From: Bacillota bacterium
Lineage (GTDB): Bacteria; Bacillota; Clostridia; Acetivibrionales; DUMC01
Reading direction: 5' to 3'
DNA length: 36,538 nt
Assembly (NCBI GenBank): GCA_013314855.1
Contig: JABUEW010000033.1
Span: forward strand, 1 to 36,538
Below, piece by piece: positions 1-36,538 of this stretch; within the stretch, counting starts at the first letter, position 1; each line of letters opens with the position of its first letter. The translations under genes and the position numbers were made by a program. Below the pieces are notes generated by a model. The model was given only the letters and a program-made list of their open reading frames with translations, did not search any database and was not told the origin of the DNA.

Positions 1-62
1 TATGTTGATGTATGCTATTTGGGGCAACAAATTGCAGGTATTATTTTTAAGACGTTGAAAAC

Positions 63-800
63 TTACCGAAGCTCATATTCTTCAAAGGGCGTGGTTAATT
101 TAACATTACGAAAGTTCTCTTTTGCCTCGTCAAGTAAATCTTCAGGTTTATATCCAGGCCATAAATGCGTCAATAATAGATGCTTTACTCCTGCTATTTT
201 TGCTATTATTCCGCATTCCTTAGCTGTAAGGTGGGCAACATTTTCATCTTTTTTATCTTCTGATAAAAGGCCTGCGTCCAACATCAGCAAATCAGCGTTT
301 TTAGAAAAATCTAAAATACTATCGCACCATGCCGTATCCCCTGAATAGACAAATCGTTTTCCCTTGTTCTCAATTGATATTGCAAAATTTTTAACAGGGT
401 GTTTCATCTCGGCAAAGGTAAACCTCAAATTCCCGAAATTTAAAACCATGTCTTTAGTTATGGGGTTTAAATCAAATATATTTTCTATATCTAGCCTGTT
501 ATATATGTCCAATGGGTCAGAAGGTGCGTATACAGTTATAATTTTATTCATATTTTCCCTTTTGTTTTTCAGATCAACAGCATATTGCAAGATTAGCATA
601 TCAGACATATGGTCATTATGAAGGTGGGTAAGTATTACCGCATCTATATCTTCTATTCTTATTGCCTTCTGGAGATTGCTCAATACCCCGCTTCCACAAT
701 CAATAAGAATATTATTTTCTCCTTCTTGTACAAGGTATCCGGAACATGCACCACCTGCAGCCGGAAAAGGGCCATAATTTCCAAGCACGGTTAACTTCAT
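63..800 (-). CDS. MBL-fold metallo-hydrolase (YhfI / RNase Z-like)
   Basis: A 245-residue protein of the metallo-beta-lactamase superfamily. The metal-binding HxHxDH signature is visible as HLHNDH at residues 59-64. It is followed by the later metal ligands in YSGDTAWCD (about 152-160) and LLLTHLWPGY (about 208-217). The length and the N-terminus MKLTVLGNYG...GACSGYL match the B. subtilis YhfI type, whose members are zinc hydrolases related to RNase Z and phosphodiesterases but mostly without a proven substrate. No signal peptide or membrane segment is present, so it is cytoplasmic. An AAGGAAG ribosome site lies shortly upstream of the ATG, and a promoter at 883-910 suggests a single-gene unit. 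It is probably not a true tRNase Z, because the long exosite arm is absent. The family call is firm; the substrate is unknown. Confidence 0.88.
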   Translation of the reverse strand: MKLTVLGNYGPFPAAGGACSGYLVQEGENNILIDCGSGVLSNLQKAIRIEDIDAVILTHLHNDHMSDMLILQYAVDLKNKRENMNKIITVYAPSDPLDIYNRLDIENIFDLNPITKDMVLNFGNLRFTFAEMKHPVKNFAISIENKGKRFVYSGDTAWCDSILDFSKNADLLMLDAGLLSEDKKDENVAHLTAKECGIIAKIAGVKHLLLTHLWPGYKPEDLLDEAKENFRNVKLTTPFEEYELR

Positions 801-882
801 AATAAGCTATCTTCCTTTCTTTGGTTTTCTAAATTCTTTTATTTATCGAATTACTTTTTACTTAAACTTGTTTTATACTAAT

Positions 883-910
883 TTTATACTAATGTTAATA
901 TTGCAGTCAA
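883..910 (-). promoter_or_regulatory. Sigma-A-type promoter for the MBL hydrolase
   Basis: On the minus strand TTGACT (905-910) and TATAAA (883-888) are separated by 16 bp. The 11-mer TTAGTATAAAA occurs twice in tandem at the -10 region, so an alternative -10 lies about 12 bp further downstream. The distance to the hydrolase start is about 75 bp. Confidence 0.5.
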
Positions 911-951
911 CACAATATATATATTTCATATACTCATTATATAATGGAATT

Positions 952-2160
952 TCACTTGTATGAGCTCTTTCTTCCAAAATCTCTCACATATGGTTTAACA
1001 TTTATATCTACAGTTGCTTTACTGAAAATCTCCTCCCAATTATCCTTTACCTCTTCCCAAACTGCAGGGTATTTGATATGGAGTTGCTTGCCAAAACCTG
1101 CTACATCTGCCTTTAATTCTTTCTGTATCTTGTTTATTGTTTTTTCCATTATGCCTTTTACTTCTTTTTCAGCAGCAAGCTCTACCTTTTCTATAAATCC
1201 ATCCTCGAAAGCATTACTTGTCATTACCCAATCTTCAGCTATAGTTCCCTCTATTTTACTTTCTACTGTAAATGAGATATTGTTTCCCAACACCTTAGGT
1301 CTGATTTTAGTATTAACATTATGAATCTCGTAGACAATAGTCTGTCCAGTATCCTTATCCTCTATTTTTACAATACCGCTTTCCACTTTTCCTGATATCC
1401 AGTTTAATCCATATGTTTCTTTTTCATCCAGCCATCCAGCCAACATATACGTGTCCCCTTTTATAACAGCAGCACCTCTAACCTCAAATATATCACCTTT
1501 ACCGGCTGTTGTTTCGGTTACAATAATATCGCGCGGCGATTGTATACCATTGCGCATTGCTATCCGCTGAATGGTAAAACTTTTACTTCCCGCCATTTTT
1601 TCCGATATATCTCCTAATTTTTGTGTAGGCGGCATCCCTGGTTTGTATTTAGTATTACTTGAAAGCATCATTATATTAAAAGCAGGTATGTCTTCAAGAT
1701 TTGGTGCTATCTCAAAAAAAAGGCGGGCTTCTCCTTCAGAAATGAGTATATTAGTATTCCTGGGTATTTCAGGATGGCGTAAAATAGCATTAAGTAACTT
1801 ATACAAATTATAGGACTGTACCACCTTATCGCTTATTATAATAACTTTAAGATGCTCATAATTGGGTCTGCGGCTTTTAATATTTTTAAATTTTTCAAAA
1901 ATCTCAACAACACTAGTTCCCTCCACTGATGTATTAGCATAGGGAGTTTTTTGCGTGGAGGTTACTTTTTCACCTCCTTCTACCCCTTCAGGTATAACAT
2001 AATGTTGGGTTATGATGATAGAATTGTCATTTTCCGAACAGTCAATCGCAAGACCTACAATAATTAGTATTTCCTCAATTTCAATCCTGTCCCAGCATCC
2101 AGTTGAAACAAACAGCATAAAAATAAAAAGAATTATTATTAATAAAAGTCTACGTTTCAT
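952..2160 (-). CDS. gerKC: Spore germination lipoprotein, Ger(x)C family
   Basis: A 402-residue C subunit of a GerA/GerK-type nutrient germinant receptor. Receptors of this family sit in the spore inner membrane, and the C subunit is a lipoprotein on its outer face. A lipoprotein signal peptide is visible: KRR, a hydrophobic stretch, then FVSTGC with the lipidated cysteine at residue 22, followed directly by WDRIEIEE, the WDR hallmark of the family. The N-terminal domain contains the typical SxRPNYEHLKVIIISD segment (about 97-112), and the C-terminal half is the Ger(x)C domain. The ATG lies inside the last codons of the B-subunit gene (11-base overlap), so translation is probably coupled. The K designation follows clostridial usage; the germinant cannot be inferred. 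Confidence 0.93.
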   Translation of the reverse strand: MKRRLLLIIILFIFMLFVSTGCWDRIEIEEILIIVGLAIDCSENDNSIIITQHYVIPEGVEGGEKVTSTQKTPYANTSVEGTSVVEIFEKFKNIKSRRPNYEHLKVIIISDKVVQSYNLYKLLNAILRHPEIPRNTNILISEGEARLFFEIAPNLEDIPAFNIMMLSSNTKYKPGMPPTQKLGDISEKMAGSKSFTIQRIAMRNGIQSPRDIIVTETTAGKGDIFEVRGAAVIKGDTYMLAGWLDEKETYGLNWISGKVESGIVKIEDKDTGQTIVYEIHNVNTKIRPKVLGNNISFTVESKIEGTIAEDWVMTSNAFEDGFIEKVELAAEKEVKGIMEKTINKIQKELKADVAGFGKQLHIKYPAVWEEVKDNWEEIFSKATVDINVKPYVRDFGRKSSYK

Positions 2161-3271
2161 TCTCTTTTTTGCCCCATCCTTTCTTTCTTACAAAAGCAAT
2201 TACATACAATAATGAGGGCATAATACCCGCTACTATTAATCCCAAATAGCCTATCAGGTCTCCCAGACTGAAAGTTTCCTTTAAGTTTTGGGGAAGGAGA
2301 GCGATAATATATATTAACGGATTTAAGGCATACACAAAAGTACCAAATTCCTTGTTAAAAACCTGGCACATACCCAAGCTTGCCACATAATGGGATGCTA
2401 CGTATGTTGTATATATTGCCAGTACCCATATTATAAGAAAAAAAATCTGAAAGTTTTCAACGAATCCACCTGGATACTCTATAGAATTGACTAATGACGC
2501 CAGAGGCCATGTAAGTGTCTTTACTTCGTCTACAGTTAGGACACCTATTACTATTATTGAAATAACAACGTAAATTAAGACCGGGATTCCTGTACCAATT
2601 ACGACCGCTTTAACAGCCTTGTGAGGCTCCTTCATAAAGGCAGTCAGTATCATTATAATCTCAAAACCGATGTAGCTCAATAGAGTTGCCTTCATGCCTT
2701 TTATTACAGGCAGCACACCCTTTCCAAGCACAGGGCGTAAGTTATCTAGTTCGAAATATTGAAGTCCTAGCAAAAGGATACTAAAAAATATAAATACAAT
2801 AATGGATAAATATAGTTCAAAAGCACGTACAATCGGGTTTATTCCTCCAACTGTTAAATAGGTCCCTACACAAATAAAAGTTATTATGATTACTTCCATA
2901 GGTGTCCGCAGTAGCAGGTACGTACGTACAAGTTCAGCTAACATACGAGCTTCAAACCCTGCCACTATAACATAGAATATTATTGTTATCATACTAAGAA
3001 TCCATCCAAAAAACTTTCCTACAATAATTTTATTATACTGAAAAAAGGTTTTCTCCGGGAACCTCTGGCTAAGTTTTACCGATATAATACCTAAAATAAT
3101 TGAAAATACTCCTGCTAGAAGCACAGATAGCCATACATCCGGAGCATTCACAATTTCTACTGCCGGCCTTGTCATAACAAGTATTCCAGCACCAATTATT
3201 ATTGATGATACGGCAACTGCTGCCTGTCCAGTTGAAATTTTATCCTTTGGATTATTTATTATAGTCTTCAC
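2150..3271 (-). CDS. gerKB: Spore germination permease-like protein, GerAB/GerKB family
   Basis: A 373-residue integral membrane protein with about ten hydrophobic segments. It belongs to the GerAB/GerKB family of the amino acid-polyamine-organocation superfamily. In the germinant receptor the B subunit binds the germinant within the membrane bundle. The N-terminus KISTGQAAVAVSSIIIGAG is the characteristic first helix of the family, and the length is normal (about 360-370). The start is a GTG with GAAGGG closely upstream. It lies 38 bp after gerKA and overlaps gerKC, so the three form one operon. Expression in the forespore (sigma G) is expected from the family, but no convincing sigma-G promoter was identified by eye. 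Confidence 0.93.
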   Translation of the reverse strand: MKTIINNPKDKISTGQAAVAVSSIIIGAGILVMTRPAVEIVNAPDVWLSVLLAGVFSIILGIISVKLSQRFPEKTFFQYNKIIVGKFFGWILSMITIIFYVIVAGFEARMLAELVRTYLLLRTPMEVIIITFICVGTYLTVGGINPIVRAFELYLSIIVFIFFSILLLGLQYFELDNLRPVLGKGVLPVIKGMKATLLSYIGFEIIMILTAFMKEPHKAVKAVVIGTGIPVLIYVVISIIVIGVLTVDEVKTLTWPLASLVNSIEYPGGFVENFQIFFLIIWVLAIYTTYVASHYVASLGMCQVFNKEFGTFVYALNPLIYIIALLPQNLKETFSLGDLIGYLGLIVAGIMPSLLYVIAFVRKKGWGKKENET

Positions 3272-3309
3272 CTTACCCTTCTAAGTTTTTATCCTACTTT
3301 TTAACCCAT

Positions 3310-4881
3310 TTAATTCCTCTGCCTTGTCTTATCCTCTGTCTTCAGCATCTGGGGGCGTTTTTTCATGTTCATAACAGGTAGGCGGAGGACAAAGTCTTTC
3401 CAATCACCAGGCCTATATGGAATAAGCGGAGCTAAATAATTAACCCCGAAGCTTTTTAGTTTCACAAGATGCACGGTAAGCATGATAAAAAAAAGCATAA
3501 CGCCATACAAACCCAGAAATCCTGCTGCGAATATAATAACGAAACGCAGAATGCGCAGAGGGATACCCAGCGGATATTGAGCCATTGAAAATGAGGCAAT
3601 TCCCGTAAGAGCTACAACAATTACATAAACAGGGCTGACAAGCCCTGCCCTCACTGCCGCTTCCCCGATAACCAAGCCGCCTACAATTCCTACCGTCTGT
3701 CCGATGGTTTTAGGCAAACGAATACCCGCTTCCCTTAAAATCTCCAACGTTACTTCCATTAAAATCGCCTCTATTAGTGAAGGAATAGGAACGCCTTCCC
3801 TGGTGGCAGCTATAAAAATAGCAAGCTTTGTCGGTATTAACCCCTGGTGGTAGGATATTAGAGCAACATAAACACCAGGGAGAAATAATGAAATCATAAT
3901 TACCAAGTATCTCAAAGCACGAATTAACGAGCTATATATCCAGCGTTCATAGTAATCTTCAACTGTCTGCATAAACATGGGTAAACTGGCAGGTAGAATA
4001 AGGACAAAGGAAGTATTATCCACTATTATAACAATACGGCCTTCCAGTATTGCAGAAACTGCTTTATCCGGTCGCTCGGTATATTGTACCTGCGGAAAAG
4101 GGGATAAAAAGTTGTCTTCTATAAATTGTGCCACCGTCCCTGCTGCAATAATCTGATCAACATCAATCTCTCCTATTCTACGCAGCACTTCTTTCACAAT
4201 ATCCTGGTTGGCAATTCCTCTTATATATGCTACAGCTAAATCAGTCCTTGTGCGACGGCCTAATTTTAGTTTTATTAATGAAAAATTTGGGTCCTTAATA
4301 CGCCGCCGAATCATTGTAATATTGTCTTGAAAGGTTTCAACAAATCCATCCCTTGGTCCGATTACAGCTGCTTCAGTCATAGGTTCCTCAAGATTTCTAG
4401 TTGACCAACCCGGGGTTTTCATAATCAACGCTTTATCAATATTTTCAATCAATAGTACAGTATCCCCGGCAAGCACTTCAGAGATGCATTCATTTAATGT
4501 ATTCGCTTCTTTAAGATCGCTTATGGTAATTACAGAATTTCTTATTCTTTTTTCAATTGAAACTGCTTTTCCAGTGTTACTACCATTATCCTTTTCTTTT
4601 GCCTTTCCTTCACAAAATTCCTTTAACAAGGGTTTTATTATATTTTCCTGCACAGTATTACGGTCAGCTAAGCCTTCAATATACATTACCGCTGCTCTAA
4701 ATTCTAAATTTTCCGGCTTTAACATCCGTATAACCAGGTCAGGACTGTAACTTAACGCTTCCTCAATTGTTTTAAGATTAGAATGTAAATCCCGAGTAAC
4801 AGGCATATTATTATCCAAATTAATATTTATATTTTTATTATTACTATCCTTTTTATCTTCATTTTTCATCCACTTAAACAT
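3310..4881 (-). CDS. gerKA: Spore germination protein, GerAA/GerKA family
   Basis: The 523-residue A subunit of the germinant receptor. It has a low-complexity Asn/Lys-rich N-terminus (about 8-27), a soluble domain with the family motif GPRDGFVETFQDN (about 174-186) and RRRIKDPNFSLIKLKLGRR (about 191-209), then about five membrane segments from about residue 300 and a short hydrophilic C-terminus with RPGDWKDF. This architecture and length are standard for the GerA family; recent work on the family treats A subunits as oligomeric ion channels. GAGAGGAA precedes the ATG at suitable spacing. It is the first full-size gene of the gerKA-KB-KC operon. A stem-loop at 4893-4925 abuts its ribosome site. 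Confidence 0.95.
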   Translation of the reverse strand: MFKWMKNEDKKDSNNKNININLDNNMPVTRDLHSNLKTIEEALSYSPDLVIRMLKPENLEFRAAVMYIEGLADRNTVQENIIKPLLKEFCEGKAKEKDNGSNTGKAVSIEKRIRNSVITISDLKEANTLNECISEVLAGDTVLLIENIDKALIMKTPGWSTRNLEEPMTEAAVIGPRDGFVETFQDNITMIRRRIKDPNFSLIKLKLGRRTRTDLAVAYIRGIANQDIVKEVLRRIGEIDVDQIIAAGTVAQFIEDNFLSPFPQVQYTERPDKAVSAILEGRIVIIVDNTSFVLILPASLPMFMQTVEDYYERWIYSSLIRALRYLVIMISLFLPGVYVALISYHQGLIPTKLAIFIAATREGVPIPSLIEAILMEVTLEILREAGIRLPKTIGQTVGIVGGLVIGEAAVRAGLVSPVYVIVVALTGIASFSMAQYPLGIPLRILRFVIIFAAGFLGLYGVMLFFIMLTVHLVKLKSFGVNYLAPLIPYRPGDWKDFVLRLPVMNMKKRPQMLKTEDKTRQRN

Positions 4882-4892
4882 GTTTATTCCTC

Positions 4893-4925
4893 TCTTTCCT
4901 GCATTTTTATTATGTGCAGGAGAGA
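4893..4925 (-). promoter_or_regulatory. Stem-loop just upstream of the gerKA ribosome site
   Basis: On the minus strand TCTCTCCTGCA and TGCAGGAAAGA form an 11-bp stem with one mismatch and an 11-base A/T-rich loop. The 3' arm runs straight into the GAGAGGAA Shine-Dalgarno of gerKA. It could modulate translation or be a weak processing site; there is no T-tract directly after it, so it is not a classical terminator. Confidence 0.4.
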
Positions 4926-4957
4926 AATAAATAATACTGTTTATGTGGTAGGTTAAT

Positions 4958-5104
4958 TTACTCTTTCGTCCGGATTTGTCCCCTAATCCATTTAAATATC
5001 AAAGAAATTCCAAAAGGGATAATAAAGGCAAAAAATGCACCCAGCCATAGTTTAAAATCGAGGAGAGTATCAAATACTTTATTTAACGTATATAAGGTAT
5101 AGAT
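4958..5104 (-). CDS. Putative small membrane protein leading the gerK operon, non-canonical start
   Basis: An open frame of 48 codons ending in TAA at 4958 encodes one hydrophobic helix (LWLGAFFAFIIPFGISLIF) flanked by FDTLLDFK and a basic tail KWIRGQIRTKE, the look of a single-pass membrane peptide. A good ribosome site, GAGGTGA, lies at 5111-5117. However, no ATG, GTG or TTG sits at the expected position: six bases downstream is ATC (5102-5104), preceded by ATT, and an in-frame TGA lies just upstream. Small membrane ORFs heading ger operons are known in clostridia, which fits its place 77 bp before gerKA. It could use AUU/AUC (as infC does), be a decayed gene, or hide a one-base error near 5105. 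I do not recognise a named family. Confidence 0.45.
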   Translation of the reverse strand: MYTLYTLNKVFDTLLDFKLWLGAFFAFIIPFGISLIFKWIRGQIRTKE

Positions 5105-5186
5105 AATATATCACCTCGTAATTAACTTGCGCAAAAAAAGAAGAGACTATACAGAAAATATCAATACTATGAATAAAAGCTTTTAT

Positions 5187-6011
5187 CTATCTTAACAAGC
5201 TCTTCACAAACTCAATACTTTGTGCAGTTTCTTTTAATGGATCTCCTATGCCCTCATACTCAATTGAAAGGTATCCCGTATATCCATTATCGTAAAGGAA
5301 ATCTACTATATCTTTTAAGGGTACTTCCCCTTCACCTATAATTGTCCCCTGGTATTTAGAACCGTCAATGGAAGTATAAACTTCTTTGCCGTCCTCTACT
5401 TTTTTGAAATCTTTAAAATGTACAAAACCAATATGGTTTATTAAATTCTTGACCGCATCAAAAGGTTTTTCTCCCACTAATAAGAAATTGCCGGTATCTG
5501 TGTTAGCCTTCAGTGCATGGGAGCCAACTGTTTCTATTATCTCTTTCACTTGTATGCTCTTCCCTGCAAACAAACCGTGGTTCTCCAATACCATTGTAAT
5601 TCCTTTTTCTTCTGCATAAGAAGCGCATTCTTTTAGGGAATCAATAATCCATGCTTTTCCCTGTTCATAAACAATGCCTTCTTTTGAACTGCCGCTAAAT
5701 ATTCTTAGATTTTCAGTTTGCAGCATTACCGCAGTATCAATCCCCTTTTTAACATATTCAACCTGTTTTTCCCTGTCTTCAAGTTTCTTCTGTACAAAAT
5801 CATTTCCTATTGAATAACATGATACAGGTATTTTTATTTCATCAAGATACTTCTTTATTTCCAAGAGTGTTTCTTCATCTGTCCAAAAACAGTCTAGAAG
5901 TTCAATACCATCTACTCCCTTTTCCTCACAAAAGCCTATAAATCTACGCAAACTAATTTTTTTGCTAAAAAGAAGTTTTTGCGCACTCCATGCACTTACA
6001 CCAAATTTCAT
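5187..6011 (-). CDS. Sugar phosphate isomerase/epimerase (xylose isomerase-like TIM barrel)
   Basis: A 274-residue protein of the AP-endonuclease-2 / xylose-isomerase-like TIM barrel family (IolE/IolI/hydroxypyruvate isomerase relatives). The putative metal ligands can be seen in order: Glu in MVLENHG, Asp in ANTDTGN, His in IGFVHFKDFK and Glu near the end in YLSIEYEG. GAGGGGAG stands seven bases before the ATG. The gene follows a Gfo/Idh/MocA dehydrogenase by about 20 bp. This pairing is common in catabolism of inositols, rare sugars or keto-glycosides, where one enzyme oxidises and the other isomerises or epimerises. The exact substrate cannot be read from the sequence. It is cytoplasmic with no unusual features. 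Confidence 0.87.
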   Translation of the reverse strand: MKFGVSAWSAQKLLFSKKISLRRFIGFCEEKGVDGIELLDCFWTDEETLLEIKKYLDEIKIPVSCYSIGNDFVQKKLEDREKQVEYVKKGIDTAVMLQTENLRIFSGSSKEGIVYEQGKAWIIDSLKECASYAEEKGITMVLENHGLFAGKSIQVKEIIETVGSHALKANTDTGNFLLVGEKPFDAVKNLINHIGFVHFKDFKKVEDGKEVYTSIDGSKYQGTIIGEGEVPLKDIVDFLYDNGYTGYLSIEYEGIGDPLKETAQSIEFVKSLLR

Positions 6012-6031
6012 AAAAAAACTCCCCTCTAATA

Positions 6032-7090
6032 TTACTTAAGTATTACTTCCCGGTGAGTAGCTGCCGATTCATATATGGCATCTAGGATTTTCATAATTTC
6101 GACCCCATCCTCTACAGGATTCAAACATTCTACTTTACCCTGTACACAGTCTATGAAATGGGCAACCTCCCTCTTGAAATTAGCAGTAAATACATCGGAT
6201 TCAGCACTATACCTGGGAGTGATATCAACCAGGTACCCTTCAAGTTCAGAGTAAATTTCCAGTTTTGGCTCCATCATAGCCCCGGACTTAGTACCGTAAA
6301 GGTCCAAAAACAGAAAATCGTCTTTTATATTTTGGCTGAAACTGGTTTCAACATACAAAACTGCTCCATTTTCAAACCTTATCATTGCAGTTGCCAAATC
6401 TTCCACATCACAGAATTCATCATAATCCATGGGTTTGTATCTATTTAATGCTTTGATATGGCTTCTTGGACCAATACCATCAAAAGTTGCTCCATAGACC
6501 GACACAGCCTTGGGTTTACCCATTAAAAACCTTACAAGGTCTATCATATGGACACCCAGGTCAATTAAAGGTCCTCCTCCCGACTTCTTTTTATCTGAGA
6601 ACCATCCGCCAGGATTGCCGCACCTTCTTATACACCCCGTTTTGGCATAGTATATATCTCCAAGATAGCCTTTATCAATAAATTCTTTTAATATAGCCGT
6701 ATTCTGACCAAATCTTCTTACAAATCCAACCATAAGAATTTTGCCGCCTTCTCTTGCTGCGCGCTGTATTTCCAGAGCTTCTTTTGTATTCATAGCCAGG
6801 GGTTTTTCGCAAAGTACGTGCTTTCCTGCATTCAAGGCTGCTATTGAAACAGGGGCATGCCCATTATTCCATGTGCAAACACTTATTGCATCAAGCTCTT
6901 TCAATTTAAGCATTTCATTATAGTCCGAAAAAACATGGGGAATAGCATATTTTTGAGCAAATGCTTCGGCCCTTTCTTTGTTTATATCGCATACTGCATA
7001 GACTTCAACATTGTCCAGGTTTCTATACCCTACCATATGTAGATTGCTAATACCTCCAGTACCTACAATTCCAACCTTTATTTTGTTCAT
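6032..7090 (-). CDS. Gfo/Idh/MocA family NAD(P)-dependent oxidoreductase
   Basis: A 352-residue sugar or inositol dehydrogenase-like enzyme. The N-terminal Rossmann fold has GIVGTGGISNLH (residues 8-19) for NAD(P) binding and an acidic residue in the YAVCDIN strand. The family's CEKPLAM motif is at about residues 94-100, and the catalytic-domain segment GGGPLIDLGVHMIDL is at about 171-185 with the usual Asp/His. GGGAGG precedes the ATG. It is the first gene of a two-gene unit with the isomerase/epimerase, downstream of an AraC regulator. The promoter region contains three TATTGATAT copies (7141-7189). The reaction is likely oxidation of a sugar hydroxyl to a keto sugar, with the substrate unknown. 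Confidence 0.9.
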   Translation of the reverse strand: MNKIKVGIVGTGGISNLHMVGYRNLDNVEVYAVCDINKERAEAFAQKYAIPHVFSDYNEMLKLKELDAISVCTWNNGHAPVSIAALNAGKHVLCEKPLAMNTKEALEIQRAAREGGKILMVGFVRRFGQNTAILKEFIDKGYLGDIYYAKTGCIRRCGNPGGWFSDKKKSGGGPLIDLGVHMIDLVRFLMGKPKAVSVYGATFDGIGPRSHIKALNRYKPMDYDEFCDVEDLATAMIRFENGAVLYVETSFSQNIKDDFLFLDLYGTKSGAMMEPKLEIYSELEGYLVDITPRYSAESDVFTANFKREVAHFIDCVQGKVECLNPVEDGVEIMKILDAIYESAATHREVILK

Positions 7091-7108
7091 CCTTATACCT
7101 CCCTGTAA

Positions 7109-7189
7109 ATTATCATGGTAAACATTTGCTTATTATTAGTTATTGATATACTTCTATTGATATGCTTATATATTATCAAATATTGATAT
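7109..7189 (-). promoter_or_regulatory. Candidate AraC-regulated promoter with three TATTGATAT repeats
   Basis: In the 164-bp gap before the dehydrogenase gene, the + strand 9-mer TATTGATAT occurs at 7141-7149, 7155-7163 and 7181-7189. A TATCAA in inverse orientation (7174-7179) faces the last copy. On the minus strand a -10-like GATAAT lies at 7109-7114 with no recognisable -35, as expected for an activator-dependent promoter. The AraC gene next door is the natural candidate regulator. The region is A/T-rich, so chance is possible. Confidence 0.4.
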
Positions 7190-7254
7190 AATTGTCTTTG
7201 TTGTCTTATGCTTTTTTACTGTTTATATTTTGCTATTTTGCGGCTTGTTCTATC

Positions 7255-8175
7255 CTATGACTTATTCTTGCTATATAAAGCCTGATATTCCGATGGAGAT
7301 ATGCCTATATTCTTCCTGAAAGCTTTACTAAAAGAATTTATTGATTGGTATTGAAGCATTTCTGCTATTTCAGTAACACTTAAGTTTCCGTTTTTCAATA
7401 GTTCGCCTGCTTTCTCAAACCGCTTTTGATTATAGTATTCCTGAATACTAAGTCCCGTTTCCCTTGAAAAGATATGAGAAAGATATGAATAACTGTATCC
7501 CAGTTCATTTGCAATTTGCGTCAATTCTTTTATTTTAAATAGATTATTGTCAATATAATTAACTACCTCGTAGACAATATTTCTGTAGTTTGAAGCATCT
7601 TTATGGGGAATATATTCTTTTTCCCATTGCTCGAAAAAATTTCGATATGTTAATAATATCAACTGGTGAAGGCATATTTTGATCATTAAAGAAGAATACT
7701 CTTTCAGGTTAATCAGTTCATGGAATATATTTAAAAATGGAGTTTTAATATCAAACTTATCCTGTACAACAGGACATTTTACCTGGTAAAACATTTTTTG
7801 GATATGTGTAAAGGGGCTTTGGTCTCTATTATCATTATTGAAGGTAAATCCTACATAAAAATACCTAAATGGATCTACAAGGTCTGCCAATCCATTATGG
7901 AGTTCGCCAGGCATATTAAGGTATATATCCCCCGCTTTAACAGGGTACTTATTTTCATTGCTGGAATAATAACCTTTACCTGAAACAATATAGCTTATTT
8001 CATAGCAATACTGCTTGTGTTCACCTATAGAATACCCTCCACGGCAATACAAGTCTCCAATTTGATACAGGGTTATAAAATCATATATTTGAGGCTCATT
8101 ATAAAATGTCCTGTCAAAATGAAACGTATTGCCGCCTGTCCTCTCCTTTATCATAGAAATAACCTGTACCTTCAC
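7255..8175 (-). CDS. AraC family transcriptional regulator (cupin sensor)
   Basis: A 306-residue regulator with an N-terminal cupin-like effector domain (about 25-165, including EISYIVSGKGYY and a GDIYLNMPGELH barrel segment) and a C-terminal double helix-turn-helix of the AraC/XylS type (about 205-300). The latter holds LGYSYSYLSHIFSRETGL in the first and LQYQSINSFSKAFRKNIG in the second motif, ending with ISPSEYQ. It probably senses a sugar and activates the adjacent dehydrogenase/isomerase pair. The open frame begins with GTG at 8175, without a clear ribosome site. The ATG seven codons later (8154) has a weak AGG eight bases upstream and is an equally likely start. The gap to the upstream ECF gene is only 38 bp, so read-through is possible. 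Confidence 0.88.
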   Translation of the reverse strand: MKVQVISMIKERTGGNTFHFDRTFYNEPQIYDFITLYQIGDLYCRGGYSIGEHKQYCYEISYIVSGKGYYSSNENKYPVKAGDIYLNMPGELHNGLADLVDPFRYFYVGFTFNNDNRDQSPFTHIQKMFYQVKCPVVQDKFDIKTPFLNIFHELINLKEYSSLMIKICLHQLILLTYRNFFEQWEKEYIPHKDASNYRNIVYEVVNYIDNNLFKIKELTQIANELGYSYSYLSHIFSRETGLSIQEYYNQKRFEKAGELLKNGNLSVTEIAEMLQYQSINSFSKAFRKNIGISPSEYQALYSKNKS

Positions 8176-8213
8176 CCATAGTTTTACGCTTTACTAATTT
8201 ATGTCACAAAGCC

Positions 8214-8834
8214 CTATTCCAACAGCCTTTCTACACCTGCCTTCTGTAACAGCGTAGAGAGTACATAACCTAATACTGCACTAACCCCGCCTTGAATAAG
8301 ATTAAAAGGCAATTCCGTAATAGCAGCTGTATAGCCGAAGGTTGGATCAACCAACTTTAAAACAGAAAGTTCAGCAATAAAATAACCTGCAACCATTATT
8401 AAAGTACCTATTATTATAGCTATAACTTTCCTGATTTCGTATTTTCCTGCACTCTTGTTATGTAATAAACTTTGTTCCATGCCCGTTTCAGTTTTATATT
8501 CCATATTACCTTCTTCATTTGCTTTGATGTCTTCACGCTTATAATGGGCTATTCTCCCTACAAAGTATCCCTCAAGACCTTTTACTATAAAGGTTATTGG
8601 TGCAAAAATCACCCCGCCGGGTGCAACAATATCAGCTAGAGCAGAGCCAAGGGCACCGGCAAGAAAACCACTGTTCTTCCCTAATAATACCGCCGTAACT
8701 ATTATAACTGCATCACCGAAATTAATATAACCTGGTGGGACTGGTCCTGGAATACGTGTGAAAAACGTGGCTAAAAATACCAGGGCTATCATTACTCCAT
8801 TTAATACTATCTTTTTTGTTGATATATTTTCCAT
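8214..8834 (-). CDS. ECF transporter S component
   Basis: A 206-residue membrane protein of the substrate-binding (S) subunit class of energy-coupling factor transporters. The N-terminal half carries the characteristic segment PPGYINFGDAVIIVTAVLLG...GALGSALADIV followed by APITFIVKGLEGYFVG, typical of the riboflavin/pyrimidine-precursor type S proteins (HmpT-like). About five to six helices are visible. A hydrophilic loop of about 40 residues (roughly 95-135) separates the helices and is longer than usual. No A or T subunits lie nearby, so it would dock on a shared ECF module. GAGGTGAA precedes the ATG, and a near-perfect promoter lies at 8915-8943. The ligand cannot be named; no vitamin riboswitch is visible in the short leader. 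Confidence 0.82.
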   Translation of the reverse strand: MENISTKKIVLNGVMIALVFLATFFTRIPGPVPPGYINFGDAVIIVTAVLLGKNSGFLAGALGSALADIVAPGGVIFAPITFIVKGLEGYFVGRIAHYKREDIKANEEGNMEYKTETGMEQSLLHNKSAGKYEIRKVIAIIIGTLIMVAGYFIAELSVLKLVDPTFGYTAAITELPFNLIQGGVSAVLGYVLSTLLQKAGVERLLE

Positions 8835-8914
8835 ATAACTTCACCTCACTTTTAAAATTGGTAATTAACATTTTATATACTTAGTCTCATGTATTTGCAA
8901 ATCAACTAATTTTA

Positions 8915-8943
8915 ATATTACAAAATTGGAAATTGTTTGTCAA
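8915..8943 (-). promoter_or_regulatory. Near-consensus sigma-A promoter for the ECF S gene
   Basis: On the minus strand TTGACA (8938-8943) and TAATAT (8915-8920) are exactly 17 bp apart. Transcription should begin near 8908, giving a leader of roughly 70 nt. A CCAATTTT octamer occurs in the spacer and again just before the ribosome site, which may be an operator pair or chance in A/T-rich DNA. Confidence 0.72.
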
Positions 8944-8966
8944 GCAAATTCGCTTTGGCACTTAAG

Positions 8967-9365
8967 TTAAACCCAGTTCTCAAGATTTAATCCAGGAATC
9001 CTTTCAAACTCCCCAATATTATTTGTAACCAAAGTAAGTCCTTCACAAAGTGCATGAGCCCCTATCATCAAATCATATGCACCTATTACTTTACCCTGTT
9101 TCTCCAAATCAGCACGCAACTTTCCATATACGAAAGCTGCTTTTTCAGTAAAAGGTAGAATCTCTAATGGAGTAGTAAAACCTGCCAGTGCAAGTCGGTT
9201 TTTTTCAGTAAATTCACTCTTTTCAACTCCATATACAAGTTCAGCAAGAGTAATAGTTGATATACAAATGTTACCTGTTTTAAGACTATTAAATTTATTC
9301 AACACTTTAATAGGTTTTTGCCTAATTATATAGATACAAATATTGGTGTCCAGCATATACTTCAT
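8967..9365 (-). CDS. vapC: Type II toxin VapC, PIN-domain ribonuclease
   Basis: A 132-residue PIN-domain toxin. VapC toxins are Mg/Mn-dependent endoribonucleases that cut tRNA or rRNA and are neutralised by VapB. Acidic active-site residues are visible as Asp6 in MLDTNICIYII, Glu42 in TLAELVYGVEKS and Asp98 in AYDLMIGAHA. The fourth position is Asn in VTNNIGEF (about 113-120), as is usual for this FitB/VapC branch. The gene starts three bases after the antitoxin stop, giving tight co-translation. Length and order (antitoxin first) are standard. It was probably acquired as a mobile module between the ECF gene and the carbohydrate locus. Confidence 0.93.
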   Translation of the reverse strand: MKYMLDTNICIYIIRQKPIKVLNKFNSLKTGNICISTITLAELVYGVEKSEFTEKNRLALAGFTTPLEILPFTEKAAFVYGKLRADLEKQGKVIGAYDLMIGAHALCEGLTLVTNNIGEFERIPGLNLENWV

Positions 9366-9368
9366 GTC

Positions 9369-9596
9369 TTAAATATCATCTCTTTGGTCAATTTCGGGTT
9401 GGTTCCTATCACTTAAATAATCTCCAGTAAAATAATCCAAACTTTTCTCCATAACTTTCCATTCAGAATCTTTTGGAATTAATAGTACAATGTCACCAAA
9501 CTTTTTTATATATATTTCGGAGCCTTTAAAACGATATTCCTTAGGTAGTCGGACAGCCTGGCTCCTACCATTTATAAATAGTTTTGCCTTGTCCAT
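9369..9596 (-). CDS. vapB: Type II antitoxin VapB, AbrB/SpoVT-like
   Basis: A 75-residue antitoxin. The N-terminal swapped-hairpin AbrB/MazE-like DNA-binding domain is recognised from AKLFINGRSQAVRLPKEYRF, the VapB signature. The C-terminal acidic tail (FTGDYLSDRNQPEIDQRDD) would wrap and inhibit VapC. The frame opens with a TTG three codons earlier (9605), but AAGAAAGG is placed correctly for the ATG at 9594-9596. VapBC complexes autoregulate by binding palindromes at their promoter; a 24-bp perfect palindrome lies 25 bp upstream (9621-9644). Confidence 0.92.
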   Translation of the reverse strand: MDKAKLFINGRSQAVRLPKEYRFKGSEIYIKKFGDIVLLIPKDSEWKVMEKSLDYFTGDYLSDRNQPEIDQRDDI

Positions 9597-9620
9597 AAAT
9601 ATCAACCTTTCTTTTTACGT

Positions 9621-9662
9621 TGGTATATACTATAGTATATACCATATATTTTCATTTGTCAA
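9621..9662 (-). promoter_or_regulatory. vapBC promoter with 24-bp perfect palindromic operator
   Basis: On the minus strand TTGACA (9657-9662) and TATACT (9634-9639) are 17 bp apart, a strong promoter. Positions 9621-9644 form an uninterrupted palindrome with half-site TGGTATATACTA, covering the -10 box. This is the expected arrangement for autorepression by VapB(C): operator binding would block RNA polymerase directly. Confidence 0.75.
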
Positions 9663-9968
9663 TTATTTAATATTTGAGTTCCCATTTTTTAGGCCTTGGA
9701 AGGAGTTATACCATTTTCGTAGTAATTTTTTTGTAAAGGGGAGTGTAAAACTATGTCCATAAAACCTATCATGCCTAAAAGGAATATCCAATAGGGAATG
9801 GATAGGAGCACAGATGAGGGCTGATTTCTTGGGATGGTATGCAGGAATTAAAAGCCACACCAGCTGTCAGAGATTCTAAAGCATGCCTGCATGTTTTAGA
9901 GTCTCTGGCAGCTTTAGTCATACTTGCCATATACCTTCCAGGAATTTACCAACGAAATATAATTTGGT
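9663..9968. other. Gene-free interval with folded DNA, possible IS remnant
   Basis: No convincing gene is present in these 306 bases. The segment around 9738-9765 (GGGGAGTGTAAAACTATG then TCCATAAAACC) resembles the terminal repeats of IS256-type elements, which often carry GTGTAAAA, but no transposase residue is recognisable. It is followed by nested short inverted repeats (CCTATC / GATAGG; TATCCA / TGGATA at about 9765-9808) and the long hairpin at 9862-9913. I see decayed mobile DNA as the likeliest origin, with low certainty. Confidence 0.25.
9862..9913 (-). terminator. Long 25-bp stem hairpin downstream of the GH172 gene
   Basis: Two 25-nt arms with a two-base spacer. On the + strand the arms begin AGCTGTCAGAGATTC and end GAGTCTCTGGCAGCT; the three non-identical positions can all form G-U pairs on one strand. 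It lies 55 bp after the stop of the GH172 gene. On the minus strand a TTTTAATT tract follows after about eight bases. It may terminate the carbohydrate operon despite the gap. It could equally be a repetitive palindromic element; the symmetry is higher than needed for a terminator. Confidence 0.5.
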
Positions 9969-11036
9969 TTAGGGCAATCTCTCATCTACAGGCAGCATGG
10001 GAGAAAACTCTTTGTGAGGTTCATCCTGATACCAGTAAGCTACAGAACTCCAGTCATCACTACGGTCATTGGCATGCCCGTGCTCTATGCTAACCCTTAT
10101 GTTTTTTTGGAAGATGATCGGATCAACAATGTGATAGCGGTATACACATACTTTCCCTTTACCGATATGCGCATCTCTGTCATCAATTTCACACCATGGC
10201 TGGCCACAATACAGGTGAGCTACTTTTTGCATTCCCCAGGCGTGACAAAAGTAATCTTCACTTCCCGTACCATGCATATCGGGGGGCCATACTCTTTCTC
10301 CATCCCGATCTATAAATATCATATCATCACCTTCTCCCCACCAGCCACCCTGGAGGTTATTAATACTCATATTTGTACCTATATAATGACCCCTGCCTTC
10401 CGCCTCAAGAATCAAGTAATTGTTAGTGTCACTCAAGTTAATTCCCTTGTCTTTGCCCTCCGAAGCCTTACAGGGGTTCTCCCTCCTCCACCTGGCATGG
10501 AGATAAACAACATCCTCAGGTAATAAATTATGTTCTTGATAGTCAATGTAAAAATACATTGTTATAGGTATTATCTGTTCATTAATGATTTCTACACGTG
10601 CACTTTTTATAAATGGCATTGGAAGCCAGCAGTTCATAGCAACCCTGGAACTTAATTTCCCTTCTATACCGGTATTGCATGAAGTACTGAAGGCAGCACA
10701 TTGATAAGTATAGGCCCTTGAATGCCCTAGGCCGAAGAAATCTCCTATTGGCGAGTAGATGGAAGGATTTTCTTCATCATCCCAGTAAACTCGTATCAGT
10801 ACTTTTCTTAATGTTAACGGGTCACATACTCTTGGGTCATTTTCACCATATCGGCTCCATATAGTAACCCAGATATGGCTGATAATCCCTGGACCTTTCA
10901 GACTTGCAATTACCTTTGTCTCACCCGGCTGTATACGCCATGCATCATTATTTCCGCCGGTCACATCATAACTGCTTATTCTCTTCGTCCGAAATGATTT
11001 TGCTGTAATTAGTGAATTCCATTGATTGTTATACAT
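9969..11036 (-). CDS. GH172 (DUF2961) glycoside hydrolase
   Basis: A 355-residue protein of the DUF2961 family, classified as GH172. Characterised members act on alpha-D-arabinofuranosides, alpha-D-fructofuranosides or difructose dianhydride. The family jelly-roll fold is marked by LKGPGIISHIWVTIW, WDDEENPSIYSPIGDFFG, GWWGEGDDM and MHGTGSEDYF. The two glutamates expected to be catalytic are those of GWWGEGDD and GTGSEDYF. A C-terminal RYHIVDPIIFQKNIRVSIEHGH segment also fits. No signal peptide is present, so it acts on imported oligosaccharides. The frame could start 10 codons earlier, but GGAGGG sits directly before the ATG at 11034-11036. It is the last gene of the carbohydrate locus, separated by a 357-bp gap that holds a possible internal promoter. 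Confidence 0.88.
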   Translation of the reverse strand: MYNNQWNSLITAKSFRTKRISSYDVTGGNNDAWRIQPGETKVIASLKGPGIISHIWVTIWSRYGENDPRVCDPLTLRKVLIRVYWDDEENPSIYSPIGDFFGLGHSRAYTYQCAAFSTSCNTGIEGKLSSRVAMNCWLPMPFIKSARVEIINEQIIPITMYFYIDYQEHNLLPEDVVYLHARWRRENPCKASEGKDKGINLSDTNNYLILEAEGRGHYIGTNMSINNLQGGWWGEGDDMIFIDRDGERVWPPDMHGTGSEDYFCHAWGMQKVAHLYCGQPWCEIDDRDAHIGKGKVCVYRYHIVDPIIFQKNIRVSIEHGHANDRSDDWSSVAYWYQDEPHKEFSPMLPVDERLP

Positions 11037-11393
11037 AAAAACCCTCCTGTGAATTAATTTATACATGCTTTATTGCTCCGTGGAATATGCCTTGATCCTT
11101 GATCTTTGAAGCCATCTTCATTCTGCTCTTCATTGCCTTATTCTTTACTCTGATTTATCCTACTATTTTGCATAAATATAACATGCCTTGTAAATAGTAT
11201 GTCCTATATTGCTGCATACCATTATACCATAGCACGTATTATCAACTGTACTCTTCTCCCCTTTAATGATATTTATAAAGGTACCAGGGCAGCCTTCCAT
11301 ATGCAACGTCAGTTTTTTACCCGCCATAACCCAACTTACATGTCAGCTATTATCTAAAAAACTGTCCTATTGTCTTTATATTACATATGCTTT
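11037..11393. other. Leader / intergenic region before the GH172 gene
   Basis: A 357-bp gap inside the carbohydrate locus. It holds a possible extended -10 promoter at 11221-11229 on the minus strand and a 54-codon minus-strand frame (11163-11327) without a ribosome site that I do not accept as a gene. GATCAAG is duplicated near 11092-11107. No terminator hairpin was recognised after the GH42-like gene. Confidence 0.35.
11221..11229 (-). promoter_or_regulatory. Possible extended -10 promoter for the GH172 gene
   Basis: On the minus strand TGGTATAAT, i.e. TGn directly before a perfect TATAAT, lies about 185 bp upstream of the GH172 start. The -35 position (ACAGTT, 17 bp upstream) is poor, which is tolerated by extended -10 promoters. 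If used, it would make the last gene separately transcribed, with a leader of about 180 nt. Confidence 0.35.
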
Positions 11394-13532
11394 CTATACC
11401 CTCGCTTTCTTTACCCGTAAAACCTTAACCTCCAAGGGGTTGAAACAGAAATTTGCCTTACCTTCTTTAATATCCCCCGAACAGCCATCCATAAGGTTAA
11501 TATATTTAATATATCTGGAACTAATATGAACAGGGCTTTCATGCATTTCCTCGCTGTTGTTAATTAGAATCAGTATATCATCATCTTTTTCATTTATCAG
11601 AAAACTTCCCTGTATCCTGCTGCTTTCAGTTTTTATACTGTTTTCGACTCCCTGTTCCCTGGCAATATCCAGCACAATTTCCTTCGCTCCTAAAAAAACC
11701 TCTTCTTCATCATTCCTGACAAAATCATCTCCTACACCAAGCTTGGGAGAATAGGATAGTCCGAGATTCAGACCCGAAATAACAGCTTTTCCCTTTCCAA
11801 AGATATTGAAGACAATACATGGTGTACTATCATCCACATAATACCCCAAGGGGGTTCCTGTTGTTACTTTAAAGCATTCTTTGAAATGGCTGTTGCTTAT
11901 TGAATATACCTTGTTTTTATATGTGACCTTCACATTATTACCTTTGGCTGAATAAATATCTTTTTCCAGACAGCCGAATATGCTGTCATAACCACTCCCC
12001 GGGACTTTATCAGCCAGATGGAATGCCACATCGTACGGACAAAAATAGGGGTCAGATAAAATAGTTCCACCGTTTTCTACATAATCTGCCAGCACTTTTC
12101 TTGCATTAGAAGATAACGCAGAGGGCTGTGGGAGGATAACCAGTCTATATTTCTGAACCTTCGAAAGCTCCATAAAATCTTCATGCACGATATCCACAGG
12201 GATATTCTCTTCCCAAAACATTCTGTAGTAACCACTAGTGCAATCTATAGACAAATGGCTATTCCGGTGGTCACACCAATCAACAAGAAACGACCTCATG
12301 CTGAAAACTATAGCAATCTTTGCATCTTCAACCTGGGAACTTAAAAATAATGCATCGTTTTTTTGAATGATATCACAGATTTTCGCCACCATTTCCAGGT
12401 TCTCGGTTGTACCACCATCATAATCGGTTAGGGCAGGCGACCCAAACTCGGGACCATGGGCTTCTTTCCTGTACTGCCAGTATAAAACCCCCTTAACACC
12501 ATGCCTGATAGACTCCCATGTCCATGTAGAAAGCACTTCTGGTTTAACTCTTCCTCTTCTGTTGAGGCCCGAGCCCCTGTCACCGGCACCAAGTTCCGAC
12601 AGCCATATTTCTTTTCCATGGCCAGCACTTCTAGTAGCGTCAGTACTCAATCCCAACATTACATTATGTCTGTAATTATCAGGAAAAGCACTGTATCCCC
12701 ATTTGTCAAATATTGTTGAATTTTTCCAATCATCAAATGCCATCGCCCCAATATTCGGACATGTTATGGTTCCACCGCCCCATGAATGAGCTATGACCGG
12801 TCTGCCATCATACTTTTTTATAATATTGGTCCTTCTTGTTATTTCATCCAAAACATTATCGATTGTAAACAGGCGAAAATCTATATAATCAGTATAACCG
12901 AATCTCCAAGTTGGAGGCCTCACTTCATCCCAGTCATTATGATGTCTTCCCCACGCTTCATTTAATGTATCAATCTCCCCATACTTTCTTTTGAGCCATT
13001 CCCTAAATTTTCTTCTTGTTGCCTGACAGTAGCAGAATATTCCTACGGGATTTTTTGCTAAATCAACCCACTGATGTGGTTCATTCATTGGTTCCCAAAA
13101 AGCTATTTCCTTTCTATTAGACAGGGATTTAACCACACTTGATATGAACCTCTCTTCTATGCCCTGAACTTCTTCATAGTCGTAGCAAAGCCCCGGCCAA
13201 CCGCCGGAAGGCGTGTTGGGTCTTAATGATGGTTCGAAGAAAAAACCGTCCGAATTGACATAATAATACTGGGGATATTTCTTTATCAGCCATTCCGGAG
13301 CCCCATGGAGATGAAAAAGAAGTCCAACCTGCAGCTCATACCTTCCTGCAATATCCAAAAAAGTATGAAGATACTCATAATCAATTACATTCTCTGCTTT
13401 CTCCACGGTATTCCAAACTATCCATGCCCTTACCGTATTGAATCCGCACTTTTTGATCCGGGATAAATCCTTATCCCATTCCTTCTTTGCCGGCGTTTCA
13501 CCTCTTAAATATTGTGTACCAAATATAAACAC
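11394..13532 (-). CDS. GH42-like beta-galactosidase / glycoside hydrolase
   Basis: A 712-residue clan GH-A hydrolase of the GH42 type. The TIM barrel (about 1-370) contains GFNTVRAWIVWNTVE, the acid/base glutamate in WEPMNEPHQW (Glu151) and the probable nucleophile in IWLSELGAGDRG (Glu313). A beta-galactosidase trimerisation-like, glutamine-amidotransferase-like fold follows (about 385-600, with KYRLVILPQPSALSSNA), then a C-terminal beta domain. No signal peptide is present, so it is intracellular. The frame opens at GTG 13547, but GAGGG is spaced eight bases from the GTG at 13530-13532, which I take as the start. It lies 40 bp after the LplB-type permease, so the two are probably co-transcribed. 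The actual sugar (beta-galactoside or alpha-L-arabinoside) is not determined by sequence. Confidence 0.85.
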   Translation of the reverse strand: MFIFGTQYLRGETPAKKEWDKDLSRIKKCGFNTVRAWIVWNTVEKAENVIDYEYLHTFLDIAGRYELQVGLLFHLHGAPEWLIKKYPQYYYVNSDGFFFEPSLRPNTPSGGWPGLCYDYEEVQGIEERFISSVVKSLSNRKEIAFWEPMNEPHQWVDLAKNPVGIFCYCQATRRKFREWLKRKYGEIDTLNEAWGRHHNDWDEVRPPTWRFGYTDYIDFRLFTIDNVLDEITRRTNIIKKYDGRPVIAHSWGGGTITCPNIGAMAFDDWKNSTIFDKWGYSAFPDNYRHNVMLGLSTDATRSAGHGKEIWLSELGAGDRGSGLNRRGRVKPEVLSTWTWESIRHGVKGVLYWQYRKEAHGPEFGSPALTDYDGGTTENLEMVAKICDIIQKNDALFLSSQVEDAKIAIVFSMRSFLVDWCDHRNSHLSIDCTSGYYRMFWEENIPVDIVHEDFMELSKVQKYRLVILPQPSALSSNARKVLADYVENGGTILSDPYFCPYDVAFHLADKVPGSGYDSIFGCLEKDIYSAKGNNVKVTYKNKVYSISNSHFKECFKVTTGTPLGYYVDDSTPCIVFNIFGKGKAVISGLNLGLSYSPKLGVGDDFVRNDEEEVFLGAKEIVLDIAREQGVENSIKTESSRIQGSFLINEKDDDILILINNSEEMHESPVHISSRYIKYINLMDGCSGDIKEGKANFCFNPLEVKVLRVKKARV

Positions 13533-13572
13533 TTTTATTTCCCTCACATTATTAAATAAGCTAGTGATTAAA

Positions 13573-14493
13573 CTACCACAAACTTATTTCAGCGAATTTT
13601 CTGGCAATAGCATTTACTATAACTAGTAGTATACAATTTATTACTGAGTTAAACATTCCTACTGCACTTGAAAAGCCATACTTTGCTTGTAGAAGACCTA
13701 CTTTATAAACATAAGTAGATATTACTTCTGAAGCATCTAAGTTAAGAGGTGTTTGCAACAAAAAGACTTTTTCAAAACCAACACTCATAATCCCCCCCAT
13801 ACTAAGTATCAGTATAATTGTTGCCGTTGGAATTAGAACAGGAATGTTTATATGAATAATTCTCTGCAGTCTTGTTGCTCCATCTATAATAGCCGCTTCA
13901 TGCTGTTCGTGATCTACAGAAGATAATGTTGCAAAGTATATAACAGACCCAAATCCGGTTCCTTGCCATACTCCTGACCAAACATATATGCTTTTAAAAT
14001 ATCCAGGTTTATTAATAAAATCTACAGGTTCAAATCCTAATAATTCAATAAATTTATTAATAATTCCATACTGCGGATTAAGATAAATGAGAACCATACC
14101 AACAAGAACAACAGTGGAAATAAAATGTGGAGCATATGTTACAGTCTGTACAAATTTTCTATACTTTACATTTCTTACTTCATTAAGCAGTAATGCGAGG
14201 ATTATCGGGAAAGGAAATCCTGCCACTAAGGAGTATATCGAAATACCTACAGTATTCTTAATTAATGTCCAAAAATAATAAGATTCGAAAAATAGATTTA
14301 AATTCTTTAACCCAACCCAAGGACTTCCCCATATACCTTTTGTAGCAACAAAATCTTTAAATGCAAGTTGAACACCATACATAGGTGCATAATTAAAAAT
14401 CGCAAAATAAAGCGTTGCAGGTAGTATAAAAAGGTATAATTCATACCTTTGAAGTATTTTTTTTAATGTCTTTTTCAATGTATTTGTGCTCAT
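13573..14493 (-). CDS. Carbohydrate ABC transporter permease, LplB family
   Basis: A 306-residue inner-membrane permease with six predicted helices. The N-terminus YELYLFILPATLYFAIFNYAPMYGVQLAF is the LplB/YtcP-system hallmark. The cytoplasmic EAA loop that docks on the ATPase is seen as EHEAAIIDGATRLQRIIHINIPVLIPT. Such permeases import complex oligosaccharides (e.g. rhamnogalacturonan fragments) with a YtcP-type partner. That partner lies 4 kb upstream in the same locus, separated by the binding-protein and regulator genes, which is an unusual order. GGGGAGG precedes the ATG. A copy of the 41-bp element lies at 14558-14598, so the gene probably begins its own transcript with the two hydrolases. 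Confidence 0.92.
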   Translation of the reverse strand: MSTNTLKKTLKKILQRYELYLFILPATLYFAIFNYAPMYGVQLAFKDFVATKGIWGSPWVGLKNLNLFFESYYFWTLIKNTVGISIYSLVAGFPFPIILALLLNEVRNVKYRKFVQTVTYAPHFISTVVLVGMVLIYLNPQYGIINKFIELLGFEPVDFINKPGYFKSIYVWSGVWQGTGFGSVIYFATLSSVDHEQHEAAIIDGATRLQRIIHINIPVLIPTATIILILSMGGIMSVGFEKVFLLQTPLNLDASEVISTYVYKVGLLQAKYGFSSAVGMFNSVINCILLVIVNAIARKFAEISLW

Positions 14494-14538
14494 TAAATAA
14501 CCTCCCCAAACGATTGTATATGTTAAACCGTCAATTAA

Positions 14539-14598
14539 ATTATCAAGTAAAATTAAGAATTTGTAAATATGTCATAATTCAATTAATTTGCTAAAACC
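14539..14598 (-). promoter_or_regulatory. 41-bp conserved element (copy A) and promoter before the LplB-type permease
   Basis: Minus strand 14598 to 14558 begins GGTTTTAGCAAAT and ends ACATATTTACAAATT. It is identical at 34 of 41 positions to the copy at 19709-19749 before the other permease. TTTACA at its downstream end can serve as -35, with GATAAT (14539-14544) as -10 at 17-bp spacing. A site overlapping -35 fits class II activation by an AraC-type protein, and the YesN-like regulator gene lies immediately upstream. Confidence 0.6.
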
Positions 14599-14613
14599 TG
14601 CTTTTACAATATT

Positions 14614-16854
14614 TTAAGCTCTATTTAGTTCTCTATATCTGCCGGGAGTAACACCTTCCAAATAACTAAATGTCCTTATAAAGCTTGAAGGATCAGTATA
14701 CCCGCTTAACTCTACAATTTCCTTAACTGTTTTATCTGTTTCTACCAAGAGTTTTTTTGCATAATCGATTCTTAATCTTTTAATATAATCTGCAAATCTA
14801 TAACCGGTATTTTGATAGAAAAACTTACTTAAATATTTTTCTGTAAGGCCAAATTCTTCTGCAATCAATTCAAGGCTTATTAGCGGATTTTTAAAGTTTT
14901 CATTTATGTATTTAACCAATTCAACTTTTAGTTTTTTATTTTTATTACTCTTATATTCATTAAAATAACCACATATCTTACCAATGCTAGACGTAAGGCC
15001 ATTTTCTAATTCTTCAATGGTTTCATATTCCGAAATATTCTCTATTTCTTCTTTATATCCTGAAATATTATACTCATTAATTATTCTTATAACAGTATTA
15101 ATAATATCATAACCTATAGATTTACCTATACCTATAGGAACATTACGGCTTTTTATGTTTTTAAATATACTATTCATACATTCTATTGCAGCTTTTGCAT
15201 CACCCTGCTTTATAAAATTTGAGAAATTCATCATTTCTTCCATTGGATACCAGAAAACATTATTAGATTCTTTAACACAATCAACATAGAAGATTACATT
15301 TCCATAACCGGTAATTAACTTGTAATCCAAAGCATACTGTGCTTCTTCAAATGAAACCGATACATATTCCAATGAATTAGTAATACTTCCTATTCCAATA
15401 TTAGTTTTTATTTTTAATTGCATTTTTAGAGTATGCTGAATTTTTTCAGATATATACTTAACTTTGTCTTTTTCAAGCTCATCTCTATTTCCATTCAGGA
15501 TAATAACTCTATCCCCTCTTAATAATTCAATTATATAATAATTCACTTTAGGATTATATTCAGAAAGCATCATTTTAATAATATTTGAAACTCTACCTGA
15601 TACAATTTCACTTCTTGAATAATTGAAAAAGGATATAATCATAACTTGAAAATAATTATAATCAAAACTAATTCCACATGAATTCATAAGACTTTCGGCT
15701 AGAGCAGAATTTACCATTTCTCCCTTAATGAGCATCAATAGTACTTGTTCTTTCATAAATGGTAATTGCTCATTAAGTTTTGCCAGAAGTTTTTTATTTT
15801 TGTCTATAGTGTCTTTTATTAAATTATCAATATATTCCATTTCATTAATTCGTTTTTGATTTATTCTTCTATCTGCTACATCAAAAAAGTTATCTATAAT
15901 TTTCTTTATAGGTTTATAGTTCCTAGACGCCATAATTGAAGCTATAAATATACCAAATAAAATAATAAATACAAATATAAGGTAAATATGTAGGTTTGTC
16001 TTCCACCTTTCTCCTATATTTTTGTTAGAATATACTATAACATAATCTAGTTCCGCCAACTCCGATTTAACATTAATAACAAAATTATTTTTATCATTAT
16101 ATACGCTGTCATTTCCTCTCCATATCATATCTAATACACCACTATCAATTAAACCCTCAGATCCGTTAAGATAAACAATATCTTTATTCTTATTAAAGAT
16201 ATAAAAACAAAAATCATTCTCATTTTTCAAACCTAATACTTTATTAATTCTATCTTGTCTAAGAACAAAAGTCATTGTACCATATGGATTATTTTGGCCA
16301 ATAGGTAATGAATATACAATAACAATCAAAGGCGTTTTAATTTGGTTATCATCTGAAGACTGGTTTATCCTTTTTATTAAAATACCTTTTGTATTGCTCA
16401 TAAGCTCCATAAAATAAGCCTTCTCACTCTCTGAAAACGAGAAGTCCGAGCCAAACATTGTATAAATTGACATAACACCCCTAGAACAGTAAACCCTATT
16501 ATCATCTTTAAAGTATAAATATATTTCATTTATAATACTGCTTTCCGCAATATACCTACTTAAAGTATTTGAAGCATTTTTAGACTGGTAGTCATTTTGT
16601 TTTATTACAGACATACTCATTAGTGCATCGAAAGCTATTCTTAATGCAATACTATTTATTATTTTATACTCGCTTTCAAATGTATTTATTAAATGGTTAG
16701 CATTAATTTTCCTGTAATTTGTAATTTCTTCCCAGTAGCTTTTGTTTAAATTATTATATAAAAGACCACCAAGTATTATAATAGGAATTGCCAAGATACT
16801 TATATAAGAAAACAAATATTTATAAAAAAGAGGTGATTTTGTATTTTTAAACAT
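14614..16854 (-). CDS. Membrane-anchored AraC-type sensor/regulator (YesN/YtdP-like)
   Basis: A 746-residue one-component regulator. It has a first membrane helix at about 11-30, an extracytoplasmic sensing region of about 255 residues (Cache-like), a second helix at about 288-310 and then a cytoplasmic linker with the GGDEF-like degenerate domain typical of such regulators. The C-terminal AraC double HTH (about 645-740) includes ISLELIAEEFGLTEKYLSKFF and VKEIVELSGYTDPSSFIRTFSYLEG, ending TPGRYRE. Such proteins sense an extracellular sugar, or a sugar-loaded binding protein, and directly activate transporter and hydrolase genes. AAGGTGG precedes the ATG. It sits between the binding-protein and LplB genes; its probable targets are the 41-bp elements at 14558 and 19709. 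Confidence 0.9.
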   Translation of the reverse strand: MFKNTKSPLFYKYLFSYISILAIPIIILGGLLYNNLNKSYWEEITNYRKINANHLINTFESEYKIINSIALRIAFDALMSMSVIKQNDYQSKNASNTLSRYIAESSIINEIYLYFKDDNRVYCSRGVMSIYTMFGSDFSFSESEKAYFMELMSNTKGILIKRINQSSDDNQIKTPLIVIVYSLPIGQNNPYGTMTFVLRQDRINKVLGLKNENDFCFYIFNKNKDIVYLNGSEGLIDSGVLDMIWRGNDSVYNDKNNFVINVKSELAELDYVIVYSNKNIGERWKTNLHIYLIFVFIILFGIFIASIMASRNYKPIKKIIDNFFDVADRRINQKRINEMEYIDNLIKDTIDKNKKLLAKLNEQLPFMKEQVLLMLIKGEMVNSALAESLMNSCGISFDYNYFQVMIISFFNYSRSEIVSGRVSNIIKMMLSEYNPKVNYYIIELLRGDRVIILNGNRDELEKDKVKYISEKIQHTLKMQLKIKTNIGIGSITNSLEYVSVSFEEAQYALDYKLITGYGNVIFYVDCVKESNNVFWYPMEEMMNFSNFIKQGDAKAAIECMNSIFKNIKSRNVPIGIGKSIGYDIINTVIRIINEYNISGYKEEIENISEYETIEELENGLTSSIGKICGYFNEYKSNKNKKLKVELVKYINENFKNPLISLELIAEEFGLTEKYLSKFFYQNTGYRFADYIKRLRIDYAKKLLVETDKTVKEIVELSGYTDPSSFIRTFSYLEGVTPGRYRELNRA

Positions 16855-16973
16855 AATACCACCTTTTGAAAAATGTTACAATAAGAATCGCTTATTAAAC
16901 TGCTACATATTATTTTATCATTATTTAAAATATTCTTCAATAAATTTAGAAGATTTCCATACATTAACAACTT

Positions 16974-17025
16974 TGTATTACAGCATATGGAAAAATATTT
17001 TTTATTCTCCATATGCTGTAATACT
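16974..17025 (-). terminator. Hairpin between the binding-protein and regulator genes
   Basis: A perfect 16-bp inverted repeat, GTATTACAGCATATGG (16975-16990) and its complement (17009-17024), with an A/T-rich 18-base loop. It starts eight bases after the solute-binding-protein stop. No T-tract follows on the minus strand, so it is more likely a partial terminator or a 3' stabilising structure. Such a structure would let the binding protein be made in excess over the downstream regulator, a known pattern in ABC operons. Confidence 0.6.
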
Positions 17026-17031
17026 TAAGGT

Positions 17032-18612
17032 TTACCTGTTATATCTATCAAATGCCGCCTGTTGTATTTCAATGAATTTATTAAGTTTCAGTTGGTTATA
17101 TAGTACATTCACGTAGTTATCCCAATTATCAAACGATTCTTCCCCAACTACAAATTTAGCCTGCATTTCACTTACATATTTGTGAATGTCTGTTCCTAAT
17201 ATACTTAATTGATCAGCTTCTTCCTTGGTATATCTAATATTTAAAGGGAAAAGCCTGCTTTCATCTTGGTATGGATATGAATATAATCTATTTCCATCTG
17301 CAACCCATTTCATGTAATCACCGGCAGGAGCTGCCATAAGTACTCTTACACCAATACCACCACCATATGCTTTTCTCTTTAAAAATGTTAACCATTCCGA
17401 AAGATCACCTTCAGGTTTAAATAAATATTTATATGCGGTTTTTGACGCATCAACATAATCCCAATCAACACCTTGCTGACCTACCCAAAATGAAACTCCG
17501 GAAAACCCTTCAACCGCATTATCAGGATCTCTATGAAAGATGTCGGCCCATTTTACAGATTCAACAGGATATTTATTATTTCTTGTTATTGCAAAATGAC
17601 CTGTAGTATAACGGTCAATAGCTGTAGCAATTTTTTTATTATTAAATGCCGATGTTAATGGCGGCAATACCTGGTATTGTGTCCAGTCTGCCTGACCTGG
17701 ATGAGCTAGTACACCACAAAGATTTGTTTTTGTTTTTGCAATATATTCCTCGCCTGTCTGAGAGATAAATGTATTATCAAGTAGCTTTTCCTTGTAAAGC
17801 TTTCTCAAAAACATTAAATACTGTTTGTATCCTTCTGAAGCTCTTGTAAAGACTACCTTGCCATCTTTTATTGATAGTACTCTGCCATCACCCCTGCCAT
17901 ATGTTTCACCAAATGCTGGCATTAACCACCCATTCATTCTTTCAAATCCATTGTCTGTCATCGGAATAGCATTTGCATCATATTTACTGAATGCAACAAG
18001 CACATTATAAAAATCCTCAACAGTTTCAGGAACTTTCAGGTTTAAATTATCAAGCCATTTTTTATTAATATGCATCTTCCAGTCCCCTTGTGTCATGGTA
18101 TATGTAACCATTCCTAAAGCGTAAATATTTCCATCTATTGCTGTAACAGCCTTTTTAAGCAAAGGATATTTTTCGAATGCCTTTTTAATGTTTGGTCCGT
18201 AATCGTCTATATATTCATTAATTTTAAGAAATACCCCTTGAGGACCATAAGTATCTTCATCAGATTTAGAAATACCGTCTAGGAAAATATCAGGCAAATC
18301 TCCTGTTGCAAGTGCCAGGTTTTTCTTTTCTGCCCATCCCTCAGATGCAGTTTCAAATTCAAAATGGATATTAGTAATTTTCTCAAGATTTTTAAATACT
18401 GTGTATTCCTCCCATGGACCTTGATATGCATTGCTTGGTGCCATAACTTTAAGTGTAATCGGCTTTGATGATACAAGAGCTTCCTCACGTTTGATTTCCT
18501 CTGTAGGCTTAGCATTCGATTCCCCAGGCAAACTCTCGCCTGATTTTTTACAGCCTACAGCAAAAACTATCAATAGACTTAATACTGTGATAATACTAAT
18601 CACTTTTCGCAT
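17032..18612 (-). CDS. Extracellular solute-binding lipoprotein (LplA-like)
   Basis: A 526-residue sugar-binding lipoprotein of the large LplA/YtcQ class (about 500-550 residues), which deliver oligosaccharides to LplB/YtcP permeases. The signal peptide MRKVISIITV...IVFAVGC has its lipid-modified cysteine at residue 21, followed by a Ser/Gly/Glu-rich linker. Family features include WAEKKNLALATGDLPDIF and DGNIYALGM. The frame extends 38 codons further upstream and overlaps the permease gene by an ATGA, but GGAGGA precedes the ATG at 18610-18612, and only this start gives a proper signal peptide. A hairpin at 16974-17025 follows its stop. Confidence 0.92.
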   Translation of the reverse strand: MRKVISIITVLSLLIVFAVGCKKSGESLPGESNAKPTEEIKREEALVSSKPITLKVMAPSNAYQGPWEEYTVFKNLEKITNIHFEFETASEGWAEKKNLALATGDLPDIFLDGISKSDEDTYGPQGVFLKINEYIDDYGPNIKKAFEKYPLLKKAVTAIDGNIYALGMVTYTMTQGDWKMHINKKWLDNLNLKVPETVEDFYNVLVAFSKYDANAIPMTDNGFERMNGWLMPAFGETYGRGDGRVLSIKDGKVVFTRASEGYKQYLMFLRKLYKEKLLDNTFISQTGEEYIAKTKTNLCGVLAHPGQADWTQYQVLPPLTSAFNNKKIATAIDRYTTGHFAITRNNKYPVESVKWADIFHRDPDNAVEGFSGVSFWVGQQGVDWDYVDASKTAYKYLFKPEGDLSEWLTFLKRKAYGGGIGVRVLMAAPAGDYMKWVADGNRLYSYPYQDESRLFPLNIRYTKEEADQLSILGTDIHKYVSEMQAKFVVGEESFDNWDNYVNVLYNQLKLNKFIEIQQAAFDRYNR

Positions 18613-18722
18613 TTTAACTCCTCCTTTAAAATAAAAATATATTTGTAAAATCCAGTAGCTTACTACTGAATTAATTACCAAATATTTTAGGTTATCATAA
18701 CGACGTAATTTCTTCTTGCGCT

Positions 18723-19613
18723 TCATCCTTTCAAAGCTCCAATCATAATACCCTTGACAAAGTATTTTTGCAAAAACGGATATATAATGATAACGGGAAG
18801 TGCAGCTACAATAATCACTGCATACTTTATTAATGCACTAATTTCAATTTGTTTGGTAATTGCTTCAATTTGTCCCATATCCAACATTTGATTATTAATC
18901 TCATTAAGAATAAGAATTTTCCTCAAAATCAGTTGTAATGGAAACAAACTTTCTTTAGAAATATATATAAGTGCATTAAACCAGCTATTCCATTGACCTA
19001 CACCATAATACAATGCCATTACTGCAATTATAGGTTTTGATAACGGTAAAATAATTGTTGTAAATAAGCCCGTATAAGAACATCCATCTATAGTTGCTGC
19101 TTCCTTAATACTACTTGGTATACTATTTTGATAGTAAGTTCTTACAATAACTATGTACCAAAAACCTAAAGCTCCCGGTATAATCTGTGCAAATGGAGTA
19201 TTTCTTAGTCCAAGACCTTTTACTATTAAATATGTCGGAATCAAACCGCCGGAGAAATACATAGTCACGGTAAAAAGCAAAACAAATAACTTTTTCCCAA
19301 TAAAATCCTGATGTGATAATGAATAAGCTGCAGTTAATGTCAAAAATAAACTAATGATAGTACCGGATATTGTATAGAATATAGTATTTCTGTATCCTAC
19401 CCATAATTGGCTGTAACTGAATACACGTTTATATCCTTCAAAAGTAATCCCCCTTGGAATAATCCATACTTTCCCCCTGGATACTAAGAACGGGTCACTT
19501 ATTGATGCAATAACGATATAAATAAGTGGATATAATACAATAATAAAAAAGAGAGTTACTAGACTTATGCTTACTATATCAAAAATGATATCATCTTTAC
19601 TTTTATAAACCAA
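18723..19613 (-). CDS. Carbohydrate ABC transporter permease, YtcP/LplC family
   Basis: A 296-residue permease with six helices, the partner of the LplB-type protein. Recognisable are the N-terminal FFIIVLYPLIYIVIASISDP segment, the RGKVWIIPRGITFEGYKRVF loop and the EAA loop SSIKEAATIDGCSYTGLFTTIILPLSKPI. It ends with the typical QKYFVKGIMIGALKG. Translation starts with TTG at 19611-19613, preceded by AGGAGGAG. It is the first gene of the carbohydrate locus and carries the second copy of the 41-bp element upstream. No ATP-binding subunit is encoded in the locus, which is normal for this class. Confidence 0.92.
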   Translation of the reverse strand: MVYKSKDDIIFDIVSISLVTLFFIIVLYPLIYIVIASISDPFLVSRGKVWIIPRGITFEGYKRVFSYSQLWVGYRNTIFYTISGTIISLFLTLTAAYSLSHQDFIGKKLFVLLFTVTMYFSGGLIPTYLIVKGLGLRNTPFAQIIPGALGFWYIVIVRTYYQNSIPSSIKEAATIDGCSYTGLFTTIILPLSKPIIAVMALYYGVGQWNSWFNALIYISKESLFPLQLILRKILILNEINNQMLDMGQIEAITKQIEISALIKYAVIIVAALPVIIIYPFLQKYFVKGIMIGALKG

Positions 19614-19911
19614 TTATTTCTCCTCCTGTCTGACCAATCAACTTGAGTTGCCCGGTTTTATTAAAGCAGAAAATGAAATTTGTATTATAAGAGTAATTTA
19701 ATTTTGAAAATATGTAAATATGTTATAAGTTAAGTGATTTGCCAAAACCCGAAAAACCGATATGTCAGAGTCATGATTTCGTCATTCCTGGCAAAGAATG
19801 CATTGAGTATACTTTAACTTTAATGGTTTAATTGCAGCAGGATACTATTTTTTTATAGGTTTTTTAGCTTGTCAACTTTAAAGAGCTAATCAGCCGTTTC
19901 TACGTCCATGT
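19614..19911. other. Promoter region of the carbohydrate locus
   Basis: A 298-bp gap between the btu operon end and the first permease gene. The permease-proximal half holds the 41-bp element and a TATAAT box. The rest, about 19750-19911, contains no gene. The only candidate for btu operon termination is a weak TTAGCT...AGCTAA pair around 19868-19893, followed by A-rich rather than T-rich sequence. Confidence 0.4.
19684..19749 (-). promoter_or_regulatory. 41-bp conserved element (copy B) and promoter before the YtcP-type permease
   Basis: Minus strand 19749 to 19709 begins GGTTTTGGCAAAT and ends ACATATTTACATATT, with 34/41 matches to the element at 14558-14598. A perfect -10 TATAAT lies at 19684-19689, 23 bp after the TTTACA at the end of the element, so a different -35 (such as ATTTTC, 16 bp upstream of the -10) or activator-dependent contact would be needed. 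The shared block includes the 11-mer ACATATTTACA. Confidence 0.58.
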
Positions 19912-21159
19912 TTAATGATCATCAATTACTTCATGCAGTCTCGCATAGGTTGTTACAATTGCGTTCCTCTTCAAATCGTTATATATTTCCAGGGCTTTTC
20001 CCCCTGTAAAATCCCTGTTTTCAGGGTTATCGTCTTCAATTATAATAAGGTTTGAAGCATATCTTGCAGCTTCAAGGTTTCTTATATTCAAAACTCCGAA
20101 AGGCATGTTGCAAAGTATTGTAAACTCTGCTTCCTTTATATGTTTTATATTCTCATTAAAAGAATCGTCACATATTTCACTGAAAGGGTTATTAACTACC
20201 CGTTTTATTCCAAATACTTCAGCACAGTTAAGGTCGCTGTCTCCATGAGTGAGGACTCCCGTGGATATATCAAATCCCCTTTCAAAGAGCTGTCTTATAA
20301 CTCCCGAGGCAGAACCCCCTCCACCAATAACATGCACACGTCTCTTTTCTTTCCTGTGCTCAAATCCGGGAATATAAAAATCAAGAAATCCTGTAATTCT
20401 GTTCCTGTAAACAAGGGCATTTACTCCATATGCCTTTGAAAGGTTCTCGGATGTTAAAACTTCTTCTGTTGTACCATCGGCAATTATTTCTCCGTCCTTC
20501 ATGAGCATAAGCTTGGAACAATACCTGGACGCAATTTTTAAGTCATGCACAGCAGCAATAACTGTTTTTCCCATACTGCAAAGCTCCCGGCAGTAGGCAA
20601 ATATTTGCTCTTCATATGCAATATCCAGGTTTGAAGTAGGTTCGTCAAGCAAAATTATATCGGTCTCCTGGGTAAGAATCTTGGCAAACAGTATCCTTTG
20701 TCTTTCCCCGCCTGAAACCTTTGTTATTGGTCTTTTTTCAAATTTCAAGGTATGGGTATAGTCCATATATTTCCTTGCAATGTTGTAATCCTCAATACTC
20801 TCTCCTCTTGCAAATCCCAGGTAAGGATACCTCCCTGTAAGGACAACATCTATCGAAGGAAAAGGAAATGTTATGTTCGTATTTTGGTTCATCAGGGCTA
20901 CTTCCCTGGCAATCTTTTTCTCATTAAGCTTTGCTAAATCCATGTTTTTGATTTTAATTCGTCCATCAGATGTATTAATACCGTTTATACATTTAAGAAG
21001 AGTAGTCTTACCCGCACCGTTGGGACCTATAAGTCCCACAAATTCACCTTTCTTAATTTTAAAACTTACATCCTTTAGTATTTGAAGCTCATCTATAAAA
21101 TAATTCAGTCCGACTATCTCAAGTATATAATTATTACCATAAATTACATTTTCTATCAT
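19912..21159 (-). CDS. btuD: Cobalamin/iron-complex ABC transporter ATP-binding protein with C-terminal extension
   Basis: A 415-residue ATPase. The N-terminal ~258 residues are a complete FecE/BtuD-type domain: Walker A GPNGAGKTTLLK (45-56), Q-loop in MNQNTNITFPFPS, signature VSGGERQRILFAKIL and Walker B IILLDEPTSNLD. A C-terminal part of about 145 residues begins RRVHVIGGGGSASGVIRQLFERG, a glycine-rich strand-turn-helix that looks like a Rossmann-type nucleotide fold. It continues with GVLTHGDSDLNCAEVFGI and IIIEDDNPENRDFTGGKA. FecE/BtuD proteins normally end near 255-270 residues, so this is a fusion of unassigned function. Its ATG overlaps the permease stop (TAATG). The riboswitch-controlled operon with CobO indicates corrinoid uptake. 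Confidence 0.88.
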   Translation of the reverse strand: MIENVIYGNNYILEIVGLNYFIDELQILKDVSFKIKKGEFVGLIGPNGAGKTTLLKCINGINTSDGRIKIKNMDLAKLNEKKIAREVALMNQNTNITFPFPSIDVVLTGRYPYLGFARGESIEDYNIARKYMDYTHTLKFEKRPITKVSGGERQRILFAKILTQETDIILLDEPTSNLDIAYEEQIFAYCRELCSMGKTVIAAVHDLKIASRYCSKLMLMKDGEIIADGTTEEVLTSENLSKAYGVNALVYRNRITGFLDFYIPGFEHRKEKRRVHVIGGGGSASGVIRQLFERGFDISTGVLTHGDSDLNCAEVFGIKRVVNNPFSEICDDSFNENIKHIKEAEFTILCNMPFGVLNIRNLEAARYASNLIIIEDDNPENRDFTGGKALEIYNDLKRNAIVTTYARLHEVIDDH

Positions 21160-22241
21160 TACAAAGCAACACCCTCTTTCCTCGCCTTATTCAATAGGAA
21201 CAGAAAATAAGGCGCTCCAAGAAGAGAAGTTACTATACCTACACTTATCTCGCCCGGAGCCATAACCGTCCTGCCTATAAGGTCACATGCAAGGAGGAAT
21301 ATGGCTCCTCCCAACGCACTCGTCGGAATAAGCACCCTGTGGTCAGGCCCTATTAGAAGCCTTATTATGTGGGGCACCATGAGCCCTACAAAACTTATTG
21401 TACCACTGACACTTACTGCAACAGCAGTTAATATGGAAGAAAAAAACAGGATATATCTCCGTGTTTTCGAAGGATTCAGCCCAACAGATTGGGCCTCTTC
21501 CTCGCCTAAAAGCAGAATGTTCAAATCCCTGGAAAAAAGGAATAAAATAGATATACATAATAATATAGGAACAAAAGAGATTTTTACGTCTTCCCACCTT
21601 CGGCCATTCAAGCTTCCCATTGTCCAGAACAAAAACTGCTTTACCTGGTCGCTTCTTATAAAAGACAGGATTGCTGTAGTAACAGCACTAAAAAACATGC
21701 TTATGGCAATACCCGAAAGAATCATGTTCATTACAGGTATTTTCCCACCCCGGGAAGAAAGCAAAAATACCATAAAAGAGGCTATCAGGGCACCAGCAGA
21801 AGCAAAAAGAGGCATGAAGTAAATTCCTTTTGAAGGCAGGCCAAGATAAATTGCTGTAACAGCACCAAGGCTTGCGCCGCTCGACACACCTAATATACCT
21901 GGATCTGCCATCGGATTTCTAAACATGCCCTGCATAACTGCACCTGATGTCCCCAATGCTGCACCAACCAGTATTGTAGTTACAACCCGTGGAAATCTGA
22001 CGTAAAATATGATTGATTCCCAACCTTCTTTGAAGTCTATATTCTTTAATAACCCCCAGTTTTTTAGAATTATTTTCACTGTATCCAAAAAGGGTACGCT
22101 GACCGCGCCTATTGCAGTAGAAATTACTACTGCTACAACAAGCACAGCCAGCATAATTGGTATAACTGAACTTATTTTAAGATATATATTTAATTTTAAT
22201 GCTTCTTCCTTCTTTTTTATAGCCTTGTTCTTTCTATTCAT
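21159..22241 (-). CDS. btuC: FecCD/BtuC family ABC transporter permease
   Basis: A 360-residue permease with about ten helices, of the FecCD/BtuC family for cobalamin, haem and siderophores. Recognisable family segments are [46 protein letters not shown] near residues 80-125 and [24 protein letters not shown], followed by [35 protein letters not shown] at the C-terminus. A basic, Lys-rich N-terminus precedes the first helix. It lies between the binding protein and the ATPase and is co-translated with the latter. Assignment to cobalamin rests on the riboswitch and cobO in the same operon. Confidence 0.93.
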
Positions 22242-22264
22242 CTCATTATTTCTTCCTTTTAATA

Positions 22265-23317
22265 TTAATCCTTTCCGAACAACCCAGGGTATGCTGCCCT
22301 TGCTACATCCTCAACACCCAGGACAATGTACTGGGATGTAGTAGTCATATGCGCTTCAGGAAGATTAAATACCCTGTTATTTTTTATTGCGTTTACACTG
22401 GCAAGGCTTTTATCGTTTTTAAAATCTTCCGTAAATTTTTCTGCATCAAACCCTTCGTATGACCATGATGGAAGGAATAATATATCCGGGTTTAGCTCCA
22501 CAATTTTTTCCTTGGAAATCTCCTGCCACATTTCCATACCCTGTTCTGATGCGAGATTAATAACACCAGCATGTTTAGTTATGTCATCAAAAGTGGTCCC
22601 TTTACCATAGGTATAAAGGAAAGAATCACAGCTCAATGCTTTCAGTTTTTCATCGGCTTTCAGGCTTTTCACCTTGTCTTCTATAGCTTTAAGTTTCGCG
22701 TCCATCCATGAAATAACATCCTTACCTTTTTCCTTCTCACCCACTAGTTCTGCGACTTTCAGCACAGCTTCTTTAACCTCGTCTATATTGTTGGGCGTTG
22801 CCAGTGCGTACACTGTAATATTGGCGTCCCTCAACTGCTTTACGGCATTTTCATCAGTCCAGTCTGCAACTATTATTAAATCAGGCTGTAAAGATATTAA
22901 TGTTTCCAGTTCCAATTTAACCTTTACAGGAATTTCCTCTGCCTCTTTTACTACATTTGAAATTCCTGGGTCCACTGAAAGATGTGAAAGTGCTGTAATT
23001 CTTTTCTTATCAACCAAAGATAAAAGCATCTCATCGGTAGTAAGGGTAAGAGAAACAATTTTTTCAGGTTTCTTTTTTATTTCTATTTCTACGCCCTTGG
23101 CATCTTTAACTTTAAGCGGAAATCCTGCATCATCTTTTTCTTCGGCTTCTTTTTCAGTACCTGAAGCATCACCGGTTTGTACAGTAGAACTTGTATCTGT
23201 AGTTTTATCTTTCCATTTTACAGTACAGGCAGTAAATACTGTAAAAAGTACAAATACCATTAATAATATTCCAATAATTTTTAATAGTTTGTTGTTATTT
23301 TTAGTTAACGTTTTCAT
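22265..23317 (-). CDS. btuF: Cobalamin/iron-complex substrate-binding lipoprotein
   Basis: A 350-residue class III (BtuF/FhuD-type) binding protein. A lipoprotein signal has the lipobox cysteine at about residue 30 (LFTVFTAC), followed by an acidic, Thr/Ser/Glu-rich linker (about 36-65). The two lobes of the fold are connected by a long helix: KIVSLTLTTDEMLLSL opens the first lobe, PDLIIVADW is in the first lobe and NPDILFLPSW in the second. AGGAGAT precedes the ATG. Its gene follows cobO by about 45 bp and precedes the permease by 23 bp. The ligand is most likely a corrinoid, judging by operon context. Confidence 0.9.
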   Translation of the reverse strand: MKTLTKNNNKLLKIIGILLMVFVLFTVFTACTVKWKDKTTDTSSTVQTGDASGTEKEAEEKDDAGFPLKVKDAKGVEIEIKKKPEKIVSLTLTTDEMLLSLVDKKRITALSHLSVDPGISNVVKEAEEIPVKVKLELETLISLQPDLIIVADWTDENAVKQLRDANITVYALATPNNIDEVKEAVLKVAELVGEKEKGKDVISWMDAKLKAIEDKVKSLKADEKLKALSCDSFLYTYGKGTTFDDITKHAGVINLASEQGMEMWQEISKEKIVELNPDILFLPSWSYEGFDAEKFTEDFKNDKSLASVNAIKNNRVFNLPEAHMTTTSQYIVLGVEDVARAAYPGLFGKD

Positions 23318-23361
23318 TAATCCATATCTCCTTTCATTTTTTATCTGCTTATCTGTTATTT

Positions 23362-23889
23362 TTAAAATTCTATACCCTTTCTTGCATAAATGCCGTTATT
23401 CACAGGGTGTTTAACCGGAACCATTTCGGAAACATAGTCGGCCAACTCTATAAATTCTACCGGGGCATTCCTTCCGGTAAGCACAAGTTCAAGGCTGTCA
23501 GGTTTGTTCCTAATAAAATTTATAACTTTTTCTTTTTCCAAAAGCTTGGTATTGACTGCTGCTATAACTTCATCCAGTATTATAACATCCCATTCTCCGC
23601 TAAATGCAGCATTTTCTGTAATTTCAAATATTTCATGTTGGATCTTGCAGGCTGTTTCCAACTCTTCAGCACTCATTTCCCAGGTAAACTTTTTTAAAGG
23701 GGTACCCCTGTATAATGTAAATTCCGGCTCAAGCTTTTTTAAAGTAAACATCTCGCCGGTTTCAATACCTTTCAGAAACTGGGCCATAAACACCTTTAAG
23801 CCTCTCCCGCAAGCCCTTATGCCAAGTCCTATAGCTGCAGTAGTTTTCCCTTTTCCGTCACCGGTATATATATGGATCAATCCGCGCAT
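23362..23889 (-). CDS. cobO: Cob(I)yrinic acid a,c-diamide adenosyltransferase
   Basis: A 175-residue CobA/CobO/BtuR-type corrinoid adenosyltransferase, which transfers the 5'-deoxyadenosyl group of ATP to Co(I) corrinoids. The P-loop IYTGDGKGKTTAAIG is at the N-terminus, followed by GLKVFMAQFLKG and the Walker B-like WDVIILDEV, then VLTGRNAPVEFIELADYVSEM and the C-terminal KHPVNNGIYARKGIEF, all typical. The frame opens three codons earlier (23898), but AAGG is spaced properly only for the ATG at 23887-23889. It is the first gene after the cobalamin riboswitch, so imported corrinoids can be adenosylated directly. Confidence 0.95.
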   Translation of the reverse strand: MRGLIHIYTGDGKGKTTAAIGLGIRACGRGLKVFMAQFLKGIETGEMFTLKKLEPEFTLYRGTPLKKFTWEMSAEELETACKIQHEIFEITENAAFSGEWDVIILDEVIAAVNTKLLEKEKVINFIRNKPDSLELVLTGRNAPVEFIELADYVSEMVPVKHPVNNGIYARKGIEF

Positions 23890-23956
23890 TATACTCATCC
23901 TTTTTCTTATTTATTTTTATTCTTACGCTTATCACGCTTTTCATGCTAATTAAGCA

Positions 23957-23991
23957 TTAAAAAACCTCCTAACCCTTACCTGGTCAAGAGG
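23957..23991 (-). terminator. Intrinsic terminator in the cobalamin riboswitch leader
   Basis: On the minus strand CCTCTTGACC and GGTTAGGAGG form a 10-bp stem (two G-U pairs) with a seven-base loop, followed by TTTTTTAAT. It lies between the aptamer and cobO, so it is the probable expression platform: ligand binding upstream would favour this hairpin and stop transcription of the uptake operon. Confidence 0.72.
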
Positions 23992-24026
23992 AATTAAAAA
24001 ACAGCAATATCTTCGTTTCAAACATA

Positions 24027-24067
24027 GTTTCACACCCCCTATCGACCGTAGAGCTTCTTTGTGAAAC
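24027..24067 (-). promoter_or_regulatory. Stem GTTTCACA / TGTGAAAC directly after the aptamer
   Basis: An 8-bp perfect inverted repeat, arms 24060-24067 and 24027-24034 on the minus strand, stacks immediately on the 3' side of riboswitch stem P1 with a 25-base loop. It may be part of the switching structure that competes with P1 or links it to the terminator at 23957-23991. Confidence 0.4.
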
Positions 24068-24238
24068 AATACAGGCAGGTCTTCTGGCTTAAGCATCATC
24101 GTCCTTTTAACCTTCCCATCCCATAAACCCAGGACAGTGGTTCACTAAAAGGACTCCTCTTTTACAGCGGCGGGACCGCGCGGGATTTTCACCCGCTTCC
24201 CTTTTCATTAATCCTACTTAAAGGATTAAACCTGTATT
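24068..24238 (-). ncRNA. Cobalamin riboswitch (B12 element)
   Basis: Read on the minus strand, the leader has the closing stem P1 AATACAGG (24231-24238) with CCTGTATT (24068-24075). It also has the conserved block GGGAAGCGGGTGAAAATCCC and GCGGTCCCGCCGCTGTAA, and the B12 box AGCCAGAAGACCTGCC (24074-24089). Order and spacing fit the AdoCbl riboswitch class. It controls cobO-btuF-btuC-btuD, presumably repressing uptake when adenosylcobalamin is abundant. A terminator downstream indicates transcriptional control. Confidence 0.96.
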
Positions 24239-24241
24239 GGT

Positions 24242-24271
24242 ATATGAGTCCTACAAGTATTCAATTGTCAA
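24242..24271 (-). promoter_or_regulatory. Promoter of the cobalamin operon
   Basis: TTGACA (24266-24271) and TCATAT (24242-24247) on the minus strand are 18 bp apart. This places the transcript start near the 5' end of the riboswitch P1 stem, which supports the assignment even though the -10 is imperfect. Confidence 0.5.
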
Positions 24272-24339
24272 ATATAAGTTTATATCAAATATGAGAAATA
24301 TGCAATGTGTTTTTTTATGTTTTTTTGTATAAAATCTAC

Positions 24340-25842
24340 TTACAGGCCCAATATTTTTTCAACCTGCTTTTTCATTTCTTCCCTGGCACAAACCGTATAG
24401 TGCCTTATTTCTTTTTTGTCCAGATCCTTCAACCCATAGGGTATTGGAATGCCACATTCTTCTGAAAGTATTTCTAACAGCTGGAATTCATCCTTGTCCC
24501 TGATTTTTTCTTCTCCTAATACTGCCTTTGATACACTTTCACTAAATTTAAAAGGACTAGCGGTAGATGCAATTACGGTTTTTGTGCTCTTGTCGCCAAT
24601 TTCAACCACATATTTCTGGTATACATCCATTCCAACTGCAGTGTGAGTATCAATAAGGTATCCGTAATCCTTATACACTTTTTTTATGGCATTTAAAGTT
24701 TCTTCCTCACTGCTGTAGGAAGCCCAAAATATACCTGATACTTTCTTCTTTGTCTCGTAATCTACCTTATAAATTCCATCTTCTTTTAATTCTTTCATCC
24801 AATTGCAAATACGCTTTGAATCATGTCCGGTTATTTCATAAAGAAGCCTCTCTAAGTTACTGGAAATTAAAATATCCATGGAAGGGGATATGGTTTTCTT
24901 AAACATTCTCTTTCTATTATATACCCCCGTGTTCATAAATTCTGTTAATACATTGTTTTCATTGGATGCACATATGAGTTTATTTACAGGTAGACCCATT
25001 TCCTCCGCATAAAAAGCAGCAAGTATGTTACCGAAATTTCCTGTCGGCACAACAATGTTTATTTTATCTTCAGGAGTTATCTCACCTTTTTTTACCATAT
25101 CACCATATGCAGAAAAGTAATAGACAATCTGGGGTACCAATCGTCCCCAGTTTATTGAGTTTGCAGAAGAAAACCCATATCCTTTTTCTTCCATAATTTT
25201 ATTTAGCTCTTGATCAACAAATATTGCCTTGACACCACTCTGGGTATCGTCAAAATTCCCTTTTACACCAAGAGTATATACATTACTTCCTTCCTGGGTA
25301 ATCATTTGCATTTTTTGAATTTCACTGACACCACCAAATGGATAGAACACAATTATCCTTGTTCCCTCTACATCTTTAAAACCCTCCAGTGCTGCTTTCC
25401 CCGTATCTCCTGAAGTTGCCACAAGAATTACTATTTCTTTGCTTTCTCCCGTCTTTTGCACTGCTTTTACCAGCAAATGAGGTAAAAACTGGAGTGCAAT
25501 ATCTTTAAAGGCACATGTGGGTCCATGCCACAACTCCAGGATATACGTGCTGCTATTTATCTTATGGACAGGTACCACTTCAGGGCTCCCAAACTTTGCT
25601 TCGCTATATGCATTCTTTACGCACTCATGTATTTCTGTTTCCGTATAATCAGTTAAATAGGACATTAATATGGGAATCGCTCTTTCCTGGTAATTTGCCT
25701 TTATTAATTGTTCTAACATGTACGGTGTTATTTTAACAATATTTTCCGGTACAAACAACCCACCATCAGGAGCAATACCCTTTTTAACAGCTTCAGCCGA
25801 CGGTACTCTACCGGTTCTTCCTCTTGTACTTTCATATAACAT
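24340..25842 (-). CDS. thrC: Threonine synthase
   Basis: A 500-residue PLP-dependent enzyme converting O-phosphohomoserine to threonine. The N-terminus LYESTRGRTG...PDGGLFVPE is typical of the bacterial/fungal long-type ThrC. The PLP lysine is in WHGPTCAFKDIALQF (Lys113), and the phosphate-binding loop is VATSGDTGKAALEGF. The C-terminal part has TAVGMDVYQKY and VIASTASPFKFSESV. The frame opens at ATG 25857, but GGAGG is correctly placed for the ATG at 25840-25842. It appears monocistronic with its own promoter (25896-25925). No T-box or threonine attenuator was seen in the roughly 50-nt leader predicted from that promoter. Confidence 0.97.
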   Translation of the reverse strand: MLYESTRGRTGRVPSAEAVKKGIAPDGGLFVPENIVKITPYMLEQLIKANYQERAIPILMSYLTDYTETEIHECVKNAYSEAKFGSPEVVPVHKINSSTYILELWHGPTCAFKDIALQFLPHLLVKAVQKTGESKEIVILVATSGDTGKAALEGFKDVEGTRIIVFYPFGGVSEIQKMQMITQEGSNVYTLGVKGNFDDTQSGVKAIFVDQELNKIMEEKGYGFSSANSINWGRLVPQIVYYFSAYGDMVKKGEITPEDKINIVVPTGNFGNILAAFYAEEMGLPVNKLICASNENNVLTEFMNTGVYNRKRMFKKTISPSMDILISSNLERLLYEITGHDSKRICNWMKELKEDGIYKVDYETKKKVSGIFWASYSSEEETLNAIKKVYKDYGYLIDTHTAVGMDVYQKYVVEIGDKSTKTVIASTASPFKFSESVSKAVLGEEKIRDKDEFQLLEILSEECGIPIPYGLKDLDKKEIRHYTVCAREEMKKQVEKILGL

Positions 25843-25895
25843 ATATAAATCCTCCATAATCTTTTGGTTTCGTATTTGAGTTATATTTTATTGGT

Positions 25896-25925
25896 ATTTT
25901 ACTATTCTCTATTACCTCAAGTCAA
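25896..25925 (-). promoter_or_regulatory. Promoter of thrC
   Basis: On the minus strand TTGACT (25920-25925) and TAAAAT (25896-25901) are 18 bp apart, giving a leader of about 45-50 nt before thrC. Confidence 0.5.
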
Positions 25926-25962
25926 TACAACCTATACTACATACTACGGTATTACCTGTTTA

Positions 25963-27087
25963 CTATCTCCTCCATTGATTATTATATCTTCCATTAAACC
26001 ACGGAAAAGGTATTGGCATAGGCTTTTTGTATTTGTATCCTGATGTTTTTTCAAAGTCATTAAACAATGATATTGCAGTTTTTTTACCAGATTCATATAA
26101 ATATTTTTTATCTTCCTGGTCAATATTAAAATCAAGAGAGTAAACCTTGTTTGTGTTTATTTTTCCCACATACTTTAAGTCAGAAGTAGAATCTTTTGGC
26201 ACACCTATATCATGCACTGCAGATATAAGTGCTTTTAATATCCCCAAGGGAGTGTTAATATGGAAAATTCCCTTTTTCTCTCCTCCATCCAGTGTAAAAC
26301 CAACTGTCGGATATTTAGGGGAATTTTCAATCAACCAGGACGGGAACTTATCTAACACCCCGCCATCTATAATATAATGGATTTTAGTTTTATCCCCCTG
26401 TTTTTTCTTAATTTCTACAGGCTTAAAGGCAAAAGGCACACATGTACTCATTCTAACAGCCTTTGCCACTTCAAATTTATCCGGGTCAATACCATAATAG
26501 GATATATCATCAGGTAGAACAATAACCCTTGCCCTATTACAGTCAACAGCCGTCATTCTTATTTTATATCCCTCGGGATTTTTAGAATCTATAACTCCTC
26601 CCCTCAGATCACCGAAAACCTTTACCCCTTTTTTGGCCAATACCTTTGCTACCCATTCTTCAAGATATTCACCATCAAACAGGCATCCTTTCTGGCAATA
26701 TGTCACTATATTTTTTAAAAAACCGGCTCTGTAATCATCTAATTCCATATTTGAACTATCATCTTTAGTCAAAAAAGACCTAAAAACACTTTCATCGTAC
26801 TGCTTTAGTTTATTTGTAATATCCATAATTCTTTGTACAGCCGGTACTTTTTCAGGTATTTTATTCAAATTTAGTTCCGAAAAATCGAATTCATCGAGTA
26901 TTTTTATTAATTCTTCAGCCTTATATCCGGCTGCTACATAAGCACCGGCAACAGATCCTGCCGATACGCCTGCAATATTCCCCCATCTATAACCTCTCTT
27001 TTGGGCAACTTCAAAAACCCCGGCATAAGCAATTCCCTTAATTCCTCCTCTCCCAAGGATTAGGTTTAATATTCTTTTTTTCTCCAT
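25963..27087 (-). CDS. Patatin-like phospholipase family protein
   Basis: A 374-residue serine hydrolase of the patatin / bacterial phospholipase A2-like family. The oxyanion hole is GRGGIKGIAYAGV (canonical GGGxKG, here with Arg at the second position), the nucleophile serine is in GVSAGSVAGAY, and the catalytic Asp is in HYIIDGGVLDKFP. The ATG at 27085-27087 with AGGG five bases upstream starts the protein just before the GxGG loop, as in homologs. The longer frame reaches 27195 but would begin inside a terminator hairpin, so it is rejected; a TTG at 27112-27114 with AAAGGGG nine bases upstream is a possible alternative. No signal peptide is seen. The function is probably acyl-lipid hydrolysis with unknown substrate; it precedes thrC but is not clearly in one operon with it. 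Confidence 0.88.
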   Translation of the reverse strand: MEKKRILNLILGRGGIKGIAYAGVFEVAQKRGYRWGNIAGVSAGSVAGAYVAAGYKAEELIKILDEFDFSELNLNKIPEKVPAVQRIMDITNKLKQYDESVFRSFLTKDDSSNMELDDYRAGFLKNIVTYCQKGCLFDGEYLEEWVAKVLAKKGVKVFGDLRGGVIDSKNPEGYKIRMTAVDCNRARVIVLPDDISYYGIDPDKFEVAKAVRMSTCVPFAFKPVEIKKKQGDKTKIHYIIDGGVLDKFPSWLIENSPKYPTVGFTLDGGEKKGIFHINTPLGILKALISAVHDIGVPKDSTSDLKYVGKINTNKVYSLDFNIDQEDKKYLYESGKKTAISLFNDFEKTSGYKYKKPMPIPFPWFNGRYNNQWRR

Positions 27088-27169
27088 AAATGCCCTGTTA
27101 CTACTAAACCACAATATTGTCATCCCCTTTAATTTCCCGATATGAGTGTATTTACTCCCAATACATTCT

Positions 27170-27208
27170 ATTAAAAATGCACCCTTCCTGTGCATAAAGG
27201 GTGCATTT
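27170..27208 (-). terminator. Rho-independent terminator of the yerC-secA-folC-TPR operon
   Basis: On the minus strand AAATGCACCCTT and AAGGGTGCATTT pair as a 12-bp perfect stem with a 10-base loop, followed by a short T-run before AAT. It lies about 35 bases after the TPR gene stop. The A-run on the other side makes it potentially bidirectional. Confidence 0.82.
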
Positions 27209-27242
27209 ACATATTTGCATTTAATTTCATTACTATATATTT

Positions 27243-28394
27243 CTATTCATTTTCAGTATTTCCTATAATACTGTCCAGCCTACTTTTTGAATACCTGGCA
27301 TATTCGCTGTCGGGAAATTTTTCTATTGTTTTTAGAAACATTGCCTTTGCATTTTCTTTATCGTTCAATTCAAGATAGCATTTTCCCATGTAATAAAGCA
27401 CTATATCCATTTTGCCATAATTTTCATAATATTCGGAAATTTTTGAATACTTATTTAAGGATTCCCTGTATTTTTTCGCCTGGAATAAATTATAGGCTTG
27501 GCTATATACTATATCTGAAGCCCTCGGCATTACATCGTTAAACAACTTGTCATATTTTTCTTTTTCAGCATCTTTAAATTCTATATTTTTTATTAATATT
27601 AACATGTCTGCAGCCTCTTCATATTTTCTTGCTTTAGCCAAATCCTCAACTTCATAAAGTTTTATAGCTGCTTTATAATAATCCCTTTCGGTTTTTGTTG
27701 CTTCTAAGTCTTTTTTTAAATTTTCATACTCATTACTAAGTTGTCTGTATTTTTCTTCATATTCATTATTTTCAATTACCGCAGGTCCCTTATCGGTATC
27801 TCCATTATTTACATCACTACCATTATTATATTTGAAAATACTTGGAATACCTATTAAAAAAGCTATAATAATTCCAATAATAATACCTGTTAAATATTTA
27901 ATAACATCCTGCTTCCTATCGCTTTTTCCCTCACCTGTCGTCGAAAATCCCCTTATGCTTACCTTATCCGATTTAATTTCTCTTGTTTTTGCAACTTTTT
28001 TCCTTACCCCGCTCTTTTTAGCCGTCCCTTTTGTCTGGGAAATATCCGGAGTTTCTTCATTTCTCATAATTCTTAAATAATTAAATGCCCTAATACCGTT
28101 ATTTTCAGCTTTTGTTACCTTTTCAAACATCTCTTCCGCTTTTTCATATTCTTTTAAGTAATAATAACACAGTCCAAGGAGGTTAATGGCTTCATAGAAT
28201 TCAGGGTTTAAGGATATTGCTTTTTTTAGTTCGATTATAGCGATATCTTCACTATTCATTTTTAGTTTTTCCAGTGCATTATTATAAAGCAATATGGAAT
28301 TTTTTATGTCTTCGGGTATATCGGAATTAATTTTAGTAATGTTTTCAAGACTGATAGGCAAAAAATTTTTAAGCTCATTTTTAAGGTCAACCAT
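27243..28394 (-). CDS. TPR-repeat membrane protein
   Basis: A 383-residue protein with TPR-like repeats on both sides of a single membrane helix. N-terminal TPRs (about 30-115) include AIIELKKAISLNPEFYEAINLLGLCYYYLKEYEKAEEMFEKV. A basic linker (about 120-165) leads to the helix YLTGIIIGIIIAFLIGIPSIF (about 170-190). A coiled-coil stretch (about 213-245) follows, and then further TPRs including YRESLNKYSKISEYY and KENAKAMFLKTIEKFPDSEYARYSKSRL at the end, like YbgF/BamD-type repeats. The topology suggests a protein-protein scaffold between cytoplasm and cell surface. It lies 37 bp after folC and is the last gene of the operon. No specific role can be given. Confidence 0.82.
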   Translation of the reverse strand: MVDLKNELKNFLPISLENITKINSDIPEDIKNSILLYNNALEKLKMNSEDIAIIELKKAISLNPEFYEAINLLGLCYYYLKEYEKAEEMFEKVTKAENNGIRAFNYLRIMRNEETPDISQTKGTAKKSGVRKKVAKTREIKSDKVSIRGFSTTGEGKSDRKQDVIKYLTGIIIGIIIAFLIGIPSIFKYNNGSDVNNGDTDKGPAVIENNEYEEKYRQLSNEYENLKKDLEATKTERDYYKAAIKLYEVEDLAKARKYEEAADMLILIKNIEFKDAEKEKYDKLFNDVMPRASDIVYSQAYNLFQAKKYRESLNKYSKISEYYENYGKMDIVLYYMGKCYLELNDKENAKAMFLKTIEKFPDSEYARYSKSRLDSIIGNTENE

Positions 28395-28431
28395 AGAAAA
28401 TCACCCCCACCATATAATTAACGCCGGTACT

Positions 28432-29730
28432 TTATGAAAATGCTGAGCTTCGAAGGTTTTCAAAGTACCGTCTAATTTCTCCTATATAATACAAAGAACC
28501 AAATGCACATATTATGTCATCACCAGAATAAATTTGAAGAGCTGTCTTTATACCACTTTCTATTGTATCACTAATTAATACATTTTTACAATATGCTCTT
28601 ATATTTTCAGCCAATTCAGCAGCAGGAAGCGCCCGCTCACTTAAAGGGGTTACAGTAATAAATTTATCAGCTAATGGTGCTATGATTTCCAACATTGCTT
28701 TATATTCCTTATCTCTCAACACGCCCATTATGAATATTTTTTTCTTATCCGGAAAATATGTGGTGAGGTATTCTGCCAAAACTCTTACTCCTTCTATATT
28801 GTGAGCACCATCTATAAAAAAAAGGGGGTTTTTGCTTACAACTTCCATCCTGCCCGGCCAGCTTGCTCTTTCTAATCCCTTTCTAATGGTTTCTTCGGTA
28901 ATTTTATATCCTTTATTAGCTAGAACTTTACAGGCTTCTACGGCAACTGCAGCATTTTTTAACTGGTGTCCGCCCAAAAGTTTAATTTTTAAATTTTTAT
29001 ATGGACCAAAATCAAAAGTCTGGCCCTCAATATCATGACCCAGAGCTTTAATCTTCCCGAAATCCGCTCTATGAAGCCTTGAATTTCTTTCATTACATAC
29101 ATTTTCAATAACCTTCTCAACCTCCTCATCCTGGGAGTATAATACTACATCTCCGCCTTCCTTAATAATGCCGGCTTTTTCAAAAGCAATTTGGGCCAGT
29201 GTATTACCAAGTATATCCATATGGTCATAGCTTATTGAGGTAATAACCGATACAAGAGGAGTATTAATTACGTTTGTAGAGTCAAACCTGCCTCCAAGTC
29301 CCACTTCCAATACTACAATATCACACTCCATTTCACAATAATATTGGAAGCCAATGGCTGTTACTATTTCGAATTCTGTGGGGTGTGTCAACCCACTTCT
29401 CAACATTTCATCCACCTTTCCCTTTACTATTTCAGTTATTCTGGCAAGATCATGTTCCGATATTTCTTTCCTGTTAACCTGTATCCTTTCGGTAAAACGT
29501 TCAATATAAGGAGATATATAAATACCTGTTTTATAACCGGATTCTATCAGTATGCTGCCTATAAAGGCAACAGTTGAGCCTTTCCCATTTGTGCCCGCTA
29601 CATGGACATACTTTAATTTTTCATGGGGGTTGCCAAGCATTCCCAATAAAGTCTTTATATTTTCAAGGCCGAGTTTGCATCCGAACTTCCTTGTACCATG
29701 TATATATTCCAATGCTTCTTTATAAGTCAT
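28432..29730 (-). CDS. folC: Bifunctional folylpolyglutamate synthase / dihydrofolate synthase
   Basis: A 432-residue Mur-ligase-family enzyme that adds glutamate to dihydropteroate and folates using ATP. The ATP loop HVAGTNGKGSTVAFIGSIL begins at about residue 43. Next come the SYDHMDILGNTLAQIAFEKAGIIK metal/folate-binding segment (about 175-200), HQLKNAAVAVEAC, the DGAHN motif (about 310) that starts the C-terminal domain, and the C-terminal CAFGSLYYIGEIR. Length and domain order are standard. It is 52 bp downstream of secA in the same operon. It is cytoplasmic. Confidence 0.96.
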   Translation of the reverse strand: MTYKEALEYIHGTRKFGCKLGLENIKTLLGMLGNPHEKLKYVHVAGTNGKGSTVAFIGSILIESGYKTGIYISPYIERFTERIQVNRKEISEHDLARITEIVKGKVDEMLRSGLTHPTEFEIVTAIGFQYYCEMECDIVVLEVGLGGRFDSTNVINTPLVSVITSISYDHMDILGNTLAQIAFEKAGIIKEGGDVVLYSQDEEVEKVIENVCNERNSRLHRADFGKIKALGHDIEGQTFDFGPYKNLKIKLLGGHQLKNAAVAVEACKVLANKGYKITEETIRKGLERASWPGRMEVVSKNPLFFIDGAHNIEGVRVLAEYLTTYFPDKKKIFIMGVLRDKEYKAMLEIIAPLADKFITVTPLSERALPAAELAENIRAYCKNVLISDTIESGIKTALQIYSGDDIICAFGSLYYIGEIRRYFENLRSSAFS

Positions 29731-29782
29731 AACAACACTCCATCTCCAAAATATTAGAAATTTAATTATTTGGCTTTAGAAT

Positions 29783-32512
29783 TTATTCTGCCCCACAACA
29801 TTTTTTATACTTTTTCCCGCTTCCACAAGGACATGGGTCATTACGCCCAACTTTAAATGTCTTCACTACAGGTTTTCGCGGCTCATCGCTATGGGTTGCA
29901 CTAACAGGTTCCGCCACTTTTTGCCGCTGAGGCGCATGGGCAGGGTCGATACGGGATTTGAGGACAATTTTTACGGAATCCTCCTGTATAGCCCTTATCA
30001 TATCTTCAAACATTTCATGTCCTTCAAACTTGTACTCAATTACAGGGTCTCTTTGTCCATATGCCCTAAGCCCAATCCCATACCTCAACTGGTCCATTGC
30101 GTCTATATGGTCGGTCCATTTTTCGTCAACAACTCTCAGCAGTATAACTCTTTCAATTTCCCTCATAAACTCGGAACCCAGTTCTTTTTCACGGTTTTCA
30201 TACTCTTTCAAAGCTATGGATATAGCCTTCTCTTTTAAGTCTTCCTTGGTAATATAATCCCATTCATCTTTTTCTATTTTCAGGGCACCCTGGGGAAGCA
30301 AGATATTTTCCAAATATAAGGTCAAACCTTCCAAATCCCAGTGGTCAGGATGGGAGCTCTCACTGCAGTAAGCATCAACCATGCGGTTCACAATATTTTC
30401 TATCATCTTTATATAATAATCTTTTAGGTTTTCCCCATCCAATACTTTTCTTCTTTGAGCATATATCAATTCTCTCTGCTGGTTCATGACATCGTCATAC
30501 TGGAGTACATGCCTTCTTATATCAAAGTTCTTTCCTTCTACTCTTCTTTGAGCATTTTCAATAGCATTGGAAAGCATTTTATGTTCTATAGGCTGGTCAT
30601 CTTCCAAACCTAACGCATCTACAATACCTGAAAGTCTGTCGGATCCGAAAAGCCTCATCAAGTCATCTTCAAGGGAGATATAAAACCTGGAAGAACCGGG
30701 GTCTCCCTGCCTTCCTGCACGACCCCTCAACTGGTTATCTATACGCCTTGCTTCATGTCTTTCAGTGCCAATTATATGAAGACCGCCTGCCTTGATAACT
30801 TCTTCCTTTTCTTTATCTGTAGTTTCTTTAAATTTCTCATACAGTTCTCTGAAAGTTTTTCTTGCTTCCAGCACAATTTCATCATCAGTTTCATTAAACC
30901 CTACCGCTTCATTAATAAGATCCGGAGGATAGCCAAGCTTCCTCATTTCCTGTTTGGCAAGAAATTCGGGGTTTCCTCCCAGCATAATGTCGGTACCGCG
31001 TCCTGCCATATTGGTAGCTATTGTAACAGCACCGAGCTTTCCTGCCTGTGCTACTATTTCAGCTTCTCTTTCATGATGTTTTGCATTTAAAACATTATGG
31101 GATATTCCCCGCTTTCTTAACATTTCACTTAACAGCTCCGACTTCTCAATAGATATTGTACCAATAAGAACAGGCTGCCCCCTCTTATGGCATTCCACTA
31201 TCTCATCTATAACAGCGTTAAATTTGCCTCTTTCATTTTTGTAGACAACATCAGGATGATCTACTCTTATCATGGGTTCATTTGTAGGTATTTCTATAAC
31301 ATCAAGCTTGTAAATGGCACGGAACTCCTCTTCTTCTGTTAGAGCAGTACCTGTCATTCCTGCAAGTTTTTTATACATTCTAAAATAATTCTGGAAAGTG
31401 ATAGTTGCCAGAGTTTTACTCTCTCTTTCAACCTTTACCCCTTCCTTTGCTTCAATTGCCTGGTGCAATCCTTCGCTGTAACGCCTTCCGTACATGAGAC
31501 GGCCTGTAAATTCATCTACAATGATAACTTCCCCGTCTTTCACAATATAGTCCCTATCCCTCTTCATAAGGCCATGAGCCTTAAGGGCCTGGTTGATATG
31601 GTGGGATATTGTCATATTATCCGGATCGGAAAGGTTCTCTATTCCAAAATAGCTTTCTGCTTTTTTAATACCTTTACTAGTTAAGGTAACCGTATGGGCT
31701 TTTTCATCAACAATATAGTCTGCATCAATATCGTCCATATACTCTTTGCTATCCGTCTCAACGAATACAACCGGTCTTAGCCTTAACACAAATGAATTGG
31801 CTTTTTTATATAAATCCGTGGATTTATCTGCTGCGCCTGATATTATAAGAGGTGTACGGGCTTCATCAATCAATATGCTGTCCACCTCGTCAACAATTGC
31901 ATAATGCAACTCTCTTTGCACCATGTCTTCTTTATAAATAACCATATTATCCCTTAGATAATCGAATCCAAATTCGTTGTTTGTACCATAAGTTACGTCG
32001 CTGTTATATGCTTTCTTCCTTTGACTGCTGTCAAGGCCGTGAATTATTAGTCCTACACTAAGTCCCAGGAAGTTGTAGATTTTTCCCATCCATTCACTAT
32101 CTCTTTTGGCAAGATAGTCGTTTACAGTAACAACATGGACTCCCTTCCCTTCAAGGGCATTTAGATATACAGGGAGTGTAGCTACAAGTGTTTTACCTTC
32201 TCCGGTTTTCATTTCTGCAATACGGCCCTGGTGCAATACTATGCCGCCTATTAACTGTACCCTGAAATGCCTCATGCCGAGGACTCTCGTGGATGCCTCC
32301 CTTACTACTGCAAAAGCTTCAGGTAATAAATCGTCCAAAGTTGCTCCGTTTTTCAATCTTTCTTTAAATTCGGCAGTTTTTCTTCTAAGGCTCTCATCGC
32401 TTAATTTTTGCATCTCAGGTTCTAATGCCTCTATCCTGTCAACTAAAGGTATTATCCTTTTAATTTCCCTTTCGCTATAGCTTCCTATTATTTTTTCAAT
32501 AAGTTTAAACAT
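29783..32512 (-). CDS. secA: Preprotein translocase ATPase SecA
   Basis: A 909-residue motor of the Sec translocon. Motifs are in order: Walker A region [11 protein letters not shown] (101-111), [17 protein letters not shown], Walker B-type [20 protein letters not shown], the preprotein-crosslinking domain, [27 protein letters not shown] and [31 protein letters not shown]. The helical scaffold follows, then a C-terminal zinc-binding tail [18 protein letters not shown] that recruits SecB or ribosomes. This is the housekeeping SecA1 type. It lies 22 bp after the DUF5317 gene and is co-transcribed with folC. Nothing is missing. Confidence 0.98.
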
Positions 32513-32534
32513 TCAATCAACCTCCATTTAGTAC

Positions 32535-33125
32535 TTACTTTACAGTTGTCCGCTTCAACACTAAATCAAGCACGCTTCTGCCAAAAAATATTTCGAATAT
32601 AAAAATGCATATTCCTAACGCAATAATTAAATCTCCAATACTTACTACCCGCATAAAGTAGCCAAATATGCCAGGTGGTTCTATTATATCTGCCAAAAAA
32701 GCCAGTTTTGCACCCTCATCTATAAACATATGCTTAAAATCCAGCCCTTCCTTTACCATATTTATCGCTTGCTGCAGGTCGTTTTTTAAAAGCACTTCAT
32801 AACTTACCGGCATCCTGCCTTTATTTAACAATATTACCAAAGCGTTCAGTCCAGTGCCCAAGGCGATAACATTAATACCGAGGTACTTCCTATTAAACCA
32901 AAATCCGGCAAACAGCAAGCAGTAAATAACAGCATTAATCAACAGGGCATTATTAATAATTTTGTAAGAATATCTCTGTGTTGCTATTTGAGCGGCATAC
33001 TGAATTAATAATCCAAAAATAATTAGCAATCCTTTTCTAAACTTAAAATTTACAAAATTGGAAAACTTGCCGCCAACTATTAACGCAGCGACTATTCCTA
33101 AAACAACTGATATAATATAAAGCAA
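32535..33125 (-). CDS. DUF5317 family membrane protein
   Basis: A 196-residue membrane protein of about five to six helices, matching my recollection of the uncharacterised DUF5317 family (NKGRMPVSYEVLL core with conserved Asn/Gly/Arg; LAFLADIIEPPGIFGYFMRVVSIGDLIIALGICIFIFE near the C-terminus). The frame can be extended to ATG 33191, overlapping yerC, but AAGGGGTGG is spaced for the TTG at 33123-33125, which begins directly with the first helix. It sits between yerC and secA in one operon. The function is unknown. Confidence 0.78.
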   Translation of the reverse strand: MLYIISVVLGIVAALIVGGKFSNFVNFKFRKGLLIIFGLLIQYAAQIATQRYSYKIINNALLINAVIYCLLFAGFWFNRKYLGINVIALGTGLNALVILLNKGRMPVSYEVLLKNDLQQAINMVKEGLDFKHMFIDEGAKLAFLADIIEPPGIFGYFMRVVSIGDLIIALGICIFIFEIFFGRSVLDLVLKRTTVK

Positions 33126-33156
33126 AAAACCACCCCTTATTGAGTATATTTTACTG

Positions 33157-33459
33157 TTAATTTCGCTTTGGGCTGCCATCAAGCCTGGCAAGTATCATAT
33201 TATATCCATCTGCCCCATAATTCAGACACCTGTTGACTCTGCTTATAGTAGCGGTACTGGCTCCTGTTATTTCACTAATTTCATTATATGTTTTCTTTTC
33301 CCTCAAAAGCCTAGCCACCTCTAACCTTTGGGCTAAAGCTTTGATTTCAGCTATTGTACATATGTCTTCAAAAAATTTGTAACACTCTTCCTCATTCCTT
33401 AATAACAGAATAGCTTCAAAGAGTCTATCAATAAGGGGGTCTTTCAACTTACCATTCAT
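33157..33459 (-). CDS. YerC/YecD family TrpR-related protein
   Basis: A 100-residue DNA-binding protein of the YerC/YecD group, which shares the Trp-repressor fold. The sequence FFEDICTIAEIKALAQRLEVARLL is the hallmark, followed by the helix-turn-helix YNEISEITGASTATISRVNRCLNYG (about 58-82). No tryptophan-binding role is established for this family. The ATG has only a GGTGAG four bases upstream and a GGAG further away. It is the first gene of the operon with DUF5317, secA, folC and the TPR gene. Confidence 0.92.
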   Translation of the reverse strand: MNGKLKDPLIDRLFEAILLLRNEEECYKFFEDICTIAEIKALAQRLEVARLLREKKTYNEISEITGASTATISRVNRCLNYGADGYNMILARLDGSPKRN

Positions 33460-33767
33460 GCGCTCACCAACTCTCCATAATATATCTAATTAATAATATA
33501 TCTATAAACTGCAAGTTATTAAATAACACGTATTAAATGCTCAATAACGCCTGTACTTAAGTGTAAGAATTATACTTTCCACTAAAAGTCGTCTAAAGTA
33601 AATACAGGAGTCCTGTAAATCCCATACCTAGTTAAAATAATTAAATATCTATATATACAATTTTAATTTAAATATGCATTAAAGTCAAAACAATAATATG
33701 ATATGATATAATTAATAGCGAGTATAAATATATAAACAAATTATAAGAACAAGGACGGTTTATTTGT
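33460..33767. other. Divergent intergenic region
   Basis: A 308-bp A/T-rich gap between the divergent yerC and GNAT-like genes. The 11-mer ATAATATATCT is repeated at 33477-33487 and 33493-33503 close to yerC. On the + side a TATAAT box lies at 33707-33712 with a weak GTCAAA 17 bp upstream (33684-33689), about 55 bp before the + strand gene. No RNA gene or hairpin was recognised. Confidence 0.4.
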
Positions 33768-34907
33768 ATGGATATTGAGATATTTCCCGTAAGGACAAAA
33801 GTTGATTTGAATAAATTTATAAAACTTCCCTGGAAAATATACAAAGGAAATAAATACTGGGTTCCGCCCCTTATCGGTGATTTAAAGAAAACACTAATGC
33901 CTCTTATAAATCCTCTAACCAGGAAAAAAACTTGTGAATTATATCTTGCTTTACTCGATGGTGAGCCTGCAGCAAGGATTTTTACAGGCATTGACGAAAT
34001 GCTCAATCGAAAAAAAAATGCAAAAATGGGTTACTTTTCTATGTTTGAGTGTATTAATAATATAGAAGTTGCAAAAGTTATTTTTGATAAAGCTTTTTCC
34101 TGGTTTAGGGAAAATGGTATTACCTTAATAAGAGGTCCTGTTTCAATTGATGGTGCTGATAGAGATGAATATAAGGGTCTTTTAATAGATTCTTTTGATA
34201 AACCACCTGTACTTTTGAATTCCTACAATCCTGAGTATTATATAAGTATTTTTGAAGAGTGCGGTTTTGAAAAGGATTATGATGTATTCGCATATTACCT
34301 TGACCGTAATAAATTATTTGAAAAAGATCCTTCAAAAATAATAGAATATGCAAAAAAAAGATATGGTTTCAGAGTAGATACATTGGATTTGAAGAATATT
34401 GATAAAGAAATTAATGATATTAAATATATATTAGACCTTGCAATACCTGATGAATGGGAGGATCTTGCCCCTCCATCCATCGATGATATAAGAGAAATAG
34501 CAAAAAGTTTGCTTTCTTTTGCGGACCCGGAGTTAATAGCCATTGCAAGGACAAATGACAGTGACAACAGGCCTATCGGCTTTGCAATTGCTCTACCCGA
34601 CTATAACCAGGTACTTGTCCATCTAAACGGACGCATTAACCCCATTTCTATTGTGAAGTTTGCCTGGTATAAAAGGAAAATTAATGCAGCCCGCATATTT
34701 ATAATGTTTGTAATTCCTGAATATAGGAAAAAAGGAGTATCCTTTGCCATTTATTATCAAATTTTTCTAAATGGCGTGCAGAAGGGCTATATATGGGGGG
34801 AAGGGTCAACTATAGGCGAAAAAAACCATATTATGCGTAATGATATTGAAAGTATGGGGGGCCAAAGGTATAAAACTTACAGGATTTATAAAAAAGAATT
34901 ATCTTGA
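33768..34907 (+). CDS. GNAT-like N-acetyltransferase family protein (YghO-like)
   Basis: A 379-residue protein and the only complete plus-strand gene in the window. The opening IEIFPVRTKVDLNKFIKLPWKIYKGNKYWVPPLIGDLK and NPLTRKKTCELYLALLDGEPAARIFTGIDEMLN match the family annotated as YghO/GNAT-related proteins. It also has GYFSMFECINNIEVAKVIFDKAFSWFRENGIT and RGPVSIDGADRDEYKGLLIDSFDKPP. The C-terminal half has an acetyltransferase-like IFIMFVIPEYRKKGVSFAIYYQIFLNGVQKGYIWGEGSTIGEKN. Substrates of this family are unknown. AAGGACGG stands about ten bases before the ATG. It ends at a hairpin shared with the convergent glycosyltransferase gene. Confidence 0.78.
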   Translation: MDIEIFPVRTKVDLNKFIKLPWKIYKGNKYWVPPLIGDLKKTLMPLINPLTRKKTCELYLALLDGEPAARIFTGIDEMLNRKKNAKMGYFSMFECINNIEVAKVIFDKAFSWFRENGITLIRGPVSIDGADRDEYKGLLIDSFDKPPVLLNSYNPEYYISIFEECGFEKDYDVFAYYLDRNKLFEKDPSKIIEYAKKRYGFRVDTLDLKNIDKEINDIKYILDLAIPDEWEDLAPPSIDDIREIAKSLLSFADPELIAIARTNDSDNRPIGFAIALPDYNQVLVHLNGRINPISIVKFAWYKRKINAARIFIMFVIPEYRKKGVSFAIYYQIFLNGVQKGYIWGEGSTIGEKNHIMRNDIESMGGQRYKTYRIYKKELS

Positions 34908-34935
34908 TATTATAAGAAATACCAGTGTAAAATAT

Positions 34936-34960
34936 TGGGTGCATGTAAAACATGCACCCA
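34936..34960. terminator. Bidirectional hairpin between convergent genes
   Basis: TGGGTGCATG and CATGCACCCA form a perfect 10-bp stem with a five-base loop, about 28 bp after the + strand acetyltransferase-like gene and about 17 bp after the minus-strand glycosyltransferase gene. T-rich sequence follows only loosely on each side (TAATAGTA on +, ATATTTTA on -), so efficiency is uncertain. Confidence 0.65.
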
Positions 34961-34977
34961 TAATAGTACTAATATTA

Positions 34978-36222
34978 TTATTCCTCTTCTTTCTCATCTA
35001 TAATCTCTTCTTCAAGAATAACGTCGTCAATAGCCACTTCATCTTCTAAAAATTCTTCATCTAATATTGCCGCTTCATTAAAACTCATGCTTTCTATATA
35101 GCCGCCCTTTTTCACCTTATACTCAATTCCTCTCCAGGTAACATAAGGCCTATTGAAAGAATATAAAAGGAAGAATGTTCCGAAAATATCAAAGAATAAG
35201 GCCATAGGAATATCTACAGGTAAAACTTCGTTCATAGTCACTTTTCTATGAAGTAAGCCATGCAAAGTTCTGAATGTCATATACAAAAGTACCAGATAAA
35301 GCAGCTTCATATTATGGGTAACTATAGCTATAATAAACAGTGCCCAATACCAAAAAAGCATGGCAACAAAGGCAGGCAAATCAACTGCTATATGGGTTTT
35401 TATACCAACAGCTATTCTTTTTGCATAGTTGAAAGATTTTTCCCTTGGAATTCTGTCAACATGGCACTCAATAAACGGTCCGAGAACTAGTTTATAACCC
35501 ATCTTGTAAAGAGTATTTCCAAGGTGGAGATCTTCAAGGAGGGAGCCACCAAATGCTTCCAAACCTCCAATATCCTGAAGTAATTTTTTTCTCATCCCAA
35601 AGGCAGCACCTGTAGCACCTACATCAAAACCAAGCTTAGTAAAAAATGCCCACATAAAATCGGTCTCACTGTTCTGAAGAAACGTAAAAAATCTTGTCCA
35701 GAAGCCCCTGCCACCAATGTTAATCTGGCCACAGGTTGTTATCCCCACTTTTTCATCCAATAACGGCCTGACCATTTTTACGGTAAAGTCAGGTTTTACT
35801 CTGATATCGCTGTCACCAAAAAGAACTATATCATATTTTGCTAATTTCAACCCATGCACCATATTGGAGCTTTTCCCATTCAATCCTTCTATTACCGGAT
35901 TAACGATTATTTCAATGTCCCTATTAGGATAACGTTCTTTTAGCTTTTTCACCACTTCAATAGCAGGATCATCGGGTTCCTGAAAGCTAAAAATATGCTG
36001 AACCTCTCCCCTGTAGTTTTGATTCATCCAGCTTTCCAAATTCTTTTCAAATTCGAAATCCAGATCTTTAACCGGGTGTATTACAGTTACAGGTACATTT
36101 TCATCCCTCTCGTCCGAATCAATAATAGTATTGGTCCAGCGAAGATGAAGGTAAACAAATATTAGTTGAGCCACCCAAAAACAGCAAAACAAAAAACCCA
36201 AACCCAAAGCAAAGTACATCAT
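34978..36222 (-). CDS. Membrane glycosyltransferase family 2 (HpnI / ceramide glucosyltransferase-like)
   Basis: A 414-residue processive-type GT2/GT21 protein. It has an N-terminal helix (MMYFALGLGFLFCCFWVAQLIF), then a catalytic domain with VTVIHPVKDLDF, HIFSFQEPDDPAI, the DxD motif in VLFGDSDIRVKPDF, GRGFWTRFFTFLQNSETDFMWAF, GATGAAFGMRKKLL and SLLEDLHLG. Three C-terminal helices follow. The family's final (Q/R)xxRW motif is not obvious. The last 36 residues hold 17 Asp/Glu and one Lys, an unusual acidic tail. The frame could run to 36468, but GGGGGAG sits eight bases before the ATG at 36220-36222, with two neighbouring ATGs as alternatives. The acceptor is probably a membrane lipid, as in hopanoid or glucosylceramide synthases; this is an inference. 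Confidence 0.85.
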   Translation of the reverse strand: MMYFALGLGFLFCCFWVAQLIFVYLHLRWTNTIIDSDERDENVPVTVIHPVKDLDFEFEKNLESWMNQNYRGEVQHIFSFQEPDDPAIEVVKKLKERYPNRDIEIIVNPVIEGLNGKSSNMVHGLKLAKYDIVLFGDSDIRVKPDFTVKMVRPLLDEKVGITTCGQINIGGRGFWTRFFTFLQNSETDFMWAFFTKLGFDVGATGAAFGMRKKLLQDIGGLEAFGGSLLEDLHLGNTLYKMGYKLVLGPFIECHVDRIPREKSFNYAKRIAVGIKTHIAVDLPAFVAMLFWYWALFIIAIVTHNMKLLYLVLLYMTFRTLHGLLHRKVTMNEVLPVDIPMALFFDIFGTFFLLYSFNRPYVTWRGIEYKVKKGGYIESMSFNEAAILDEEFLEDEVAIDDVILEEEIIDEKEEE

Positions 36223-36300
36223 ACACATGACTCCCCCAAATAAATTAATTTTTGCAAGCATTGGCCGGTTGTGGTCATTGCTGTAGTATACTTTGCTTTT

Positions 36301-36329
36301 ATTATATAATGTTTTCTCACTATAGACAA
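36301..36329 (-). promoter_or_regulatory. Promoter of the glycosyltransferase gene
   Basis: On the minus strand TTGTCT (36324-36329) and TATAAT (36301-36306) are exactly 17 bp apart, about 80 bp before the chosen start. This promoter lies inside the longest open frame, which argues against the longer protein. Confidence 0.6.
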
Positions 36330-36471
36330 CATCAGAGATGAAGCACGAATTTAAAAGAAAGAGAAAACAAGAGTTATAGAGAGTAGCAAAAAAATATTTT
36401 CGCAAAACCGGGTTGGACACGTACAAGATTAGTATTGTATAGTAGACTTGGGGGAGGTAGGTAATCAAGTC

Positions 36472-36538
36472 ATGAACAATACTAATAGAACATTTTCAGG
36501 TAGGACATTTAGTCCTGAAGATATAGAAATGATAAAAT
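36472..36538 (+). CDS. Truncated gene at the window edge, possible DruA/DUF4338-type transposase-related protein
   Basis: An open + strand frame starts at ATG 36472 and runs off the window after 22 codons. GGGGGAGGTAGG lies 11-20 bases upstream as a ribosome site. The visible peptide contains RTFSGRTFSPEDIEMIK. N-termini of DUF4338 (Druantia DruA-like, transposase-related) proteins commonly read R-x-F-S-x-x-D-I-x-x-I, which is the basis for the call. Only the first 22 residues can be seen, so the identification is tentative. Confidence 0.4.
   Translation, partial: MNNTNRTFSGRTFSPEDIEMIK

Follow-up and report, generated by a model that had tools for sequence, protein, structure and literature searches.

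Two 41-bp elements, one upstream of each permease gene of a sugar-import locus in the 36,538-nucleotide stretch of Bacillota DNA analyzed here (the window), are probably operators of the AraC/XylS kind with tandem half-sites, which would be bound by the helix-turn-helix (HTH) domain of the sensor encoded between them and would switch both of the separated transcription units. Judged from its sequence, the pair appears to be a local operator of a known kind placed in an unusual split-importer arrangement, and the mechanism to which it points is an ordinary one.

The features of the locus are collected in Table 1. Read along the minus strand, the order is copy 2, the YtcP-type permease, the binding protein, the sensor, copy 1, the LplB-type permease, GH42, and DUF2961. 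The LplB/YtcP pair is hence divided between two units, and each unit has a copy of the element ahead of it. In the genome to which the window belongs (G000; 4.43 Mb, 252 contigs), LplB has 33 matches (E ≤ 1e-60) when that of the window is counted. Of these loci 30 were examined, and in all but two of them, the window and locus L056, LplB is followed on its own strand by a YtcP homolog (28/30). The same adjacency is found in 15 of 15 further loci of related genomes, which makes the split in the window unusual. The YtcP-type permease has no Pfam match at E ≤ 1e-5, and neither Pfam nor NCBIfam gave a match for the LipO-like protein, whose annotated start is probably too early. The DUF2961 protein, which we take to be a member of family GH172, is of uncertain membership in the second unit, since the distance from the end of the GH42 gene leaves it in doubt whether the two would share a transcript.

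Table 1. Genes and candidate regulatory features of the locus (positions in the window)
Feature	Position	Strand	Remarks
DUF2961 protein	9969..11066	minus	327 bp downstream of GH42 gene
GH42 family glycoside hydrolase	11394..13547	minus	
LplB/UgpA-type permease	13573..14493	minus	BPD_transp_1
GATAAT, -10-like box	14539..14544	minus	17 bp past TTTACA of copy 1
Operator copy 1 (41 bp), candidate	14558..14598	minus	upstream of LplB-type permease gene
Copy 1 half-sites, period 19	GCAAAT 14591-14586, ACATATTTACA 14572-14562	minus	
746-aa regulator, predicted membrane-anchored double-Cache-like sensor	14614..16854	minus	AraC HTH at residues 664-742
LipO-like sugar-binding lipoprotein	17032..18726	minus	assigned from place beside LplB/YtcP paralogs and a by-eye lipobox-like stretch
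YtcP/MalG-type permease, other half of transporter pair	18723..19613	minus	NCBIfam matches weak, below cut-off
TATAAT, -10-like box	19684..19689	minus	23 bp past TTTACA of copy 2; read from sequence
Operator copy 2 (41 bp), candidate	19709..19749	minus	upstream of YtcP-type permease gene
Copy 2 half-sites, period 19	GCAAAT 19742-19737, ACATATTTACA 19723-19713	minus	

Aligned without gaps, minus-strand 14598-14558 and 19749-19709 are identical in 34 of 41 columns, and the identical blocks include GGTTTT, GCAAAT, and ACATATTTACA, as had been claimed in the original prediction; a repeat finder reports the same pair as 51 nt at 78% identity. Between the intergenic spacers, 120 and 298 bp long, the top 41-column ungapped match is 34, while 1000 pairs of dinucleotide-preserving shuffles of these spacers reach a mean of 23.5 and a maximum of 28 (0/1000 at 34). 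The identity of the two elements is real and far above chance. A recent duplication that arose by chance or mobility and has no function, that is, the remnant of a repeat element, would also leave two copies that are 83% alike in flanks without clear similarity, and a by-eye comparison past the repeat indeed saw none; we consider this origin very improbable, as both copies stand shortly upstream of permease starts, the genome has no other strong copies, and related sequence is found at the same place in near paralogs.

The scan of G000 with the 34-position consensus, allowing up to three mismatches, finds two places only, namely both window copies. With a sequence model built from the two copies, E is 8e-9 and 4e-8 for the copies themselves and no better than 5.6 for any further match in G000. 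Such a genome-wide scan was the trial that the original prediction had set for itself, and it came out in favor of the prediction, with strong copies in this locus alone and no scatter over G000. A global factor or a scattered repeat is rejected as an explanation, G000 having no strong copy beyond these two, and the confinement to the locus favors a local cognate site. It seems quite unlikely that both copies serve as operator for some regulator from outside the locus, be it a global factor or a paralogous sensor, while the neighboring sensor acts at other sites. With at least three further full-length regulators of the sensor's type and 33 LplB-type genes (the window's included) in G000, cross-talk is possible, and the site at locus C49 is close in sequence, but the lack of more strong copies speaks against a global factor and the gene of the neighboring sensor ends only 15 bp ahead of copy 1.

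The 11-mer ACATATTTACA by itself is not special. It occurs at 13 places in G000 (five for the reversed control), nine of them inside open reading frames (ORFs) of at least 100 aa and three upstream of a permease gene according to a simple ORF list; these three are both window copies and C49. The place at C76 is outside ORFs of at least 100 aa and leads no gene of such size. The exact form RCAWAT-N13-RCAWATTTACA is found across genomes G000, G001, and G002 at the two window copies only, and the exact N14 form in the same three genomes only at C49, upstream of an LplB paralog. When one mismatch is allowed, 16 places appear in the three genomes, C1 among them, against eight for the reversed control, so these matches carry little meaning. 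Within the window, no third copy between the GH42 and DUF2961 genes is among the 36 model matches at E up to 10, and the match that ranks next below the two copies, at 8891-8927, is weak (E = 0.077). A leader RNA or riboswitch was also considered and is ruled out, because the elements are upstream of the -10 boxes and the single family obtained from an Rfam scan of the window at gathering thresholds maps elsewhere.

A close examination of the two copies identified RCAWAT followed by RCAWATTTACA at a period of 19, that is, a promoter preceded by two direct half-sites at a spacing of about 20 bp, so that the 41-bp element looks like an AraC-type tandem operator. The window half-sites resemble each other weakly, sharing CANAT and a few more bases. 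The -10 box that had been claimed after each copy is present as GATAAT in copy 1 and as TATAAT, a perfect -10 box, in copy 2. However, the distances from TTTACA are 17 and 23 bp, respectively, the extra 6 bp being about half a helix turn, and promoter-like matches in the region are at chance level (50 observed vs 54.6 in shuffles). The -10 boxes are weak evidence by themselves, given this chance level in AT-rich sequence, and equal activation geometry or switching of both units cannot be assumed with the -10 box of copy 2 standing 6 bp farther off. TTTTCA is found 15 bp ahead of TATAAT in copy 2, which suggests that either this different -35 is used there or activation differs at that copy.

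It is unlikely, in our view, that the similarity reflects only a shared core promoter (e.g. TTRGCA-17-CATATT, or TTTACA as the -35 part) and common descent of the two promoters without the binding of a regulator. TTTACA-17-GATAAT in copy 1 and TTGGCA-17-CATATT in copy 2 (a 9/12 promoter-like match) would agree with it, and AT-rich promoters look alike in general. The 34/41 identity covers far more than two hexamers, however, and TTTACA is preserved in copy 2 although the best -10 is 23 bp off. Moreover, RCAWAT is kept 18 to 20 bp upstream in paralogs, which a core promoter does not require, and C49 and C129 are without TTRGCA.

The protein that would bind the candidate operator was described in the original prediction as a YesN-like AraC-type sensor. 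At E ≤ 1e-5, Pfam finds HTH_18 and HTH_AraC only in the 746-aa regulator, with HTH_18 at E = 1.3e-20 (residues 664-742) giving the C-terminal double HTH of the AraC type, and a profile search matches AraC-type domains in PDB (best 1.7e-26). The structure model of the regulator, made from an 8-row alignment, is of moderate quality (mean pLDDT = 77.6, pTM = 0.39). Its C-terminal part corresponds to the DNA-binding domain of the YesN protein 3lsg (target TM = 0.94), so the likeness to YesN stands for the HTH domain. It does not extend to the rest of the protein, as a receiver domain (Response_reg), which would be expected in YesN, was not found by Pfam at E ≤ 1e-5, and a predicted membrane-anchored double-Cache-like sensor takes its place. 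The sensor part of the model matches Cache-type domains (e.g. TlpQ, E = 2e-6, and TlpC, E = 3e-5; target TM = 0.5-0.6), as ranked once two integrative models of whole receptors that headed the list had been set aside, and the sequence profile of residues 179 to 291 (profile positions) matches the chemoreceptor domain 6mni at 1.8e-5. Long helices are modeled at residues 7 to 75 and 278 to 330, and the hydrophobic stretches in them, judged by eye, fit two membrane spans. The model thus suggests that the regulator is most likely a membrane sensor of the one-component kind, as opposed to a response regulator like YesN.

No close orthologs of the sensor were found in the 60 genomes searched, with up to 18 candidates scored per genome. 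At E ≤ 1e-60, four of the 60 genomes, the sensor's own included, have matches, and the relatives are 26% to 33% identical; a scan of contigs, which reaches close relatives only, gave four sensor matches, all distant or partial. The footprinting was therefore done on paralogous cassettes, with the pattern RCAWAT, a period of 18 to 21, RCAWATTTACA, 16 to 18 bp, and TATAAT applied to 22 loci including the window, and with each upstream region scored against 200 shuffles of its own. Five of the six nearest LplB paralogs (63%-69% identical), namely C129, C49, C89, C67, and C1, beat all 200 shuffles with the half-site pair and -10 box. C53 fails, with 172 of 200 shuffles scoring as well, despite a regulator and a permease that is 67% identical. 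The form in the paralogs has diverged, and the period of the half-sites varies (18, 19, or 20). The closest case is C49, where GCATAT is found upstream of LplB, ACATATTTACA 20 bp on, and GATAAT 17 bp past TTTACA. Regulators of the sensor's type adjoin the operon in C129, C49, C53, C1, and C67: the sensor gene is upstream of LplB in C53 and C1 (G000) and in C129 and C67 (G002), and downstream of the binding-protein gene in C49. At C89, a sensor gene was looked for in the flanks examined and none was seen, and the site overlaps a 5′ extension of the permease ORF.

The pattern was drawn after C49, C129, C1, C67, and C53 had been viewed, and it was widened to a period of 18 once C67 was known; these five loci are not independent support for that reason. 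Among the 16 loci unseen when the pattern was designed, five are equaled by no more than 1 of 200 shuffles if the -10 box is included, and three (C89, L060, and L067) by no more than 4 of 200 on the half-sites alone. As for the 15 farther loci (permease 55%-60% identical), L059, L060, and L072 beat all shuffles and L067 all but one, and the other 11 do not stand out, each at 13 or more of 200 shuffles. L059 and L072 pass owing to the -10 box (32/200 and 26/200 on half-sites alone), and in L060 a distance of 370 bp separates the site from the permease downstream. Thirty G000 LplB loci had been scored before, with periods of 19 to 21 and without shuffles, which gave a score of 3 or lower in four (the window, C49, C89, and C1) and not in the remaining 26; of eight other loci with a same-strand AraC-type gene upstream, only C1 scores 3 or lower. 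With few loci beyond the near paralogs scoring, the motif belongs to the nearest subfamily and not to all such systems. With strong copies restricted to the locus and a related arrangement present in five of the six nearest paralogs, the pairing of element and regulator that had been proposed is supported, as a putative operator pair.

We also noticed that the second HTH seems to track the type of site. DLTYF in the second HTH goes with ACWAATTTACA in C1 and C67, while D[PV][AS][SN]F goes with ACATATTT in the window, C49, and C129; C53 has DVSSF, yet is without a recognizable site. This suggestive correspondence was drawn post hoc from five loci and may serve as a lead only.

The binding, activation, and inducer that we infer would combine as follows. 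On detection of a sugar or a loaded binding protein by the outer domain of the sensor, each of the half-sites, spaced about 19 bp, would be occupied by one HTH unit, and from this position beside or overlapping the -35 region the two units would aid RNA polymerase in initiating transcription. With two copies, one sensor would switch on both units, the first consisting of the YtcP permease and the binding protein and the second of the LplB permease and GH42. As to descent, a possible but doubtful history is a tandem duplication of the entire sensor-transporter cassette followed by the loss of complementary parts, which would have left the two obligate permease halves of the importer in separate transcripts, joined only by inherited operator copies; the 6-bp shift at copy 2 may then alter the strength or the order of switch-on.

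In a class II site of the araI1/I2 type bound by AraC, two direct half-sites are about two helix turns apart and the promoter-proximal one touches the -35. The candidate operator is like it in having two direct half-sites at about two turns, of which the proximal one may touch the -35 region, and unlike it in its period (19 and not 21 in the window), in half-site sequence, and in the -10 box of copy 2, which is 6 bp further. Membrane AraC regulators of the YesS/YtdP type adjoin LplB/YtcP/LipO transporters in Bacillus, and the window likewise has a membrane sensor with an AraC HTH beside the same transporter type, a likeness of description and not of sequence comparison. The open-access literature gave nothing usable on membrane AraC sensors, YesS, or LplB/YtcP with AraC, and the part of PMC8457756 available to us has no bearing on the operator site.

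Local AraC-type regulons with tandem sites are already known as a class, as the available portions of PMC8579813 make clear. There, all four single-component AraC-family regulators of Caldicellulosiruptor bescii have sites built as tandem repeats with a large spacer; these precede promoter elements linked to mapped starts and are interpreted as sites of activation (PMC8579813). The candidate operator resembles them as described in those portions, with tandem half-sites, a large spacer, and a place upstream of sugar-use promoters, and several of the C. bescii regulators are likewise local to a transporter locus (PMC8579813). It differs in that two copies here serve two separated halves of one transporter, and the systems are likened by description and not by motif comparison. 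A 21-bp periodicity of direct repeats is given, in the part of PMC3870299 at hand, for the AraC-family rhamnose regulators of Bacillales, Bacteroides, and Enterococcus.

Although this is not a new kind of system, the pair gives a membrane AraC-type sugar sensor a concrete candidate operator, and does so in a genome whose LplB-type permease genes number 33, where it is a real question how so large a number of similar systems stay separate. The split importer with its doubled operator would be a natural test of operator spacing.

LplB-type permeases are numerous in the window's own genome, where 33 matches (E <= 1e-60, window copy counted) were found within a single 4.4 Mb genome, and several of their genes adjoin AraC-type sensors. 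At L056, an LplB locus (C40) of this genome, a YtcP homolog was not found directly downstream of LplB, making it the second such LplB locus. Upstream of the LplB paralog at L026 in a related genome (G002, C129; ~11990-12090), an extra GCATAG...GCAAAA pair lies ahead of the GCATAT...ACATAT pair, and judging by these motifs two tandem operators may follow one another in this cassette.

A strong inverted repeat without a clear T-run sits between the binding-protein and sensor genes of the window; it may mark the 3′ end of a transcript or be a hairpin for RNA processing.

Repeat and riboswitch features of the window
Feature	Position	Strand	Details
Inverted repeat	16975-17024		20-nt arms, 95% complementary; 10-nt loop
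Cobalamin riboswitch	24057-24250	-	Rfam RF00174, 126 bits

The riboswitch is located upstream, on the same strand, of genes for a binding protein, a FecCD permease and an ATPase (23317-19912), an arrangement that would fit corrinoid uptake.
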